Part shown: in pieces, positions 1 through 64,000 of the stretch
How the letters are laid out: each line of letters starts with the position of its first letter
How positions within the stretch are numbered: the stretch's first letter is position 1
Assembly: GCF_023028105.1 (NCBI RefSeq)
Contig: NZ_CP095493.1
Location: 1 to 64,000, forward strand
Direction of reading: 5' to 3'
Source: Halosolutus gelatinilyticus
GTDB taxonomy: Archaea > Halobacteriota > Halobacteria > Halobacteriales > Natrialbaceae
DNA length: 64,000 nt
Notes under the pieces: generated by a model
Databases searched by the model: none
The model's input: the letters and a program-made list of their open reading frames with translations, nothing else
Told to the model about the DNA's origin: nothing
Made by a program: the position numbers and the translations under genes

Positions 1-474
1 GTAGGGGACGTGACCGACCCGACCCTCGTCGTAGGCGTCCTTGACCCCCGTCAGGTCCCGCTGATAGCGGAGCGTGTGATCGACGCCGACGGCGATCCCC
101 GCCCGATCGGCGGCCGCGAGCAGCTCGTCCGCCTCCGCGGTCGATCGGGCCAACGGCTTCTCGACGAAGACGTCGACCCCGGCGTCGGCGGCGCGTTCGA
201 CGGCCTCAGCGTGGAGGACGGGCGGCAGCGCCACGACCGCCGCATCGATAGACTCCGCATCCAAGAGTGCCTCGTAGTCCGCGTAGGTTCGGGGAACGCC
301 GGCGCGTTCGGCCCGCTCGCGGTTCTCCGCCAGCGCGTCGGCGGCCGCGAGGACCTCGACGCCCGGCATCGCAAGGGCCGACTTCAGGTGAACCGTGCCG
401 ATGTTTCCGACACCGAGCACGCCGAGCGAGAGCGCGCTCGAATCGGTCCACCGGTCGAGAAGTCGTCGTGGCAT
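1..474 (-). CDS. Gfo/Idh/MocA-family oxidoreductase, N-terminal part (cut by window edge)
   Basis: NAD(P)-dependent sugar or polyol dehydrogenase-type enzyme; only the first 158 residues lie in the window. The start is the ATG whose complement is at 472-474. The Rossmann fingerprint GVLGVGNIG is at residues 18-26 and the diagnostic EKP motif is at 105-107, both typical of the Gfo/Idh/MocA N-terminal domain. The C-terminal substrate domain is off the left edge, so the substrate cannot be named. It points the same way as the polysaccharide deacetylase next to it, and the neighbourhood suggests nucleotide-sugar or surface-glycan metabolism, which is inference. Confidence 0.85.
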   Translation of the reverse strand, partial: MPRRLLDRWTDSSALSLGVLGVGNIGTVHLKSALAMPGVEVLAAADALAENRERAERAGVPRTYADYEALLDAESIDAAVVALPPVLHAEAVERAADAGVDVFVEKPLARSTAEADELLAAADRAGIAVGVDHTLRYQRDLTGVKDAYDEGRVGHVPY

Positions 475-553
475 CTGCCGGAGAACGGACCGGCGGCGTG
501 CTTTGTTATCGTCGCCGTACAGAACGGGCCGCCGCTGTAGCCCGCCGTTCCTG

Positions 554-1516
554 TTACGGACCGTTACTGTCCGCTTTTCGGGGAGTGATCGGACGGGCGC
601 CGTCGGCCACCGGTTCCGCGCCGACGCGGTGGGCCACGTCGGCCATCGTCTCGACGGTGAGATCGGTTTCGGCCCGGCGACGATCGAGGTACGAGAGGAT
701 CGTTCGCATCCGCCGATCGTCGCGCTCGTCCGTGAGGTTGTTCGGGTGGAGCCACATGTGGAAGATCCCGTCCGCGCGCGCGGCCTCGTCGATTCCGCGG
801 CGGGCGACGGCGATCATCGGGTCCGCCCAGATCGACTCGGCGACCGTCCGCGCCCGCCCCTCGAAGCCGAAGAGGAACAGCGACGCCGGAACGTTCACCA
901 GTCCGTACTCGTCGACGATCGGCTCGACCAGGAACGAGCGGTTGCGAACCGTCGAGTCGAAGATGGCCCCGGTGCCTTCGCGGAACGGCGTCCGGCCGCG
1001 GTAGGCGGCGATCCCCACCTCGGCGAGGACGTCCCGGTGACCGGTCTCGTTTCGCGGAAAGATGAACGACTCGATCGACTGTCCCCAGGCGGCGGCGAGG
1101 TCCTCACAGCGTTCGAGTTCGGCCACCGCGAGTTCGCGATCGGTGGTCGGGTCGTCGAACAGCACGTGAGAGAACGAGTGGCTGGCGAACTCGTGGTCGA
1201 CGTCGGACTCGAGGAGCGCGGTCACGAGATCGGGGCCGAACCGCAGCTCCTCCCGATCGCGCCAGTCGGTTCGCTCCCGCTCGAACCAGCCCTCCGGTGC
1301 CGGGTGCGCCGGGTGTCTGCCGTCGCACGATTCGAGCATGAGGTGCCCGACGACGCCCCACGTCGCCGGAATCTCGAACTCGGCGAGTAATTCCAGCATG
1401 GCCGTCCACCCGCGGCGGCCGGACTCGACGCGCTCTCGCGGCAGGACGTCGAAGTCGTGGAATCCCCAGCCGAGTTCGGCGTCGAGCGAGAGCACGACGC
1501 TACCCACGGCACCCAC
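554..1516 (-). CDS. Polysaccharide deacetylase (NodB-type) family protein
   Basis: A 320-residue protein. The carbohydrate-esterase-4 (NodB) signature is visible: the first catalytic Asp lies in VLSLDAELGWGF (residues 8-19), and the metal-binding His pair is in HSFSH (113-117). A late MWLHPNN segment resembles the fifth conserved motif of the fold. There is no obvious signal peptide, so a cytoplasmic or membrane-face role in trimming N-acetyl groups from glycan precursors is likely. It lies 79 bp upstream of the oxidoreductase on the same strand and may be cotranscribed with it. The natural substrate is not predictable from sequence. Confidence 0.85.
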   Translation of the reverse strand: MGAVGSVVLSLDAELGWGFHDFDVLPRERVESGRRGWTAMLELLAEFEIPATWGVVGHLMLESCDGRHPAHPAPEGWFERERTDWRDREELRFGPDLVTALLESDVDHEFASHSFSHVLFDDPTTDRELAVAELERCEDLAAAWGQSIESFIFPRNETGHRDVLAEVGIAAYRGRTPFREGTGAIFDSTVRNRSFLVEPIVDEYGLVNVPASLFLFGFEGRARTVAESIWADPMIAVARRGIDEAARADGIFHMWLHPNNLTDERDDRRMRTILSYLDRRRAETDLTVETMADVAHRVGAEPVADGARPITPRKADSNGP

Positions 1517-1894
1517 CCCGGTCGGTAGCTCGCATACCCGTGTCAGATCGGAGACGGTCCTTTTGTTATTGTTCGCCTTTCGGGACCCACACGCGATCGT
1601 GACGATCGGCGACCGTCGACGCGAACCGCACTCCGAGGCCGACCCGCGATCGCGGAGTCCAGGCCGAACGGAGGCGTTCGCGAACGTGTCGGGGCCGGGT
1701 CACCGACGGGATCAGACCGGGTACGCCGGCGCGATCCGACGGCGGGGCGCTCGGGAGCGATCGGTGACAGTCCGCTGCCGTGTACCGCCACCCTAACGGA
1801 TCGGCTCCCAACCTATTATCTCCATTACAAAGCGGCCGTCCCGCCACCTGCCCGACAGCGGGCGTTCTAGCGCCACGATACTCACTACGCAATC
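1517..1894. other. Intergenic region between divergent genes
   Basis: This 378-bp stretch separates the divergently transcribed deacetylase and phosphatase-like genes. It is GATC-rich, with short overlapping ORFs that look like shadows. A weak AT-rich element near 1813-1820 lies too far from the rightward start to be a leaderless promoter. Nothing else is recognised. Confidence 0.4.
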
Positions 1895-3487
1895 ATGAGC
1901 GGATCCACAGGTTCGTCCGAGCGGGCGTTCGTCCTCGGACTCGACGGCGTGCCGTGGCGACTCGTCGAACAGTGGAGCGACGGCGGTGCGCTCCCGAACT
2001 TCGCTCGGCTCCGCGAGGAGGGGGCGTCCGGGCGGCTCGAGAGCACCCGGCCGCCGACGACCCCGCTCGCGTGGCCGTCGATCGCGACGGGCGTCTGGCC
2101 GGACAAACACGGCGTCTACGGGTTCCAGAACCTTTCAGCCGAGTACTCCCACGAGATGTACACGAGCGCCGACGTCCGGCAGCCGACCCTCTGGGAGCAG
2201 GTCGGCCCGGCCCACGTCGGGAACGTCCCGATGACCTATCCGCCGCGGGAGATCGACGGCACCATGGTGACCGGGATGATGACACCGTCGACCGACCGCG
2301 AGTTCACGCACCCGCCCGATCTCCGCGACGAGATCGCGTCCCGAATCCCGGAGTACGAGATCAGCCTCGACTACCCCGACTACGCCGATCGGCTCGACGA
2401 GTTCCGGGCGGCCGTCGACTCCGTGCTCGAAACGCGCCGCGAGGTCCTGCGGCTCCAGATGGAGCGGGCCGGCGACGACTGGCGGCTCTTTTTCTTCGTT
2501 TTCACCGCGCCCGATCGCTTCCAGCACCTCGTCTGGGAGGAAGACCTGCTGCTCGAACACTACACGCTGCTCGACGACCTCCTGGGCGAAGTGATGGCCT
2601 ACGTCGACGAGCACGACGCCGACCTCTACGTCGTCTCCGATCACGGGTTCGGACCGATCCACCAGCTGGTTTACGTCAACCACGTGCTCGAGCGGGAAGG
2701 GTACCTGTTCAGAGCCGAAGACGAGGGAACGCGCGGCGCCCTCGCGAGCCTCGGCATCTCGCGCGATCGCATCACCGACGCGCTCGATCGCGTCGGCATC
2801 TCCGAGGAACTGCTCGTGTCGAAACTCCCGCGGAGCCTCGTCGACTCCGTCGCCCAACAGATCCCCGGCGAACACGCCCTCTACGACGTCGACTACGATC
2901 GGACGGTCGCGTTCGTTCACGACGCCGGGAACTGCTACGTCAACGACACCCGGCGGTTCGAAAACGGCGTCGTCGATCCGAGCGACGTCGACGAGGTCAA
3001 AGCCGAACTCGCCGAGGTCTTCGAGTCGGTCACCGACGCGGACGGGCGTCCGGTACTCGACGTCTTCGACGGCGACGAGCTGTTCCCGACCGACGACGAC
3101 TCGCCGGACCTGATCGTCAACGGCATCGACGGCTACGACGTCCGAAACTCGGTTACGGATCACGTCTTCGGCGAGACGGGGACGACGACCGCGAGTCACC
3201 GCAGCGACGGGATCGTGCTCTGTCGCGGCCCGTCGATCGACGCCGGCGCGACCCTGCGCGGCGCGCGGGTCGTCGACGTCGCGCCGACGGTGCTGCACGC
3301 GATGGGCGAACCCGTCCCCAGGAACACCGACGGACGGGTGCTCTTCGACGCCTTCGCCGACGACGCGCGGCCCGCGCGGACCAAGGTCGAACGGATCGAC
3401 GTCTCCCGGCGTGACCCCGAAGAAGCGATCGACGACGATTTCGATGGCGTCGAGGACCGGCTGAAGGGGCTCGGCTACATGGAGTGA
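1895..3487 (+). CDS. Alkaline-phosphatase-superfamily phosphodiesterase/nucleotide pyrophosphatase-like protein
   Basis: A 530-residue metallohydrolase of the type I phosphodiesterase/nucleotide pyrophosphatase branch. The metal-binding Asp is in GLDGVPW (residues 15-21). The Thr nucleophile region is RPPTTPLAWPS (52-62). Further metal-ligand motifs are SDHGFG (near 248) and the HRSDG segment (near 435). No signal peptide is visible. Enzymes of this family are common in haloarchaeal surface-glycan clusters, where they may act on phosphodiester-linked sugars; that role is inference. It is followed by a short intergenic region carrying a small 9-bp repeat array. Confidence 0.85.
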   Translation: MSGSTGSSERAFVLGLDGVPWRLVEQWSDGGALPNFARLREEGASGRLESTRPPTTPLAWPSIATGVWPDKHGVYGFQNLSAEYSHEMYTSADVRQPTLWEQVGPAHVGNVPMTYPPREIDGTMVTGMMTPSTDREFTHPPDLRDEIASRIPEYEISLDYPDYADRLDEFRAAVDSVLETRREVLRLQMERAGDDWRLFFFVFTAPDRFQHLVWEEDLLLEHYTLLDDLLGEVMAYVDEHDADLYVVSDHGFGPIHQLVYVNHVLEREGYLFRAEDEGTRGALASLGISRDRITDALDRVGISEELLVSKLPRSLVDSVAQQIPGEHALYDVDYDRTVAFVHDAGNCYVNDTRRFENGVVDPSDVDEVKAELAEVFESVTDADGRPVLDVFDGDELFPTDDDSPDLIVNGIDGYDVRNSVTDHVFGETGTTTASHRSDGIVLCRGPSIDAGATLRGARVVDVAPTVLHAMGEPVPRNTDGRVLFDAFADDARPARTKVERIDVSRRDPEEAIDDDFDGVEDRLKGLGYME

Positions 3488-3555
3488 GCCGGTTCGGCCG
3501 GACACGCGCTAGAATCGATCGCCCGGAGCGATCGATCGCGTCGGCGCCGTCGGAG

Positions 3556-3609
3556 CGTTACACTGGCCGAACTGTTTACACCGTTCACACAGTTTAAACC
3601 GTTTTCCGC
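3556..3609. repeat. Satellite array of 9-bp phased repeats (GTNTANAC type)
   Basis: Consecutive 9-mers starting at 3574 read GTTTACACC, GTTCACACA, GTTTAAACC, then a degenerate GTTTTCCGC. Weaker units precede them (GTTACACTG from 3557). The period and core are the same as in the large array at 18119-19072. The array sits between two convergent genes, so it is unlikely to be a promoter. It may be a secondary binding site of the same protein. Confidence 0.8.
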
Positions 3610-3654
3610 CGGAGACGCCGGCCGGTGACGACGAATCGCGCGATCGGCGGCGAA

Positions 3655-4992
3655 CTACCGGGCGGGTCGAACGCGCCGATACTTCGACTTCGCAGTCGCG
3701 TACGCGGGGTAGAGCGCGTTGTACACGCTCGCCGGCGCGTTGCGCGCGCTCGCTCGAAGCAGGCGATGGACCAGCGGCGACTCGGATTCGGAGACGAGTT
3801 CGTCGAGATCGGCGTCGACGAGCCACTCGAAAAAGGCCCGTTCTTCGGGCGAAGACGGCTCGGTCTCGCGGACGCGATCGCGGATGTCGTCCCACATGTA
3901 CCGCTCGTCTTGGCCGAGAACCCACTCGCCGCGTTCGAGCGATCGCCGGAGATCGCGGTAGTCCGCGTCCGAAAACGGGTAGCCGTGGTCGGTCGGGTCG
4001 AGCCCCGCCAGACGGAGCCCGACGGCCGTTCGATAGCACTTCTCGCACTCGCCGCAGTTGCCCTCCATCCGGTCGTTGCAGGTCTGAAGCTGCAGGGCGG
4101 GCTCCTCGGCGCGAACGTACTCCGCGATCCGATCCAGCCGTTCCTGTCGGGTGCGGTCGTAGCCGTCGTGGTGACACCGCGTCCCGCTCCAGCGGACGGC
4201 GTCGTCGACGTCGGGGCGGGATCCCCACTCGAGGTCGATCCCCTCCCAGTGGGTGGCGGCGACGTACAGCTCCGACATCCCGCGCGCGTAGGCCATCGGG
4301 GCGCAGAGGCCGAGGAGGCCGAGCCCGTGGCCGACGGAGCTGTACCACGCCCCGTCGACGAACCGCTTGTAGTGGGCCAGCAGCATCGGGTGGTCGAGAA
4401 ACGAGAGCATGTTGGACTCGACGAACGCCGTCTCCAGCCCGTGATCCGCGGCGAAGCTGGAGACGCGCGATCGAAGCTGGGCCCACTTCACGTCGTCGGC
4501 GGGGGCGGGCGTGATCGTCCACCCTCGAACGCTGATCAGGGTTGGCGACTCCTCGCGGTGGGTCACGTACGAGTACGTCGAGTCGACCCCGCCGGTGAAG
4601 AGGAGGCCGCTCTCCTCGCCCTTCTCCCCGTCCGTACCGGTATCGGAGTCGTCGCGGGGCTCGGGGTCGATCGTCCGGCGGGCGTACAGCTCGCCGCCCT
4701 CCATGAAGTCGTACATCGAGCACAGCGCATCCCGAACATCCGCTAGCGCGCGGGCGAACGTCGCGTCGACCTCGTCGACGTAGACGTCCGCTCCGTTCGC
4801 CCACGCGACGGGACAGACGTGCGCGAGAACGGGAACGGCGAGCACCCCTTCAGGCACCGACTCGATCGGGACGTCGTAGCTGACGCTGAACGGGTCGTCC
4901 GTGAAAAACCGCTGCAGATCGGCGGTGGTCCGGACGGTACACTCGAGGGTCGTTCCGTCGGCGGCGGGTCGATCGAGGACGATAGATGCCAT
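3655..4992 (-). CDS. PP-loop ATPase-like protein with Cys cluster (ExsB/QueC-like fold)
   Basis: A 445-residue protein. I chose the ATG at 4992 (MASIV); the reading frame extends upstream, but that stretch has non-coding character. A P-loop-like ATP pyrophosphatase motif, FTGGVDSTYSY, lies near residue 134. A Cys cluster with spacing CNDRMEGNCGECEKC lies near 305-320 and looks like a zinc site, as in QueC-type adenylating enzymes. It is probably an amide- or nucleotide-forming adenylating enzyme acting on a carboxylate substrate. The glycan-cluster context suggests sugar or lipid modification rather than queuosine-type synthesis. The substrate is unknown. Confidence 0.7.
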   Translation of the reverse strand: MASIVLDRPAADGTTLECTVRTTADLQRFFTDDPFSVSYDVPIESVPEGVLAVPVLAHVCPVAWANGADVYVDEVDATFARALADVRDALCSMYDFMEGGELYARRTIDPEPRDDSDTGTDGEKGEESGLLFTGGVDSTYSYVTHREESPTLISVRGWTITPAPADDVKWAQLRSRVSSFAADHGLETAFVESNMLSFLDHPMLLAHYKRFVDGAWYSSVGHGLGLLGLCAPMAYARGMSELYVAATHWEGIDLEWGSRPDVDDAVRWSGTRCHHDGYDRTRQERLDRIAEYVRAEEPALQLQTCNDRMEGNCGECEKCYRTAVGLRLAGLDPTDHGYPFSDADYRDLRRSLERGEWVLGQDERYMWDDIRDRVRETEPSSPEERAFFEWLVDADLDELVSESESPLVHRLLRASARNAPASVYNALYPAYATAKSKYRRVRPAR

Positions 4993-5308
4993 GAGTAAGA
5001 CGTGTTGTCGCTCGAGAGAGCACGACCGCGGACAAAAATCGACGCGTTCGTTGATCGATCGGGAACCGAGAAGGCCGCTCGTAGCGATCGACCGGGGAGC
5101 GATAGGATCGACGTACGGCCGCCGGGCATACGGCGAACGGTCGAATCCGATCAGCGACGGATACCGGCGAATTTCACCATCTCGACGACCGTCGCGGGCG
5201 ATTCCGAGATCGAGCGTAGGAGCTCTATAACAAACCTCGCCATCGGTGACGCTCACCCGAAGACATGCGTGTCGACCGCCACTCGGCCAGCGCCGGGAGT
5301 GAGACGGA
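4993..5308. other. Intergenic region between divergent genes
   Basis: This 316-bp gap separates the leftward PP-loop gene from the rightward membrane-protein gene. An AT-leaning segment, CTCTATAAC, near 5223-5231 could serve a promoter. No gene is recognised. Confidence 0.4.
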
Positions 5309-7111
5309 ATGAGACGGCGGACGATGGACAGCACCTTCGCCGTCGGGTTCCTCGCCGTCGCGATCGCCGTCCTCGTCGCGCGAGCGAATCCGGCGACCGC
5401 GTACGAGCCGTCGATCTACGCGGCGACGCCGACGGCGACGTGGGTCGGCTTCGGCGTCGGTCTGGCGATCGCCGTCGCGACGGCGATCGCCTGTCGCGGC
5501 CGCGAGCGAACGATCGGCATCGCGCTCGGCGCGCTGACGGTCACGGCGATCGTGAGCCTCCCCGTGATCAGGAGCTACCGCTTCCTCGGGATGGGGGACG
5601 CCCTCACCCACCTCGGGTGGGTCCGCGACATCGTCGACGGCACCGTGTCGCCCCACGAACTGTTCTACCCGGGCGTCCACTCCCTCGCGACCGTCTTCCA
5701 CGTCGTCGGCGGCGCCACGATCGAGCGCGGACTGCTGCTCAGCGCGATCGCCCTGTTCGTCCCGTTCCTGGTGTTCGTCCCGCTAGTCGTGCGCAGTGTA
5801 ACCGGTAACGGCCTGGCGGTGGGCGTCGCCGCGATCCTCTCGTGGGCGGTGTTGCCGATCAACAACATCGCGACGCACATGGGCATCCACACGAACTCGA
5901 ACGCTCTCTTTCTGACGCCGGTCGTCATCTTCGCGTTCGTCGCCTACCTGCGCCGCCGGGCGACGGTCGAACGACTCCCGATCGGGATCTCGCCGTTCAA
6001 CGCGCTCATCTACCTGACCGCCGCCGCGCTCCTGTTGGTCCACCCCCAGCAGATGTTCAACATCATCGTCCTGCTCGGAGTGATCGCCGCCGTCCAGTTC
6101 CTCGCGCGCAAGCGCTACGACGACCATCCGATGGTGGCACAGCCGACGATGTACGCGCACACGATCGTCCTCGGATCGCTCTTCACGGTCTGGGTGGCGA
6201 GCGACGAGACGTTCAGAAGAGCCTTCGCAGGGCTCGTGTACGGGCTGATCAGCCAGAACGTCGGCGCCGGTGCGGAAGTCGATCAGCGGGAGTCGTCGCT
6301 CACGGAGATCGGCGCCAGCCTAAGCGAGCTGTTCGCCAAACTGTTCCTCGAGATGGCCCTGATCGGACTGATCGTCGGCCTGTTCGTGCTGTTGGTGTGG
6401 CTTGGCCGCACGAAGCTCGATCGGGAGCCGAAGTCGTTCGTCACCTACTTCGGCATCGCGCTGGTGCCGCTGGGAGGCGTCTTCGCGCTCTACTCCCTGG
6501 GGACGCCGACGATGGCGTTTCGACAGGTCGGATTCATCTACGTCGTCATCACGATTCTCGGAGGAATCGCCATCGCACGGGGGATCGGCGCGCTTTCGTC
6601 GGTGATCACGACGCCGGGCGCCAACGCGGTCGCCGCGGTGTTCCTCGGCGCCTGTCTCGTCCTCGGCCTGGTGACCGTCTACTCCTCGCCGCTCATCTAC
6701 GACCCCAGCCAGCACGTGACCGAAGAGCAGTTCAGCGGCTACGAGACCGGACTCAATCGCGCCGCGGCGGAGCGGCCCCACGTCGGACTCGGCTACGATC
6801 CGTTCCGCTACGATCACGGGCTCAACGGGGTTGAACGCGACGGTGCGCTGAGCGGAGCGTCGACGGCCAGCGGAGAGGCCAACGCGACCGAGTTCAACGA
6901 CGGCAACTACAGCGGCGCCTACCACGGACTCGACTACTACTTCATCGTGACTGAGTGGGACGAAACGCGCGAGATCGAGGTCTACGAGGAACTCCGCTAC
7001 AGCGGCGGCGCGCTCCGGGAACTCGAAACCAGTCCGAGCGCCGACAAGGTGATCTCGAACGACGAGTTCCGGATGTACGACGTCGAGAGCGAACCGCCGA
7101 CCGCCGAGTGA
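5309..7111 (+). CDS. Polytopic membrane protein, possible glycosyltransferase or polymerase-type
   Basis: A 600-residue integral membrane protein with roughly a dozen hydrophobic segments between residues 1 and 460, followed by a hydrophilic C-terminal tail of about 120 residues. The ATG at 5309 is used; an internal ATG at 5324 is possible. The loop after the third hydrophobic stretch reads MGDALTHLGWVRDI, with an acidic residue where lipid-linked glycosyltransferases (GT-C fold) carry a catalytic Asp. That similarity is suggestive only. Placement in a polysaccharide region supports a role in glycan assembly or transfer at the membrane. Confidence 0.65.
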   Translation: MRRRTMDSTFAVGFLAVAIAVLVARANPATAYEPSIYAATPTATWVGFGVGLAIAVATAIACRGRERTIGIALGALTVTAIVSLPVIRSYRFLGMGDALTHLGWVRDIVDGTVSPHELFYPGVHSLATVFHVVGGATIERGLLLSAIALFVPFLVFVPLVVRSVTGNGLAVGVAAILSWAVLPINNIATHMGIHTNSNALFLTPVVIFAFVAYLRRRATVERLPIGISPFNALIYLTAAALLLVHPQQMFNIIVLLGVIAAVQFLARKRYDDHPMVAQPTMYAHTIVLGSLFTVWVASDETFRRAFAGLVYGLISQNVGAGAEVDQRESSLTEIGASLSELFAKLFLEMALIGLIVGLFVLLVWLGRTKLDREPKSFVTYFGIALVPLGGVFALYSLGTPTMAFRQVGFIYVVITILGGIAIARGIGALSSVITTPGANAVAAVFLGACLVLGLVTVYSSPLIYDPSQHVTEEQFSGYETGLNRAAAERPHVGLGYDPFRYDHGLNGVERDGALSGASTASGEANATEFNDGNYSGAYHGLDYYFIVTEWDETREIEVYEELRYSGGALRELETSPSADKVISNDEFRMYDVESEPPTAE

Positions 7112-7648
7112 CGACTCGGCCGTCGGACGGGCGCGGCCGATCGCGTCGCGGCTTCCGATCGACGATCGATCGGAAGCCGACCGCTATTATTTTTTGATCC
7201 GCGTGCACGTGCGCGAGTGTCGGGTCCCGCTGACCGGCGGATTCCGCCGATTCGACCGGCTTCGGCACTCGGCGGTGCGAACGGAACGGTCCGCGTCCCT
7301 GCGCCGGCGCGGCGGGCGTCGATGATGAAGCGAGCGCGACCCAAATGCCAGTCCGTAATCCGGCACTGCTTCGCTCCGCCGATCGTTTCGCGAACGAACG
7401 ACTCCATCGGATACCGGCTCCGAAGAGGGCCAAAACCGACGAATTCGGTCGGTAGTGATCCATTACCTCGAGAAACGCGGGGTTTGTCGACTCAATTTCG
7501 CGGTATTCGTCGCTGAAGATAGTCGTAACTTCGAGAACGTTTTGGAATAGAATCTGACCGACTATGACTCGTTCAAAATACTATCTGTAAATTTAACCGA
7601 TGATAGCAAGGAAAAGTTTATGAGTGTAAGCTCGGGTTACGGAATTGT
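7112..7648. other. Intergenic region with T-rich terminator-like tract and promoter
   Basis: There is no credible gene. A T-rich run at 7184-7195 follows GATC-rich dyads and is a plausible transcription end for the membrane-protein gene. DNA from about 7530 to 7640 is clearly more AT-rich than its surroundings and contains the promoter of the following exoprotein gene. Confidence 0.5.
7613..7648 (+). promoter_or_regulatory. Leaderless promoter shared in form with the paralogous gene at 9058
   Basis: The TATA-type element AAAGTTTAT at 7613-7621 lies exactly 36 nt upstream of the ATG at 7649. The paralog has the same element at 9022-9030, also 36 nt from its ATG. A second conserved core, CTCGG-n-TTAC, lies between box and start. 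About 25 of 36 positions match by my count. Confidence 0.7.
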
Positions 7649-8602
7649 ATGGCGCAGAATCCCCGTACGTCCGAATCGGACACCGCTCCGACTACCGGTC
7701 GTAAGCCGCGATTAAGCCGCCGTAACTACGTTCGATCGCTCGCGACCGTCGCAGCCGCGACGGCAACCGCCGGCGTCGCCGGTACCACGGCAGCCGACGA
7801 GAAGTACGAGACGATCCCGGCCGAAAACCAGTCGATCACCGTCGGCGACGGCGAGACCTGGGAGAACAAGCTGATCGACATGACCACCGGGCAGGACATC
7901 ACGATCAACGCCCAGGGGTCCGAGTGGACCATCCGGAACATCGGGTTCCAGGGCAAGAACGTCTCCGGAACCGGTTCGGCGACGTTCGGCGTCGCCGACA
8001 CGGGGGGCACCAGCACGATCGAGAACGTCTACCTCGGCGACGGCTCCGACGATCGAAACGCGACCTCCCACGGGTACGGCCAGACCGCGGTCTGGGTCAA
8101 CCCAATCCACAGCGGACACCTCGACATCAAGAACGTCAACATCCAGAGCTTCGCGGACAACGCGATCTACGCCTCCGCGCCCGGCCTCCCCGGGAAAGGC
8201 GGCGGCGGTACGGTTCACATCGATAGCAGTTTCGCCGCGAACTGTTACGTCTCGCACTACCGGCTCGGGTCCGAAGGCAGCAAAGTCACCAACTCGAACG
8301 TCCTCATCAACGACGACGGGTACGAAGGCCGCGGTATCTGGGCCTGGACCCCCGGCACGATCAAAGTCGAGGGCTGCCAGCTCGAGATGAACGGCCACCA
8401 CACGGCGATCGACGCCGGCGCGAACGGCAACGCGACGTCCGTCGTCGTTAGCGAGACCGACTACGACAAGCAAGCCGGCATCGCCGAACACGCCGGCTCG
8501 GCCGTCAAACTCAAGGACGATGTCGGTACCGACCCCGAGGCGTCCATTCCCGACGGCGTTCCAACCTCGCCCGAAGAAGCGGCGAACGGCTCCGGCAAGT
8601 AA
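7649..8602 (+). CDS. Tat-exported right-handed beta-helix-like protein
   Basis: A 317-residue secreted protein. The N-terminus has a Tat signal with twin Arg in SRRNYVRSLA (near residues 30-39), followed by an Ala-rich hydrophobic stretch ending near AADE. The mature part has short repeating turns (TIRNIGFQGKNV, TIENVYLGDG, DIKNVNIQSF) typical of parallel beta-helix pectate-lyase-like folds. No catalytic residues can be assigned, so it could be a glycan-binding or cell-surface protein as easily as a lyase. It is paralogous to the protein at 9058-10854 across most of its mature length and ends in a related PDGVPTSPEEAA segment. Confidence 0.8.
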   Translation: MAQNPRTSESDTAPTTGRKPRLSRRNYVRSLATVAAATATAGVAGTTAADEKYETIPAENQSITVGDGETWENKLIDMTTGQDITINAQGSEWTIRNIGFQGKNVSGTGSATFGVADTGGTSTIENVYLGDGSDDRNATSHGYGQTAVWVNPIHSGHLDIKNVNIQSFADNAIYASAPGLPGKGGGGTVHIDSSFAANCYVSHYRLGSEGSKVTNSNVLINDDGYEGRGIWAWTPGTIKVEGCQLEMNGHHTAIDAGANGNATSVVVSETDYDKQAGIAEHAGSAVKLKDDVGTDPEASIPDGVPTSPEEAANGSGK

Positions 8603-9057
8603 CGACGATCGACTCCCTCCACCCGTTCCGATCGACAACCATCGCTGACGGCCCCTCCACTGATCGACGCCCGCCGGTCCCCCGCTGACGCAGGCCTTCC
8701 ATCCCCGCTGACGCGCCTTCCACCTCCGCTGACGAACGCTCTCCCTCCGTCGACGAATACCGCCTTCACTGCCGCACCTTTTCTACTTCCGTTTCCGAGC
8801 CAAATCACGTCCCCGTCCCGGCACCGTCCCGATCGACCCTCTCGCAGATCGAATCCGCCGGTGTGGCGATTCGGCGGTCCTCGGCCGAAGTAATGCGCGA
8901 CTACCGTCGCGATTTCAGGAACCACCACGCCCTGATTATTCCTCGGGAAATCGTTCATAGTTCACGTACTAAACGCTCCGGTTTGAGTTACATTCAGTTA
9001 ATTTTATGGGTGTTACAGGGGAAAGTTTATATTGGTAGTCTCGGATTACCGGAGTAT
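8603..9057. other. Intergenic region with degenerate CCGCTGACG repeats
   Basis: Between 8648 and 8760 the sequence GCTGACG recurs at irregular spacing inside C-rich DNA, with TTCCA(C/T) spacers. The last 140 bp are AT-rich and hold the promoter of the next gene. An ORF open through the gap is not used, because the downstream Tat signal begins at 9058. Confidence 0.45.
9022..9057 (+). promoter_or_regulatory. Leaderless promoter, twin of the one at 7613
   Basis: AAAGTTTAT at 9022-9030 is followed by CTCGG-n-TTAC and then the ATG at 9058. Spacing is identical to the upstream paralog. This supports the 9058 start over in-frame upstream codons and suggests co-regulation. Confidence 0.7.
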
Positions 9058-10854
9058 ATGGCACGCGAACCTTCGGTCCCTGATGCGGAGCGGTCCGACG
9101 ACGCCGACTCGGACGACGGTAATAGCGGATTACTCCACCGGCGTTCGTACATGAAACTCGCGGGCGCGACGACCACCGCGGCGGCGATCACGGGCGCTGC
9201 CGGCGGCGCGGGTGCGGCGGGGGGCGACTACGACGTCGTCGAGGCGAACGGGCAGATCGTTCGAGTAGGGCGCGGCGAAACGTACGAAAACAAACTGATC
9301 GATCTGACGACCGGGAACGATTTTCTGCTGCTGATCGAGGGGGGCGATTCGATCGTCCGGAACGTCGGCTTCGAGGGGCTCTACCGCGGGAGCCAGTTCA
9401 TCATCTCGATCGCCGCTCCCGACGGCGACGTCCTCGTCGAGAACGTCTACCTCGGCGACGGGGCGACGAAAGAAGGGGAGAGTTTCGTCCACGGTCCCGG
9501 CGCGGTTTTCATGCACAAGCGCAGCAACGCGAACGTGACGTTCCGCCGCTGCAACGTCCAGGGCTACCCGAACAACGGATTCTACTGTTCGAACACCGCC
9601 ACCGGGGGCAGCGTTCGGTTCGAACGCTGCTTCGGGAAGAACAACGGCGTCTCGACCTTCCGGTGTGCAAGCGGCGACGACGAGATCGTCGACTGCGTCG
9701 CCTACAACGACGGCACCGACTACGGTCACGGCTACGGCGGGTACATCGAAACGAACGGCCGGCCGGTCTGGATCTGGAACGGCGGCACCGTCTCGATCCG
9801 GAACTCCCACTTCGCCGATGGCCCGTACCCGTACGCGCTCGTCGCCGGCGCGAACGGCTCGCCCGGCCGCGCCTCGTTCGAGAGCGGCGGCTACTCCGGC
9901 GCGATCCAGCGCGCGAGTGGCTCCACAGTCTCCGTCGCCGACGCCGTCTCTCGAGAACCGGATCTCTCGATTCCCGACGGCGTTCCCCGATCGGCCGAGG
10001 AGGCGGCCGCCGGTGAGAACACCGACGCCGAAGACGAGTCGGCGAACGAGGAGTCGGACGATCCGGCGACCGTCATCCTGATCGACGGCGATTCCGCGGG
10101 CGTGACCCGATACGAGTTCGCCGTCGACGGCGACGTCGAGAAGGCCAACTACGAGGGCGCGACGATCGACGCCAAGGACACCGTCGAGGGCGGGGTCGTC
10201 CACGGTGCGGTCGCCGACTGGAAGGACACGTTCCGCGTTCACGGCGACCTCGAACGGGTGACCGTCGACGGACCGGGCACCGTGTACGTCGACGGCGAGG
10301 CCGTCGACCCGGCCGACTACGGCGCGGAACTGCCCCACGTCCTCGTCGTCGAGGGCCGCGGAACTCCCGCGAGCTTCGAACTCACCGTCGACGGAACGAT
10401 CGAACTCGACTCGGATGCCGACCCTGAAGACGAGGGAACCACGATCTCCGGTTCGACCGTCCAGAGTTCGGTCGCCGACGACAGCCTGACGTTTCGGTTC
10501 TCCGGCGCGCTCACCGACGTCACGTTCACCGACGGCGAGGCCGACGTGTACCTCGACGGCGAGCGGATCGATCCCGCCGACTACGGCGACTACGAACTCC
10601 TTCCGCACGCGCTGGTCATCGACGGCACCGAGTCCGCCGACGGTACGAGTTACTCCTTCGAGATCGACGGCGCGGTGATCAAGTCCGAGCACCTGGACGC
10701 GTCGATCGACGAGAAAGACGTGATCGAAGGCCGCGCCGTCCGTGGCGTCGTCGGGAATTGGCTCGACGCCTACTGGTTCGAGGGGGACGTCGAGAACTTC
10801 ACGCTGCTCGGCGACGCGACCGTCGACGTCCAGTACAACGTTCGCGACCGGTAA
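9058..10854 (+). CDS. Tat-exported beta-helix protein with three C-terminal repeat domains
   Basis: A 598-residue secreted protein. The Tat signal has HRRSYMKLAG (near residues 28-37) followed by an Ala/Gly-rich hydrophobic core. The beta-helix region is paralogous to the 7649 protein (TWENKLIDMTTG there, TYENKLIDLTTG here; ENVYLGDG in both). After an acidic linker (near 320-340) come three tandem domains of roughly 85 residues. Each has a Y/F-x-F-x-VDG strand, and the first two end in DPADYG. They probably serve as carbohydrate- or surface-binding modules, which is inference. The first protein lacks them. Confidence 0.8.
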   Translation: MAREPSVPDAERSDDADSDDGNSGLLHRRSYMKLAGATTTAAAITGAAGGAGAAGGDYDVVEANGQIVRVGRGETYENKLIDLTTGNDFLLLIEGGDSIVRNVGFEGLYRGSQFIISIAAPDGDVLVENVYLGDGATKEGESFVHGPGAVFMHKRSNANVTFRRCNVQGYPNNGFYCSNTATGGSVRFERCFGKNNGVSTFRCASGDDEIVDCVAYNDGTDYGHGYGGYIETNGRPVWIWNGGTVSIRNSHFADGPYPYALVAGANGSPGRASFESGGYSGAIQRASGSTVSVADAVSREPDLSIPDGVPRSAEEAAAGENTDAEDESANEESDDPATVILIDGDSAGVTRYEFAVDGDVEKANYEGATIDAKDTVEGGVVHGAVADWKDTFRVHGDLERVTVDGPGTVYVDGEAVDPADYGAELPHVLVVEGRGTPASFELTVDGTIELDSDADPEDEGTTISGSTVQSSVADDSLTFRFSGALTDVTFTDGEADVYLDGERIDPADYGDYELLPHALVIDGTESADGTSYSFEIDGAVIKSEHLDASIDEKDVIEGRAVRGVVGNWLDAYWFEGDVENFTLLGDATVDVQYNVRDR

Positions 10855-11220
10855 TCGCCGCGAACGCGATCGATAGCGGCCGCCTTCGATCGGTCGAACC
10901 CGACGCCGCTCGCCGAGGATCGTTCGGTGATGACGCGCTGAACGGAATAGAGCGGCTCCCGGGCTGGAACAGCAAGCTGGCACGCGAACTGTTTCGGTAC
11001 GTCGCCGGGAGCCAACCGTATCTACGACCCTCCGCGAGTAAACATTCCCCTTGCGAACTGCCGCCGGCGAATCGGGTGATCGATTCGGACTAAAACCGAT
11101 CGATTTCTCGGCGGCGAGCGCGGCCCGATCGGAGCGAATTCCACGGGATCAAAACCGACCGATGACCGCGTCGAGAATAGCGGCGATCGCCCCTGATTCA
11201 CCGACTGTTCGTCTCGGCAC
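10855..11220. other. Intergenic region between convergent genes
   Basis: This 366-bp region lies between convergent genes. It is GATC-rich and carries no recognisable gene, repeat or strong terminator. Confidence 0.4.
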
Positions 11221-11817
11221 TCACTCGATGCGCGAGAGTTTGCCGTCGACCGTCCGTTCGTGCTTCCGGTTCGTCAGGACGTGCGCGATCGACAGCGAGA
11301 AGAACGCGACGACGACGACGCCGGCCAGGGCGACCGTCGGGATCGTCGACAGGACCGGCAGTCCGAGCACTGCGGCGCTGATGACGGCAGTCCCGACGAC
11401 GCTAAGCAGCGCGTACCAGCGGTCCCACCGATCCTGTCGGTGATTATCCGTGTTCAGGTACATCATCAACAGATCGGCGTTGTCGGACAGGGAGATCAGG
11501 CCGCGATCCTGGTCGTACTCGACGATTCCGGCGTCATCCATCTTGGGGAGATGGGTCTGGTACAGCGCGACGTAGACCCGCTTTCGCTGGTCCGAGCTGA
11601 GGGCGTTGACCTCCGTGTCGTTCTCCCAGGCGGCGATCTGTTCCGCGAGTTCGCCGAGGGTTACGGTCTCGTCCGTCTCGAGAAGGTACTTCAAAACTTC
11701 CCGGCGGCGACGGTTCTTCAGGAGTTCGAAAATGACGTCCTTCGAGAGTCGCTCGTCCGCGTCCGAATCGGCAACCGAAGCGATTTCGTCCGGGAGTGAC
11801 GTATCGATCGACGACAT
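11221..11817 (-). CDS. Haloarchaeal HTH protein with two C-terminal membrane segments
   Basis: A 198-residue protein starting at MSSIDTS. The N-terminal 130 residues form a winged-helix-like domain (DVIFELLKNRRRREVLKYLL, then LPKMDDAGIVEYDQ). This layout matches the haloarchaeal DUF7344 type as I recall it. Two hydrophobic helices near 147-185 are followed by a short basic tail. It is probably a membrane-tethered transcription regulator of unknown target. An in-frame upstream extension of 16 residues looks non-coding. Confidence 0.75.
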   Translation of the reverse strand: MSSIDTSLPDEIASVADSDADERLSKDVIFELLKNRRRREVLKYLLETDETVTLGELAEQIAAWENDTEVNALSSDQRKRVYVALYQTHLPKMDDAGIVEYDQDRGLISLSDNADLLMMYLNTDNHRQDRWDRWYALLSVVGTAVISAAVLGLPVLSTIPTVALAGVVVVAFFSLSIAHVLTNRKHERTVDGKLSRIE

Positions 11818-12593
11818 TCTCAGGACCCTCCGGACGCATCTCGTCCGATCCTGCCACCCCCCCACGCTCGATGGTGACCGAGAGCGGCGTCGGACTGTCG
11901 GATCGACAGCGACCGCTGTACTTCTGATAGGCTCGCAATCACGATTGACACACCAAGTTGTACACCAACAGTGACACTCTTAAGGACGGCCACGTTTCGC
12001 ACCGGCTGCAAAGACCATACCCACTGACTTCGCCGCGGCGCTCGAGGTCGAACGGATTCCGCCGCTCGGCGTCGATACCCACCCGGTGCATCGGCTATCG
12101 GTATCGACCGATTGTGTGTCTGTATCGACGGCGTACGTATGGGACGGGCGCGGGAAGTCGGGCTTCTGCCACGGTCCGACGGGGAAATCGTCAACACGGC
12201 ACTAGTGCAGAACGTTCGACTGGAGCGACATAAAAGCAGACGACGGTTCGTGCTCGAAAACTGGATTTACAGCGTGAACCGGTGATTTACGTCGTGACCT
12301 CGCCGGAACGATGGAAACGATTCTTGTCGCGTGTTCACGATACCCACTACCGGGCGAAGTGACTACTCGCGTTACTTCGGCCCGAACGCAACCGATGGGA
12401 CACGGTTTCGGCACGATCGTCGAATCGCCCGACTGAGTCGGGTGCGACGGGAGTGTCGGTCATCTTTCTCTCTCCAACCGCACGAGAAGACGGCGTCGTC
12501 TGCCGATCGCGATGCGACCGCCGTAGTAAGTCGGGGTTTCCCGCGAAACCATGTGAACCCCTTACAGTGCCTGCACAGTTTTGTCCGGTACTG
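11818..12593. other. 776-bp region without a recognised gene
   Basis: The region separates the leftward HTH/membrane protein and the rightward TFB gene. Small ORFs on both strands lack convincing protein character. A moderately AT-rich patch lies at 12200-12330. It presumably holds the promoters of both flanking genes, but no clear TATA box stands out. Confidence 0.4.
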
Positions 12594-13544
12594 ATGACGC
12601 GGTCTATCATCGATACCACCACCGAAAACAGCGAGGCGGAGTCCGGGCTATGCCCCGACTGTGAAACCGACACCATAATCCACGATCCGGACCGCGGCGA
12701 ACGCGTCTGCGAGGAGTGCGGGCTCGTCCTCACCGAAGATCCGATCGATTACGGTCCGGAATGGCGAGCGTTCAACGCGCAGGAACACGACGAACTGTCC
12801 CGCGTCGGCGCTCCGCTCACGCAGTCGATGCACGACAGGGGGTTAACGACGACCATCGACTGGCGAAACCGCGATGCGAACGGCCACTCGATGTCCGCCG
12901 ACAAACACGGACAGCTCCATCGCCTCCGCGTCTGGCAGGAACGAATCAGAACGAAAAACGCCGGCGAACGAAACCTGAAGTACGCGCTCTCCGAGATCGA
13001 TCGGATGGTGAGCGCGCTCGGCGTCCCGAAGCCCGTCAAAGAAACCGCGAGCGTCATCTACCGACAGGCGCTCGAACAGGACCTCATCCGCGGCCGGTCG
13101 ATCGAAGGCGTCGCGACCAGCGCACTGTACACGGCCTGTCGAAAAGAGGGGATACCGCGGAGCCTCGAGGAGGTAACCTCGGTTTCACGCGTCGACCAGC
13201 GCGAGATCGGCCGGACGTATCGGTACATCGCCGACGAACTCGATATCAATCTGGAACCGACCAACCCCAGGCAGTTCGTCCCCCGGTTCTGTTCCGAACT
13301 CGACGTCGGGAAGGACGTCGAGACGAAAGCGATCGAGATCATCGACGAGACGACCGACGAGGGGCTCCACTCGGGGAAATCGCCGACCGGATTCGCCGCC
13401 GCGGCGATCTACGCTGCCGGCTTGCTCTGCGACGAGACCATTCCGCAACGCGCCGTCGCCGACACCGCCCAGACGACCGTCGTCACCGTCAGAAATCGGT
13501 ACCGAGAACAGCTCGAAGCGATCGATCAGACGCCGACTACATGA
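12594..13544 (+). CDS. tfb: Transcription initiation factor IIB (TFB)
   Basis: A 316-residue general transcription factor that bridges TBP and RNA polymerase. The N-terminal zinc ribbon has Cys at residues 20, 23, 39 and 42 (CPDC and CEEC). A B-finger/linker region follows, with WRAFN near residue 58. Two cyclin-like repeats follow, one from about 120 (LKYALSEIDRMVSALGVP) and one from about 215 (VPRFCSELDVGKDV). I prefer the ATG at 12594 to the much longer frame, because upstream codons look non-coding. Haloarchaea have several TFB paralogs, so a specific number cannot be given. Its 3' end overlaps the convergent small gene by 8 bp. Confidence 0.95.
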   Translation: MTRSIIDTTTENSEAESGLCPDCETDTIIHDPDRGERVCEECGLVLTEDPIDYGPEWRAFNAQEHDELSRVGAPLTQSMHDRGLTTTIDWRNRDANGHSMSADKHGQLHRLRVWQERIRTKNAGERNLKYALSEIDRMVSALGVPKPVKETASVIYRQALEQDLIRGRSIEGVATSALYTACRKEGIPRSLEEVTSVSRVDQREIGRTYRYIADELDINLEPTNPRQFVPRFCSELDVGKDVETKAIEIIDETTDEGLHSGKSPTGFAAAAIYAAGLLCDETIPQRAVADTAQTTVVTVRNRYREQLEAIDQTPTT

Positions 13545-13713
13545 TCGATCGTTCGTCCTCGGTGTAGAGTTCTTCGCTGGCCAGCGCCTGGAGGTTGGCG
13601 TAGGGCACGAACGCAATGAACTGATCGTCCTCGGTGTACAGTTCGATCCCCTCGTCGACGTGTTCGTATCGCTCGCAGGCGATCTGTCCTTCCGGGAGAA
13701 TTGCGCGGTACAT
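13537..13713 (-). CDS. Small conserved-type haloarchaeal protein, unknown function
   Basis: A 58-residue protein (MYRAILPEGQIACERY to DERSIM). It contains a duplicated ELYTEDxxxI motif near residues 25-33 and 48-56. It has no Cys pair, signal peptide or membrane segment. The acidic composition and well-formed strands suggest it is real. It converges on TFB with an 8-bp overlap and diverges from the helicase gene. Function unknown. Confidence 0.65.
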   Translation of the reverse strand: MYRAILPEGQIACERYEHVDEGIELYTEDDQFIAFVPYANLQALASEELYTEDERSIM

Positions 13714-13852
13714 GGGACAGTCGACTGTACGGCACCCGCCCGGATATAGTATCGGGCGGCCGGGCGCCGGTTCGATAAGCCTACCCGGTCGCGCGCGTCG
13801 GTCGAACGCCGCGAGCGTAATCGGTTTACCCGCACCGCCGCTAGGCCGGACA

Positions 13853-15835
13853 GTGACCGACGAACGCTCCTCGTCAGCCGGCGGCGACGATCGAATCGAC
13901 TCCGCGACGCGATCGACGACCGGAGAACGTGACTCCGTTTCCGACAGTCCGCCCGGCGACCGCCGAAGCGATCGCGCCGCGACGGACGACGCGGATGCGA
14001 CCGACGACCGCCGCGGCGCCGACGAGGAGTTCACCCTCGCGGACTTCCACGACGCCTCCCAGTCCGCCGGCCGTCCCGTCCTCACCGCCGCGGCGGTCTC
14101 GCGCGCCCTCGACGTCACCCACGAGACGGCCAGCGAGGAACTCGAGCGGCTCGCGGCTCGGGGGGACCTCCAGCGGCTGTCGGTCGCGACCGACCCCGTG
14201 GTCTGGTACCCCAGCGAGCTCGAGGATCTGACCGATCGCGAGCGCGTCGTCGTGTTTCCGAAGCGTCGAGAGATCGTCGTCGATCGGCCCGGCCAGTTCA
14301 CCCGCGCGCAACTCTCGCAGTTCGCCCACCTCGCGGACGCGAACGGCGATCGCGGCTACCGATACGTCGTCAGGCCCGAGGACGTCTGGCAGGCGCCCCA
14401 CGACGAGTTCGACGCCCTCCGGCGAACGATGCGGCAGGCCCTCGGCCGGCGATCGACCGACCTAGAGGCGTGGGTCGAGAGCCAGTGGGACCGCGCCCAC
14501 CAGTTCCGACTCGCGACCCACGAGGACGGCTACACCGTCCTCGAAGCGACCAGCCCCGAGATCATGGGGAACGTCGCCCGCCAGAAGCTCGACGAGGAAC
14601 ACGTCCACGCGCCCATCTCCGACACCGAAGACTGGGTTCGCGAGGGGGCGGAAGCGGCGATCAAGCGCATCCTCTACGAGGCGGGGTACCCGGTCCAGGA
14701 CCACCGGGACCTCGAGTCGGGCGAAGCCCTCCCGATAGAGCTCCGCGTTCGACTCCGCGACTACCAGCGGGCGTGGGTCGATCGCTTCGCCGAGGCCGGC
14801 GAAGGGGTCTTCGTCGGCCCGCCGGGCAGCGGCAAGACCGTCGCCGCGCTGGGGGCGATGGCCCGCGTCGAAGGCGAGACGCTCGTGCTCGTCCCGAGTC
14901 GCGATCTCGCCCGACAGTGGGCCGACGCCGTCGTCGAGTACACCACGCTCGAACCCGCCCAAGTGGGCCAGTACCACGGCGGGCAAAAGAACGTGCGGCC
15001 GGTGACGATCGCAACCTACCAGATCGCGGGGATGGATCGCCACCGATCACTGTTCGACGATCGCGAGTGGGGGCTCGTGATCTTCGACGAGTGCCAGCAC
15101 GTTCCCAGCGACGTTTACCGGCGCAGCACCCACCTCCAGTCGCGCCACCGCCTCGGGCTCTCGGCGTCCCCCATTCGGGAGGACGATCGCCAGACCGAGA
15201 TCTTCACCCTCGTCGGCCCGCCGATCGGGACCGACTGGCAGGCGCTGTTCGAGGCCGGCTTCGTCGCCCAGCCCGAACTCGAGATCCGGTACGTGCCGTG
15301 GGACGACGACGAAGCGGGGAACGCCTACGCGTCGGCCGACGGCCGGGAGAAGTACCGGATCGCCGCACAGAACCGAGGAAAGATCGACGAGGTTCGGTAC
15401 CTGCTCGCCGCTCACCCCGACTCGCAGGCGCTCGTCTTCGTCGACTACCTCGACCAGGGCCGGGAACTCGCCGCGGCGCTCGACGTACCCTTCCTCAGCG
15501 GCGAGACCCCGCACCGCGAGCGGCAACGGCTCCTCGATGAATTCCGCCGGAACGAACGCGACCTGCTCGTCGTCTCCCGCGTCGGCGACGAGGGGATCGA
15601 CCTGCCGACGGCCGACCTGGCGATCGTCGTCTCCGGGCTCGGTGGCTCCCGCCGCCAGGGCACCCAGCGCGCCGGCCGCACGATGCGGCCAGCCGGGGGC
15701 GCGCTCGTCTACGTCCTCGCGACCCGCGGCACGCGGGAAGAGGACTTCGCGCGGCGACAGCTCCAGCACCTCGGCCGGAAGGGACTGACCGTGCGCGAGG
15801 AGACCGTCGACCGCGGCGGCGAGGGGACGGACTGA
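13853..15835 (+). CDS. XPB/Rad25-like superfamily 2 DNA helicase
   Basis: A 660-residue ATP-dependent helicase. GTG at 13853 (VTDERSSS) is preferred; the frame runs further upstream with low-quality sequence. An acidic low-complexity N-terminus leads into a winged-helix-like region (EFTLADFHDAS to LQRLSVA, about 55-120). The helicase core has Walker A GPPGSGKTVAA near 320, DECQH (DEAH-box variant) near 410, GLSASP near 436, and QRAGR (motif VI) near 604. The arrangement matches archaeal XPB-type proteins linked to nucleotide excision repair or transcription. In the archaeal XPB family a Bax1 nuclease often accompanies the helicase, but none is adjacent here. Confidence 0.85.
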   Translation: MTDERSSSAGGDDRIDSATRSTTGERDSVSDSPPGDRRSDRAATDDADATDDRRGADEEFTLADFHDASQSAGRPVLTAAAVSRALDVTHETASEELERLAARGDLQRLSVATDPVVWYPSELEDLTDRERVVVFPKRREIVVDRPGQFTRAQLSQFAHLADANGDRGYRYVVRPEDVWQAPHDEFDALRRTMRQALGRRSTDLEAWVESQWDRAHQFRLATHEDGYTVLEATSPEIMGNVARQKLDEEHVHAPISDTEDWVREGAEAAIKRILYEAGYPVQDHRDLESGEALPIELRVRLRDYQRAWVDRFAEAGEGVFVGPPGSGKTVAALGAMARVEGETLVLVPSRDLARQWADAVVEYTTLEPAQVGQYHGGQKNVRPVTIATYQIAGMDRHRSLFDDREWGLVIFDECQHVPSDVYRRSTHLQSRHRLGLSASPIREDDRQTEIFTLVGPPIGTDWQALFEAGFVAQPELEIRYVPWDDDEAGNAYASADGREKYRIAAQNRGKIDEVRYLLAAHPDSQALVFVDYLDQGRELAAALDVPFLSGETPHRERQRLLDEFRRNERDLLVVSRVGDEGIDLPTADLAIVVSGLGGSRRQGTQRAGRTMRPAGGALVYVLATRGTREEDFARRQLQHLGRKGLTVREETVDRGGEGTD

Positions 15836-15899
15836 AACGAGTTCGTACCGATCGCACGACGACCGCACGATCGGGGTGAGCGATGAGATTCGGCGGGGA

Positions 15900-16229
15900 C
15901 TAGCCCACCTCCGCTTCCAGCGGGGCCGCCTCCGGTTCGATCGATTCGACGTCGTCGACGGCGACGACGCCGACGCCGCGTTCGAGTTCGCGTCTCACGA
16001 GCGCCGTATCGCCGTTCGCCTCTGGATCCGCAAGGTCGATTTCGACGCGGAGATCGACCGTGGTATCGTTCAATCCGGGCGCGATTTTCCGAACGCGCGC
16101 CGACTTGAGTCGGTCGACCGCGTCGATCCGTTCGATAACTCTCGTCGCGCCGTCCGCGAGGTCGCCGGCCGCGCCCAGCGGGACGCGCACGGTGACCGTC
16201 GCGACAGCGGCGGTGATGTGGCTGTTCAT
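15900..16229 (-). CDS. Uncharacterised small haloarchaeal protein downstream of a tRNA-like element
   Basis: A 109-residue protein starting MNSHITAAVATVTVRVP. It alternates beta-type segments (VTVRVPL, VDLRVEIDL) with helices, and has an acidic Pro-rich tail. I do not recognise a family. The ATG lies only 3 nt after the 3' end of a tRNA-like cloverleaf on the same strand. If that element is processed, the mRNA would be almost leaderless. A longer start at 16298 would translate the cloverleaf itself and is less likely. Confidence 0.6.
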   Translation of the reverse strand: MNSHITAAVATVTVRVPLGAAGDLADGATRVIERIDAVDRLKSARVRKIAPGLNDTTVDLRVEIDLADPEANGDTALVRRELERGVGVVAVDDVESIEPEAAPLEAEVG

Positions 16230-16232
16230 GAC

Positions 16233-16304
16233 GTCCCCCGTCGAGATTCGAACTCGACGCTCGGACTCGCAGCGTCCGCGTGTTGCCTGGTACACCACGG
16301 AGGA
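16233..16304 (-). tRNA. tRNA-like cloverleaf with non-canonical anticodon loop
   Basis: Read on the minus strand, all four stems pair. The acceptor is TCCTCCG with CGGGGGA. The D stem is GTGT/ACAC around loop ACCAGGCA. The anticodon stem is CGGAC/GTCCG. The T stem is TCGAG/CTCGA around loop TTCGAAT. T8, A14, G18-G19, T54-T55-C56 and A58 are in place. The residue before position 1 is G and position 73 is C, a tRNA-His-like G-1:C73 pair. The anticodon loop is GCTGCGA, so position 33 is C instead of the near-universal T and a formal anticodon TGC would be read. It is therefore a divergent or pseudo-tRNA, or a structured leader. CCA is not encoded. Confidence 0.5.
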
Positions 16305-16402
16305 CGCCGCGCGATCCGCGTCGGCCGGCGCCGTCGAACACTACCGGCAGGGTCACCCGAACGAACCCCAAAAACAGTGTCGCCGTCCGGCCGAGCGCGG
16401 CG

Positions 16403-16573
16403 TCACGCGGCGCGGACGGGCGTGAACCCGACCGTTTCCGATTCGCCGGCGCGAGTGCGAATCGGAATCTGCCCGCGACCACCGTACTCGAGTCCGTTGT
16501 GAGCGGCGGACTCGATCGCATCCATCCCCGATAGAACGAGGGACGGATAGCGAGGTGCGGTGGTCGGAAGCAT
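16403..16573 (-). CDS. Possible small protein (about 56 residues)
   Basis: Reading leftward from 16573 gives MLPTTAPRYPSLVLSG followed by MDAIESAAHNGLEYGG and ending TVGFTPVRAA. An internal ATG at 16525 would give 40 residues. A TATA-like element (ATTATATTGG on the minus strand, about 16607-16616) lies at a plausible distance. There is no known domain. It could be real or a chance ORF. Confidence 0.35.
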   Translation of the reverse strand: MLPTTAPRYPSLVLSGMDAIESAAHNGLEYGGRGQIPIRTRAGESETVGFTPVRAA

Positions 16574-16710
16574 CGGTCGGAACCCTACAGTAAGCATTCA
16601 GCGGGACCAATATAATTGTTGTTCCGGTGTGACATGAAGTGACAATGTCCGTGCCGCCCGGTACTCGGATCGGCCGATCGCGGCCGTCACACCGACGACT
16701 CGCGGCCGCG

Positions 16711-17226
16711 TTACTCCTCGCGGGCCGCGAGGATCTCCTCGATCAGCCCGTCGGTATCGGCGGCCGCGAGTCTGAACGCCGCATCGTAGAACTCCCGCCC
16801 GGTGAGATCCCGGACGTCGTGTCGGGTCCGCAGCTGTGCGTCTACCAACGCGCGCGCGTCTTCGAGGCCGTCGAGCGTGTCGGGGCGTACGTACACCGTC
16901 TTCTTGGTCGTCTCGTCGAACGCGAACGCGGTCGGATCGGTCCGACCGTCCTGTTCGGTCGTCGGCTCCGCCGGTTCGGCCGTCGGTTCGGTGTCGCCAT
17001 TCTCGGTCGCCGCGCCCGTCGCCGACGATTCCTCGACGGCGCCGTCCCTCGAAGTCGATCCGGACGCGGCGTCCGAATCGGCCGTCGGGGCGGCGTCAGC
17101 CGACACATTCGAATCCGCACCCGCGGTCGGGTCGGGGTCCGACCCCGAGTCGCCGCCTTCGTCGCCGTCCTCGTCGACCGCCTCGCTCAGCCCCGCGAAC
17201 CGGTTCTCGTCAGGCACCGTCGACAC
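16711..17226 (-). CDS. Acidic protein with ribbon-helix-helix-like C-terminus, putative ParA partner
   Basis: A 171-residue protein. Residues 1-105 are a low-complexity Asp/Glu/Ser/Ala tail, probably disordered. The C-terminal part fits a strand-helix-helix pattern: KKTVYVRP (108-115), helix TLDGLEDARALVDAQL (117-132), helix GREFYDAAFRLAA (143-155). This pattern resembles the MetJ/Arc fold used by small centromere-binding proteins of type Ib partition systems. The gene overlaps the 3' end of parA by 17 bp and is read in the same direction, so the two are likely translationally coupled. The role as DNA-binding partner of ParA at the 9-bp array is inference. Confidence 0.65.
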   Translation of the reverse strand: MSTVPDENRFAGLSEAVDEDGDEGGDSGSDPDPTAGADSNVSADAAPTADSDAASGSTSRDGAVEESSATGAATENGDTEPTAEPAEPTTEQDGRTDPTAFAFDETTKKTVYVRPDTLDGLEDARALVDAQLRTRHDVRDLTGREFYDAAFRLAAADTDGLIEEILAAREE

Positions 17227-18037
17227 CTCCGCGTTCGACGATCGCCGCCAGTGCGTCCAGCCGAACGAGCATGTCGCTTTCCGGATCGTACTCCGCGAGC
17301 GGGACTCCCTCGCGCCACGCGCGACGGAAGGCGATGCGTTCGCGAAGCCCCGGCCCCGGAGAGTCGGGATCGTCGAAGTGCGACGATCGGCCGAACGCCG
17401 GCAGATACTCGCCGAACTGGGATTCCTCCAGGTCGCCGATGATCCGCTTCTCCTCGTTGTCCCCCGACAGCGAGTTCGGGACGATCGCCAGGATGTCGAG
17501 GTCGATCTCCTTGCGGATCGGGCCGATCTGCTGGGTGTACATCCGTTCGAAGCCGCTGACGCTGGGTTCGCTCATCCGCAGCGGGACGATGACGTTCTGG
17601 GTCGAGATGAGCGACGCGTCGGCGAGCGGCCCCAGGTTCGGCGGCGAGTCGACGACGACGTAGTCGTAGGCCTCGCCCAGCACTGGATCGACGATCTCGT
17701 TTCTGATCCAGAGTTCGCCGAAGGTCGCGCTCCGGATGCTGTTTTCGACGCTATCCAGATCCTCGTGGGCCGGCAGCACGTCGAACGCCCCCGCCGATCG
17801 GACGACGTCACCGAGCGTGACGTCCGAGCCGTCCTCGAGGACGTCGCCGATGTGCAGGTCGCTCGTGTAGGCGTCGTGCAATCCGACGCCCTCCGTGGCG
17901 TTGCCCTGCTGATCGAGGTCGATCAGCAACACGTCGTTCGATCGGTTGGCGAGCCGTTCCGCGAGGTTGATCGCGATGGTCGTCTTGCCGACGCCGCCCT
18001 TCTGGAGGGCGACGCTGACGGCGCGTGGTGTCGTCAC
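17210..18037 (-). CDS. parA: ParA/Soj-type partition ATPase
   Basis: A 275-residue deviant-Walker ATPase. The P-loop KGGVGKTT is at residues 13-20, with the signature Lys at 13. DLDQQGN begins at 41 and the VVVDSPPN switch at 127-134. No extended N-terminal HTH is present, which is typical of type Ib or chromosomal Soj proteins. ParA binds DNA non-specifically in its ATP form and moves centromere complexes. It is the first gene of a leftward pair with the acidic RHH-like protein. The 1.1-kb non-coding region upstream is filled with 9-bp repeats, which makes it a segregation ATPase rather than a MinD-like protein. Confidence 0.9.
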   Translation of the reverse strand: MTTPRAVSVALQKGGVGKTTIAINLAERLANRSNDVLLIDLDQQGNATEGVGLHDAYTSDLHIGDVLEDGSDVTLGDVVRSAGAFDVLPAHEDLDSVENSIRSATFGELWIRNEIVDPVLGEAYDYVVVDSPPNLGPLADASLISTQNVIVPLRMSEPSVSGFERMYTQQIGPIRKEIDLDILAIVPNSLSGDNEEKRIIGDLEESQFGEYLPAFGRSSHFDDPDSPGPGLRERIAFRRAWREGVPLAEYDPESDMLVRLDALAAIVERGGVDGA

Positions 18038-18118
18038 GTGGGTTCACCTCCGTCGTCGCGTCGACGGTCGAGGCGGTGCGGACGTCCATCGCCGCGGACA
18101 CCGCGAGGACTTCGTTCG

Positions 18119-19072
18119 AAGTGTACACGGTGTAGACCGTTCGCACCGTGTGGAGCGTGTAGACGGCGAGCAACTCTCGAATCGTACCACGTCGAACCAC
18201 ACCGGCGCAGCGGAAGCTGCTGCGGCGAACGTGTAAACCGCTCGCACGTCTGAGACGGTTCGAACTGTGCACACAGTCTACGCGGTGTCGACAGTTCGGA
18301 CCTCCTGAAACGTCTGGGCGGTCGAAACGCACTGCACCGTCCGATCGATGCGGCCCGTTCGGACGCCCCGTGACGTTTCGACGGTTCGCGATGTTTACAC
18401 TGTGTGCACATTCTTCGACCCTCGCCCGTCGTTCGACCGGACGCGACGACTGACACGAACACTATCCCCGTGTCACGACTTAACAGTAGCGGAAACAGTC
18501 TACACGGCGTGGATTGTTTCGACTGTTGGCACAGTTCGAACAGTGTAGATAGTTTAGACCGTGTGGAAATCCAGTCAGATTCGTCCCGCAGTCGGCGAAT
18601 TGGGCGTCTCCGGTCGAAAGTTGGGTGATCGAGGCAGTTTGAGCGGTGTAGACGGCTGAAACAGTGTAAAATGTGTAAACTGTGTAAACAGTGCTAACGG
18701 TCTCGGCTGTTTCGATCGTCCGGGTCCGACGCTCGCCGTCTCACCGGCCGCGCTAAACGGTGCTAACTGTGTAGACCGTTCGAGCGTCTTACACAGTCTG
18801 AGCAGTTCAAAAAGTGTAGACATCGATCGGGAGGACCGATCGGAACGCAGCTGCGACAGCGTCCGCAAACGACGAGTTGTACACGGTGTAAACAGTGTAT
18901 AAAGTTCAAACCGTCCACACCGTCTTCTACATCGCCAGGCCGTGACGATTCCCGTGAAACGGACCATCGTCGATTACCATCGACCCTCATCTGGCAATTC
19001 GATCAGCCCGGTGACACGGTTGACACGGTCTACAAAGTTGATACGTTCTACACCGTGTAGACGGTCCTAAAT
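18119..19072. repeat. Large field of 9-bp phased repeats, putative centromere
   Basis: Eight blocks of 9-bp units with core GTNTANAC plus one base occupy most of the gap between parA and the HerA-like gene. Blocks lie at about 18119-18166, 18229-18345, 18375-18410, 18495-18569, 18633-18726, 18751-18822, 18877-18930 and 19010-19072. Exact cores occur, for example, at 18121, 18130, 18157, 18231, 18393, 18498, 18552, 18673, 18682, 18769, 18814, 18886 and 19055. Phase resets between blocks. The core is its own approximate reverse complement. No protein reading is plausible. Such runs of short phased repeats are typical of centromere sites bound by ribbon-helix-helix proteins. Confidence 0.85.
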
Positions 19073-19212
19073 GCGAGTACGCGATTCGGTCATGGCGACC
19101 CTCCTCTTCGGCGAAAGATCGGCGCGCTCGATCGGAGGCCAATATTCAAGGTCACGGGTTCGAAGTGTATGGATAGCATGAACGCGTCGGGCCAACCCGG
19201 GGTGGGACGTCG

Positions 19213-20871
19213 GTGAGCGACCAGCGGGAGATCCTCGTCGGAGAGACCGACGACGGATCGGAGCTGTGGCTTCCCGTCGTCGAACTCCTGACCGGACGGG
19301 GATTCGTCACCGGAAAATCGGGCTCCGGAAAGTCGAACACCGCGTCGGTCATCGCCGAAGAGCTCCTCGAAGCGGGATTCCCGCTGTTGATCGTTGACAC
19401 GGACGGCGAGTACTACGGGCTCAAAGAGGAGTACGAGATGCTCCACGCCGGCGCCGACGAGGAGTGTGACATCCAGATCGGGCCGGAACACGCCGAACAG
19501 ATGGCCGCGCTCGCGCTCGAGGAGAACGTCCCGGTCATCCTCGACGTCTCCGGCTACCTCGACGAGGACGTCGCCGACGAACTGATCCGGGAGATCGCGC
19601 GACAGCTATTCGTCAAGGAGAAGAAACTCAAGAAACCGTTCCTCCTCGTCGTCGAGGAGGTCCACGAGTACATCCCCGAGGGCGGCGGCGTCGGCGAGAC
19701 CGGAAACCTCCTGATCAAGATCGGGAAGCGAGGCCGAAAACACGGCCTCGGGATCTTGGGGATCAGCCAGCGGCCGGCCGACGTCAAGAAGGACTTCATC
19801 ACGCAGGCGAACTGGCTCGTCTGGCATCGCTTGACCTGGGACAACGACACGAAGGTCGTCGGTCGAATCATCGACACCGAGTACGCCGAACGCGTCTCCG
19901 ATCTGAACGACGGTCAAGCGTTCGTGCAAACCGACTGGACCGAGGTAAACGTCCGAAGGGTGCAGTTCCGCCGAAAGCGGACCTTCGACGCCGGCGCGAC
20001 ACCCGGACTCGACGACTTCGAACGACCCGAGCTCAAGTCCGTCTCGGACGCCCTCGTCGGCGACCTGCAGAAGATCTCGGAGCGAAAGGACCGGGAGGAA
20101 AACCGGATCGTCGAGCTCGAGAACGAACTCGAGAAGAAGGAAAAACGGATCGAGACGCTCGAGGACGAACTCGAATCCGCGCGGGACATCTCGAATGCGG
20201 CGAAGCAGATGGCCGACGCCCTGACCCGTCCCGAGACGATTCAGACCCAGCTTCCCGACGCCGACGAGAATCTGCGACGGCTCCACGACGAACTGGCCGA
20301 ACTCGAGGCCGAGCGCGCGGACCTCGAAACCGAACGCGAGAAACTCGAATCGCAACTCGCCGATCGAGGCGAACGAATCGACGACCTGGAAGCCGAGGTC
20401 GATCGACTGCGCGCGACGAACGAACGGTTACGCGATCGACTCGAGGCCGAAAAGACGGCGCAGGGATCGAACGAGGCCGACGACGCCATCGTCCAGCCGA
20501 CGGCCGACGGAGTCGAGATGGGATACACGCCCGACGACGGGGCGACCGATGTGGACATCCTCGTGGCGAATCACGACGACCGCGACGACGGCACGTTCGG
20601 ACTCGCGTGGCTCGACGAACGGATCGGGCGGGCCTGCGAGAACTCGCAGTGTTCGCCGCCGACCGCGAAGACGGTCGTGAGCGCCCTGGCCCGCGGCGGG
20701 CCGCTCGAAACGGAAGCCGTCGCGGCGGAGGTGGACCGATCGACGGTCGCCGTCCAGAGTCTCCTCTCGGAACTCCGCACCGAATCCGTGCTCGAACGGC
20801 CGGCCGAACGAACGTACGCGCTGAGCGATCGCGCGCGATCGGAGCTCCGGGCGGCGGTCGCGAACGACTGA
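19213..20871 (+). CDS. HerA/DUF87-type ATPase with coiled coil and C-terminal winged helix
   Basis: A 552-residue protein starting from GTG at 19213. An ATPase core comes first: Walker A GKSGSGKS at 34-41, Walker B-like LLVVEEVHEY near 145-155, and ISQRPADVKK near 180-195. This is the HerA/FtsK-related pumping-ATPase pattern. A coiled coil follows from about 285 to 425 (KEKRIETLEDELE type heptads). A C-terminal winged-helix-like domain follows (TAKTVVSALARGGPLETEAVAAEVDRSTVAVQ in shortened form, about 475-545). Canonical HerA pairs with NurA nuclease, which is absent here. Divergence from parA across the repeat field suggests a DNA-segregation or translocation role, which is inference. Confidence 0.8.
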   Translation: MSDQREILVGETDDGSELWLPVVELLTGRGFVTGKSGSGKSNTASVIAEELLEAGFPLLIVDTDGEYYGLKEEYEMLHAGADEECDIQIGPEHAEQMAALALEENVPVILDVSGYLDEDVADELIREIARQLFVKEKKLKKPFLLVVEEVHEYIPEGGGVGETGNLLIKIGKRGRKHGLGILGISQRPADVKKDFITQANWLVWHRLTWDNDTKVVGRIIDTEYAERVSDLNDGQAFVQTDWTEVNVRRVQFRRKRTFDAGATPGLDDFERPELKSVSDALVGDLQKISERKDREENRIVELENELEKKEKRIETLEDELESARDISNAAKQMADALTRPETIQTQLPDADENLRRLHDELAELEAERADLETEREKLESQLADRGERIDDLEAEVDRLRATNERLRDRLEAEKTAQGSNEADDAIVQPTADGVEMGYTPDDGATDVDILVANHDDRDDGTFGLAWLDERIGRACENSQCSPPTAKTVVSALARGGPLETEAVAAEVDRSTVAVQSLLSELRTESVLERPAERTYALSDRARSELRAAVAND

Positions 20872-21188
20872 TTCGTCCGGTTCCGTCGAGATCACTAGAA
20901 GGGTGGCGATGTCGCGTCAAATGGCGACGATCTCGGTCGGAGTCACCCGCTTTCGAACGGACAGGACGGCGTGCGATCGCGGGAGCCGCGTCGCGGTTTC
21001 GTACCGCACGTTTCCGTCGTCGACCGACCGCAACCGCGGCCGGGTAACGGCGCCTGCGGCGCCGCGATGGACGGGAACCCGCTTCGGATCGTCGAGACGA
21101 GTTCGATGGCGGAGTACCCGTCATACGGCGCGAAGCCGATCGGCCCTCCCGGCGATCGAATACGCGACGGCGCCCGCTGCCCGCTCGA
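20872..21188. other. Intergenic region between convergent genes
   Basis: This 317-bp gap lies between the HerA-like gene and the convergent HTH gene. No repeats of the 9-bp family and no recognisable gene are seen. Confidence 0.4.
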
Positions 21189-21461
21189 TCAGTCGTCGAT
21201 CCAGTACTTCGACTGTCGCGCGTCATCGAGGCTGACGCGGCTGTCGACGAGGCCCCGGCCCTCGAGTTTTCCGAGGGCGTAGCGGACCGTTCGGGAACAC
21301 AGCCTCGATTCCGCGGCGATCTCCTCCTGCGTCAACGATCCCTCGTACTCGAGAACCTTGTAGACGAGTTTCGAACTCGGCGGAAGTTCCTCGATCAACG
21401 CGTCGCGATCGGCGCCGTCCGCGTCGGACGCTCGCTCAAGTTCGGAGTCGGACGTGCTCAT
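21189..21461 (-). CDS. MarR-like winged-helix regulator
   Basis: A 90-residue DNA-binding protein starting MSTSDSELER. After an acidic N-terminus it has a winged helix: SSKLVYKVLEYEG, SLTQEEIAAESRL, then CSRTVRYALGKLEGRGLVDSR as recognition helix and wing (about 28-80). This small MarR/TrmB-type regulator is common in haloarchaea. A TATA-like element on the minus strand at about 21633-21642 lies about 170 nt upstream, so a leader is possible. No ligand domain is present. Confidence 0.8.
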   Translation of the reverse strand: MSTSDSELERASDADGADRDALIEELPPSSKLVYKVLEYEGSLTQEEIAAESRLCSRTVRYALGKLEGRGLVDSRVSLDDARQSKYWIDD

Positions 21462-21967
21462 CGGTTCCCTCCGACCCCCGGACTCGGGTTCGATCGTCGA
21501 CGCTTCGGAGGGCGCGCCTCCGGCGCTCGGGTGGCGGACTGCCGCGACCGCGTCCCGTCGCCGGACGTGACTGTGATTCGGCGTGCGCTGGGGTGCATTC
21601 TGTACGCACCACTGAGGCCGCTTCAACATATATACGATTACCAACGTTCAGAAACATAGGGAGACGTTAACGGCGTTCAGCGTCGGAATCTCCGGGGCGA
21701 CGAACCCGCCGGTCGCGGATCGATTCGGAGTAGGACCCGCAAAACCTGAGTCGAAAGGGAGGGTGCAGCGGTCGCGGCGATCGAAGCGCTCGGAGTCGAC
21801 GAGCGGGCCGAGACGGGAGCCGTCGATCGTTCGGACGGAACCGACGGAAAAGCGAGGTGGCGCCGAAGAGCGATCAGCGAGGACCGGCGACGGAAGGGGC
21901 AGGAACCGAGCCTGTACGCCGTTTGCGTTCCGCGCCCACCGATCGCGGAACGCTCCGAACGCGAGGG
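21462..21967. other. 506-bp intergenic region
   Basis: It holds the upstream region of the MarR-like gene, including a TATA-like TCGTATATATG on the minus strand near 21633-21643. The remainder has only shadow ORFs. Confidence 0.4.
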
Positions 21968-22177
21968 CTATCGACGTTCCTTCGGGATGAAATCGGACGT
22001 CTTCATCTCGCGGTACGTCGAGCACTCTGGACACGCGTGGACCACGTCCCGGTTATCGCCGAAAACCCGGGCGAACTGGCGGGTAACCTGGTGACCGCAG
22101 CTGACACAGCGAGGGGAGCCCGTTTGCTGACCTGACGTCATCGGCGTCCACTTGGCGTCGGATGGTTCAGTCGACAT
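21968..22177 (-). CDS. Small zinc-finger protein (two CxxC knuckles)
   Basis: A 69-residue protein starting at MSTEPSDAK. Two Cys pairs, CVSC and CPEC, about 24 residues apart form a likely zinc ribbon, with the conserved-looking stretch GHQVTRQFARVFGD between them. This resembles the haloarchaeal DUF7563 type as I recall it. A TATA box (AGTAAATACC on the minus strand, 22200-22209) lies 28 nt from the ATG, supporting a leaderless mRNA and this start. Function is unknown; zinc micro-proteins of this kind are often regulators. Confidence 0.75.
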   Translation of the reverse strand: MSTEPSDAKWTPMTSGQQTGSPRCVSCGHQVTRQFARVFGDNRDVVHACPECSTYREMKTSDFIPKERR

Positions 22178-22676
22178 CACCAATCCGTATCCACAGAACG
22201 GTATTTACTATGGACCCCATAATTCGCAGGCGATCGATTAGTGCGACGTTTCGGACGTGAGTTACAGTTTCGGGAGACTATCCCGAATGTCGTACCGTTA
22301 CGTTCTCTCTCCGGGGAAATTCAATATTTACGACCGGTTAGTTTCGGTTTTACCCGTCGAATAGCCGCGCTCTCCGGGGGCGAGATCGAGACGAAAGCCG
22401 CCGGAACCGGCGCCGAATCGAGACCGCCCGTCCCCGGCTGCGCCACCGTCGGGAACCGGGAGTCGGTCGGACGGATGCGAGCGTCGACAGGACACTCGGC
22501 GGGGCGGTGTGATCGGTCCGCGTCCGGGATCGGCTGTTGGACGCATCGACAAGCCCTCGAGAACTCACTGACCGGAGATCGTGCCACTTCGTGACGGCGT
22601 GTATCCCACCCCTGAAGGGCAGGATTTTCGCCTATTTAGCCCATAATAATCCCGCCGATCGGAGAAGTTACTCGAC
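22178..22676. other. Intergenic region with divergent promoters
   Basis: The region is AT-rich at 22184-22345 and again at 22615-22660. The right end has the likely glmU promoter: CATAATAAT at about 22642-22650, close to 30 nt before the ATG. No gene is supported between. Confidence 0.45.
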
Positions 22677-23858
22677 ATGCAAGCCGTCGTTCTCGCGGCC
22701 GGAGAAGGGACCCGGATCAGACCGCTCTCCGCATCAGTGCCGAAGCCGATGCTCCCGGTGGCCGACCGACCGCTCGTCGCCCACACCGTCGACGCGGCCG
22801 TCGACGCCGGCGCGGACGAGATCGTCCTCGTGGTCGGCTACGAGGCGGCGACGGTCGAGGCGTACTTCGGCGACGAGTACCGGGGCGTTCCCGTCGCGTA
22901 CGCCGAACAGACTGAACAGGCCGGAACGGCCGACGCGGTCAACGCGGCTCGCGACCACCTCGACGGGCCTTTCGCCGTCTTGAACGGCGATAACCTGTAC
23001 GATCCGGCTGCGGTCGCGCGGCTGTTCGACGCCCGTCCGGCGGTCTGCGCCGTCGAGGTCGAGGATCCGCGCAACTACGGCGTGCTCAGCACGAGCGACG
23101 GCACCGTCACGGAAATCGTCGAAAAACCGGACGACCCGCCGACGAACCTCGCCAACGCCGGCGCTTACGCGTTCCCGGAGCGAGCGGCCGAGTGGCTCGA
23201 CGTTCCCCGGAGCGAACGCGGCGAACGCGAGATCACGGACGTGCTCGCGACCGTGATCGAGCAGTTCGCCGTCACGCCGGTCATCCTCGATCGGTGGCTC
23301 GACGTGGGCCGGCCGTGGGAACTGCTCGAAGCGAACGAGTGGAAACTCGCGACGTTGGACCGGCATATCGACGGCGAGGTGAGCGACGACGCGAACCTGA
23401 CGGGCAACGTCGTGGTCGAGCCGGGGGCGACGGTAAAACCGGGCGCCGTGATCGAGGGGCCGGTACTGATTCGGTCGGGCGCCACGGTCGGGCCGAACGC
23501 GTACGTCCGCGGGGCGACGTTGATCGATCGAAACGCGTCGGTCGGGAACGCCGTCGAAGTCAAGAATAGCGTTCTCTCGGCGGACGCGGCGGTGAATCAC
23601 CTGTCGTACGTCGGCGACAGCGTGCTCGGCCGCGACGTCAACTTCGGTGCGGGGACGACCGTCGCCAACCTCCGGCACGACGACGCGGACGTTCGGCTCA
23701 CGGTGAAAGGGGATCGCGTCTCGACCGGGCGGCGAAAGTTCGGCGTCGTCGTCGGCGACGGGGTCAAAACCGGGATCGACACGAGCCTCGCACCGGGAGT
23801 GAAACTCGGCACCGGAGTGACGACGCGACCGGGAGAAGTCGTCGAACGGGACCGGTAG
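22677..23858 (+). CDS. glmU: Bifunctional GlmU-type sugar-1-phosphate nucleotidylyl/acetyltransferase
   Basis: A 393-residue enzyme of UDP-GlcNAc synthesis. The N-terminal nucleotidyltransferase domain has LAAGEGTRIRPLS (residues 6-18) followed by KPMLPVADRP. The catalytic-region metal site includes NGDNLYD near 102-108. The C-terminal half is a left-handed beta-helix with hexapeptide repeats (GNVVVEPGATVKPGAVIEG, about 245-263), consistent with acetyltransferase function. Archaeal proteins of this layout make UDP-GlcNAc from GlcN-1-P. The convergent neighbour glmS supplies glucosamine-6-phosphate, which supports the assignment. Other sugar-1-phosphate substrates remain possible. Confidence 0.85.
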   Translation: MQAVVLAAGEGTRIRPLSASVPKPMLPVADRPLVAHTVDAAVDAGADEIVLVVGYEAATVEAYFGDEYRGVPVAYAEQTEQAGTADAVNAARDHLDGPFAVLNGDNLYDPAAVARLFDARPAVCAVEVEDPRNYGVLSTSDGTVTEIVEKPDDPPTNLANAGAYAFPERAAEWLDVPRSERGEREITDVLATVIEQFAVTPVILDRWLDVGRPWELLEANEWKLATLDRHIDGEVSDDANLTGNVVVEPGATVKPGAVIEGPVLIRSGATVGPNAYVRGATLIDRNASVGNAVEVKNSVLSADAAVNHLSYVGDSVLGRDVNFGAGTTVANLRHDDADVRLTVKGDRVSTGRRKFGVVVGDGVKTGIDTSLAPGVKLGTGVTTRPGEVVERDR

Positions 23859-24281
23859 CCGGCGCCGAGTCGACCGGCAGCCGCGGCCGAGCCCGGCTGA
23901 CCGCGATTGATTCTCCATCGCGGTTCTCGCTGCAATCGATCGCCTGGAGAGCCCCGGCCGTACATATCACGTGTGGGCTTTATACGTCGAGGGGTAGCTA
24001 TCGAACCCGGAGGGAATCGATCGGGATTTCAGTACGAATCGATCGTCACGGCCCTCCACGGACGGTTTCGACGTCGTTCGAGTGCGGGTCACCGGTTGAC
24101 GCCGTTCGGACCGGGACGATGGGGGTGGTCCCGGGTCCATCGGCGTCGTCGACTCGCACTCGAATCCGATCGTCTCGAGCGTTCTTCGAACATCGACCAC
24201 GGCGGCACCCGCCGGGTGGAACCGCAGCGACCGAACTCCGAGTCGAGACGATGGAAAAAGAAGGGGTCGACGCCGAGCCGG
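23859..24281. other. Intergenic region between convergent glmU and glmS
   Basis: This 423-bp region contains no recognised gene. No strong hairpin terminator is evident. An AT-leaning patch lies near 23960-24000. Confidence 0.4.
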
Positions 24282-26096
24282 TCACTCCACGGTGACGCTT
24301 TTCGCGAGGTTACGCGGCTTGTCGATCGGCCGATCGAGGAGGTCGGCGGCGTGGTACGAGACGAGCTGGAGTTGCACGTTCGCGAGCAACCCGGCGAGGT
24401 CCGGCTCGGTGTTCGGGATCCAGAGGTGCTCGTCCGCCACGTCGGCCGCCCGGTGGTCGTCCGGACAGACCGCGACGACGGGCGCGCCCCGGGTCTGCGC
24501 TTCCTCGGCGTTTTTGAGCGTCTTCTCGTCTTCGTCGCCGGTAAAGATCGCGAACACCGGCGTCTTGGGAGTCACGAGCGCGAGCGGACCGTGTTTGAGT
24601 TCCCCGGAGGCGAACCCCTCGGCGTGCTCGTAGGTGATTTCCTTGAACTTCAACGCACCCTCGAGCGCGACCGGGAACCCGAGCCCGCGGCCGATGAAGA
24701 AGTACGACTCGCTGTCCTCGTACCGCTGGGCGATCCGATCGGCCGTTGACGTCTCCAGGACGCGTTCGACCCGGTCGGGGATCGACGCGAGCTCCGGGAG
24801 CAGCGACTCCAGGTCCGCCGCGGATTCGCCGCGAACGTCCCTGGCGATGCGATCGCCCAACAGCGTGAGCATGACCGCCTGCGACGAGAACGTCTTGGTC
24901 GCCGCGACGCCGATCTCCGGCCCGGCCCGGATGAAGAGCGCATCGTCGGCTTCGCGAGCGGCGGTCGATCCCACGACGTTGGAGACGGTGACCGTGTTCG
25001 CGCCCTCCCGGTTCGCTCGTCGGAGGGCATTCAGCGTGTCCGCCGTCTCTCCGCTCTGGGTGACCGCGATCACCAGCGTGTTCTCGTCGATCGGCGGCGC
25101 GGCCACGCTGTACTCGTTCGCGAGCAGCGCGGTCGATCGGACGCCGGCCTGGTTCAAGAAGAGCGACCCGTACAGGGCCGCGTGGTACGACGTTCCGCAG
25201 GCGACGAGCTGGACCGCCTCGATCCCCTCGAAGGTTCCGGGGTCGAAATCCGAGAGAGCGATGCGGCCGTTCTCGGGGTCGATGCGGCCCTCGATCGCCT
25301 GCGCCAGCGCGGTGGGCTGCTCGTGAATCTCCTTGAGCATGAAGTGGTCGAACTCGCCCTTGCCGGCCTGTTCGGGATCCCAGTCGACCGTCTCGGACTC
25401 CCGCGCGATGGGGTTCCCCTCGAGATCGGTGAACTCGACGCCCTCCTCGTCGACGATCACGACGTCGCCGTCCTCGAGGTAGACGACGGTTTCGGTGTAC
25501 TCGAGGAAGGCGGGGACGTCGCTTGCGAGGAAGTACTCGCCGTCCTCCATGCCGACGACGAGCGGCGAGCCCTGTCGCGCCGCGTACAGAACGTGTTCGC
25601 CCGAACACATCGCGGTGACGGCGTAACTTCCCTCGAGTTCGTCGATCGCTCGTCGAAACGCCGTCTCGTTCTCGTACCCCTCGTCGAGATAGTACTGGAT
25701 GAGATGCGGGATAACCTCGGTATCGGTATCGCTGGTGAACTCGTACCCCCGCTTGGCCAGCCGCGCTTTCAATTCCGCGTAGTTCTCGATGATCCCGTTG
25801 TGAACGACCGCGACGTCCTGGGTCCCGTCGGTGTGGGGATGAGCGTTTTCGTCGGTCGGCGGCCCGTGCGTGCTCCATCTGGTGTGGCCGATGCCGACCG
25901 CTCCGTCGAGCGATCGGTCGGCGATCGTCTCTTTGAGTTCCTCGACCTTGCCCGAGCGCTTCTGGACGGCGATGCCGGAACCGTTTTGCACGGCGACGCC
26001 GGCCGAGTCGTATCCCCGGTACTCGAGGTTCTCGAGGCCCGTCAGGAGCGTTTCGATAGCGTTTCCGTCGCCCACTCGGCCGATAATTCCACACAT
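24282..26096 (-). CDS. glmS: Glutamine--fructose-6-phosphate aminotransferase (isomerizing)
   Basis: A 604-residue enzyme making glucosamine-6-phosphate from fructose-6-phosphate and glutamine. The N-terminal glutaminase begins MCGIIGRVG, with Cys2 as nucleophile after Met removal. GYDSAGVAV (near 33-41) and HTRWSTHG (near 73-80) are glutaminase motifs. Two SIS sugar-isomerase domains follow (CGTSYHAALYG near 300; the GRGLGFPVALEGALKFKE segment near 480). The C-terminus reads AKSVTVE. ATG at 26096 is fixed by the MCGI N-terminus. It converges with glmU, so both steps toward UDP-GlcNAc are in one locus. Confidence 0.95.
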   Translation of the reverse strand: MCGIIGRVGDGNAIETLLTGLENLEYRGYDSAGVAVQNGSGIAVQKRSGKVEELKETIADRSLDGAVGIGHTRWSTHGPPTDENAHPHTDGTQDVAVVHNGIIENYAELKARLAKRGYEFTSDTDTEVIPHLIQYYLDEGYENETAFRRAIDELEGSYAVTAMCSGEHVLYAARQGSPLVVGMEDGEYFLASDVPAFLEYTETVVYLEDGDVVIVDEEGVEFTDLEGNPIARESETVDWDPEQAGKGEFDHFMLKEIHEQPTALAQAIEGRIDPENGRIALSDFDPGTFEGIEAVQLVACGTSYHAALYGSLFLNQAGVRSTALLANEYSVAAPPIDENTLVIAVTQSGETADTLNALRRANREGANTVTVSNVVGSTAAREADDALFIRAGPEIGVAATKTFSSQAVMLTLLGDRIARDVRGESAADLESLLPELASIPDRVERVLETSTADRIAQRYEDSESYFFIGRGLGFPVALEGALKFKEITYEHAEGFASGELKHGPLALVTPKTPVFAIFTGDEDEKTLKNAEEAQTRGAPVVAVCPDDHRAADVADEHLWIPNTEPDLAGLLANVQLQLVSYHAADLLDRPIDKPRNLAKSVTVE

Positions 26097-27281
26097 CGAC
26101 GATTCACCCCACGCTCGATCCCGTTCTCGGGTCGGGAGCCATCGACGGTGGTTGCGGACGCGGACGGCCACCGGACGGTCGCCGACGTCGAACGGTCACC
26201 CGCGATGATCGTGTTCGTATCATGGTCAGTTGCTGGTCCGTGTCGACTGTTCGAGACGACGAACGGGGCACGGACATGCTACAGTCCAGATTCCACGAAT
26301 CCATTACTATAGACGGGCTACCAGTTCCAGTAGTATCGGAGTAATGCGGCCGGTACGTTCCGATGCCGTGACGGTTCCGGGAAAAACACAATTCTACGTT
26401 CACGCACGTTTCCGGACCGAATGTTCAATTACGAACCGGTTCGATCGAAGGACAGGAGTTCTACGCGAGTATATCCGGGGTATGTACAGGCAAAATGAAG
26501 AGGCCGTTCGTCGAGTCAGACGACGGCGACGGCTACTCGACCGGTATGTCCAAAAAACGCCGTATCGAACCTCCGGCGAGAGACGCACTATGATCGGCCG
26601 TCCGGCGGGTGGCAACCTAATTTTTGGAAATTATGAGAGAAAAAGACCAAAGGCAGTGGCTTATCTCCATCTTTTATCGTTCGATCGTGAAAATGAGGAT
26701 GTCTGATTCAGTATTCAATGCTGATCGAGCATGCCACCACCTGTCATATCACCGTCATTCTACGGTTTCGCCGCTCCGAGCCCGGTCGTCCGATGGGGCC
26801 GTCCGCCGGCGAGCCGCGTCGCGACTGCGTAGCGCGTCGAGCTCACCGGCACCGACGTGACGGAGCCAGCTCCACTCGTCAATTCGGCCGCAGACGCGTC
26901 TCGACTGTTCCAAACTTCACGGGCGTCAATCGAATTCGCTGGTACGATCGAATGCCCGAAGCGATCGTACACGGCGGCTTCGCTCGAGCACGCACCGCGA
27001 ATACCGGCGGATGGAACGGGTACTACGCACGGGTGGCGATCGCCGAAGGGGAGAACACGGTTCTGACGGTTGACGATGACTTCGAACGATTCGACGCGTT
27101 CGCTACCGAAGTCAGTCTCTCGCTCGGCGGATTTCGCGAACGAAGCGGATTTCTCGGAATCCGACTCCGCCGATCGGCGGTGGAACGAAATAGCACACGC
27201 CGTGTGAATCGTATCGCGCGATCGGATCGCAGAGATGTGTCGAACCGCCACGCCTTTGGCGGTCCCGCCACCATAGTGCGT
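26097..27281. other. 1.2-kb region without a recognised gene
   Basis: Several overlapping ORFs exist on both strands, none with convincing domain or acidic haloarchaeal composition. Base composition changes sharply: 26585-26740 is AT-rich, unlike the flanks, possibly remnant or foreign DNA. A CACACG/CGTGTG dyad lies at 27194-27206, about 80 bp before the next gene. Confidence 0.45.
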
Positions 27282-27464
27282 ATGGGTTTTGGTAGCTACG
27301 ACGAATCCGAACAGCAACAACGGACCCGGAACGCCGACGACGTGGAAGCCGTCAACGTCCACGAGAACGATCACGACGGCCAGATGTCGTTCGAATCCGA
27401 TCTCTCAACCGACGAACTCGTTTCCAAACTCGGTTCGATGAAAGACGACGAGTCGAGCGACTGA
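27282..27464 (+). CDS. Small haloarchaeal protein, DUF5786-like
   Basis: A 60-residue acidic protein beginning MGFGSYDESEQQ, which I recognise as the N-terminus of a widely conserved haloarchaeal small-protein family (DUF5786). The C-terminus has MSFESDLSTDELVSKL, a likely helix. There are no Cys residues and no signal. A longer frame upstream is discounted because the family starts at MGFGSY. Function unknown. It converges on the HTH regulator at 27561. Confidence 0.8.
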   Translation: MGFGSYDESEQQQRTRNADDVEAVNVHENDHDGQMSFESDLSTDELVSKLGSMKDDESSD

Positions 27465-27560
27465 GACGAGCGAAAACGCAGCCGCATTGGCTCGAGTTCC
27501 CTCGTTTCGGGTTCGACTCGGCGCGTTCGACACTCGATTTTCCGCCGCGCGGCGGAGCGA

Positions 27561-28313
27561 CTACGTCGAGGAGAGCGACGATCCGCAGAGCTTCCCGATC
27601 GCCCTGCGAAGCCGCTGTGAGACCGCCGACTTGGAGACCCCGAGTCGCTCGGCGAGTTCGTCCTGCGAGATTCCCCTCGGCACCTCGAAGTATCCCTCTT
27701 CGTGGGCGACGGCGAGCAATTCCTGCTGTTTGTCCGTCAGCGCGATCACGCCGTCGTCCTCGTCGTCGGACACGCGCAGATGCTCGACCGAGACGGAGAC
27801 GTCGCGGGCTCGGCAGTGCTCGTTGAATTCGACGAGCGCGTCCCGCGTCGGGAACCGAAGCTGGACGAGCCAGCCGTCGCGGGAGCTGGTACACTCGAGC
27901 AGCCGACCGTCTACCGCCGCCGTCCCTGAGACGATCGGTACCACGCGGTCGGCGAGGGCGGCCCGGTAGACCCGCCTGTTCGGATAGCGATCGACCAATA
28001 CCGGGTCGAAGATCGTCGGATCCATCGCGAGCGCGTTTTCGAACTCCTCACCGGCGCCGAACGCGGTGAAAAAGACCAGCGTCCGGCCGGTATCGACCGT
28101 CGTCCAGTACTCCGGTTCGATAGTCACGTCCGGCGCCCGGCGTAGCGTCGGCCGCAAGAAGAGATCCGGATGGTCGACGCGGAGCTGTGCGATGATCCCG
28201 CCTTCGGCGAGAGAGCGGACGCCGGACCGCTCGCCGGTCAGACCGCGATCGGCGTCAACGACGTCGATGCTCACAGGGAAATCCGCCGTCCGGACGGACG
28301 ACCGAAGTAACAC
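27561..28313 (-). CDS. Bacterio-opsin-activator-type HTH regulator
   Basis: A 250-residue transcription regulator. The N-terminal 180 residues form a sensor-like domain with no clear ligand motif. The C-terminal HTH_10-type domain reads LTDKQQELLAVAHEEGYFEVPR, then SQDELAERLGVSKSAVSQRL (about 192-238). The start is a GTG at 28313. A minus-strand TTTAAT box near 28335-28340 is about 25 nt upstream, fitting a leaderless transcript. An alternative GTG at 28274 (MSIDVV) is possible. Target genes are unknown. Confidence 0.85.
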   Translation of the reverse strand: MLLRSSVRTADFPVSIDVVDADRGLTGERSGVRSLAEGGIIAQLRVDHPDLFLRPTLRRAPDVTIEPEYWTTVDTGRTLVFFTAFGAGEEFENALAMDPTIFDPVLVDRYPNRRVYRAALADRVVPIVSGTAAVDGRLLECTSSRDGWLVQLRFPTRDALVEFNEHCRARDVSVSVEHLRVSDDEDDGVIALTDKQQELLAVAHEEGYFEVPRGISQDELAERLGVSKSAVSQRLRRAIGKLCGSSLSST

Positions 28314-28725
28314 GGACTTACCGCGGACTCGCTCATTAAATGGCCAATTAGACCGGGACTACAAGGTCGTAGACGCTATACAGCAAACCAGTCGCCATCT
28401 CGACATCAATATTGATTCACCCGTCCAATCAACTGAACTAACCATCAGGAATAAAAGAGCGATAATACCCGTGATAAATGGTTCGTTACCGGACCTACAG
28501 GGCCGATACTCGGTCGATACGCGTCGGACGCGATCGCCCGGCGAGCCCAAACGCGCGGAAGTAATAGCTCGTTACCCGTCGGAAACGGCGGGTAGCTGCG
28601 AGCGACGGTCACCGTCGCCTCGAACGATCCGATCGGTCGGGCTTCAGTCGATCGGTCGACCGGAATCCGGTCAATCGGTTGGAATCCGCCGGTTCGTTCG
28701 AACCTCGGTCGCTCGAGCCCCGAAC
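28314..28725. other. 412-bp intergenic region, AT-rich in the left half
   Basis: 28330-28470 is AT-rich and probably carries the promoter of the leftward HTH gene. No gene is recognised. Confidence 0.4.
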
Positions 28726-31700
28726 TCAGCCGGGGTCGAGATCCACCTGATCGAGATACTCTTCGAACAGGAGTTCGAACAGTTTCTGCTGTGCGAGCCT
28801 GATGTGACGGCTGAACGTCGGCTGCGAGACGCCGAGCGAAGAGGCGACCTCCTCGCCGGTGCTCTCTCGCGGCCACTCGAAGAACCCGCCGTAATAGGCC
28901 GTTTCCAGCGTTCTGAGCTGTCGTTCGGAGAGGCGATCGCGGAACTCGACGTCGAATGCCCGCGCCGATCGCGCCGATCGGTCCTCTTCCCTACGGGCGA
29001 CCAGTTCGGTGCCGGGGTACGCCCGATCCAGCATCCCGACGAACGACCGCACCTCGACGGTACTCGAGAGTTCGATCACGAGTCTGACGCGGTCGTCGAC
29101 GGGCGTGATCGAGCGCAACACGGCACCGTGGTCGGCGAGCATTCCCGCGACCGTCTCGCTCGCACAGACCAGCTCGTACAGCGGTTCGTCGCCGTCGTCG
29201 CCGAGGGTTCGAACCGAATCGATCGCGTCGGCACCGGCCGCCACTTCGCGGACGATCTCCTCGTCTGCGTCTGGGACAGTGCAGTACAGCGTCGATCCGC
29301 CCGACGATCGCGGCACGACCGCGCGCACGTCGATCCGCTCGCCGATCCGGGTGGCGATCGACGACAGCGGCTCCGAGTCGTCGCGGAAGACGACCTCGAG
29401 TTCCGTCGCGCTATCGGACACCAGCGCCCGCTTTCGTTCGATCGCCCCGACGGCGAACCCGGCGACCGTCGCGAGGTGCTCGACAATCGCTTGCATCCGG
29501 TCGTCGAACACCTCGCCGTTTTCCGCATAGACCGTAACCGTCCCGACGGTGAAGTCATCGTACGCGAGGGGAACGCTCAGCGCGGCCCGGAATCCGCTGT
29601 CCGAAGCGAGTCTGCGCCATCCCGATCGATCGGCGTCGACGTTCTCGACGAACGTCGGCTCCCGGGTCGCGGCGGTTCGCCCCGTTGGGTCGTCCGCCGT
29701 CGGGTCGACGGCTATCGACAGCGAATCGAGGAATTCGCCGTCTCGTCCGGCCCACGTCCGCGGCGTGACCTCGTCGCTTCCGACGTCGACGTCGCCGACC
29801 CAGGCCAACTCGATCGACCCCTCCTCGGCCGCGTCGAGCGAGACGAGTCCCTCCGCGAGCCGTCGTTCGACGGCGTCGCGGGTGTCCGCGCGAAGCAGGT
29901 CGCGGACGAGTTCACGAGCCCGATCGATACGGGAGACGATCGATTCGAGCCGCGATCGGTCCCGGTCGACCTCGCGGCGACGGGCCGCCGTCGCCAGCAG
30001 GTCCACGCCGATCGCGCCGAGGGTCGCACACGATTCGATCGGCGCCGGGTCGAGTCCGTCGAAGGCCATCGGGTCCGTACTGGTCGCGAGGACCACCCCG
30101 CGATCGGCGACCGGCGCCGAGAGAATTCGCTCCGCGCGGATCCCGGCCCGCGAGAGGAACGGTTCCATCGGTTCGCGATCGTACACGCCGACCTCGTCGG
30201 GCGCGACGACGGTTTCCAGTAGCTCGTCGTCCACCTCGATCGACGGGAGTCCGCCGTCGTACGCCGCCGTCGACGTCGCGACCGCCGCCGGCCGCAACAG
30301 TCCATCTTCGATCCGGTACCAGGCGACCACGTCCGCCTCGGCGAACGTTCGCACGGCTTCCACAACGGCGCGGCGGACGGTCGACTGCGTCTCGGCCTCC
30401 CGGATAGCCGAAATCAGTCCTTCCAGGGTAGAGACGGCCGCGGCCGGCGATCGACGGCGGTCCCGGACGACGCAGAGCGTCCGGTCACGATCCGTCTCGT
30501 CGTCATCGAGCGGGGTCACGAAGACGTCGACCGGGCGGCCGTCGTCTCCGTCGTCGATCGTTCCCGTCACCGGGTCCATCCACCTGACGAACGGGGCCGA
30601 TGCTCGCTCTCGAATCGCCGCCGCCAGCTCCGCGTCGAACAGGTCGGCGACGTCGCCGCCGACGAGCGTTCGTCGGTCGGTCAACGCGAAGAGCGCGGGG
30701 TTCGCGAACGCGATCGTCTCGCCGTCGAGCACGGCGATCCCGTCGTCCAACGAGTCGACGATCCCCTCGAGAAGAGCGAGTCGGTCCCGATCGGCCGTCG
30801 TCCGATCGGCGGCCCGTTCGGACGCGCGAACCGTCAGCCCCGACTCCGAGGGATGGACGGCGACTTCGAGGGGGCCGTCGACCCCCGGATAGGTCGTCTC
30901 GAACCGGACGACTTCGCCTGACGTATCGGCCTCGCGAAACCGCTCGGAGAACGTCGCCCGAACCGAATCGGGGACCAGCTCCCAGACGACCGTTCCCGGT
31001 TCCGGTTGGGGACCGACGAACAGCGCGTCCGCCGCCTCGTTGGCGACGCGAAGCTCCCAGTGCGGGCCGATCGCGAACATCGCGTCCTCGAGGCGGTCGA
31101 TCGCTCCCTGAAAGACGTCGTCGGCTCCGGCGGCCGGGCCCGCGTCCGAGACCGTCACGACGATGCCCGCGACGGTCGGATCGGCGGTTCGATCGACCGC
31201 CGTGAGACCGTACACGTGCCAGGTTCCGTCCGCGTGGCCCACCCGCAGCGTCGCGGTCGCCGTCGCGCCGGTCGGTCCCGCCGCCGCATCCGCGATCAGC
31301 TCTCGGGCGCGGTCCCGGTCCTCGGGGTGAACCAACCTGAAGAACGTCGTTCGTTCGAGTTCCGCCGGCGTGTATCCCATCCGATCGTCGACCGCCGCGC
31401 TGACGTAGTCGATCGTCCCGTCGTCGTCGAGCACCCAGACGAGGGCGATCGAACTCTCGAGGACGGCACGGTAGCGGCGATCGGCGCGCGTCGACGCGAG
31501 TCGGTAGCGTTCGGCCGCATTTCGAACGCGCGAACTGACGAGGGGATCCGGATCGTCGGTCCCGACGACGTCCGACGCGCCGGCTTCGAGCGCGCGAGCC
31601 GCCGACTCAGTGATGGCGACGATCGGGAGTTCGGGGACTCGATCGCGGATCCGTTCGAGCGCCGATTCGGCGTTGGCGTCGGGCGGATCGAAGCCGCAGA

Positions 31701-31884
31701 CGACGCAGTCGACGGTCGACTCTTCCAGGCGCTCGAGAGCGTCGTCGACGGTCGATTCCCGGACGACCGACTCCGGTTCGAACGCCGCCGAGAGCGTCGC
31801 CGCCGTCGCGTCGATCGGCTCGGTGTCACCGACGACGAGAACGTACGGCAGGTCGCCGACGGCGGTCGCGGCTCCGTCGCTCAT
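28726..31884 (-). CDS. Large PAS/GAF sensor with bacterio-opsin-activator (Bat-like) output domain
   Basis: A 1052-residue soluble signalling protein. The N-terminal 120 residues resemble a receiver domain (VLVVGDTEP, then VDCVVCGFDPP). A PAS domain is at about 140-260 (AVLESSIALVWVLDDDGTID; YTPAELERTTFFRLVHPEDR in parts), with further PAS-like segments to about 480. Two GAF-like regions follow (about 490-640 and 690-830). The C-terminus has the bacterio-opsin-activator HTH: LSERQLRTLETAYYGGFFEWPR, then GVSQPTFSRHIRLAQQKLF (about 985-1040). No membrane segments or kinase domain are seen. It is a one-component redox, light or ligand sensor; the signal is unknown. Confidence 0.85.
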   Translation of the reverse strand: MSDGAATAVGDLPYVLVVGDTEPIDATAATLSAAFEPESVVRESTVDDALERLEESTVDCVVCGFDPPDANAESALERIRDRVPELPIVAITESAARALEAGASDVVGTDDPDPLVSSRVRNAAERYRLASTRADRRYRAVLESSIALVWVLDDDGTIDYVSAAVDDRMGYTPAELERTTFFRLVHPEDRDRARELIADAAAGPTGATATATLRVGHADGTWHVYGLTAVDRTADPTVAGIVVTVSDAGPAAGADDVFQGAIDRLEDAMFAIGPHWELRVANEAADALFVGPQPEPGTVVWELVPDSVRATFSERFREADTSGEVVRFETTYPGVDGPLEVAVHPSESGLTVRASERAADRTTADRDRLALLEGIVDSLDDGIAVLDGETIAFANPALFALTDRRTLVGGDVADLFDAELAAAIRERASAPFVRWMDPVTGTIDDGDDGRPVDVFVTPLDDDETDRDRTLCVVRDRRRSPAAAVSTLEGLISAIREAETQSTVRRAVVEAVRTFAEADVVAWYRIEDGLLRPAAVATSTAAYDGGLPSIEVDDELLETVVAPDEVGVYDREPMEPFLSRAGIRAERILSAPVADRGVVLATSTDPMAFDGLDPAPIESCATLGAIGVDLLATAARRREVDRDRSRLESIVSRIDRARELVRDLLRADTRDAVERRLAEGLVSLDAAEEGSIELAWVGDVDVGSDEVTPRTWAGRDGEFLDSLSIAVDPTADDPTGRTAATREPTFVENVDADRSGWRRLASDSGFRAALSVPLAYDDFTVGTVTVYAENGEVFDDRMQAIVEHLATVAGFAVGAIERKRALVSDSATELEVVFRDDSEPLSSIATRIGERIDVRAVVPRSSGGSTLYCTVPDADEEIVREVAAGADAIDSVRTLGDDGDEPLYELVCASETVAGMLADHGAVLRSITPVDDRVRLVIELSSTVEVRSFVGMLDRAYPGTELVARREEDRSARSARAFDVEFRDRLSERQLRTLETAYYGGFFEWPRESTGEEVASSLGVSQPTFSRHIRLAQQKLFELLFEEYLDQVDLDPG

Positions 31885-32243
31885 CGGACTGCTCTACCTC
31901 GCGATCGCTCGTCCGCCGTCCGATCGGCCGTCGAACGGCCGAGCGCCGTTGCTATCGGTATCGTCAATTTCGTCGTATTCGTTGTATTCGTCGTCTTCGT
32001 TGCCCTCGTCGCACTCGGCGAGTTATCCGCCGGAGACACCCACGGGTGGCGCTCCACGACTCGTCGCCGTTTCACGACCCATTGCTTCCGGCACCCGATC
32101 CAGACGGACACGGTAGCCGAAATACCCTTCGCAATCCGTTAACTATCGGTTCCGTATCGGTCGGTAGCACGGGATTACGACCGCGACTGCCACCGTCGTT
32201 GTTGCTACCGTTGTCACGTCGCCACCGGTCCGCTGGCGATCGA
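31885..32243. other. Intergenic region with a short 9-bp TTCGTYGTA microsatellite
   Basis: At about 31974-32020 the sequence repeats TTCGTCGTA, TTCGTTGTA, TTCGTCGTC, TTCGTTGCC. This is a simple repeat unrelated in sequence to the GTNTANAC arrays. There is no supported gene; the region lies upstream of the PAS-type gene and downstream of the stress-protein gene. Confidence 0.45.
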
Positions 32244-32672
32244 TCACTCGTCGGTTCGATCTCGAACCGTAACTACCGGAACCGGCGCGTGGCGCACGAC
32301 CTCCTCGGCGACGCTCCCGACGACGAGGTGATCGAGTCCGGTCCGACCGCTCGTCCCCACGACGATCATGTCGATCTGGTTCGCCTCCGCGAACTCGACG
32401 ATCTGCTCCTGGGGCACGCCGTCGCGAACGTTCGTCGTCACCTCGACGTTCCTCTCGGTCGCGACTTCCGCGGCCCGATCGACCGCCGCCGCCGCTTTTT
32501 CGTCGCGGTCGGAGCGGAGTTTATCGCTCTTGTCCGCGCTGTGGGGGCCCTCGTCGGTGACCGAGAGAACGTGCAGGGTCGCGTCGAGTCGATCCGCGAG
32601 CGCGATGGCGTGGTCGGTCGCCTGGCGAGCACCGTCACTGTCGTCCGTCGCGAGCAGCAGATCCTGGTACAT
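32244..32672 (-). CDS. Universal stress protein (UspA family)
   Basis: A 142-residue nucleotide-binding stress protein. It begins MYQDLLLATDDSDGARQA, with an Asp and alpha/beta fold typical of UspA. The ATP-binding loop GTSGRTGLDHLVVGS (G-x2-G-x9-G-S) is near 110-124, and the C-terminal strand is PVPVVTVR. It is cytoplasmic. It sits 188 bp downstream of the CcdA-type gene on the same strand, so it may be a separate unit. The binding motif is intact, suggesting the ATP-binding subclass. Confidence 0.9.
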   Translation of the reverse strand: MYQDLLLATDDSDGARQATDHAIALADRLDATLHVLSVTDEGPHSADKSDKLRSDRDEKAAAAVDRAAEVATERNVEVTTNVRDGVPQEQIVEFAEANQIDMIVVGTSGRTGLDHLVVGSVAEEVVRHAPVPVVTVRDRTDE

Positions 32673-32860
32673 CGGTTGCCTTCGGATTCGACGTCCGAAA
32701 GGATACGTCCCGGACCTGCGGCTGCCGGGCCCTGGCGCGCTTCGATCACGACGCGATCGCCATTCGACTGGACGGCTACATCGGAACCTGGAGGGGGACG
32801 CCTGACGCCGGAAGCGACACTATACCGGCCCGACGCGCTCGGAATCGAGCCGAATCGGCC

Positions 32861-33565
32861 TCACAGCACGTCCAAGACGAATATCGCCAAATACAGCTGT
32901 CCGAGACCCGCGACGACCATGATGCCACCGGCGATCCGTTCGAGCGTATCGCTGTAGGCGACGAGCTTCCCCGCACTCGCCGTGATCCCCATCCCGGCCG
33001 CAACCGTCAACGAAACCATGAGCAGAACGACGCTTCCGACGTAGGTCCCGAGGACGAGGATGCCCGTCGACGGGTGCATCGACAGCGCTCGAGCGATCAC
33101 GCCGACGAAAAGCGGCGCGACGCAGCCGGCGCCGGCGAGCGCGTATCCAGCGCCGAAAACCCCGAAACCGAGGACGCTCGATCGGCGCTTCGGAAGCGCG
33201 AACGACAGCGAAGGCGCGCGATCGAACACGACGAGCATGCCGAAAACGAGCAGGAGCATCCCGGCGATCGGTTCGAAGAGAGTGATGTTCGACAGCGTTG
33301 CGTGTCCGACCCAGAACGCGGCGCCGAAGAGCGCGAGAAAGGTCAGGAGAACGCCGACTCCGGCGATCAGGCCGCGACTGACGGCGCCCCCGAGAGATGC
33401 GTCCTGGCCGTCCGTCTGGCTCACGTAATACCCGACGTATCCGGGTAGCAACGGGTACGCGCACGGTGAAAAGAAGGTCACGACGCCGGCCGTGAGCGCG
33501 AACGCGATCGAGGTCAGTACCGACGGATCGGCCCCGATCGACGGCGAGAACGCCCCCGCGACCAT
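32861..33565 (-). CDS. ccdA: CcdA/DsbD-family thiol:disulfide membrane transporter
   Basis: A 234-residue polytopic membrane protein with six predicted segments. The first functional Cys is in FFSPCAYPLLPGY (Cys35), and its partner is in GAGCVAPLFVG (near residue 148). Both fit CcdA, which carries reducing power across the membrane to extracytoplasmic thioredoxin-like proteins. The start ATG shares one base with the TAA stop of the TlpA-like gene (TAATG), so translation is coupled. With Sco1 and TlpA it forms a likely haem-copper oxidase or cytochrome maturation operon. Confidence 0.9.
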   Translation of the reverse strand: MVAGAFSPSIGADPSVLTSIAFALTAGVVTFFSPCAYPLLPGYVGYYVSQTDGQDASLGGAVSRGLIAGVGVLLTFLALFGAAFWVGHATLSNITLFEPIAGMLLLVFGMLVVFDRAPSLSFALPKRRSSVLGFGVFGAGYALAGAGCVAPLFVGVIARALSMHPSTGILVLGTYVGSVVLLMVSLTVAAGMGITASAGKLVAYSDTLERIAGGIMVVAGLGQLYLAIFVLDVL

Positions 33566-34167
33566 TACGTATCGGCCTCGGAGTCCCCGTCCGCTTTGAT
33601 CGCCTGTTCGATTCCCGTGACGAGTTCGTCCGCCGACTTGATCCCAGAGTCACCCCACCGAACCGTTCCGCTGGCGTCGATCGCGACCGCGGACGGATAG
33701 CCGCCCTGCCAGTATCGGGCCGTCAGTTCGGCCCGCGAATCGAGGCCGAGCGTCCAGTTTCCGCCGTGGTCGTCCCACCAGTCGACGAGTTCGGCCTCGG
33801 AGATCGATCGGTTCTCGCCGATCGACTCGCTCGTGACCGAAACGAACAGGACCTCGTCGCCGATTCGATCGTTCGCCTCGGCGAGGGCGGGCATCTGCTT
33901 GACGCAGGGCGGACACCACGTCCCGAAGATGTCGACAAACGTCGGGCGATCCGGCGCGGGAACGAGCACCGTGCCGGCTTCGCTCCCCGGCGCGTCGACC
34001 GTCTCGATCTCGATCGGCTCGTCACCGGTGTTTTCGGACGTATCTCCCTCGGTCGACCCCGACGCGGGGTCGTCCCCGATCGACGGAAATCCGAACGCTG
34101 CGATAGCTCCGCCACCGACGACCACGCCCGCGCTGCCGATCCCGGCGAGGACGTCTCGGCGGCGCAT
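33565..34167 (-). CDS. TlpA/ResA-like extracytoplasmic thioredoxin
   Basis: A 200-residue Tat-exported protein. The signal has MRRRDVLAGIG with twin Arg and a hydrophobic stretch to about 27. An acidic Ser/Asp-rich linker follows (28-60). The thioredoxin fold carries WCPPC (Cys85 and Cys88) in DIFGTWCPPCVKQMP. It is the likely acceptor of electrons from the CcdA-type protein and donor to Sco1 or apocytochrome. It lies between the two with a 2-bp gap to Sco1 and a 1-nt overlap with CcdA. Confidence 0.92.
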   Translation of the reverse strand: MRRRDVLAGIGSAGVVVGGGAIAAFGFPSIGDDPASGSTEGDTSENTGDEPIEIETVDAPGSEAGTVLVPAPDRPTFVDIFGTWCPPCVKQMPALAEANDRIGDEVLFVSVTSESIGENRSISEAELVDWWDDHGGNWTLGLDSRAELTARYWQGGYPSAVAIDASGTVRWGDSGIKSADELVTGIEQAIKADGDSEADT

Positions 34168-34169
34168 CG

Positions 34170-35045
34170 CTATCCCTCCACCACCCGCCTGGTGTCCTCG
34201 ACGATCGTTTCGACGCTGACCGCCTCGCGATCGTCGAACGCGTTCGGATACGCTCGCTCGACGATCCCGTCCTCGTTGACGAGCATGATCAGGTTGTAGT
34301 GAGTGAACGTGTACTCGCCGTGGTCGTGGGTTTGGTGGTCAGTCTCGTTCCCCGCGTTGTCTTCGTGGCTCTCGTTCCCGGCTTGACCCTCGTGACTCTC
34401 GTTCCCCGCGTGCTCGCCGTCGCTTTCGTTCCCCGCGTGGTCTCCGTGGCCCTCGTCGCCGCTGTTGCTCTCCTCGCTGCTGTCAGTCTTCGCACCGTCG
34501 CTGCTCGCGGGCAGTTCCTCGACCTGCTTGATCGGCATGCCGAAGTCCTCCTCGAGGAGTTGCTTGGCCGCTTCGTTACTCTCGGGTCGCAGGAAGTGCC
34601 AGTTACCCGCCTCGAGATCGACACCTTGCTCGTGGGCGTACTGTTCGATCGCCTCCGGCGTATCTCGATCGGGATCGAACGTCATCGCGAGCAATCCCAC
34701 GTCGTCCTCGTACCCCCGCTGGGCGGCGTCCTCCTGGACGCGGCGGAGCCGCAAGAGCAGCGCCGGACAGGCGCCGTTCGGACAGGAAGTGAAGAAGTAC
34801 GTCATCAAAAACGCCCGCTCGCCGACGAAGTCCTCGAGCGAAACGGTTTCGCCGGTCAGCGGATCCGGTAGCGAAAAGGACGGGAACTCCTCCCCGTGAA
34901 CTGAGTGTGATGGATCGCCGCGGTTCTCCTCCGGAGGGTCGAGCACTGTCTCGTCGGAGCCGACGCCGAATGCGTCGCCGAGACATCCGGCGAGGCCGGC
35001 GACACCGGCAGCCCCGATCGATCGTAGATACGTCCGCCGTTCCAT
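34170..35045 (-). CDS. Sco1/SenC-family copper chaperone lipoprotein with His-rich repeat insert
   Basis: A 291-residue protein starting at MERRTYLRSIG, a Tat signal followed by lipobox GLAGC (Cys21). The thioredoxin-like core has TSCPNGACPAL, where the Cys pair (88 and 93) is spaced CX4C rather than the usual CX3C. The conserved late His is probably in FTHYNLIML (near 255). Between about 195 and 250 lies an insert of HAGNES-type repeats ending HQTHDHGEYTFTH, rich in His and Asn. Sco1 inserts copper into cytochrome oxidase CuA. It heads the Sco1-TlpA-CcdA operon, reading leftward. Confidence 0.9.
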   Translation of the reverse strand: MERRTYLRSIGAAGVAGLAGCLGDAFGVGSDETVLDPPEENRGDPSHSVHGEEFPSFSLPDPLTGETVSLEDFVGERAFLMTYFFTSCPNGACPALLLRLRRVQEDAAQRGYEDDVGLLAMTFDPDRDTPEAIEQYAHEQGVDLEAGNWHFLRPESNEAAKQLLEEDFGMPIKQVEELPASSDGAKTDSSEESNSGDEGHGDHAGNESDGEHAGNESHEGQAGNESHEDNAGNETDHQTHDHGEYTFTHYNLIMLVNEDGIVERAYPNAFDDREAVSVETIVEDTRRVVEG

Positions 35046-35111
35046 ACGTAGAATGCGGGAGTCCGTGATCAAATGTCCGTTGGTTCGGTTCCCGAACGGC
35101 GTCGTTCGGCA

Positions 35112-35190
35112 GTATTCGCAGCGATCGCCCGATTCGGCGGTGTTCGACGCGATCGCCCGGTTCGATGGTGTTCGCAGCGATCGATCGAGG
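35112..35190. repeat. 28-bp tandem direct repeat, about 2.8 copies
   Basis: Units start at 35112, 35140 and 35168 with the shared core GCGATCGCCCG and prefix GT(A/G)TTCG. The third copy is partial. The repeat lies in the divergent promoter region between Sco1 and the iron-related lipoprotein, so a regulatory role is possible. Confidence 0.7.
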
Positions 35191-35243
35191 CCTGCGACAC
35201 CGACGAATCGACAGGCGTTTCGCCGTCCGTCTCGAACCCTCGG

Positions 35244-36410
35244 ATGATGCACCGTCGGGGATTTCTCCGTGGATCGGCCGTCGCGATCGGCGCGGGATTC
35301 GCTGGCTGTCTCGAGCGACTCGGTTTCGAAGAGCGATCCGCCTGGTCGAATCCGCCGCTCGTCGAAGATCGACCCGACGCCGTCTACCTGCCCGCAGGGA
35401 GCGAAGGAATGGGCAGTTACGGGAGTGCGCACAAAGGTGATTACGCCCTCGAGGTGACCTACACGATTCCACACCGGTTCTGGATTCCGGGCGAGGGCGG
35501 GAGCATGGTCGACGTTGAAACCGACGACAGCCTCCACCTCATGTTCACGCCGTGGGACGTCGAGACGGACACCGTCCTTCCGGTGGACATGCAGCTCGAA
35601 ATCCTCCGGGACGACGAGCCGATCGACGGCGTCGGTAGCTCGCCGTGGCCCATGCTCTCCCAGCGGATGGGCTTTCACTACGGTGACAACGTTCCCCTCC
35701 CCGAAGCGGGGAATTACACGGCGCGCGTTCGTCTCGGTCCCGTCGGCGCCGCTCGAACCGGAGCGTTGGAGGGGCGTCTCGACTCCGCCGAGACGCTCTC
35801 GGTTGAATTCGACTTCGACCCGGCCCACGTCCACGACATCGATATCGAACCGATTGACGAGGATCGCCGCGGCGAACCCGGTGCGCTTCCGCTTATGACA
35901 CACGGCGATCACGGCGACGGCGACCACGGCGACGGCGGTCACGGTGACGGTGAACACGATGGTCACGACGATCACGAACACGCCGGCGGGAAGCACGATC
36001 CCGGACCCGCGCCGACGTCTCGTGGGCCGCCGGTCGACGAACTCTCGGGCGACGTACTCGGGGGCAAGCGGAGTGCGGACGCAAAATTGTTCGCCGTGCT
36101 GACCGACGGCGATCGGTTTACCGACGAGCCGTCGTATCTGGCCGTGCTTCCGCGAACGCCGTACAACGATGTCATTCTGCCGTTTACCGCCCTGAGCGTG
36201 CGGATCGAGCGAGGAGGGACCGCCCTCCTCGAAACGCCGCTTGTCGAAACGCTGGACCACGAGTTCGGTCACCACTACGGGACCGGAACCGAGCGGCTCG
36301 AACGCGGCGACGAGATCACGATTACCGTCGATTCGCCGCCTCAGGTGTCGCGTCACGATGGATACGAAACCGCATTTTTCGACTTCGAAGACGTGACGTA
36401 CACCGTGTGA
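35244..36410 (+). CDS. His-rich lipoprotein, iron-related (DUF7350/P19-like)
   Basis: A 388-residue secreted lipoprotein starting MMHRRGFLRG, with lipobox FAGC (Cys22). Residues 45-175 resemble the Fe2+-transport P19-like fold, with the His-containing segments HKGDYALEVTY and GFHYGDNVP. A His/Gly/Asp-rich stretch (HGDHGDGDHGDGGHG, about 214-250) could bind metal. The C-terminal domain has a further HEFGHHYG motif, which is not a canonical HExxH protease site. Divergent transcription from the Sco1 operon supports a metal-handling role. The family name is from memory. Confidence 0.75.
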   Translation: MMHRRGFLRGSAVAIGAGFAGCLERLGFEERSAWSNPPLVEDRPDAVYLPAGSEGMGSYGSAHKGDYALEVTYTIPHRFWIPGEGGSMVDVETDDSLHLMFTPWDVETDTVLPVDMQLEILRDDEPIDGVGSSPWPMLSQRMGFHYGDNVPLPEAGNYTARVRLGPVGAARTGALEGRLDSAETLSVEFDFDPAHVHDIDIEPIDEDRRGEPGALPLMTHGDHGDGDHGDGGHGDGEHDGHDDHEHAGGKHDPGPAPTSRGPPVDELSGDVLGGKRSADAKLFAVLTDGDRFTDEPSYLAVLPRTPYNDVILPFTALSVRIERGGTALLETPLVETLDHEFGHHYGTGTERLERGDEITITVDSPPQVSRHDGYETAFFDFEDVTYTV

Positions 36411-36874
36411 ACTCGGACGAGAAACCCGCCGTTGTGAAAGGAACCGCGCTGGTAACGGGTGTTCGAGAGATCGATTTTCTACAGACGCGCGACAGTGACC
36501 GTAGTGAAAGCGAACCTCACGGTAGCGAAATCGCCCGATCGAACAGTGAGAGTAGCCGAACTGTGAACGCAGCGCCGTCGAACGGTGCTCGTCGATCGGT
36601 AAGCGTAGTATCCGCCGATCGTAGTACCCGCCGATCGGTAACCGGAGGTGAACCTCAAGACGGAATTCTCGCGGTGGAGGAGACGAGGAACGGAAGTAGA
36701 CTGTCGGGGGCGAACTCGGGACGTCGAGAGCGAAGTAGGTGGCGGATTAAGCGATTCGTCGATCGGTTTCAGGGGAGAAATCGCGTCGTTCCGGACGGCG
36801 AGCGACGAGAGATCTGCCGGGTGAATACCGTACGCTTACTATAACTATTGGGGGACCACGACTACGTTGGGGAC
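36411..36874. other. Intergenic region with a 16-bp direct repeat and an AT-rich promoter
   Basis: A direct repeat, GTAGTA(T/C)CCGCCGATC, occupies 36605-36620 and 36621-36636. Similar GATCGGTAA words recur nearby. A TATA-like TTACTATAAC is at 36836-36845, about 33 nt before the ATG at 36875. No gene is supported in the rest. Confidence 0.5.
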
Positions 36875-37051
36875 ATGTCTCGTGCGAACCGATCAGGGGT
36901 TGACATTGGATGTCCAGAATGTGACACCATTGTTAACACTGCCGTCCCGCCCGGCCCGGGTATTAACGTCGACGGGGATACCCACAGACTCCAGGGAAAG
37001 GATACGCAGTGCCACAACTGTGGTCACGAACTCGAACTATACTATTATTGA
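36875..37051 (+). CDS. Small zinc-ribbon protein at the left edge of the origin
   Basis: A 58-residue protein starting MSRANRSGVD. Two Cys pairs, CPEC and CHNC, about 35 residues apart form a likely zinc ribbon, with the acidic tail LELYYY. The TATA box at 36836-36845 fits a nearly leaderless mRNA. There is no assigned function. It sits just left of the origin repeats and could be unrelated to replication. Confidence 0.65.
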   Translation: MSRANRSGVDIGCPECDTIVNTAVPPGPGINVDGDTHRLQGKDTQCHNCGHELELYYY

Positions 37052-37338
37052 ACTCAGCACTTATTAACACCTGTACTAGTATTGATCCACTATGGAGAAC
37101 TTCAGAGTTGTACTAGGAAGAACTCCGTAGAGCGGAAGTTATCGACAGCGAGGGACGATCCCGACGGCCGATTGGACGCCTCCGACAGCGTGTCGATCGT
37201 CTGCGTGCCGCCGATCGATCGATACACTGGATTCAGCTACCTACCGGATTCAGCTACCGAAGTCTAGCAGTGGAGCCCCTCGACATCGGCGGCCCGAAAT
37301 CCAGTGATCCTGGCTCGACCGATTCCTGGCGTCCGACC

Positions 37339-38127
37339 ACACCGGGTTTCCGGTGAATCGGACCGCTTTACCCACCAGAGACCCGTCGCCGTAGCTTCGA
37401 TACCACTGGAGCTTCGATGCCGCTATAGATTCGGTGACGTTGTAGATTCGTCGCCGCCGATCGCCGCCGTCGCGTTTCGAGAGGGACTGGATTGCGATCG
37501 GAGACGACTGCACTCGCACACCCGGTTTCCGGTGAAGACATGGGTGGGCCGGTGACATCCCACACCGTATTTCCGGTGAAAATGCTTGTAGAGTGAGCTG
37601 GTGAGGGGTGAAAACGTCGCGAATTCCTCGGAGAAATACGCGAACGCGCTACTCGATGCGAAGATCGATGGTACTGACGGTACGACGATCGACGGTGCTG
37701 ACGCCGGCGAACGCTCCACTGGTGTTGACGAACGCTCGATCGGCTCATGGTAGATCAGAGAAGGAGAGCCTCCAGTAGAGACACACCGTATTTCCGGTGA
37801 ACGCCGCATTTTCGACGTGAAACGCCGACCAATAACGGCGGTCACACACACACACACCAAGTTTCCGGTGAAACCAGGAAAGGGATCTCTCTTGGAGAGG
37901 ATAGTGAGAGCGGAGTGAGGCGATGAGGGCGAACTCTCCGGAAAACGAAGACGGCGTCTGAAAAAGATGAAGGGGTCTGAAAGAGGAGGGGCCAAAAGCA
38001 CAGGAAAAATAGAGAAAGCCGGAACAGGAGTGCTGGAAGGGGGTGATCGGACCTATTGAATGATCGAATCGAACTGAAGACGGAATGCCCTTCGAACGGA
38101 AGACACGCACACCGGGTTTCCGGTGAA
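37339..38127 (+). repeat. Six forward origin-recognition-box-like repeats
   Basis: 19-mers with consensus ACACCGGGTTTCCGGTGAA lie at 37339-37357, 37518-37536, 37562-37580, 37783-37801, 37854-37872 and 38109-38127. Variants replace GGG by CGG, GTA or AAG. Each has an inner dyad CACCG/CGGTG. All six share orientation. Confidence 0.85.
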
Positions 38128-38367
38128 ACACGTGAACACAGCAACGCGTGACCGCAGAACGATGAGGTGATCTACTGGTCATGGGCGGCTCCTGACCGGT
38201 CCTAACCGCGGTATGACCGGTTTCAACCATGGTACTGGCTGCGAACGCCACCGATCGTAACACCGGTCAGCCATTGCGCACAGTCATAGTCAACACTAAA
38301 TACTAGCAGCGCAAAAAGTCCATTGAGTAGATCGACAAAAAGAAAGTCGACTCTGTCGACAGCTGTC

Positions 38368-38817
38368 TTCACCGGAAATCGCCTTGTCTACTCAAGCAAA
38401 AGATCACCTCGAATTAGCCTCCCCGCACTGGTTTCCCGAATCGATCGCTCGGTAGACCGCTTCTTTGAATCTTTCTTTGGACCGTTTTGGGGCCCAATTG
38501 AGCCGATTGTAGAGTTCGATCGAACCGATCACAGAGTTCGGTTGAGTCATCCCTCTAGCATCTGTGTTGATCCTCGAACGATCTGATCGGCCCACACCGC
38601 ATTTCCGGTGAACCGCAACCCCCGCTTCAACTGCACCATCCCCACCTTCACCCCCATTTCACCGGAAACTCGGTGTGTGTGTCCTCCACTTCTCCCATCG
38701 CCGATCGAAACGCCTCCAGTCTTCTCGAGAAGCCATCTCTCGGGTGAATTTCACCTGCTCACCGGTTCCGGAGTTTCGATACCAAACAGTAAAGACGTTT
38801 CACCGGAAACGTGGTGT
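38368..38817. repeat. Four ORB-like repeats of mixed orientation next to orc1/cdc6
   Basis: Reversed elements lie at 38368-38387 (degenerate), 38658-38676 and 38799-38817; a forward one lies at 38594-38612. The last (TTCACCGGAAACGTGGTGT) ends 8 bp before the orc1/cdc6 ATG, where the core promoter and start region should be, which suggests autoregulation. Confidence 0.8.
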
Positions 38818-38825
38818 CTACAACT

Positions 38826-40046
38826 ATGTCGAGTTCCGGCGACGATCTCTTCACTCGAGATGATCCGATATTCGAAAACAAGGAGCTGCTCGAGATCAAT
38901 CATCTGCCCGAGGAAGGTCGCATCGTCGGCCGGGACGACGAGATCTCCGATCTCGCGAACGCGGTCAATCCGGCGATTTTCGGCCAGAGTCCGAGCAATC
39001 TGCTCATCTACGGGAAGACCGGGACCGGCAAATCCCTCTGTGCAAAGCACATTTCCGAGCGGCTCATCCGCGTGGCGAAAGAAGAGGGCGTCACCGCGGA
39101 TTTCGCCTACGTCGACTGCGCTCAGGACAGCACCGAAACGCAGGCCGTCCAGACGATCGCGTACTCGCTGAACGATTCGGACGTCACCGACGTCAAGATT
39201 CCGGACAAGGGATTGAGTACGTCGACGTACTACAAACGGCTCTGGAACGTCCTCGATTCGCAGTACGATGTCGTCCTGATAATCCTGGATGAGGTCGACA
39301 AACTCGACGACGACGACATTCTGATGCAACTCTCGCGGGCGGGCGAGGCGGGCAAACTCGACCACTGCAAGATCGGCGTCATCGGAATCAGTAACAAGAT
39401 CAAGTACAAGGATCGAATGGACGAGCGGGTCAAATCGAGCCTCTGCGAGCGGGAGTTCGTCTTTCCGCCGTACGACGCGAATCAGCTCCGAGACATCATG
39501 GAGGCGCGCAGCGATGCGTTCAAAGACGGCGTACTCGATCCGTCAGTAATTCCTCGCGCGGCCGCGCTCGCCGCGCGGGAACACGGGGACGCGCGGAAGG
39601 CGATCGACATCCTCCGGTACGCCGGGGAGATCGCCCAGTCGAACGGCAGCGATCGCGTTCGCGAGGAGTTCGTCGTTCAGGCGCGGGAACGGGCCGAGAC
39701 GGATCGGTTCCGGGAGCTCATCCGCGGTTCGACGCCACACTCCCGGTACGTGTTGCAGGCACTGGCCGTGCTCTCGCTGAACACCCCGAACGAGGACGGC
39801 TTCAGGACGACGCGCATCTACGACGTGTACGAGGAGATCTGTCGGCAGGAGGGGTCGGATTCACTTTCCCTCCGTCGCGTTCGTGACCTCCTGAAGGAAC
39901 ACGCGTTCCTCGACATTATCGAACAGTCCCGTCAGAGCGGCGGCAGCGCGGAGGGCAGCTACACCGAGCACCAACTTCTCGAAGATCCGGACGTCGTTCG
40001 GAAAGTCCTGGTGGAGACGGTCCAATCCGAACCCGCCGATTCGTGA
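38826..40046 (+). CDS. orc1/cdc6: Orc1/Cdc6 replication initiator
   Basis: A 406-residue AAA+ initiator starting MSSSGDDLF; the GTG at 38811 would overlap an ORB and is rejected. Walker A GKTGTGKS lies near 63-70, Walker B LIILDEVDKLDDDD near 150-163, and sensor-1 IGISNK near 200. The C-terminal winged helix (about 310-400) recognises ORB elements. Flanking ORB-like repeats on both sides make this the cognate origin protein. Haloarchaea carry several paralogs, each tied to its own origin, so number assignment is not attempted. Binding autoregulation is likely from the ORB 8 bp upstream. Confidence 0.95.
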   Translation: MSSSGDDLFTRDDPIFENKELLEINHLPEEGRIVGRDDEISDLANAVNPAIFGQSPSNLLIYGKTGTGKSLCAKHISERLIRVAKEEGVTADFAYVDCAQDSTETQAVQTIAYSLNDSDVTDVKIPDKGLSTSTYYKRLWNVLDSQYDVVLIILDEVDKLDDDDILMQLSRAGEAGKLDHCKIGVIGISNKIKYKDRMDERVKSSLCEREFVFPPYDANQLRDIMEARSDAFKDGVLDPSVIPRAAALAAREHGDARKAIDILRYAGEIAQSNGSDRVREEFVVQARERAETDRFRELIRGSTPHSRYVLQALAVLSLNTPNEDGFRTTRIYDVYEEICRQEGSDSLSLRRVRDLLKEHAFLDIIEQSRQSGGSAEGSYTEHQLLEDPDVVRKVLVETVQSEPADS

Positions 40047-40259
40047 CCTCACGTTCGTGACCCCACGGCCTACGTGTTCGACTTGCAATCAATATTTCCT
40101 CTCGTGTTTGCTACTCGTTCTATACCCGGTCGTGTCCTCACTCCCCCTTCGTATCCTCGCTTCCCGTTACCGACGGTCTTTGCGCGACCTGTCCTCCGAT
40201 CGTCGACAAGATCTCTCGCTTCGCGATGTCGACGACTCCTGCTCCGCGATCCGAGTTCG

Positions 40260-40984
40260 TTCACCAGAAACCCGGTGTCCCGAAGCCGTCCACGGATGCC
40301 GGTTTCACCAGAAATTCGGTGAAGGCGGTCGATTTGTGACGTAGTCGTCCGCATTCGCGCTCGAGCGGAGCCAGTGCCGGTGAGGTCATCGGAAACCCGG
40401 TGTGCGATCCGCCGGTTTTCATCGGAAGCCCGGTGTCCCGCCGTCGTGTGGATGCCGAACGGACGGTCCCGTCGCAACCGACGAGGAGACGGCTTCGTTG
40501 TAGTCGAAGAGGAGATGCCTTCGTTGTAGCCGATACGAGTCTTCGTCGTAGCCGACGAGTAGACGTCTTTGTTGCGGCTGGCGAAGAGACGGTCTCATCG
40601 CAGTCGTCGATCGCCCGTCGAATCGCCGTGTTCCCGATAGGCCGATCGTCGATCCGATCGGGGATCGGTCAGTCGGTATTCTATGCGGACTAACTACTGA
40701 TTCCAAATAGAATCGATAGAATTTCGACACGATCGCTGCCGATCTATTTGAGGCCCGAATGCGTCGCGACGTCCGGGCTCGGCTGGCACGTTTCACCGGA
40801 AGTCCGGTGTCTCACTTCACACCACGTGTCGGATCGGTGAGGTTCGGCGAACTGGACGATACTGGGCGTCGATTCCCGAGTGTCGGTGATCGGTGATGGC
40901 TGGTGTCGTCGTCGATCGGTGATGACCGGTATCGTTTACCGGAACGACCGCTCGATCGGCGGGATTTCACCGGAAAGGCGGTGT
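40260..40984 (-). repeat. Six reversed ORB-like repeats downstream of orc1/cdc6
   Basis: Elements lie at 40260-40278, 40304-40322, 40385-40403, 40418-40436, 40792-40810 and 40966-40984. They follow the reversed consensus TTCACCGGAAACCCGGTGT. The first two have CCAG in place of CCGG and the next two ATCGG in place of ACCGG, so the left four are diverged; the last two are near consensus. Confidence 0.8.
40474..40609. repeat. Degenerate 26-bp tandem repeat
   Basis: Units begin about every 26 bp at 40474, 40500, 40526 (short, 22 bp), 40548, 40574 and 40600. They share a start like GTAGCCGA and an end like CTTCGTT. The block sits between ORB elements, which may point to an origin-associated feature. 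Confidence 0.6.
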
Positions 40985-40991
40985 CCCGGAA

Positions 40992-42155
40992 TCAGGGCGC
41001 GTCGAACCGATCGCCGGTTTTCCATCCTCGGGGAGAGTCGTTCAATCGGTCGGCCCCGTCGTCGGTGACGACGACGAGGTCTTCGATTCTGACGCCGAAC
41101 GCTCCGTCCAGGTAGATCCCCGGTTCGACGCTGAACACCATCCCAGGTTCGAGTTCGCGATCCGTACCGGCGGCGATGTACGGCGGTTCGTGAACTTCCA
41201 GTCCGACGCCGTGGCCCGTCCGGTGGATGAAGGCGTCAGCGTAGCCGGCGTCGTCGATCACGTCACGCGCTACCCGATCGATCTCCGCGGCCGCGACACC
41301 GGGTTCGACGGCGTCGACGGCTGCCTCCTGTGCGTCGCGGACGATCTCGTGTACGTGTTCGAACTCGGCCGACGGCTCGCCGACGACGACGGTTCGGGTT
41401 TGATCGCTCGGATACCGCCCCGTTCCGTCTTCGAGGTCGGCTGAAGCGGTCGTTCCGAAGTCCAGAACGATCGGGTCGCCGGGTTCGATCCGTCGCTGAC
41501 CGCCGTGGTGGTGGGGAGATGCGCCGTTGGGTCCGGAGGCGACGATCGTCTCGAACGCGGGCTCGTCGCCGCCTTCAGCCGTCAGTAGTCGGTCGATCTC
41601 GGCGGCGAGTTCCGCCTCGGTCAGTCCCACGAGGTCGCGTCCCCGCGATCGGACGGCGACCGAGACCCGATCGGCGATGGCGCCGGCCCGCTCGAGCGCG
41701 TCGAGTTCGACGTCGTCCTTCTTGAGCCGAAGCGGTTCGATCGCGGCGCTCGCGAGTCCGAACTCGGCACGGGGAAGCGCGGACCGGAGATCCTGCGTGA
41801 ACGTCGCCCACATCCGATCGTCGACGAGGACCGTCGGCGGCTCGCCGGACGCCTCGTCGAATCCCAGATCCGAGACGGTTCGCTCGAGCACGGCGAGGGG
41901 CTCCTCGTCGTCGTCCCAGAGCCGGAGTTCGTCGATCGGGCACCGATCGAGCTGGGCTTCGTACATCGTCGGCGCGAGAAGGACCGTCGGTCCATCCGTG
42001 GGCACGAAGAGCAGCAGGTGCCGCTCCGAGGGCGATTCGTCGAAGCCGACGAGGTACGTGAGGTTGGGGCTCGGAAAACAGACGGCCAGGTCGGCGTCGA
42101 CGGCGGCGAGTCGCCGTCGGGTCGCGGCCAGCCGGGACTCGAACACGGATCTCAT
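40992..42155 (-). CDS. M24-family metallopeptidase (Xaa-Pro aminopeptidase-like)
   Basis: A 387-residue pita-bread-fold peptidase starting at MRSVFESRLA; the upstream frame looks non-coding. The N-terminal creatinase-like domain (about 1-130) includes PSPNLTYLVGF. The C-terminal catalytic domain has HHHGGQRRIEPGDPIVLDFGTT in parts, with metal-binding Asp and His. It also has TGHGVGLEVHEPP (near 312) and EPGIYLDG with the Glu ligand. Substrates are usually X-Pro peptides, but the exact one is not fixed. Its stop is next to the last ORB element, at the right edge of the origin. Confidence 0.9.
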   Translation of the reverse strand: MRSVFESRLAATRRRLAAVDADLAVCFPSPNLTYLVGFDESPSERHLLLFVPTDGPTVLLAPTMYEAQLDRCPIDELRLWDDDEEPLAVLERTVSDLGFDEASGEPPTVLVDDRMWATFTQDLRSALPRAEFGLASAAIEPLRLKKDDVELDALERAGAIADRVSVAVRSRGRDLVGLTEAELAAEIDRLLTAEGGDEPAFETIVASGPNGASPHHHGGQRRIEPGDPIVLDFGTTASADLEDGTGRYPSDQTRTVVVGEPSAEFEHVHEIVRDAQEAAVDAVEPGVAAAEIDRVARDVIDDAGYADAFIHRTGHGVGLEVHEPPYIAAGTDRELEPGMVFSVEPGIYLDGAFGVRIEDLVVVTDDGADRLNDSPRGWKTGDRFDAP

Positions 42156-42413
42156 ACCGGCGATTCGGCCGGTCGAGAAATGAACGTTTCGTGGGCGGCG
42201 CACCGACGTCGAGCGCCGTCCCGTCATCGAGCCCCGAAGTGGCATCAGGTGCCGCGGCGACGTGGGAACCGCGCGTAACTACAACGGCCGGTGCGCACAA
42301 CTACAACGGCCGGTACACGGCTGATATCGGGCACTGCAACGGCCGGTACGGGGAGGTAGTAAATCCTCCCGGCGCCTGCAGGCCGCGAACCAACCCGCGA
42401 TGAGGCTGTCTTG

Positions 42414-44129
42414 ATGCAGCGAATGGTATTTCCCGAGGAGCGGTCGTCGTCGCCGACTCGTCCCTGGCAGTGCCGAATCGAAGAGAACGGCCGATCCGTC
42501 GTCGATACGCAGCTCGACGAATCGGTCTGTCCGGGATCGCTGATCGTCGTCTCGAACCGACAGCCGTACCGACACGAGTACGATGAGGCGACGGATCACG
42601 GGTCGACGGCGGCGGAACGGGAATCGGAACAGTCGGCGGACGGCACGATCGGAACGGGGTCGCTCGACGATCGGTCGATCACCGTCGACGAACCGACCGG
42701 CGGGTTGACCGCCGGTCTCGATCCCGTGATTCAGCACGTCGAGGGGACCTGGATCGCGTGGGGCGACGGCGACGCGGACTTCGCCGTCACGGACGATCGA
42801 AACTGCGTCGCGGTTCCGCCCGACGCCGAAGCGTACACGTTGCATCGAATCGACCTCTCGGAGGACGCCGTCGAGGCCTACTATCGCGGGTTCAGCAACC
42901 GGGTGCTCTGGCCGCTGTGCCACGAGTTTCCCGACCTCGTCGAACATCGGGACTCCGATTTCGAGTGGTATCGAACCGTCAACCAACGGTTCGCGGACGC
43001 GGCCGTCGAGCACGCGTCGGCCGACTCGGTGATCTGGCTGCAGGACTATCACTTCGCGCTCGCGTCGCAAGCAATTCGACGGGCGGCCCCCGACTCGGTG
43101 ACCATCGCCCAGTTCTGGCACATCCCGTGGCCGCCGGCGGACACGTTCCGTCACTGCCCCGCGGGGAAGCCGATCCTCGAGGGCCTACTCGGTAACGATC
43201 TTCTCGGCTTCCACGTCGATCGGTACGTTGACGCCTTCCTCGAGTGCGCGGATCGATTCCTGCCGGCGGCCGACGTCGATCGGGAAACGAGAACCGTCCG
43301 TCACGACGGGTCGACGACTCGCGTCGTCGCGACGCCGATGGGCGTCCACGCCGACTCGTACGCGCGGAACGCTCGATCGGCGTCGGTGGATCTCGGATCG
43401 ACGTTCGAGGAGGCGGCGATTCCCCGCGGCTGCGCCGTCGGACTCGGGGTCGATCGCCTCGATTATTCGAAGGGGATTCCCGAACGGTTCGCCGCGATCG
43501 AGCGGTTCTTCGAACGGCATCCCGGGTGGCGCGGCGAGTTCACGTTCGTCCAGAAAGCGACGCCGTCGCGGACCGAGATCGAGACGTACCAGCAGTACGG
43601 CGAGTTCGTCCGGAGCGAGGCGGATCGGATCAACCGGCGGTTCGCCCGTCCCGACTGGCAGCCGATCGTCTACATCGAGGAGTACATCTCGAACGAAACC
43701 CTCGCCGGGCTGTACCGCCACTCGGACGTCATGGTGGTGAGCGCGTTGCGCGACGGGATGAACCTGGTCGCACAGGAGTACGTCGCCGCGAGCATCGACG
43801 GGAACAGCTGTCTGCTCTTGAGCGACAGAACCGGTGTCCACGATCGACTCGGATCGCACGCGCTCACGATCGATCCGACCGACACCGAAGGGGTGGTCGA
43901 CCAGCTCGAACGGGCGCTGACGATGCCGCCGCACGAACGACAGTACCGGATGAACGCGCTTCGGTCCCGCGTCTTCGACGGCGATCTCGAATCGTGGATG
44001 GGAACGCAGTTCGACTGGATCCGGCGCGTGCACGCGGACGGCGCGAGGGAGCGCACCGACGCGGCTCTCGACCGGGAGCGGAACCGAGATCACGATCGCG
44101 ACTCGCACGAACCCACGCCCCCGGTATAA
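42414..44129 (+). CDS. otsA: Alpha,alpha-trehalose-phosphate synthase (GT20)
   Basis: A 571-residue glycosyltransferase making trehalose-6-phosphate from a nucleotide-glucose and glucose-6-phosphate. VSNRQPYRHEY sits near 44-54, with TGGLTAGLDPV later at the typical GGL site. Further GT20 motifs are HIPWPPADTFR and GFHVDRYVDAF, and the sugar-binding core LGVDRLDYSKGIPERF is near 345-360. VALRDGMNLVAQEY occurs here as VSALRDGMNLVAQEY. A TTG at 42411 precedes the chosen ATG. An acidic insertion (about 55-95) makes it longer than bacterial OtsA. It is 3 bp upstream of otsB. Confidence 0.92.
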   Translation: MQRMVFPEERSSSPTRPWQCRIEENGRSVVDTQLDESVCPGSLIVVSNRQPYRHEYDEATDHGSTAAERESEQSADGTIGTGSLDDRSITVDEPTGGLTAGLDPVIQHVEGTWIAWGDGDADFAVTDDRNCVAVPPDAEAYTLHRIDLSEDAVEAYYRGFSNRVLWPLCHEFPDLVEHRDSDFEWYRTVNQRFADAAVEHASADSVIWLQDYHFALASQAIRRAAPDSVTIAQFWHIPWPPADTFRHCPAGKPILEGLLGNDLLGFHVDRYVDAFLECADRFLPAADVDRETRTVRHDGSTTRVVATPMGVHADSYARNARSASVDLGSTFEEAAIPRGCAVGLGVDRLDYSKGIPERFAAIERFFERHPGWRGEFTFVQKATPSRTEIETYQQYGEFVRSEADRINRRFARPDWQPIVYIEEYISNETLAGLYRHSDVMVVSALRDGMNLVAQEYVAASIDGNSCLLLSDRTGVHDRLGSHALTIDPTDTEGVVDQLERALTMPPHERQYRMNALRSRVFDGDLESWMGTQFDWIRRVHADGARERTDAALDRERNRDHDRDSHEPTPPV

Positions 44130-44132
44130 CCG

Positions 44133-44984
44133 ATGTCGGAACGGACGCCACCTGCCCTCGTCTGGGAGCAGCGCGATCGGATCCGAGAGCGGCTTCGCGG
44201 CGCCTCCGAACTGCTCGTCTGTCTGGACTTCGACGGGACGCTCGCACCGATCGTCGAGGATCCGGACGAGGCGACGCCGCGGCCGGAAAACGAGGCGGCG
44301 GTCGAGCGACTCGCCGCCCACCCGGCGATCACGACCGCGATTGTCAGCGGCCGTGCGCTCGCGGACGTCCGCGAGCGAATCGACGGGCCGTCGATCTACG
44401 CGGGGAACCACGGGCTCGAACTCGAGCGCGAGGGGTCGGTCGCCGTGCATCCGGTCGCCCGGTCCCGCGCGAATCGCCTTGCGGCCGTCACCTCGGCCCT
44501 CGAAGAACTGGCTTCGACGGTGCCGAGCTGTCGGGTGGAGAACAAGCGGCTGACGGGAACGGTCCACGTTCGATCCGTCCCCGAGGCGGCCCGACCGCTA
44601 CTCCGCCGTCGAACCCGCGAGATCGTCGATCGGATCGGCGGCGACGATCTCGAGATCTCGACCGGAAAACGGATTCTGGAGATCGAACCCGCCGTTCCCT
44701 GGGGAAAGGGGAACGCGGTCGAGTTACTCGAGACCGATCGCTCCGCCGGTGTGCGGTCGATCTACGTCGGCGACGACGTCACCGACGAGTCAGCGTTTCG
44801 GGCCGTCGAGCCGGAGGGCGTCGGAGTCCGAGTCGGGGGAGACGATCCGTCCGTCGCCTCGGCGCGAGTGGAATCCCCGTCCGCGGTCGGCGGGCTCCTT
44901 CGGTGGATCGAATCGATCGCCGACGAGGTAGTCGACGATCCGCCGACCCCCTCGAATCCGCCGGCGCTCCCAAGGTCGACGTAG
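44133..44984 (+). CDS. otsB: Trehalose-6-phosphate phosphatase (HAD family)
   Basis: A 283-residue HAD phosphatase. The catalytic motif CLDFDGTLAPI (near 30-40) has the Asp nucleophile and second Asp. ISGRALADVR occurs here as IVSGRALADVR, and NHGLELER follows. The late motif YVGDDVTDESAF (near 210-222) provides the Mg-binding Asp residues. It removes phosphate from trehalose-6-phosphate, an osmolyte pathway. It directly follows otsA after a 3-bp gap, a typical two-gene operon. Confidence 0.93.
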   Translation: MSERTPPALVWEQRDRIRERLRGASELLVCLDFDGTLAPIVEDPDEATPRPENEAAVERLAAHPAITTAIVSGRALADVRERIDGPSIYAGNHGLELEREGSVAVHPVARSRANRLAAVTSALEELASTVPSCRVENKRLTGTVHVRSVPEAARPLLRRRTREIVDRIGGDDLEISTGKRILEIEPAVPWGKGNAVELLETDRSAGVRSIYVGDDVTDESAFRAVEPEGVGVRVGGDDPSVASARVESPSAVGGLLRWIESIADEVVDDPPTPSNPPALPRST

Positions 44985-45176
44985 CGGACGTCGAGTCCGG
45001 GATTCGGATTCCACTCCTGCCGACGCAAGTTGACAAATCCGGTGCTTTTCCGCCGGTAGTTGTCATTCCTATCACAACTTCCACCGATCGACGACAGCAG
45101 CGGCACGATCGAGGCGGTAAGATTCGAAAGTATTAGTCAGTGCTGGATATATAGTGAGATAGGAGCGTGACAGCAA

Positions 45177-45527
45177 GTGAAATTACGCCAGCCAACTGAT
45201 TTCCTGATCCTCGAAGAGCTCGAGGACAAGGGTCGAAACGTCGCGACGAATCTGGCCGAACACACGGGTAAGAGCCGAAAGAACATCAATACGAGATTAC
45301 CGGTCCTCGAGGATTACGGACTCGTCCGGAAGATCGGCCCCGCGGAGCGGTCCGGACTGTACGAGATCACCTCTCTCGGGAAGGCGGCGATCGTCTACCG
45401 GGACCAGTACGACGAGGTCGACGACTTCGAGACGCTCATCGAGGGTCCCAACGCCGGGTCCGCGAACGGCGGGGACCAGCAGCGGAGCTTCGCACGCGGC
45501 GAAGACGAACGGAGCGAAGAGCAGTAA
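45177..45527 (+). CDS. PhiH1-repressor-like winged-helix protein
   Basis: A 116-residue regulator starting from GTG at 45177 (MKLRQPTDFLI). The winged helix covers LILEELEDKGRNVATNLAEHTGKSRKNINTRL in parts, then LEDYGLVRKIGPAERSGLYEITSLG (about 8-70). This pattern matches the haloarchaeal phage PhiH1 repressor family as I know it. The C-terminus is acidic and disordered. An AT-rich stretch with a GATATATAGTGAGATAGG-like TATA lies at about 45145-45165, close to the start. It is probably a stand-alone transcription regulator. Confidence 0.8.
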   Translation: MKLRQPTDFLILEELEDKGRNVATNLAEHTGKSRKNINTRLPVLEDYGLVRKIGPAERSGLYEITSLGKAAIVYRDQYDEVDDFETLIEGPNAGSANGGDQQRSFARGEDERSEEQ

Positions 45528-45695
45528 CGACGCTCGCGATCGATTCGTACCGACGGTACCAGCGTCCGGTCGTCGCGAGGATCGAGTGTACGGCCGTCAC
45601 GTGGGCCAGCGCGCGGCTGCCGCGGGAATCGGTTACGACGGTGGTGCGGCGTCCCGGATCGGCGTGTTGTCCGCGTTTCCTTCGCGTTCGAGTGG

Positions 45696-46487
45696 TTACG
45701 CCGGAAGACTGCCGCCGTACCGCGCCAGTTCGCGGCGCGCGCACGCCGAGAAGACGAGGTTGAGTCGGCGTTCGAGCCCGTCGGGGTCCGGATACGACGT
45801 GCCGCAGGCGGATTCGCTTCGATCGTGATCCGGGCTCCAGGCGTAGCTACTGAGCATCGGCGTCGACACGATGGCGTCGCCGTATCGGTAGGCGACGCCG
45901 TGCTTGTGGCCCAGCCCGAGCGCGTGACCGATCTCGTGCGCGAGAATCTGTATCGAGCGCGTCGGCGCCGCGTTCGGAACGATCTTCTGGCTCGCGTCGA
46001 CGTCGTCCCTGGCGAGCAGGTCGTCGAACGGCGGGAGCGCCGCGAGGTGTCGAGCGCCGCCGACCGACGCGACGTGCGGGATCCCGTATCCGGTCGGTGC
46101 GGTGACCATCTGCCCGTCCGTGATCAGTACGTTAGCGTCGGCCGCGGGCTCGATATCCCGCCGACCGATCGCCCCGGACGCGACGATTCGAGGCCACTCC
46201 CCGCGGCTGGTGATTCGCGCACCGTCTTCGGTCGAAACCGATACGACGCCGCCGGCCGAGAGGTCGAGCGACCAGTGGTCGAAATCGAGCATCGACCCGA
46301 GGTACTCGAGGACGCGATCGATGACGCCGTCGTACGTCGCGGCGGTTTCCGAGAGCCAGACGCGCACCTCGAGGGTGGTTTTCGGTGTTCGCATCGCGTA
46401 CCCGATCGTCGCGAGCGAACCGACCGTCCCGATCGCGCCGAGAAACGCACGCCGCTTCACGGGGGTGGTTCTCGCGGAGGAAGACAA
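45696..46487 (-). CDS. Matrixin-like zinc metalloprotease, exported
   Basis: A 263-residue protein starting MSSSARTTPVKRRAFLGAIG. Twin Arg KRRAFLG followed by a hydrophobic stretch fits a Tat signal. The zinc motif HEIGHALGLGHKHG (HExxHxxGxxH, about 184-197) is the metzincin signature. A Met-turn-like MLSSYAWSP follows. A Cys in SACGTSYP and another in FSACARR could form a disulfide. It probably acts outside the cell on proteins. It converges on the regulator at 45177. Confidence 0.85.
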   Translation of the reverse strand: MSSSARTTPVKRRAFLGAIGTVGSLATIGYAMRTPKTTLEVRVWLSETAATYDGVIDRVLEYLGSMLDFDHWSLDLSAGGVVSVSTEDGARITSRGEWPRIVASGAIGRRDIEPAADANVLITDGQMVTAPTGYGIPHVASVGGARHLAALPPFDDLLARDDVDASQKIVPNAAPTRSIQILAHEIGHALGLGHKHGVAYRYGDAIVSTPMLSSYAWSPDHDRSESACGTSYPDPDGLERRLNLVFSACARRELARYGGSLPA

Positions 46488-46836
46488 GTAGGCGCCCGTT
46501 CACTCGTACACGCTTTATACGTCGTTCGACGAGGGAGCGGGAAGGGAGACGCGCGGGTTCGCCGGCTCGGGGGTTTCCACTCGTAGCTCGACGAGGCTCG
46601 TTGTCGGGACGTCGAAGTGGACGGACAGTCACGCGCCGCGGTTCCGGACGGGGCGATCGAAGCGTCGATTCCGTAGTCGTCGCCCCGGGTTCGGACGGAA
46701 ATCGGCGGTCCACGCGCCGAACTCGACGGCGATCGCGCTGTGCCGGATCGCGACGGCAGCATACGATTCGAACGAATTCCGCATCGACGTTCGTGTTGGA
46801 TAGATGCTTTCCCCTTCGAGCCCGTACCGGACGGTG
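46488..46836. other. Intergenic region between divergent genes
   Basis: This 349-bp region lies between the leftward protease and the rightward zinc-ribbon gene. No gene, repeat or clear promoter is recognised. Confidence 0.35.
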
Positions 46837-47175
46837 ATGACTCGTCCCGCCACCGAACGCGCGAGTAGTCAGCCAGCGCGACGCAAGTCACTGCTGTTCT
46901 GTCTGGAGTGCGACCACCGGAGCCCGATCGATGGCGATTGGCTCCGCGAAGAACGGGGTGAGTCCGTCGCCTACGTCTGCCCGGCGTGCGAGACCACGAT
47001 CAGCGAACGGCCGCGATCGACCGAGCTCGAGTCGCGGCGACCCCGGGTTCAACCCGCAACCGCCTGGAGCCGAGTCCTGTACACCTCGATCGACGTCTGG
47101 CGTGCGAGCGTCGACGCGGGCCTCCTGAGCGTTGCGGCGATGACGCCAACCCGTCCTCGGCTCGATCGTGCGTAG
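46837..47175 (+). CDS. Haloarchaeal zinc-ribbon protein, unknown function
   Basis: A 112-residue protein starting MTRPATERASS. KSLLFCLECDHRSPIDGDW and VCPACETTISERPRS give a four-Cys zinc ribbon (CLEC and CPAC, about 22 and 47). This matches a conserved haloarchaeal small protein type (DUF8106-like, from memory). The remainder is basic and Arg-rich with no clear fold. It lies between a divergent protease and glnA. Confidence 0.7.
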   Translation: MTRPATERASSQPARRKSLLFCLECDHRSPIDGDWLREERGESVAYVCPACETTISERPRSTELESRRPRVQPATAWSRVLYTSIDVWRASVDAGLLSVAAMTPTRPRLDRA

Positions 47176-47407
47176 TTCGATCGCACGTAACGTCGGTAAC
47201 GCGGTTCTCCTTCCTCTCGACTTCGACGGTGTCACCGAGACGCCGTCAGCGGCCGACGACCGGTAATCGGGAGTCGAGCCACCACTTGTCCAGTTTTCGC
47301 CGCGGAATTTTCACGCCGCGACGCATCGGGGCGCCCTGCCTCCGGTTACATGTGGTCAAACGTCCAGCTTTATATCTAACTCAGCATATTTGCCAACGAC
47401 AGCAGAG

Positions 47408-47445
47408 CTTTAATAGTGGAGATAGTCCGTTACGACGAATAAAAG
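47408..47445 (+). promoter_or_regulatory. glnA promoter
   Basis: A TATA-like CTTTAATAG at 47408-47416 is about 34 nt before the ATG at 47446. A second candidate, CTTTATATC, lies at 47368-47376. The gap is AT-richer than its surroundings. Confidence 0.55.
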
Positions 47446-48801
47446 ATGACGGATGGGAGCTTAACGACCGCGGAAGAGGAGGTACTCGAAACGATCGACG
47501 CGGAGGACATCAACTTCCTTCGCCTGCAGTTTACCGACATTCTGGGTACGGTCAAGAACGTCTCGGTGCCGGCCCGGCAGGCCGAGAAGGCGTTTATCGA
47601 GGGGATTTACTTCGACGGATCGTCGATCGAGGGCTTCGTGCGGATTCAGGAGTCGGACATGCGCCTCGTGCCCGACCCGGAAACGTTCGCGATCCTTCCG
47701 TGGAGAAACCACGACGACGGCGCCTCGGCGCGGATGATCTGCGACGTCTACGACACCTCCACGGGCGAACCGTTCGAGGGAGACCCCCGATACGTCTTGA
47801 AGAACGCGCTCGAGCGTGCCGACGAAATGGGATACACGGTCAACGCCGCACCCGAACCCGAATTCTTCCTGTTCGAGGAGGACGAGGAGGGGCGCGCGAC
47901 GACCGAGACCAACGACGCCGGCGGCTACTTCGACCTCGCGCCCAAGGACCTGGCGAGCGACGTTCGCCGCGACATCATCTACGGCCTCGAGGACATGGGC
48001 TTCGAAGTCGAGGCGAGCCACCACGAGGTCGCCGAAGGCCAACACGAGATCAACTTCACCTACGACGACGCCCTCGCGACCGCCGACAACGTCGCCACAT
48101 TCCGCATCGTCGTCCGCGCGATCGCCGCCGAACACGACCTCCACGCGACGTTCATGCCGAAGCCGATCCCGCGGATCAACGGCTCGGGGATGCACACCCA
48201 CATCTCGCTGTTCACCGACGACGGCGAGAACGCCTTCCACGACGACGACGACGAGTTCAACCTCTCCGAGACCGCCCGCTCGTTCCTCGCGGGAATCCTC
48301 GAACACGCGCCGGCGATCACGGCCGTCGCCAACCCGACGGTCAACAGCTACAAACGGCTGGTGCCGGGCTACGAGGCGCCCGTCTACGTCGCCTGGTCCG
48401 ACCGCAACCGATCGGCGCTGATCCGCAAGCCGGCCGCGCGCGTCCCCGCGGCCTCGCGCGTCGAACTGCGCTCGCCGGACCCGTCGTGTAACCCCTACCT
48501 CGCGATCGCGGTCATGATCCACGCCGGCCTCGACGGCATCGAACGGGGCCTCGAAGCGCCCGACCCGGTCCGCGAGAACATCTACGAGTTCGACGAGCGG
48601 AAACGCGAAGCGTACGGTATCGATACGCTGCCGTCGAACCTCGGCGAAGCGGTCGACGCCCTCGAGGCGGACGAGGCCATCTACGCCGCGCTGGGCGAGC
48701 ACATCGGTCCGAAGTTCGTGGAAGCCAAGCGCGCGGAGTTCCAGGACTACCTCGTCGACGTCTCCCGGTGGGAGCTCGATCGCTACCTCGAGACGTTCTA
48801 A
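47446..48801 (+). CDS. glnA: Glutamine synthetase type I
   Basis: A 451-residue enzyme making glutamine from glutamate and ammonia with ATP. Visible motifs include [11 protein letters not shown] (here [10 protein letters not shown], near 57-66), the Glu-rich metal site PEPEFFLFE (near 140), AEGQHEINF (near 203), MPKPI followed by NGSGMHTH (about 232-250), and NRSALIRKP (near 322-330). The C-terminus ends [12 protein letters not shown]. The tyrosine adenylylation site of the bacterial type is not evident. Upstream AT-rich DNA has TATA candidates. It is a stand-alone gene. Confidence 0.97.
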
Positions 48802-48840
48802 GGAACCCGGTCCGCTTCGGCGGCTCCCGACGCGCGCCGA

Positions 48841-49083
48841 TTACGCGACGACGTACGCGTCGTCCCGCTCTTCGACGTGCCCGGCGCTGGCCAGCGTCTC
48901 GAGCAAACTCAGGATGGCGATCTTCTTCATCGACAGTGTTTCACTCATCTCGTCGGCCGTCGCCCCGCCGGTCGCCGAGAGGTACAGGTACACGAGCTTC
49001 GCCTGCGCCGATTCGAGGTCGTCCGGAATCGGTTCGATCGCCTCCGGGGAGAGCCGATGCTGTTGGTGTCGTCGAACCGTCAT
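48841..49083 (-). CDS. Small TrmB/HTH-type regulator
   Basis: An 80-residue protein. A winged-helix-like fold covers AQAKLVYLYLSATGGATADEMSETLSM in parts, then AILSLLETLASAGHVEERDDAYVV. A TATA box on the minus strand (TTTATATATCC, about 49108-49118) sits 30 nt upstream, fitting a leaderless start. It is convergent with glnA, separated by 39 bp. In haloarchaea such small HTH proteins often regulate neighbours, but no target is shown here. Confidence 0.75.
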   Translation of the reverse strand: MTVRRHQQHRLSPEAIEPIPDDLESAQAKLVYLYLSATGGATADEMSETLSMKKIAILSLLETLASAGHVEERDDAYVVA

Positions 49084-49278
49084 TATTCGATCGAGAGGAC
49101 CACCTTCGGATATATAAATTTCCGTTCTAATTGAGTTTATATCGTTTTTGAGGTATTAATATGCGGATCGTTCGCACCCATCCACTTCGCGAACCGGGCG
49201 CGGCGCTCGCGATCGGCGGACGGATTCGCCGTCCCGTTCGAAGGGCGTTTTACCGTCGTCGTCCCACGTCCGAACGGG

Positions 49279-49665
49279 ATGACGAGAACCGATCGACCGA
49301 CGCCGCCGCCGGAACTCGACGACGACCTTCGCGCGTTCCTCGAGGCGCTGGGGGAGGCGGACCTCGAGACGCTTCGTACCGTCGCGACCTACGTGGACGA
49401 GCTGGTCGCCTGGACCGACGCCGAACGGAACGCCGAATCCGGGTCGTCGACCGGATCCGACGAGGCGACCGCCGGTCACCGCGATCGGTCCGCCGACGAG
49501 GAAGCGAGCGGGAGCGAGGATCCGCCCGATGATCCGCCGTTCCCGGACGACGTTCCCGACGGTGCCAGCGTCTCGGTGGACGAAATAGCGGGCACGACGT
49601 ACTACTACTTCCAGTGGCGCGAGGGCGACGAGATCCGGTCGAAGACGGTGGCTCGCGACGAGTGA
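49279..49665 (+). CDS. Acidic haloarchaeal protein, unknown function
   Basis: A 128-residue protein. The N-terminus (DDDLRAFLEALGEADLETLRTVATYVDELVAW in parts, 14-45) is a helical bundle. A long acidic low-complexity linker follows (46-95). The C-terminus has TYYYFQWREGDEIRSKTV, a beta-hairpin-like motif. No enzyme motif is visible. I do not know the family with certainty; it looks like a conserved haloarchaeal hypothetical protein. It converges on the 99-residue protein to its right. Confidence 0.65.
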   Translation: MTRTDRPTPPPELDDDLRAFLEALGEADLETLRTVATYVDELVAWTDAERNAESGSSTGSDEATAGHRDRSADEEASGSEDPPDDPPFPDDVPDGASVSVDEIAGTTYYYFQWREGDEIRSKTVARDE

Positions 49666-49735
49666 CGACGCGACCGCCGATCGGTAGAGACGCGAAACGC
49701 CGGCCGCGACGGTCGGTACTTCCGAACGGTCGCCG

Positions 49736-50035
49736 TCACTCGGCACCGAGCTCGTCGTCGTCGATTCGAACGACCGCCAGTTCGTCCCGATCGCCGAGCA
49801 GTCGGAACGCGAACCCTCCGTCGGTGCGTTCGACCTGGAGGTCAATCGTCGTGACGTCGGCGGTCACTTCTTCGGTGTACGACGGCCCGTTCCCGGCCTC
49901 GTCCGGGCCGATCGCGTAATCGTCGTAGGAGACGTGCGTCGAGTCCTCGATCAGGTCGTCCTCGCCGTAGACGTCCGCGTCGATCCCGCTTCCCTCGACT
50001 TCCTCGATCTCGAGGCGGTAGGTCGAAAGCGACAT
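49736..50035 (-). CDS. Small acidic haloarchaeal beta-protein, unknown function
   Basis: A 99-residue protein starting MSLSTYRLEIEEVEGSGI. The alternating beta pattern (TTIDLQVERTDGGFAFRLLGDRDELAVVRI in parts) suggests a compact beta sheet. It is acidic, with no Cys and no signal. An upstream in-frame stretch is non-coding. It lies downstream of the phosphoesterase gene on the same strand with a gap of about 145 bp. Confidence 0.65.
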   Translation of the reverse strand: MSLSTYRLEIEEVEGSGIDADVYGEDDLIEDSTHVSYDDYAIGPDEAGNGPSYTEEVTADVTTIDLQVERTDGGFAFRLLGDRDELAVVRIDDDELGAE

Positions 50036-50180
50036 ACGCCGCGTTTCTCGCGGCCGGAGGATGGCCATTCGGCTTACATGCGCTTGCGACCGGCCCTCGG
50101 CCGCGTTCGTCGAGCCGCTCGGAGGAATCCGGCTCCTCGCTCGGCGCGAGCGCCCCGCTCCGCTGCCGCGCCGATCGGTG

Positions 50181-50987
50181 CTACACCGATCGGTACGAGC
50201 CGAGCCGGGTTCCATCGAGCAGGTACGCCTCGCCGTCGACCAGCCCCGCCGGCAGAAACGGGGCGAGAAACGACTGGCCGGGGACGTTGATCCAGGTGCC
50301 GCCGACCAGGTCGTTGAACGCCGGCACGACGACCACCCGCGGCGGGCGCGGGGACTCGGCTCCCGGGGAGAGCCAGGGGAGGCCGTCGTACGCCGGCCGA
50401 TCGCGAAACGGTTCCGGGGTGAGGCGGCCGCGAAGCCACGCCCGTTCGACGCGACTGCCGCCGACTTCGTCTTCGAGGCGGACGCACGGGTGCTCGTGTC
50501 CCAGACAGACCACGTCGCAGTCGAGCACCTCCGGCGTCGGCCACGTGTGCCCGTGACAGACGCCGACGCGGTCCAGCGCGACCCCCTCTCCGGGGACGAC
50601 CGCGGCGTCGTCGAGCCAGGTTTCGATCCCGCCGTCGTGGTTCCCCTTGACGACCGTCACCTCGAGCTCCGCCGGCAGCGATTCGAACAGCACCTCGAGT
50701 TCGCCGCGCTCCGCGCCGCCCGGATCGCCGATCGAGTGCATGAGGTCGCCGAGGACTACGAGTCGCCCGGGCGCGGTCCGCTCGATCAGCCCCAGGAGTT
50801 GCTCGCGGCGATCGGCGGCCCTGCTGGGGACGTCGACGCCGCGCTCGTATCGGAGTCCGGCCTCGTAGCCGGCGTGGTAGTCGGCGACGAGCAGCGTCCG
50901 ATCGTCTCCGATCGTCGCCGTCGCGGCCGGTTCGCCCGGAACGGGTTCGACGCGGGCCGGTGACGTCCGGGGCCGGTCGTCCGTCAT
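50181..50987 (-). CDS. rpe: Calcineurin-like phosphoesterase, RPA-associated (Rpe-type)
   Basis: A 268-residue metallophosphoesterase starting MTDDRPRTS. Metal-binding motifs are VADYHAGYEAG (DxH), VVLGDLMHSIG (GDLxH), VVKGNHDGGI (GNHD) and the CHGHTWPTPE plus GHEHP motifs. In haloarchaea such a gene occurs in the RPA operon (Haloferax rpa1 type), which matches the layout here: RPA, RPA-associated protein, then this gene 8 bp downstream. It probably acts on nucleic acid or nucleotide substrates in repair. The exact substrate is not known. Confidence 0.85.
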   Translation of the reverse strand: MTDDRPRTSPARVEPVPGEPAATATIGDDRTLLVADYHAGYEAGLRYERGVDVPSRAADRREQLLGLIERTAPGRLVVLGDLMHSIGDPGGAERGELEVLFESLPAELEVTVVKGNHDGGIETWLDDAAVVPGEGVALDRVGVCHGHTWPTPEVLDCDVVCLGHEHPCVRLEDEVGGSRVERAWLRGRLTPEPFRDRPAYDGLPWLSPGAESPRPPRVVVVPAFNDLVGGTWINVPGQSFLAPFLPAGLVDGEAYLLDGTRLGSYRSV

Positions 50988-50995
50988 CGATCGCG

Positions 50996-52732
50996 TTAGA
51001 TCGCCTTCAGCGTCCCGTCGTCGGGTTCGTAACACTGTCCGCCCATGAGCGCGTCCTGGATGGCGTCTTCGACTTCGCCCTCGCTCGCCCCGGTATCGGC
51101 GGCGACTGCCTCGACGAGTTCGGCGCGATCGGCACCCGAGCCGTCGTCGAGCTCCTCCATCGTCTCGACGACGAACGACTCCAGATCGACGTCCTCCGCG
51201 GCCGGTGCATCTTCGTCCGCATCAGTCTCGTCTTCATCGACTTCGTCTTCGTCGGCTCCCGTCGATTCCTCGCCGTCGATTTCTGGAGCGGATTCCGCTT
51301 CGGGATCTTCGAGCTCGTCGTCTGCGACGTCTTCCTCGTCCGCTGTCGTCTCTGCGTCAGCTTCGGCGTCCGTCGGTTCGCCGTCGAGACTCGACTCCGG
51401 CGGCGCGCCGAGGTCATCGGCATCGGATTCGGACGCGCTCGCGGCGGACTCGCTGCCGTCGTCCGCCGGTTCTTCGGCGGGCGACGAGGTATCGATCTCC
51501 GACTCGCCCGGCTCGTCCACGTCCGCACCGGTGGTGAACTCGGTGCCGTACTCCTCCTCGATCTGTTCGCGCTCCTCCTCGTCCATCTCGTACATGCCGC
51601 CGTCGAAGTCGCCGATATCGCCGTCGGTCGAATCGACCGCGTCGGCTTCGTCGGCCGCATCGGCGTCGACGTCGCCGGTCTCGGCGTCCGTCTCGTCGAT
51701 CGCCCCGTCGTCGCTTCCGGAGCTATCCCCGTCGAAATCGCCGAGATCGTCGGTCTCGGCCGATTCGCCGGTTTCGGCGGCTGCGTCGATCGCCGACTCC
51801 GACTCCGACTCCCCGTCGCTCCCGGTCGATTCGGGGGCGGCGCTCGCCGTTCCGGCGGCCGATCCGCTGGCGGTCGCCGCGACCGGTTCGGCTTCGGGTT
51901 CTTCCGCGTCGGACTCGTCGGCTGCGTCGCCCTTGGACTCGGCAGCCGAGTCGTCGATCGCCTCGACGTCGGCCGCGTCGACGTCCGCGAGGGTCGCGAG
52001 GTCGCCGAACGTCCCGCCGATCTCGGGACTGGACGCGTCCGGATTCAGGGTGAGGCCGCTCACCTGCTCGCGATCGCCCGCGACGACCTCGACGGCCTCG
52101 ATCGCGCAGTCGCGCAGGGCGGCGAGGTAGTCGGCCGTCGTCCCGTAGTGGTCTCTGGCGAGCGGAATCCCCGAGGCGAGCCCGCGGTCGACGCCGGCCT
52201 CGCGCAGCGCCGCCGTCAGCGCGTCGTCGCTGGCGTCGCGTTCGGCGACCCCGGCGTAGGTACCGATCCGGTCGAGGGTCTGCTCGGCGGCGCTGACGAC
52301 CCAGCGATCGCGCGTGTCGGCGTCGACGGGCGCGATGCTCTCGGGGCGGATCGACGTGTAGACCCGATCGGAGTCGTCGGGCTGGTAGGTCCGGGCCTTG
52401 CCGGTCACAGCGACGAACACCGGCGGTTCGAGCTGTTCGAGGGCGGCCAGTTCGTCGGGCTGGTACTGGCCGGCGTAGACGACGAACGCGCCCGTCGGAT
52501 CGACGACGCGCGCGCGGAGCATCTCGTCGTTGACCGCCGTCACCTCGGTGAGCGTCCCGACGGCGAAGAGTCGGTTGAGTCGGGCCCCGGTCGGCGTGAT
52601 CACGTAGTTGGGGGCGCGTTCCTCGTCGCTTTCGGCGTACGACAGCGACGCGTCGTCGTACTCGGCGGCGAAGAGACGGTAGGCGATCTCGCGCCCCGGA
52701 ATCTCCTCGTCGCCGTCGCCGTTTGCGCTCAT
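50996..52732 (-). CDS. RPA-associated protein (RPAP, OB-fold)
   Basis: A 578-residue protein starting MSANGDGDEEIPG. The N-terminal part (about 10-215) has an OB-fold-like domain: YRLFAAEYDDAS, LNRLFAVGTLTEV, YAGQYQPDEL. A very acidic low-complexity region fills about 240-500. The C-terminal 65 residues form a small helical domain ending DDGTLKAI. This is the COG3390-type partner of haloarchaeal RPA. Its start overlaps the RPA stop by 4 bp (ATGA). The acidic insert is much longer than needed for folding and is probably disordered. Confidence 0.88.
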   Translation of the reverse strand: MSANGDGDEEIPGREIAYRLFAAEYDDASLSYAESDEERAPNYVITPTGARLNRLFAVGTLTEVTAVNDEMLRARVVDPTGAFVVYAGQYQPDELAALEQLEPPVFVAVTGKARTYQPDDSDRVYTSIRPESIAPVDADTRDRWVVSAAEQTLDRIGTYAGVAERDASDDALTAALREAGVDRGLASGIPLARDHYGTTADYLAALRDCAIEAVEVVAGDREQVSGLTLNPDASSPEIGGTFGDLATLADVDAADVEAIDDSAAESKGDAADESDAEEPEAEPVAATASGSAAGTASAAPESTGSDGESESESAIDAAAETGESAETDDLGDFDGDSSGSDDGAIDETDAETGDVDADAADEADAVDSTDGDIGDFDGGMYEMDEEEREQIEEEYGTEFTTGADVDEPGESEIDTSSPAEEPADDGSESAASASESDADDLGAPPESSLDGEPTDAEADAETTADEEDVADDELEDPEAESAPEIDGEESTGADEDEVDEDETDADEDAPAAEDVDLESFVVETMEELDDGSGADRAELVEAVAADTGASEGEVEDAIQDALMGGQCYEPDDGTLKAI

Positions 52733-54000
52733 GCTCGCACCTCCTCGAGGAATGCCGCGGCGCGTGCGGCCGGATCGTCGTCGCTTTCGTCGAACGATTC
52801 GGCGTCGAGGTTCGCCCCGTACTCGTCGACCGAGAGGTGACCACGAATGCGGTACTCGCGGCCGACGATTCGATCGCGGATCTCGTCGGCGACGACTTCC
52901 TGATCCATCGCTTCGCGGGCCTGCTCGAGGGCGTCCTCGAGCGTCCCGCCGTAGACGTCCTCGGTCAGATCGTCGTCGAGGACGACCGTCACCGTACCGG
53001 TGCCGTCGTCGAGGATCGCCTTCACGCGCAGGTCGTCGATGCCGTCGACGTTCCCGTGGGTGCGACACTGCCCCTTCTGGATGACGCGGTAACACTCCGG
53101 ACAGCGCTGGATGAGCCCGGAGCCGTCGCGGACCGCGATCGCGTTCCCGACGAGTTCGACGTCGTAGATGCCGCCGGTGCGGACCGCCTCGCCGACCTCC
53201 ATCGTCGTCGCGTCCGCGCCGACCTCGATCTCGCGATCGAGCGGCGTCACGGTCGAGAACTCGGAGACGTTGATCTCGGGGACGCCCCGGAACTCCTGGA
53301 CGTAGGCGTTCTCGATGCGGACGGGCCCGCCCTCCTCGATCGCCGGCGCCGGATCCCAGTTCGTGAACGGCAACCGGCCGCTCTCGTCGCCGAAGACGCC
53401 GCTGAGGATCTCCGTCTCGCCGTCCCGCCCGTCGATCGTCCGTCGCTCGTACTCGAGGACGTCAACCTCGACGTTCACGGCGCGATCGCCGGTCTGGAGG
53501 TCGGCCAGTTGCGCGTCGCCGCCGATCTCGTGGTCGACGTCGATCGCCTCGTCGACGAACGACAGCGAGGTGCTCTCGCCGAGGTTAAGCTCGGGTTCGC
53601 CGTCCCATTCGCGGACGCCCGCGTTGCCCGCGGTGATCGTGTTGCCGGGCGAGAGGCCGAAGTCCTCCCAGGCGGTGTAATCGATCGCGCCGGTTTCGTC
53701 GGCGATCCGTCCCTCGACGATGACGTGATCGTCGCCCTGATAGCGGATCGATCGCTCGCCCGCCGCGAGGACGACGCCCGTCACGGTGACGTTGCCGTCA
53801 TCGGGCGTGATGTCGCCGATCTCCTTGGCGGCGGGCGCGCCGCCACCGCTGCTTCCGCCGCCGTACTTGCGGCGCAGGCTCTGTTTCGCTTCGTTGATCG
53901 GGACGCTGTACTCCACCAGGTTCTGCAGGTCAGCTTTGACCTCCTCTTTGTCGACGCCGAGGTCGGAGGCAAGATCCTCGGCATGATCATCGAGTTCCAT
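52729..54000 (-). CDS. rpa: Replication protein A (single-stranded DNA-binding)
   Basis: A 423-residue ssDNA-binding protein. Residues 1-60 form a helical start plus a Gly-rich linker. OB folds follow: VTVTGVVLAAGERSIRY near 72, VNVEVDVLEYERRTID near 172, GGIYDVELVGNAIAV near 270. A zinc finger with CPEC and a following C-x3-H (QCRTHG) is at about 297-315. A final OB-type domain ends near 420. It leads the RPA-RPAP-phosphoesterase operon. The start is the ATG at 54000, directly after an upstream intergenic gap. Confidence 0.93.
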   Translation of the reverse strand: MELDDHAEDLASDLGVDKEEVKADLQNLVEYSVPINEAKQSLRRKYGGGSSGGGAPAAKEIGDITPDDGNVTVTGVVLAAGERSIRYQGDDHVIVEGRIADETGAIDYTAWEDFGLSPGNTITAGNAGVREWDGEPELNLGESTSLSFVDEAIDVDHEIGGDAQLADLQTGDRAVNVEVDVLEYERRTIDGRDGETEILSGVFGDESGRLPFTNWDPAPAIEEGGPVRIENAYVQEFRGVPEINVSEFSTVTPLDREIEVGADATTMEVGEAVRTGGIYDVELVGNAIAVRDGSGLIQRCPECYRVIQKGQCRTHGNVDGIDDLRVKAILDDGTGTVTVVLDDDLTEDVYGGTLEDALEQAREAMDQEVVADEIRDRIVGREYRIRGHLSVDEYGANLDAESFDESDDDPAARAAAFLEEVRA

Positions 54001-54157
54001 CAGTGGCCATTCGAGTGGGGGATTAAAAAGCGTTCCCGCGGGGCGGTGAAAGTGAAGCTCCTCGATCCGGGTCCCGGGACGTTCCGGATCGCGATCCGGC
54101 GGGTGCGCGGACGGATCCGCGATGATTTAATAAGCGATCGGCGAAACCGGTGTAGAC

Positions 54158-55030
54158 GTGGCTTCGATCGTCGATGTCGTCGCAATCGCCCTGCTCGCGG
54201 GTGCCGCAACGGGTCTCGGTGCGCTGCCGATCCTCGTTACGGACCGCATCAGCCACCGGTTCTACGACGCCGCGATCGGTCTCGCGGCCGGAATCATGTT
54301 CGGCGCGGCCGTCTTCGCGCTCGTGGTGCCCGGCCTCGAGTTCGGGTCGCTGTGGGAGGTCGTCGTCGGCATCGTCGCCGGCGCCGCGTTCCTCCTCGCT
54401 GGAAACCGACTCCTTCCGCACGTCCACCTCGTGATGACCGGCGAGGGCGATCGGACGTTTCCGCCGTCGACCGCCGCCGAGGAGGTCATCGAACCCGAGG
54501 ATATCATCGAAGCCGTGGTGGCCGCTGAGGCAAACGGCTCCCGATCCGAAGGCGACGGAGCAGCGGCGGACGTCGACTCGAACGCGCGACGGGCGATCCT
54601 GGTCGGGAGCGCGATCACGATCCACAACGTTCCCGAGGGGCTGGCGATCGGCATCGCCTTCGCGGGCGGTCTGGAGGCCGTCGGCGTCGCGCTCGCCCTC
54701 GCCATCGCGATCCAGAACGTCCCCGACGGGTTTGCGATGGCCGTTCCAGCGAGCCAGACGGACCTCTCGAAACTGAAGACCATCCTGTACACGACGCTGT
54801 CGGGCGCGATTCCCGAACCGATCGCGGCGGCGTTCGGATTCGCCCTCGTCGCGCTCGTCACCGGGCTCTTTCCGATCGCCGCGGGGTTCGCCGCCGGGAC
54901 GATGATGGCCGTCATCTTCCGGGAGCTGATCCCCACCAGTCACGGCCACGGGTACGCAGATATCGCCACCCTGACGTTCGTCGTCGGCTTCGTCGTCATG
55001 GTGATCGTCGACGTCGGGCTGGCCGTCTGA
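54158..55030 (+). CDS. ZIP-family metal transporter
   Basis: A 290-residue membrane protein from GTG at 54158 with about eight hydrophobic segments. The ZIP metal-site motifs are HNVPEGLAIG (near 155-164) and the later QNVPDGFAMA (near 189-198), both in membrane helices. The acidic cytoplasmic loop (about 108-142, DIIEAVV, then EANGSRSEGD) is poor in His. Members import Zn2+ or Fe2+. The GufA-like subgroup is suggested by the overall layout. It diverges from the RPA operon. Confidence 0.9.
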   Translation: MASIVDVVAIALLAGAATGLGALPILVTDRISHRFYDAAIGLAAGIMFGAAVFALVVPGLEFGSLWEVVVGIVAGAAFLLAGNRLLPHVHLVMTGEGDRTFPPSTAAEEVIEPEDIIEAVVAAEANGSRSEGDGAAADVDSNARRAILVGSAITIHNVPEGLAIGIAFAGGLEAVGVALALAIAIQNVPDGFAMAVPASQTDLSKLKTILYTTLSGAIPEPIAAAFGFALVALVTGLFPIAAGFAAGTMMAVIFRELIPTSHGHGYADIATLTFVVGFVVMVIVDVGLAV

Positions 55031-55251
55031 GCGCGCCGCTTCGTCTCCCGCAGATCCCGGAAACCCGAGCATACGAGACCGAACGGCTAAAATCCGAAAC
55101 GAAGTCGTTACCAGCGGGAAATCGTATGGCATTCGGGTATACGAACGGGCAACCGGACCGTGATCAACGGTCGAGATCGCCGCGGGGTTTCCGACAACTA
55201 TCCCCGGACGCTACGACCAGTATTATCGAACGCGACCGTTTACCTGCTCGT

Positions 55252-55458
55252 ATGGTTGCCCTGTCCGCGCGGTTCGAAGCGTTCCGCGAGTCGCAACTCG
55301 CACAGGTGATCGGGTCGGTCGGGTTTCTCCTCGCAACCGGGATATAGACCACGAAGCACGTGGCGGATCGATCGTCGGTTTCGCTGGTGTTAGCACTCTT
55401 CTTCGGACTTGTCGGAATCCGTGGACTGTATCGTGGAGGTAGTGGCGAGTTCGGGTGA
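55252..55458 (+). pseudogene. Small membrane-protein gene interrupted by in-frame TAG
   Basis: From ATG at 55252 the reading is MVALSARFEAFRESQ and on to FLLATGI, then TAG at 55345-55347. The same frame continues with TTKHVADRSSVSLVLALFFGLVGIRG and ends at TGA 55456-55458. Both halves have one hydrophobic helix each, so a two-helix membrane protein of about 68 codons is the natural whole. The TAG is either an inactivating nonsense change or a recoded codon; no evidence favours recoding. A sequencing error is also possible. Confidence 0.6.
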
Positions 55459-55546
55459 CGTCGCGGACGGAGTTGGCGCCTTTCGTCTTCACGAGCGTTC
55501 GGTCTTCACGCGGTGTCTTCTTTAGGGCCGCTCTCGCAGTGTGGGT

Positions 55547-56212
55547 ATGCACGTGGTCGTCAACGCCGCGATGAGCGCGGACGGCAAACTCTCGTCGCGA
55601 CGCCGGGAGCAGATCGCCATCAGCGGCGACGAGGACTTCGCCCGCGTCGATCGGCTTCGGGCCGACAGCGATGCCGTCGTCGTCGGCGTCGGGACCGTCC
55701 TCGCGGACGATCCGCACCTCACGGTCAAAGACGAGACGCTCCGGGGGGAGCGCCGCGACGCCAGCCGCCCGGCCAATCCGGCCCGGGTAGTCGTGGATTC
55801 GACGGGGCGAACGCCGCTGGACGCGGCGATCCTCGACGACGCGGCGTCGACGTACCTCTGCGTGAGCGAGTCCGCGCCCGTCGATCGCCGGCTGGAACTC
55901 GCCGATCGCGCAAAGCTGGTGACGGCGGGCGACGATCGGGTCGATCTGATGCGGGCGTTCTCGGCGCTCCGGGACGCCGGCCTCGAACGGATCATGGTCG
56001 AGGGCGGCGGCGAACTCATCTTCTCGCTGTTCGCGGCCGGACTGGTCGACGAACTCCGCGCGTTCGTCGGTCCGACGGTGATCGGCGGCCGCGACGCGCC
56101 CACGCTGGCGGACGGCGAGGGGTTCGTCGAGAATTTCCCGGCGCTCGAACTCGTCAACGCCGAGCCGCTCGACGACGGCGTGCTCCTGCGGTGGCGAACG
56201 GACGCCGAGTGA
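55547..56212 (+). CDS. arfC: 2,5-diamino-6-ribosylamino-pyrimidinone 5'-phosphate reductase (archaeal riboflavin)
   Basis: A 221-residue reductase of archaeal riboflavin and F420 biosynthesis (RIB7/RibD C-terminal fold). Starts MHVVVNAAMSADGKL; GTG at 55541 is an alternative. VVGVGTVLADDPHLT is near 46-60, then NPARVVVDSTGR near 84-95, and VEGGGELIFSLF near 149-160 is the NADPH and substrate-binding motif. No deaminase domain is present, as expected in archaea. It stands alone here, with no adjacent riboflavin genes. Confidence 0.9.
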   Translation: MHVVVNAAMSADGKLSSRRREQIAISGDEDFARVDRLRADSDAVVVGVGTVLADDPHLTVKDETLRGERRDASRPANPARVVVDSTGRTPLDAAILDDAASTYLCVSESAPVDRRLELADRAKLVTAGDDRVDLMRAFSALRDAGLERIMVEGGGELIFSLFAAGLVDELRAFVGPTVIGGRDAPTLADGEGFVENFPALELVNAEPLDDGVLLRWRTDAE

Positions 56213-56250
56213 CGGCGCCCGCTATCGACCCAAAAACCGCCTCGATCGGC

Positions 56251-56781
56251 TCACGCCCGTTCGAGTTTCGCGTCGAACGTCTCGCGCACCTTTTCGACCT
56301 TCGGCGCAGCGTGCATCCGGCAGTAGGCGTCCTGCGGGTTCTTCTCGAAGTAATCCTGGTGGTACTCCTCTGCGGGATAGAACGTCTCGAGCGGCTCCAG
56401 TTCGGTGACGACGTCGTCGTCGTACTCCTCGTCGAGCGCCTCGACGTACGCGTCGGCCTGCTCGCGCTGCGCGTCGGTTTCGTAGAGGACGATCGATCGG
56501 TACTGCGATCCGACGTCGGGCCCCTGCCGGTTCAATTGAGTCGGATCGTGGATCGTGAAGAAGATCTCGAGGAGGTCGTCGTAGCCGATCGTCTCGGGAT
56601 CGTACTCGACCCGAACGACCTCCGCGTGACCGGTCTCACCGGAGCAAACCTCCCGGTAGGTCGGGTCGTCGGTGCGACCGCCGGCGTACCCCGAGGTGAC
56701 GGAGTCGACCCCGTCGAGTTCCTTGAACGCCGCTTCGATGCACCAGAAACAGCCGCCGCCGAACGTCGCGGTGTCGGTCAT
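56251..56781 (-). CDS. msrA: Peptide methionine-S-sulfoxide reductase
   Basis: A 176-residue repair enzyme reducing methionine sulfoxide. The catalytic Cys is in GGGCFWCIE (Cys11). Other family residues include SGYAGG and HAEVVRVEYDP, then FFTIHDPTQLNRQGPDVG. Recycling Cys candidates are Cys14 and one near residue 157 (DAYCRMHAAP). It is cytoplasmic. It converges on the reductase gene with a 38-bp gap. Confidence 0.95.
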   Translation of the reverse strand: MTDTATFGGGCFWCIEAAFKELDGVDSVTSGYAGGRTDDPTYREVCSGETGHAEVVRVEYDPETIGYDDLLEIFFTIHDPTQLNRQGPDVGSQYRSIVLYETDAQREQADAYVEALDEEYDDDVVTELEPLETFYPAEEYHQDYFEKNPQDAYCRMHAAPKVEKVRETFDAKLERA

Positions 56782-56941
56782 GTGCGATACTTAGCCCCTG
56801 AATCGTATGTAGTTGACGCGGATCGATCCAGGCGGCGGCCTGTCGCGCGTACGCTAGCCTCACATCATCGCGCCGTGAAGCGCGTCAGATCGGGCCGCTC
56901 TCGGCCAGCGTTCGAGTTCGAGGTCGACGAGAATCGGGTCG

Positions 56942-57586
56942 TTACTCGGACTCGTTTCCGCCTCCCGTTTCGTTGCCGCCCTCGGTCTCGTTTCCGCCTT
57001 CGGTTTCGTTTCCTTCGGTTTCGTTTCCTTCGGTCTCGTTCCCGCCACCGCCGCCACCGCCGCTTTCGACCTGGATCTCGCCGTTCATCGTCCCCTCGTG
57101 GGGCTGGCAGACGTACTGGGTCATCTCGCTTGTGACCTCGTCGACCGTGAGCGTCTGGGTCTCGCCCTGTTGGTCCATGACCTCGGTCGAGTAGTCGTCG
57201 ACGACTTCGTCGTTGTCGTTGCGGATCTCGATGTTGTGACCCTGGCCGTCGAGGTTCTCCCAGGTGATGTCGTACGATTCGCCTTCCTGCAGGACAAGCG
57301 TCGGATTCGTCTGGTCGGCGATCTGATCGGGTGCTTGTCCCTGCCATCCCTGGACCTCGCCACCGAGTTCGATCTCCGTTCCGGACTCGATCAGTTCGCT
57401 ACTGCCGCCGCCGCCTCCGCCGCCGTCACCGCCATCACCGCCGCCGTCACCGCCATCACCGCCATCGCCGCCGCCACCGCCTCCGCCGTCTGTACAGCCT
57501 GCGGCCAACGGGGCGACGGCGGCGGCGCCTGCTAGTTTGAGGACGGTTCGTCGGTCGGGCAGAGTGTCTTGGGTCTCTTCCCCCAT
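56942..57586 (-). CDS. Halocyanin-like cupredoxin lipoprotein
   Basis: A 214-residue blue-copper-type protein. MGEETQDTLPDRRTVLKLAG is a Tat signal with DRRTVLK; the lipobox-like end LAAGC anchors Cys31. A Gly/Asp repeat linker covers about 32-65. The cupredoxin domain has GQGHNIEI (His ligand) and YVCQPHEGTMNGEI (Cys, His, Met ligands, about 165-178). A C-terminal NETEG repeat tail (about 190-214) is low complexity. It probably carries electrons outside the membrane. Its neighbours give no partner. Confidence 0.88.
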   Translation of the reverse strand: MGEETQDTLPDRRTVLKLAGAAAVAPLAAGCTDGGGGGGGDGGDGGDGGGDGGDGGGGGGGSSELIESGTEIELGGEVQGWQGQAPDQIADQTNPTLVLQEGESYDITWENLDGQGHNIEIRNDNDEVVDDYSTEVMDQQGETQTLTVDEVTSEMTQYVCQPHEGTMNGEIQVESGGGGGGGNETEGNETEGNETEGGNETEGGNETGGGNESE

Positions 57587-57982
57587 GCGAACCCCTTCTG
57601 AGTGCCCATAGTTAAAATCCAACCAAGCAATGGCGGATAATCAGTGCATTATGCAAGAAGTGAGCAAATTACTATAAAAGCATCTATCAAATATCGTGAA
57701 AGACTCGAAAGTATATACAAACGAATCCGGTGCTGGGCCCCTCGGAGAGCCGTCGGGAGGTCAGCGCCGAACGGCGTCCATCGAGCGACGCGGACCGTCA
57801 CGTACGATTCGCACAGCGTAGACCGTTTACGGCGTCTCCGTTCAGCGCGGTGTACAGCACCGGTCGGAAGCACCGAACGGGTCGATCGCCGACGAAACCG
57901 CCGAGCACGGCTACCGAACTCGAGCGAGCGAACCCGGCTGCGATCGCCGGCCTGGGGAGATCAGCGGTCGACGTGCGGGTCG
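57587..57982. other. Intergenic region between the halocyanin-like and HTH genes
   Basis: The left part (57600-57725) is AT-rich and holds the leftward halocyanin promoter region. No gene is recognised. Confidence 0.4.
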
Positions 57983-58348
57983 TTAGAACTCCCGGGTCAC
58001 GTCGGCCCAGAGATCGAGCGACCGCCGGTTCGATCGGGTGATATCGACGCGAAACTCCTGCTGGTCGTCGAGGTCGATGGAGACGCGATCGAAATCGACC
58101 GCGTACCTGGACTTGCGGTGGCGGCCGCGACGAACCCCGTCGGTTTCGGCGACGAGCCGCGCGTCGGTGAGGCGATCGAGTTTCCGGTAGGTCGACGACA
58201 GCGGAAGCTCGGCCGCCTCCGAGATCTCCGGGACCGTCATCGGCTGCTCGAGAACGGCGATGATGGTCCGACAGTCCTCGTCGTCCAGGACGGTGATGAC
58301 GTCCCGAAACGGAGGCGCGTCGTCGGGCGGAGAGATCTCGAGTGACAT
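57983..58348 (-). CDS. ArsR-like winged-helix regulator
   Basis: A 121-residue regulator starting MSLEISPPDDAPP. The winged helix reads FRDVITVLDDEDCRTIIAVLEQPMTVPEISEAAEL in parts, then LPLSSTYRKLDRLTDARLVAE (about 14-70). A beta-rich tail follows. Typical haloarchaeal HTH_20/ArsR proteins have this shape. It is divergent from the cobalamin gene, separated by about 125 bp, so it may share its promoter region, but a target is not shown. Confidence 0.78.
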   Translation of the reverse strand: MSLEISPPDDAPPFRDVITVLDDEDCRTIIAVLEQPMTVPEISEAAELPLSSTYRKLDRLTDARLVAETDGVRRGRHRKSRYAVDFDRVSIDLDDQQEFRVDITRSNRRSLDLWADVTREF

Positions 58349-58471
58349 CTGACGCGGATCGGTTCGCACCGGAGCCTAAAGACACGTTTGATCGTGACGC
58401 GCTCGTCACCGTTCGGAGCCGAGTGGAACCGATGCCGTAGCTACATATACGGCGGGATCGACGCCACTCGT

Positions 58472-59161
58472 ATGAGCGACGATCGGACGCCCGACTCGAC
58501 GATCGAGAACACGCCCGGCCAGGGACGAACGCCGACGCCCGAGCGGATCGAACCGTCCGCACCGGCGGAGTTCGGCCTCGTGCAGGTCTGGTGGGGTGAC
58601 GGCAAGGGCAAGACGACGGCCACGCTCGGGATGGGAATGCGCGCGGCCGGTCACGGCTACCGCGTCCACGTGCTCCAGTTCATGAAGGGCGGTGCGTCGA
58701 GCGTCGACGCCGTCCGCGGCGAGTACAACGCGATCGCAACCCTGCCGGGGATCAGCTACGAGAACCTCGGCCACTACGGCTGGCACGGAATGGCCGACGG
58801 CTCCGCCGAAGAGGATCACGAGGCGGAGGCGCAGGCGGGGCTCGAACGGGCCCGCGAACTGCTCGACGCGGCGGCCGACGCCGCCCTCGACGAACCGATC
58901 CCGCTCGACGCCGACCCCGAGGTGGGGATGCACATGCTCGTTCTCGACGAGATCCTCTACGCCGCCGATCGGGGCCTCGTCGGCGAGGACGACGTGCTCG
59001 ATCTCGTCGAATCGAAACCGGCCGACCTCGAACTGGTCCTTTCCGGGAGCCACGTCGAACCCGAGTACCTCGCGGACGTCGCTGATCTCATCACGAACGT
59101 CCGGAAGGTGAAACACCCGATCGAAGGGGGTCAGCGCGCGCGTCGCGGAACCGAGTTCTAA
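58472..59161 (+). CDS. cobA: Cob(I)yrinic acid a,c-diamide adenosyltransferase
   Basis: A 229-residue corrinoid adenosyltransferase (CobA/BtuR/CobO type). An acidic N-terminus (1-30) leads into WGDGKGKTTATLG (P-loop, near 41-53). The second motif is VHVLQFMKGG (near 65-74), and the ATPase Asp is in MHMLVLDEILYA (near 150). ADLELVLSGSH and VRKVKHPIEGGQRARRGTEF follow at the C-terminus. ATG at 58472 is the first good start. Cobalamin synthesis is supported by cobyric acid synthase at 63054, but unrelated genes lie in between. Confidence 0.92.
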   Translation: MSDDRTPDSTIENTPGQGRTPTPERIEPSAPAEFGLVQVWWGDGKGKTTATLGMGMRAAGHGYRVHVLQFMKGGASSVDAVRGEYNAIATLPGISYENLGHYGWHGMADGSAEEDHEAEAQAGLERARELLDAAADAALDEPIPLDADPEVGMHMLVLDEILYAADRGLVGEDDVLDLVESKPADLELVLSGSHVEPEYLADVADLITNVRKVKHPIEGGQRARRGTEF

Positions 59162-59207
59162 CTGTTCGTCCGTTCTCGCGTCACCGCCCCGACTCGGCGG
59201 GATAAAT

Positions 59208-59243
59208 GTTATGTGTGATGTAATGCATTACATAGAGCATAAC
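59208..59243. promoter_or_regulatory. Nested dyad operator at the MNT-HEPN promoter
   Basis: A perfect 16-bp palindrome, ATGTAATGCATTACAT (59218-59233), is nested inside GTTATG (59208-59213) and CATAAC (59238-59243), all sharing one centre. It ends 2 nt before the ATG at 59246 and covers the core promoter region. An operator bound by the antitoxin's own winged helix is the natural reading. Confidence 0.75.
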
Positions 59244-59245
59244 GA

Positions 59246-59899
59246 ATGAGCGTCGAAGTACGACTGCCCCTTCCCGACGAGCAGGTCTTCCGGTACGGGG
59301 CGATGGACGACAGCATCGAGATACTCGCCCGGAACCCGTCGGAGGAATTCTCGAACCGAGAGCTGCAGCGACTCACCGGATACGGCGGCCCCAGCGTCTC
59401 GAAGGCGCTCTCGCTGCTCGAAGCGATGGGGGTGGTCGTCAGACGCGACGCCGGGAACCGAACGCTCTACCGGATCGACGAGCGGCGGTTACGCGAGCCG
59501 GACGATCCGCTCCTCGAAATCCCACAGCCGTCATTTCGAGAACCGCTGCGGCGGTTCGTCCGGCGTCTCGACGACGAGCTGGATTCGATCGCCGGGATCG
59601 TCTGCTTCGGCAGCGTCGCCCGCGGCGAGGCCGATCGCGCGAGCGACGTCGACGTCTTCGTCCTCGTCGCCGACGAGGAGGCGGTCTCCGCGCGGCGAAC
59701 CGTCGCGGACGTCGTTCGAGACCTGGAGGCGGAACCGATCGACGGCGATCGGTACGAGTTCGAGGTCTTTGTCGAGTCGCCCGAGAGCGCCCGCAAGCGA
59801 GGCGCGGATCTCCGGCCGATATTCCGGGAGGGAGTCACCCTGGTCGAGAGCGAGACGCTGCGGCGAGTGAAACACGAGATCTTCGGGGTGGCAGAATGA
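59246..59899 (+). CDS. MNT-type nucleotidyltransferase antitoxin with winged helix
   Basis: A 217-residue protein. Residues 25-85 form a winged helix (SIEILARNPSEEFSNRELQRLTG in parts, SVSKALSLLEAMGVVVRR). The nucleotidyltransferase domain has GSVARGEADRASDVDVFV (122-139), with Gly-Ser and the Asp pair of the minimal NT fold. In MNT-HEPN systems the NT protein modifies or neutralises the HEPN toxin. The gene overlaps the next by 4 bp (59896-59899), a typical TA pair. The dyad upstream implies autoregulation. Confidence 0.85.
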   Translation: MSVEVRLPLPDEQVFRYGAMDDSIEILARNPSEEFSNRELQRLTGYGGPSVSKALSLLEAMGVVVRRDAGNRTLYRIDERRLREPDDPLLEIPQPSFREPLRRFVRRLDDELDSIAGIVCFGSVARGEADRASDVDVFVLVADEEAVSARRTVADVVRDLEAEPIDGDRYEFEVFVESPESARKRGADLRPIFREGVTLVESETLRRVKHEIFGVAE

Positions 59900-60378
59900 C
59901 CTCCAGGGAACTCGAAGCGGCGCTCGCGGACGCGGAGGACGCGTTCCAGCGAAAGCCCGAAAACCCGGAGGTGGGGCTCGAGTACGTCTCCGATCCGGCT
60001 CTCATCCAGCTTCGGAAGGCGTGTCGCCTCCTCGACGCCGCCGGCTTCCTCCGCGATCGAAACGGACACTTCACGGTCATCATCGAGAGCTCGTTTGTCG
60101 CGATCGAGCGATCGATCCAGTTCTACGTCGAGGAGAAGGGGTACGACGTCGCCGGCCAGCGCCACACCGAGGTGTACGAACTGGGAGTCCGCGCCGGCCT
60201 ATTTTCGCGGGACGTCGCCGATCGGCTCGAAGCGCTCTGGATCGAGAACCGATCGGAATCGTACTACCGAACCGGCGTGGCCGGCGAGTACCGCGCGCGA
60301 ACGATCCACGAACTCGCAACGCGACTCCACGACGAGATCGTCCGGTTGACCCGGACGCGAGACTGCATTTGCGAGTGA
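59896..60378 (+). CDS. HEPN-domain protein, putative toxin
   Basis: A 160-residue all-helical protein. SFVAIERSIQFYVEEKG and RHTEVYELGVRAGLF are HEPN-like helices. The usual catalytic R-x4-6-H motif is not intact: the corresponding place reads ENRSESYYR (118-125), with Tyr in place of His. It may thus be a variant nuclease or rely on other residues. Pairing with the MNT protein by ATGA overlap is the main evidence for the toxin role. There is no signal peptide. Confidence 0.75.
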   Translation: MTSRELEAALADAEDAFQRKPENPEVGLEYVSDPALIQLRKACRLLDAAGFLRDRNGHFTVIIESSFVAIERSIQFYVEEKGYDVAGQRHTEVYELGVRAGLFSRDVADRLEALWIENRSESYYRTGVAGEYRARTIHELATRLHDEIVRLTRTRDCICE

Positions 60379-60501
60379 CCGGCGCTGACCGGTACCGAGG
60401 ACGGCGGGTCTACGTATTCGGGAGTTCGCGGATCGAAGAAGGCGCAGCGGGACAGGTGCCAGCACAGTTATTACCGATCAACCGAAATGTCGCGATAGCT
60501 G

Positions 60502-61248
60502 ATGGGTGTCATACGCGCTACCGACCTACGGAAGTCGTACGGGACCGTCGACGCGTTAGACGGGCTGAGTTTCGCGGTCGATCGGGGCGAACTGTTCGGA
60601 TTCTTGGGTCCGAACGGGGCCGGGAAGACGTCCACGATCCGCGTGCTGACGGGGCAGATCGAACCCGACGCCGGTGAGGTCAGCGTTCTCGGCGTCGACC
60701 CGGTCGAACGGCCGATCGAGACGCGTCGTCGGGCGGGAATCTTGCCGGAGCAGGCGTCGCCGCCGAGTTTCCTCACGCCGCGGGAGTACCTGGAGTTCGT
60801 CGGCGAGGTTCGGGGTCTCGACCCCGATCGCGTGGCCGATCGAGCCGGCCGGTGGGCCGAGCGGCTCGGATTCGAGAGCAAGCTCGATACGCTCCACACG
60901 GATCTCTCGCGGGGCCAACAGCAGAAGGTGATGATCGCCCAGGCGTTCCTGCACGAACCCGACGTCGTGTTCATCGACGAGCCGCTCGCGAACCTCGACC
61001 CGCTCGTCCAGGAGCAGGTCAAGGCGTTTCTCGTCGGCTACGCGGCCGCGGACAACGCCGTCTTCGTCTCGACGCACAACATCGAGGTCGCCGAGGCGAT
61101 CTGTACCCGCGTCGGGATCGTCGCCGACGGGCGGCTGGTCGCCGAACGATCGGTTTCGGATGCCACCGACGCGTCGCTTCTCGAGTTGTTCCTCGATCGC
61201 GTCTCCGACGAAGCGGCTCGCGATCTCCCCGCATGCTCGACAGCATGA
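60502..61248 (+). CDS. ABC transporter ATP-binding protein
   Basis: A 248-residue ATPase subunit. Walker A GPNGAGKTST is near 36-45, the signature LSRGQQQK near 135-142, Walker B VVFIDEP near 154-160, and the H-loop STHN near 190. The pattern fits ABC-2-type exporters (CcmA/NatA class). ATGA overlap links it to the next gene, the permease. The substrate is unknown. It lies 123 bp downstream of the TA pair. Confidence 0.92.
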   Translation: MGVIRATDLRKSYGTVDALDGLSFAVDRGELFGFLGPNGAGKTSTIRVLTGQIEPDAGEVSVLGVDPVERPIETRRRAGILPEQASPPSFLTPREYLEFVGEVRGLDPDRVADRAGRWAERLGFESKLDTLHTDLSRGQQQKVMIAQAFLHEPDVVFIDEPLANLDPLVQEQVKAFLVGYAAADNAVFVSTHNIEVAEAICTRVGIVADGRLVAERSVSDATDASLLELFLDRVSDEAARDLPACSTA

Positions 61249-62696
61249 GTCGATCGACGCCCCGGCCGTCGACGATCGACCGGACGCTGTTCCGGGCGCT
61301 CGTTCGCGAGGAGTGGCGGCTTCACACCCGGCTGTTCGGCGGCTGGCGCTTCGCGCTGTTTCCGGTCATGGTCGCCGTACTGGCCGGTCTCGGTGGGCTC
61401 GCGCTTCTCGCGAACGGCACCACGACCGGGACGGTCGTCACCGGGTTGCACGTGCTCGCGCTCGGGTTCGGCCTCTACAGCGGGACGGCCGGTTTCGTCG
61501 GCTCGGACATGCTCGAGAACGTCTTTGGGGACCTCTCGCTCGTCCTCGCGTCGTCGACCACCCTTCCGATCGGGCGCAGACGGTTGCTCGGCCTCTTCCT
61601 GCTGAAAGACGGGCTCTTCTACGCGCTCGTCTTCGTCCTCCCGATGGCGATCGGCGCCGGACCGCTTCTGGGGCTTACCGCGGGCACCCCGTTCGCCGTC
61701 GCGACGCTCTGGACGTCCCTCACGATCGTCTTCGCGGCCGGAATGGCGATCACCGTCATGCTGATCGCCGTCCGGACGCGGGGCGTTTCCGTGCGGGCGA
61801 TCGTGGCCGCGGTCGGTGTAGCGATAGCGCTCGCCGTACTCTCGGGCCGGGACGAGCTCGCCGTGGTCACGGCCGCGATCGTTCCGATCGAGTCGCCCGC
61901 GATCGGCGCCGCGTTAACGGTCGGGACGATCGCTGTCGGAGCGATCGCGCTGGCCGTCTACGACCCGACGTACGGCCGCCCCGCCCGGACGGCTAGCGAC
62001 GGGTTTGCCCGTCGAAACGGCCCGGTTCTCGCCGCGGAGGAGCCGTTAGTCAGGAAGGCCCTTCTCGACCTGGCTCGGTCGTCCGGCGGCGTCTGGAAGC
62101 CGTTCGTCTCGGTCGGGATCCTCCTGTCGCTCGTCGCCGCGCTGGTCGGGGTCGTCGACTCGATCACCGGCGTCGAGCCCGCGCCGGGCGTGTTCTTCGG
62201 CGGCGTTCTCGGACTGTCGGCGTTCACGACGTACAACTGGCTCACGCAGTTCGACTCGGTCGAATCGTACCTCGCGTACCCGGTGTCGGTCGCGGACGTG
62301 TTCGACGCGAAACGCGCGGCGTTCGTCCTCGTCGGGGCGCCGGCGGTCGCCGCGCCGTACCTCGTGGCCGTGGTCTGGTTCGAGGCCACCCTCGTCGACG
62401 CCGTCGCGGGCGCGGTTCTGCTCGCCGGCTACGCGCTGTACTACTACGGCCTCACGGTGTACATCGCCGGCTTCGATCCGAACGAGTTCCTGTTCGACGC
62501 GGTCCGGTTCGCGCAGTTCACCGCCGGCGTCGCCCTCCCGCTCGTCCCGACGCTGGTCGCGGGGTTCGTCGTCGGTCCGCCGTCGCCGCCGATCGCCCTC
62601 GCGATCGCACTTTCGGGCGTCGGCGTCGGGGCCATCGGCTGGGTACTCTCGAGCCGGGCCGGACCGCGGTGGGAACGGCGTCACCGAACCGGATGA
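61245..62696 (+). CDS. ABC-2-type permease
   Basis: A 483-residue integral membrane protein starting MSRSTPRPST, at the ATGA overlap with the ATPase; ATG at 61233 is an alternative. There are about ten to twelve hydrophobic segments from 40 to 475, with amphipathic loops between. It has no ligand-binding domain. Together with the ATPase it forms a two-component exporter whose cargo (drug, lipid, peptide) is not deducible. Confidence 0.82.
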   Translation: MSRSTPRPSTIDRTLFRALVREEWRLHTRLFGGWRFALFPVMVAVLAGLGGLALLANGTTTGTVVTGLHVLALGFGLYSGTAGFVGSDMLENVFGDLSLVLASSTTLPIGRRRLLGLFLLKDGLFYALVFVLPMAIGAGPLLGLTAGTPFAVATLWTSLTIVFAAGMAITVMLIAVRTRGVSVRAIVAAVGVAIALAVLSGRDELAVVTAAIVPIESPAIGAALTVGTIAVGAIALAVYDPTYGRPARTASDGFARRNGPVLAAEEPLVRKALLDLARSSGGVWKPFVSVGILLSLVAALVGVVDSITGVEPAPGVFFGGVLGLSAFTTYNWLTQFDSVESYLAYPVSVADVFDAKRAAFVLVGAPAVAAPYLVAVVWFEATLVDAVAGAVLLAGYALYYYGLTVYIAGFDPNEFLFDAVRFAQFTAGVALPLVPTLVAGFVVGPPSPPIALAIALSGVGVGAIGWVLSSRAGPRWERRHRTG

Positions 62697-63053
62697 CGCC
62701 TCGAGATCGTGCGGCTTCGCTCGGCTGATCCCGAGCGCGTCGACGCGTTCAAAAAATATCGGCCGTGCCCCTGATTGCCGGTTCCGTCGCCATCCCGAAT
62801 CGATCGGTCGCCGGCATCGGATCGGTATCGCCGTCACGTATTGAACGTACAGGTCGTTCTCCTCGATAGACGCGAATTTATTACGCTTCGACTGAATTTA
62901 TCGCAGTTCAGACTGACAGGACAGTGTGAACGACGGCGACGAGGCGGGACGATCGTTCGAGAGCGATCCGACCGCGACGATCGGGACGGGAGCTCGGCCG
63001 GGAGGGAACCGATAGGACGAATACCACCGCACGCGCGAGTACCGCCTACGCGG
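62697..63053. other. Intergenic region before cobyric acid synthase
   Basis: This 357-bp gap has AT-richer DNA at 62860-62930. No gene is recognised. No obvious cobalamin riboswitch is seen, which is the expected case for haloarchaea. Confidence 0.4.
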
Positions 63054-64000
63054 ATGACACGGACCCTCCTCGTCGCCGGTACCGCGAGCCACGTCGGCAA
63101 GTCGACGGTGGCCGCCGGCCTCTGCCGTCTCCTCGCCGATCGGGGCGTCTCGGTCGCCCCGTTCAAGGCGCAGAACATGAGCAACAACGCTCGCGTCGTC
63201 GTTCGCCCGGACATCGGCGCGGGCGCGGCCGACCACGGTTCCGCAGCCGAAACGGACGGCGGACCGGGAGACGGGACGAACGGCGGCGCGGTCGATCGGT
63301 GGGGCGAGATCGGCGTCTCCCAGTTCGTCCAGGCGCGGGCGGCCCGAATCACGCCGACGACCGACTGCAATCCGGTCCTGTTGAAACCCCGCGGGGAGGG
63401 GGAGAGCCAGGTGGTCGTTCAGGGGCGGGCCCGCGAACACGTTCCGCCGGGGACCTACTACGAGGCGTACTGGGACGAGGCCCGGGCGGCGGCCGAGGAG
63501 TCCTACCGACGGCTCGCGGCCGAACACGACGTGATCGTCGCCGAAGGGGCGGGCAGCATCGCCGAGATCAACCTTCACGATCGCGACCTCGCGAACGTCG
63601 AGCTGGCCCGGTTCGCGGACGCGGAGATCCTCCTCCTGGTCGACATCGAACGGGGCGGCGCGTTCGCCAGCCTCTACGGAACGATCGAACTCCTGCCCGC
63701 GGACCTCCGGGAACGGATCGTCGGCGCGGTCGTCACCAAGTTCCGAGGGGAGCCGTCGCTGCTCGATCCCGGCATCGACGAGATCGAGTCCCGAACCGGC
63801 GTCCCGATCCTCGGCGTCGTCCCCTACGACGATCCGGGGCTCCCGGAGGAGGACAGCGTCGCCCTGCCGGCGACGAGCGAGCGCGCCGCGATCGGCGGCG
63901 ACGACGGCGTTCCCGACGAACGGAGGATCAGGATCGCAGTTCCGCGGCTCCCGCGTATCTCGAACGCGACGGATCTCGAGGCGCTGGCGGCGGAGCCGGG
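63054..64000 (+). CDS. cobQ: Cobyric acid synthase, N-terminal part (cut by window edge)
   Basis: 315 codons visible of a longer enzyme that amidates four side chains of adenosylcobyrinic a,c-diamide. It starts [18 protein letters not shown], an NTPase P-loop of the MinD/dethiobiotin synthetase-like type ([10 protein letters not shown] at 9-18). [10 protein letters not shown] (about 37-46) is the diagnostic CobQ motif. An acidic Gly/Asp-rich insertion (about 52-80) follows. [17 protein letters not shown] and [10 protein letters not shown] are typical core motifs. The C-terminal glutaminase domain is off the right edge. Confidence 0.93.

Follow-up and report, generated by a model that had tools for sequence, protein, structure and literature searches.

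The locus made up of a parA gene, the partner gene that overlaps it and the repeat field upstream of both is very probably a ParA-partner-parS partition (par) system of a secondary replicon of about 200 kb, with a centromere specific to that replicon. It lies in the window, the whole stretch of 64,000 nucleotides analysed here, which forms the start of contig C3 (200,542 bp) in a 4.76-Mb genome of four contigs. What is new is a ParA partition locus whose partner belongs to an undescribed family and whose candidate centromere has a 9-bp pitch. The components are arranged as follows; the gene coordinates agree with those of an earlier note on this DNA.

16711-17226, minus strand: partner gene, putative centromere-binding protein of 171 aa, overlapping the 3' end of parA
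17210-18037, minus strand: parA, ParA-family ATPase of 275 aa (Pfam AAA_31, 3e-34)
18042-19074, no strand: putative centromere (parS-like) array of 9-bp units, GTNYRNAC+N (autocorrelation, HMM, pattern counts)
18042-18185, 18228-18416, 18491-18571, 18630-18719, 18753-18824, 18847-18927 and 19016 to about 19074, no strand: the seven array blocks (HMM)
19213-20871, plus strand: HerA-like ATPase with a coiled coil, divergent neighbour, probably outside the system (DUF87, 2e-11)

The 9-bp array

The array field is non-coding and lies immediately 5' of parA and the partner gene that overlaps it. Between 18100 and 19080 the lag-9 identity reaches 0.407, where dinucleotide shuffles give 0.253 +/- 0.015 (z 10.6), and a value above 0.32 was reached in none of 2000 shuffles; further peaks occur at lag 18 (z 9.9), lag 27 and lag 36 (z 6.7). 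At lags 3 and 6 the identity does not rise above background; the periodicity is thus not that of codons, and codon periodicity was rejected as the source of the signal. The exact pattern GTNYRNAC is present 24 times in 18042-19074 against 0.9 expected, the highest count among 300 shuffles being 4, and of 55 successive spacings 30 measure exactly 9 bp and another 9 measure 18 bp. A nine-state cyclic HMM assigns about 76 units, each an 8-bp pseudo-palindrome followed by one free base, to 69% of the 1000 bp upstream of parA; the codon-corrected period-9 score of the array (0.193) is the highest on the 200,542-bp contig, where the next best is 0.106. The lag-9 peak over shuffled DNA, the pattern counts and the HMM together bear out the 9-bp phased repeats described in the earlier note; its 9-mer core GTNTANAC holds as a repeat and not in its exact letters, the unit being the more degenerate GTNYRNAC plus a free base, and its phased blocks hold with their number corrected from eight to seven.

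Two further features are associated with the array unit or the array field:

18477-18499, minus strand: conserved non-repeat element in the array field, TTTCCGCTACTGTTAAGT (parA orientation), with a CTGTTAAG core in relatives
3559-3604, no strand: second, intergenic cluster of about five units of the GTNYRNAC-type 9-bp repeat (PWM and exact pattern)

In 18 close-clade entries including the window, the CTGTTAAG core lies 380-560 bp upstream of parA; these entries represent 17 distinct loci because entries L074 and L201 are one plasmid, pHTUR04; the element TTTCCGCTACTGTTAAGT is possibly a promoter. The second cluster has a PWM triple-unit score of 32.4, against at most 18.8 in 200-kb simulations, and a weak further unit cluster is present at 57804-57835.

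ParA and its partner

ParA contains the deviant Walker A motif KGGVGKT at residues 13-19 and matches AAA_31 from residue 5; its 275-aa sequence carries no N-terminal HTH, and the solved structures closest to it are those of Soj/ParA. The partner gene likely starts at 17217, which gives the N-terminus M/V-P-[DE]-[DE]-NRFAGL. Three regions are distinguished in the partner: an N-terminal motif that is conserved (NRFAGL in the clade of the window, NPFDDL or DPFADL in others), an acidic linker or tail that varies, and a C-terminal domain of about 65-75 aa, again conserved. Profile and sequence searches returned no Pfam, NCBIfam, PHROG or PDB sequence relative of the partner, and its plasmid homologues are mostly annotated as 'hypothetical protein'. 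AlphaFold models of the full-length protein and of the C-terminal domain (four sequences) display a strand-helix-helix arrangement at pLDDT 52-55, a quality at which the fold is not judgeable, and a Foldseek search with such a low-confidence model (pLDDT 52-55) of the C-terminal domain gave no match. Of the RHH-like partner proposed earlier, the strand-helix-helix pattern is therefore retained; the RHH fold itself is not confirmed at that pLDDT and with no profile match.

Replicon context

The same replicon carries its own replication functions:

37333-38817, no strand: ORB-type origin repeats, TTTCACCGGAAAC (motif matches in the window)
38868-39977, plus strand: Orc1/Cdc6 replication initiator, outside the par locus (TIGR02928, 442.5 bits)

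Contig C3 has two complete Orc1/Cdc6 genes, at 38868-39977 and 121235-122332; beside the first is a region that is richer in AT and contains numerous copies of TTTCACCGGAAAC, which we take to be the haloarchaeal ORB origin motif. At up to two mismatches this motif is matched 17 times in the window against 1.2 expected, mostly at 37.3-41.0 kb. The origin is 19 kb from the 9-bp array and the motifs differ; given this separate Orc1/Cdc6 and ORB origin, the array is not that origin. Plasmid origins commonly carry iteron arrays, and orc1/cdc6 is near parA on fetched Haloferax plasmids, as would suit 9-bp repeats that served as replication iterons in place of a centromere; this is highly improbable, however, as the ORB-type origin beside Orc1/Cdc6 uses another motif, a second Orc1/Cdc6 gene sits at 121 kb, and the array tracks the parA partner instead of a Rep gene. 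Replication iterons were thus rejected, the origin having been found elsewhere on C3.

Orthologous par loci are present on complete circular plasmids such as pHTUR04 of Haloterrigena turkmenica, where the gene order is HerA-like gene, parA, hypothetical protein and helicase. A single-contig 5.06-Mb genome of the same genus has neither ParA nor the partner and keeps the GlmS-GlmU-HerA stretch. The cell to which the window belongs has a second ParA on contig C2.

Distribution of the cassette

Relatives of ParA (E <=1e-30) occur in 85 of 149 related genomes, spanning 37 of 59 genera, and the partner profile matches 74 of the 149; 86 of 94 partner matches (E <1e-10) are within 250 bp of a listed ParA. 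In a plasmid collection searched by tblastn, the partner was detected in 40 records with a query from the window clade and in 97 with one from the second clade. Scans of viral contigs yielded three distant ParA loci and no partner, and a wide ParA alignment run against the contig collection retrieved mainly bacterial ParA among the matches listed. Several ParA-array loci of the second clade are on chromosome-sized contigs, indicating that the system is not strictly plasmid-borne. Outside the Natrialbaceae replicons, the neighbours of the cassette at the fetched loci are msrA/surE/orc1 or AbiEi/AbiEii genes.

The array was scored at 62 ParA loci: 40 from genomes, 5 from the contig collection, 16 from named plasmids or viruses, and the window; these include a few duplicates (L074 and L201 are the same locus, and pHS2 and pNRC100 share one). 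A phased HMM was used in place of free EM for 9-mers, which at some loci picked up codon-like CGW repeats. Among periods of 5-17, the best period near parA is 9 at 55 of the 62 loci. A strong array is found near parA at 44 of 62 loci, whereas of 121 control segments taken from those contigs one has such an array (Fisher P 1.5e-26, where this and the following P value ignore kinship among loci and duplicates, the samples not being independent); in 41 of the 44 the array peaks 70-1050 bp upstream of parA. Loci with a partner have the array in 44 of 57 cases and those where no adjacent partner was found in 0 of 5 (P 0.001); the array thus tracks the partner and not ParA alone, which is expected of the partner's binding site. 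The 13 partner-bearing loci below the array threshold are explained in some cases by contig ends or short arrays. The array is accordingly present beside parA in close relatives, as the earlier note required, and the cassette recurs on many haloarchaeal replicons.

Unit sequences and replicon specificity

The pitch of 9 bp is constant; the sequence of the unit varies between ParA/partner clades, and is GTNYRNAC in the window clade, ACCTATTr on contig C2 of the same cell, CTATTCAT on pHS2 and pNRC100, and CTAAGKTAs on pNMAG02. The unit model of the window matches arrays of its own clade down to 67% ParA identity, including that of Haloferax pHME505. It is scarcely credible that the array is a neutral low-complexity expansion to which no protein binds: intergenic DNA can expand simple repeats, but here the 9-bp pitch is conserved across families despite their differing units, the specificity of the unit is kept between genera within one ParA clade to that same depth of divergence, and linkage of the array to parA and partner is strong.

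Pattern searches of the 4.76-Mb genome show the array to be specific to its replicon: three consecutive GTNYRNAC units (<=1 mismatch) are present at 11 sites, all on C3, and three TAGGT units (<=1 mismatch) at 5 sites, all on C2. In all four cells compared, with nine replicons or proviruses, unit models find their own array and not the co-resident ones, with one exception, the pHTUR02 model, which scores weakly and one-way on pHTUR03. This lack of cross-matching between co-resident arrays is what partition incompatibility would demand, and replicon-specific units fit it better than they fit an array that is an operator only, through which the partner or ParA would repress the divergent parA and HerA promoters by multi-site autoregulation with no centromere role. 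Such an operator, although unlikely, would agree with the position of the array exactly between parA and the divergent gene and with the conserved promoter-like element within it. The small satellite cluster could be another operator; satellite clusters are nevertheless found away from parA (3559-3604 on C3, C2:526713 and C2:546069), about 76 units in 1 kb far exceed what repression needs, and in the phiCh1/phiH1 type the array is inside the partner gene.

Arrays within haloviral partner genes

In phiCh1, phiH1 and two relatives the 9-bp array is located within the partner gene, as in-frame repeats of three codons. The haloviral partners show a weak hhalign match to the C-terminal stretch of the partner (E 0.0009, 56 columns, probability 24%). 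The repeat region favours serine codons that are rare in the rest of the locus: in L124 TCA makes up 6 of 7 serine codons in the repeats and 0 of 16 outside them (P 7e-5), in L107 TCC makes up 9 of 14 and 3 of 19 (P 0.006), and in phiCh1 TCA makes up 7 of 13 and 1 of 8 (P 0.07), these P values being indicative as the serine codon for each gene was picked after the repeats had been seen. The codon bias suggests selection on the DNA.

The HerA-like neighbour

The earlier note read the locus as a segregation system with the HerA-like ATPase as a possible third component. Of this reading, the cassette is supported, in that parA, partner and array recur together and the array is replicon-specific and separate from the ORB origin; the HerA component is not supported. 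In Natrialbaceae replicons sequenced far enough, the HerA-like gene is the divergent neighbour of parA across the array, as a three-component segregation machine of HerA-like ATPase, ParA and partner would have it. Such a machine is nonetheless very unlikely, since HerA occurs without par: the HerA-like protein is present in 59 of 61 genomes, and at 8 of 30 loci examined XPB is directly upstream of the HerA-like gene with no par between, a chromosomal pair of genes between which the par cassette sits, among fetched loci, only in Natrialbaceae replicons. Within the few kb fetched, no HerA-like gene was seen beside parA and the array at loci L088-L092, in Haloferax, in Halobacterium or in the second clade, and the HerA promoter region (CTTGAATATTGGCCTC) is present as a variant in the array-less relative L009.

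Proposed mechanism and significance

In the proposed partition mechanism the conserved C-terminal domain of the partner would bind the GTNYRNAC+N units, probably with one dimer on each unit or on every two units; the array coated at a 9-bp pitch would form a phased nucleoprotein complex that acts as the centromere. The N-terminal peptide (NRFAGL, NPFDDL or DPFADL), carried on an acidic disordered tail, may reach nucleoid-bound ParA-ATP and, by analogy with pSM19035 (PMC9499535), trigger the ParA ATPase so that the sister replicons separate. Autoregulation of parA is probably a further role of the array. Co-divergence of the unit with the partner at an unchanged 9-bp pitch would allow several plasmids to be kept in one cell with no partition incompatibility.

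A broader proposal, for which the balance is even, is that of a widespread archaeal class of centromere set by pitch and not by sequence: an undescribed protein family would polymerise at 9-bp pitch, the unit word of each partner lineage would act as an incompatibility code for megaplasmids that share a cell, and the haloviral array, 9 bp being equal to three codons, would be written in the partner's own coding sequence.

A review of archaeal genome segregation (PMC5120986) counts the form of the centromere, on plasmids as on chromosomes, among its outstanding questions. The arrays provide concrete haloarchaeal candidates, including those of pHME505 from Haloferax mediterranei and pNRC100 from Halobacterium; if proven, they would help to explain the upkeep of several megaplasmids per haloarchaeal cell, give incompatibility groups and stable vectors a foundation, and assign a function to a 'hypothetical protein' found on many plasmids. 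The open-access papers searched yielded no description of a haloarchaeal centromere of such kind, in line with the earlier note.

Comparison with known partition systems

A partition system of the HTH-ParB/parS type (Ia or chromosomal) is not indicated, as the partner has no match to the ParB N-domain/CTPase in Pfam, NCBIfam or PHROG. SegB of Sulfolobales is an RHH protein that binds single 13-bp palindromes, TCTAGASTCTAGA, scattered over the chromosome (PMC12284271). The locus resembles SegAB in its archaeal ParA-like ATPase, in the small partner encoded downstream (with site-specific DNA binding in SegAB) and in sites upstream of the operon; unlike SegAB it has a dense 9-bp array and is on a secondary replicon. 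At up to three mismatches TCTAGASTCTAGA has 3 matches against 7.5 expected, none in the array, and SegB-type sites were rejected as not above chance. The Sulfolobus plasmid pNOB8 encodes AspA-ParB-ParA, three genes that include a ParB/CenpA-like protein (PMC5120986); the present locus, a probable partition cassette, likewise is archaeal, lies on a secondary replicon and includes ParA, but it has two genes and a tandem 9-bp array, and its partner matches no known family.

The delta-omega-parS system of pSM19035 has an RHH-ParB that binds contiguous 7-bp heptads, at least four of which are needed to activate ParA (PMC9499535). Shared with it are a ParA with no HTH, a small non-HTH partner and short phased repeats by the par genes. 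The differences are the pitch (9 bp here, 7 bp there), the many more units (about 76), the palindromic unit, and a partner that is not recognisably RHH and has a long acidic tail; the present system is also archaeal, with a unit that varies by replicon. The period is 9 and period 7 is at background, so heptads of the pSM19035 type are not seen. The locus shows the following features of type Ib partition: ParA is small, with a deviant Walker A and no N-terminal HTH; a small gene, whose 171-aa product is predicted to bind DNA, overlaps parA directly downstream; and short tandem repeats, the putative centromere, are upstream of the operon.

No study of the centromeres of pNRC100, pHS2, pHME505 or phiH1 was found, only annotated ParA. 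These three plasmids and the halovirus phiH1 are similar to the window locus in that a ParA of this kind is accompanied by a partner next to it and by a 9-bp array; they differ from it in the sequence of their units and, in the phiH1/phiCh1 type, in carrying the array within the partner gene.

Elements within and around the window array

The 9-bp-phased repeat field upstream of parA encloses an element that is itself not part of the repeats and is conserved in 18 close-clade entries; it is possibly a promoter, a leader start, or a site for another protein. The array's 9-bp unit also recurs in satellite clusters at a distance from parA, and contig C2 of the same genome likewise carries satellites (C2:526713 and C2:546069). 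The window also contains an ORB-type replication origin surrounding an Orc1/Cdc6 gene; its repeats, which we take to be the haloarchaeal ORB origin motif, have 17 matches in the window against 1.2 expected.

18477-18499, non-repeat element TTTCCGCTACTGTTAAGT (parA orientation)
3559-3604, satellite cluster
57804-57835, satellite cluster
37333-40977, replication origin, TTTCACCGGAAAC repeats

Par loci of related genomes and haloviruses

Second-clade ParA, partner and 9-bp array occur together on chromosome-sized contigs (L099, G022:C1; L102, G111:C1; L103, G110:C1), which may mean either that plasmids have integrated there or that these par loci are genuinely chromosomal. A same-genus single-contig genome (L241, G001:C1:2750000-2769000) retains GlmS-GlmU-HerA, but XPB, parA, partner and array are all absent from that region, a pattern compatible with a fusion into the chromosome followed by the loss of par. 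Neither an adjacent partner nor a 9-bp array was found at ParA loci L093-L096, whose ParA proteins form a clade at about 53% identity.

In haloviral ParA loci and their relatives, the partner gene itself contains the 9-bp array, in the form of three-codon repeats that keep the reading frame:

L214 (phiCh1), 3758-4156
L215 (phiH1), 3767-4168
L124 and L107, further loci

Serine codon use is shifted at these loci; together with the reading frame of the repeats, this suggests a candidate centromere embedded in the partner coding sequence.
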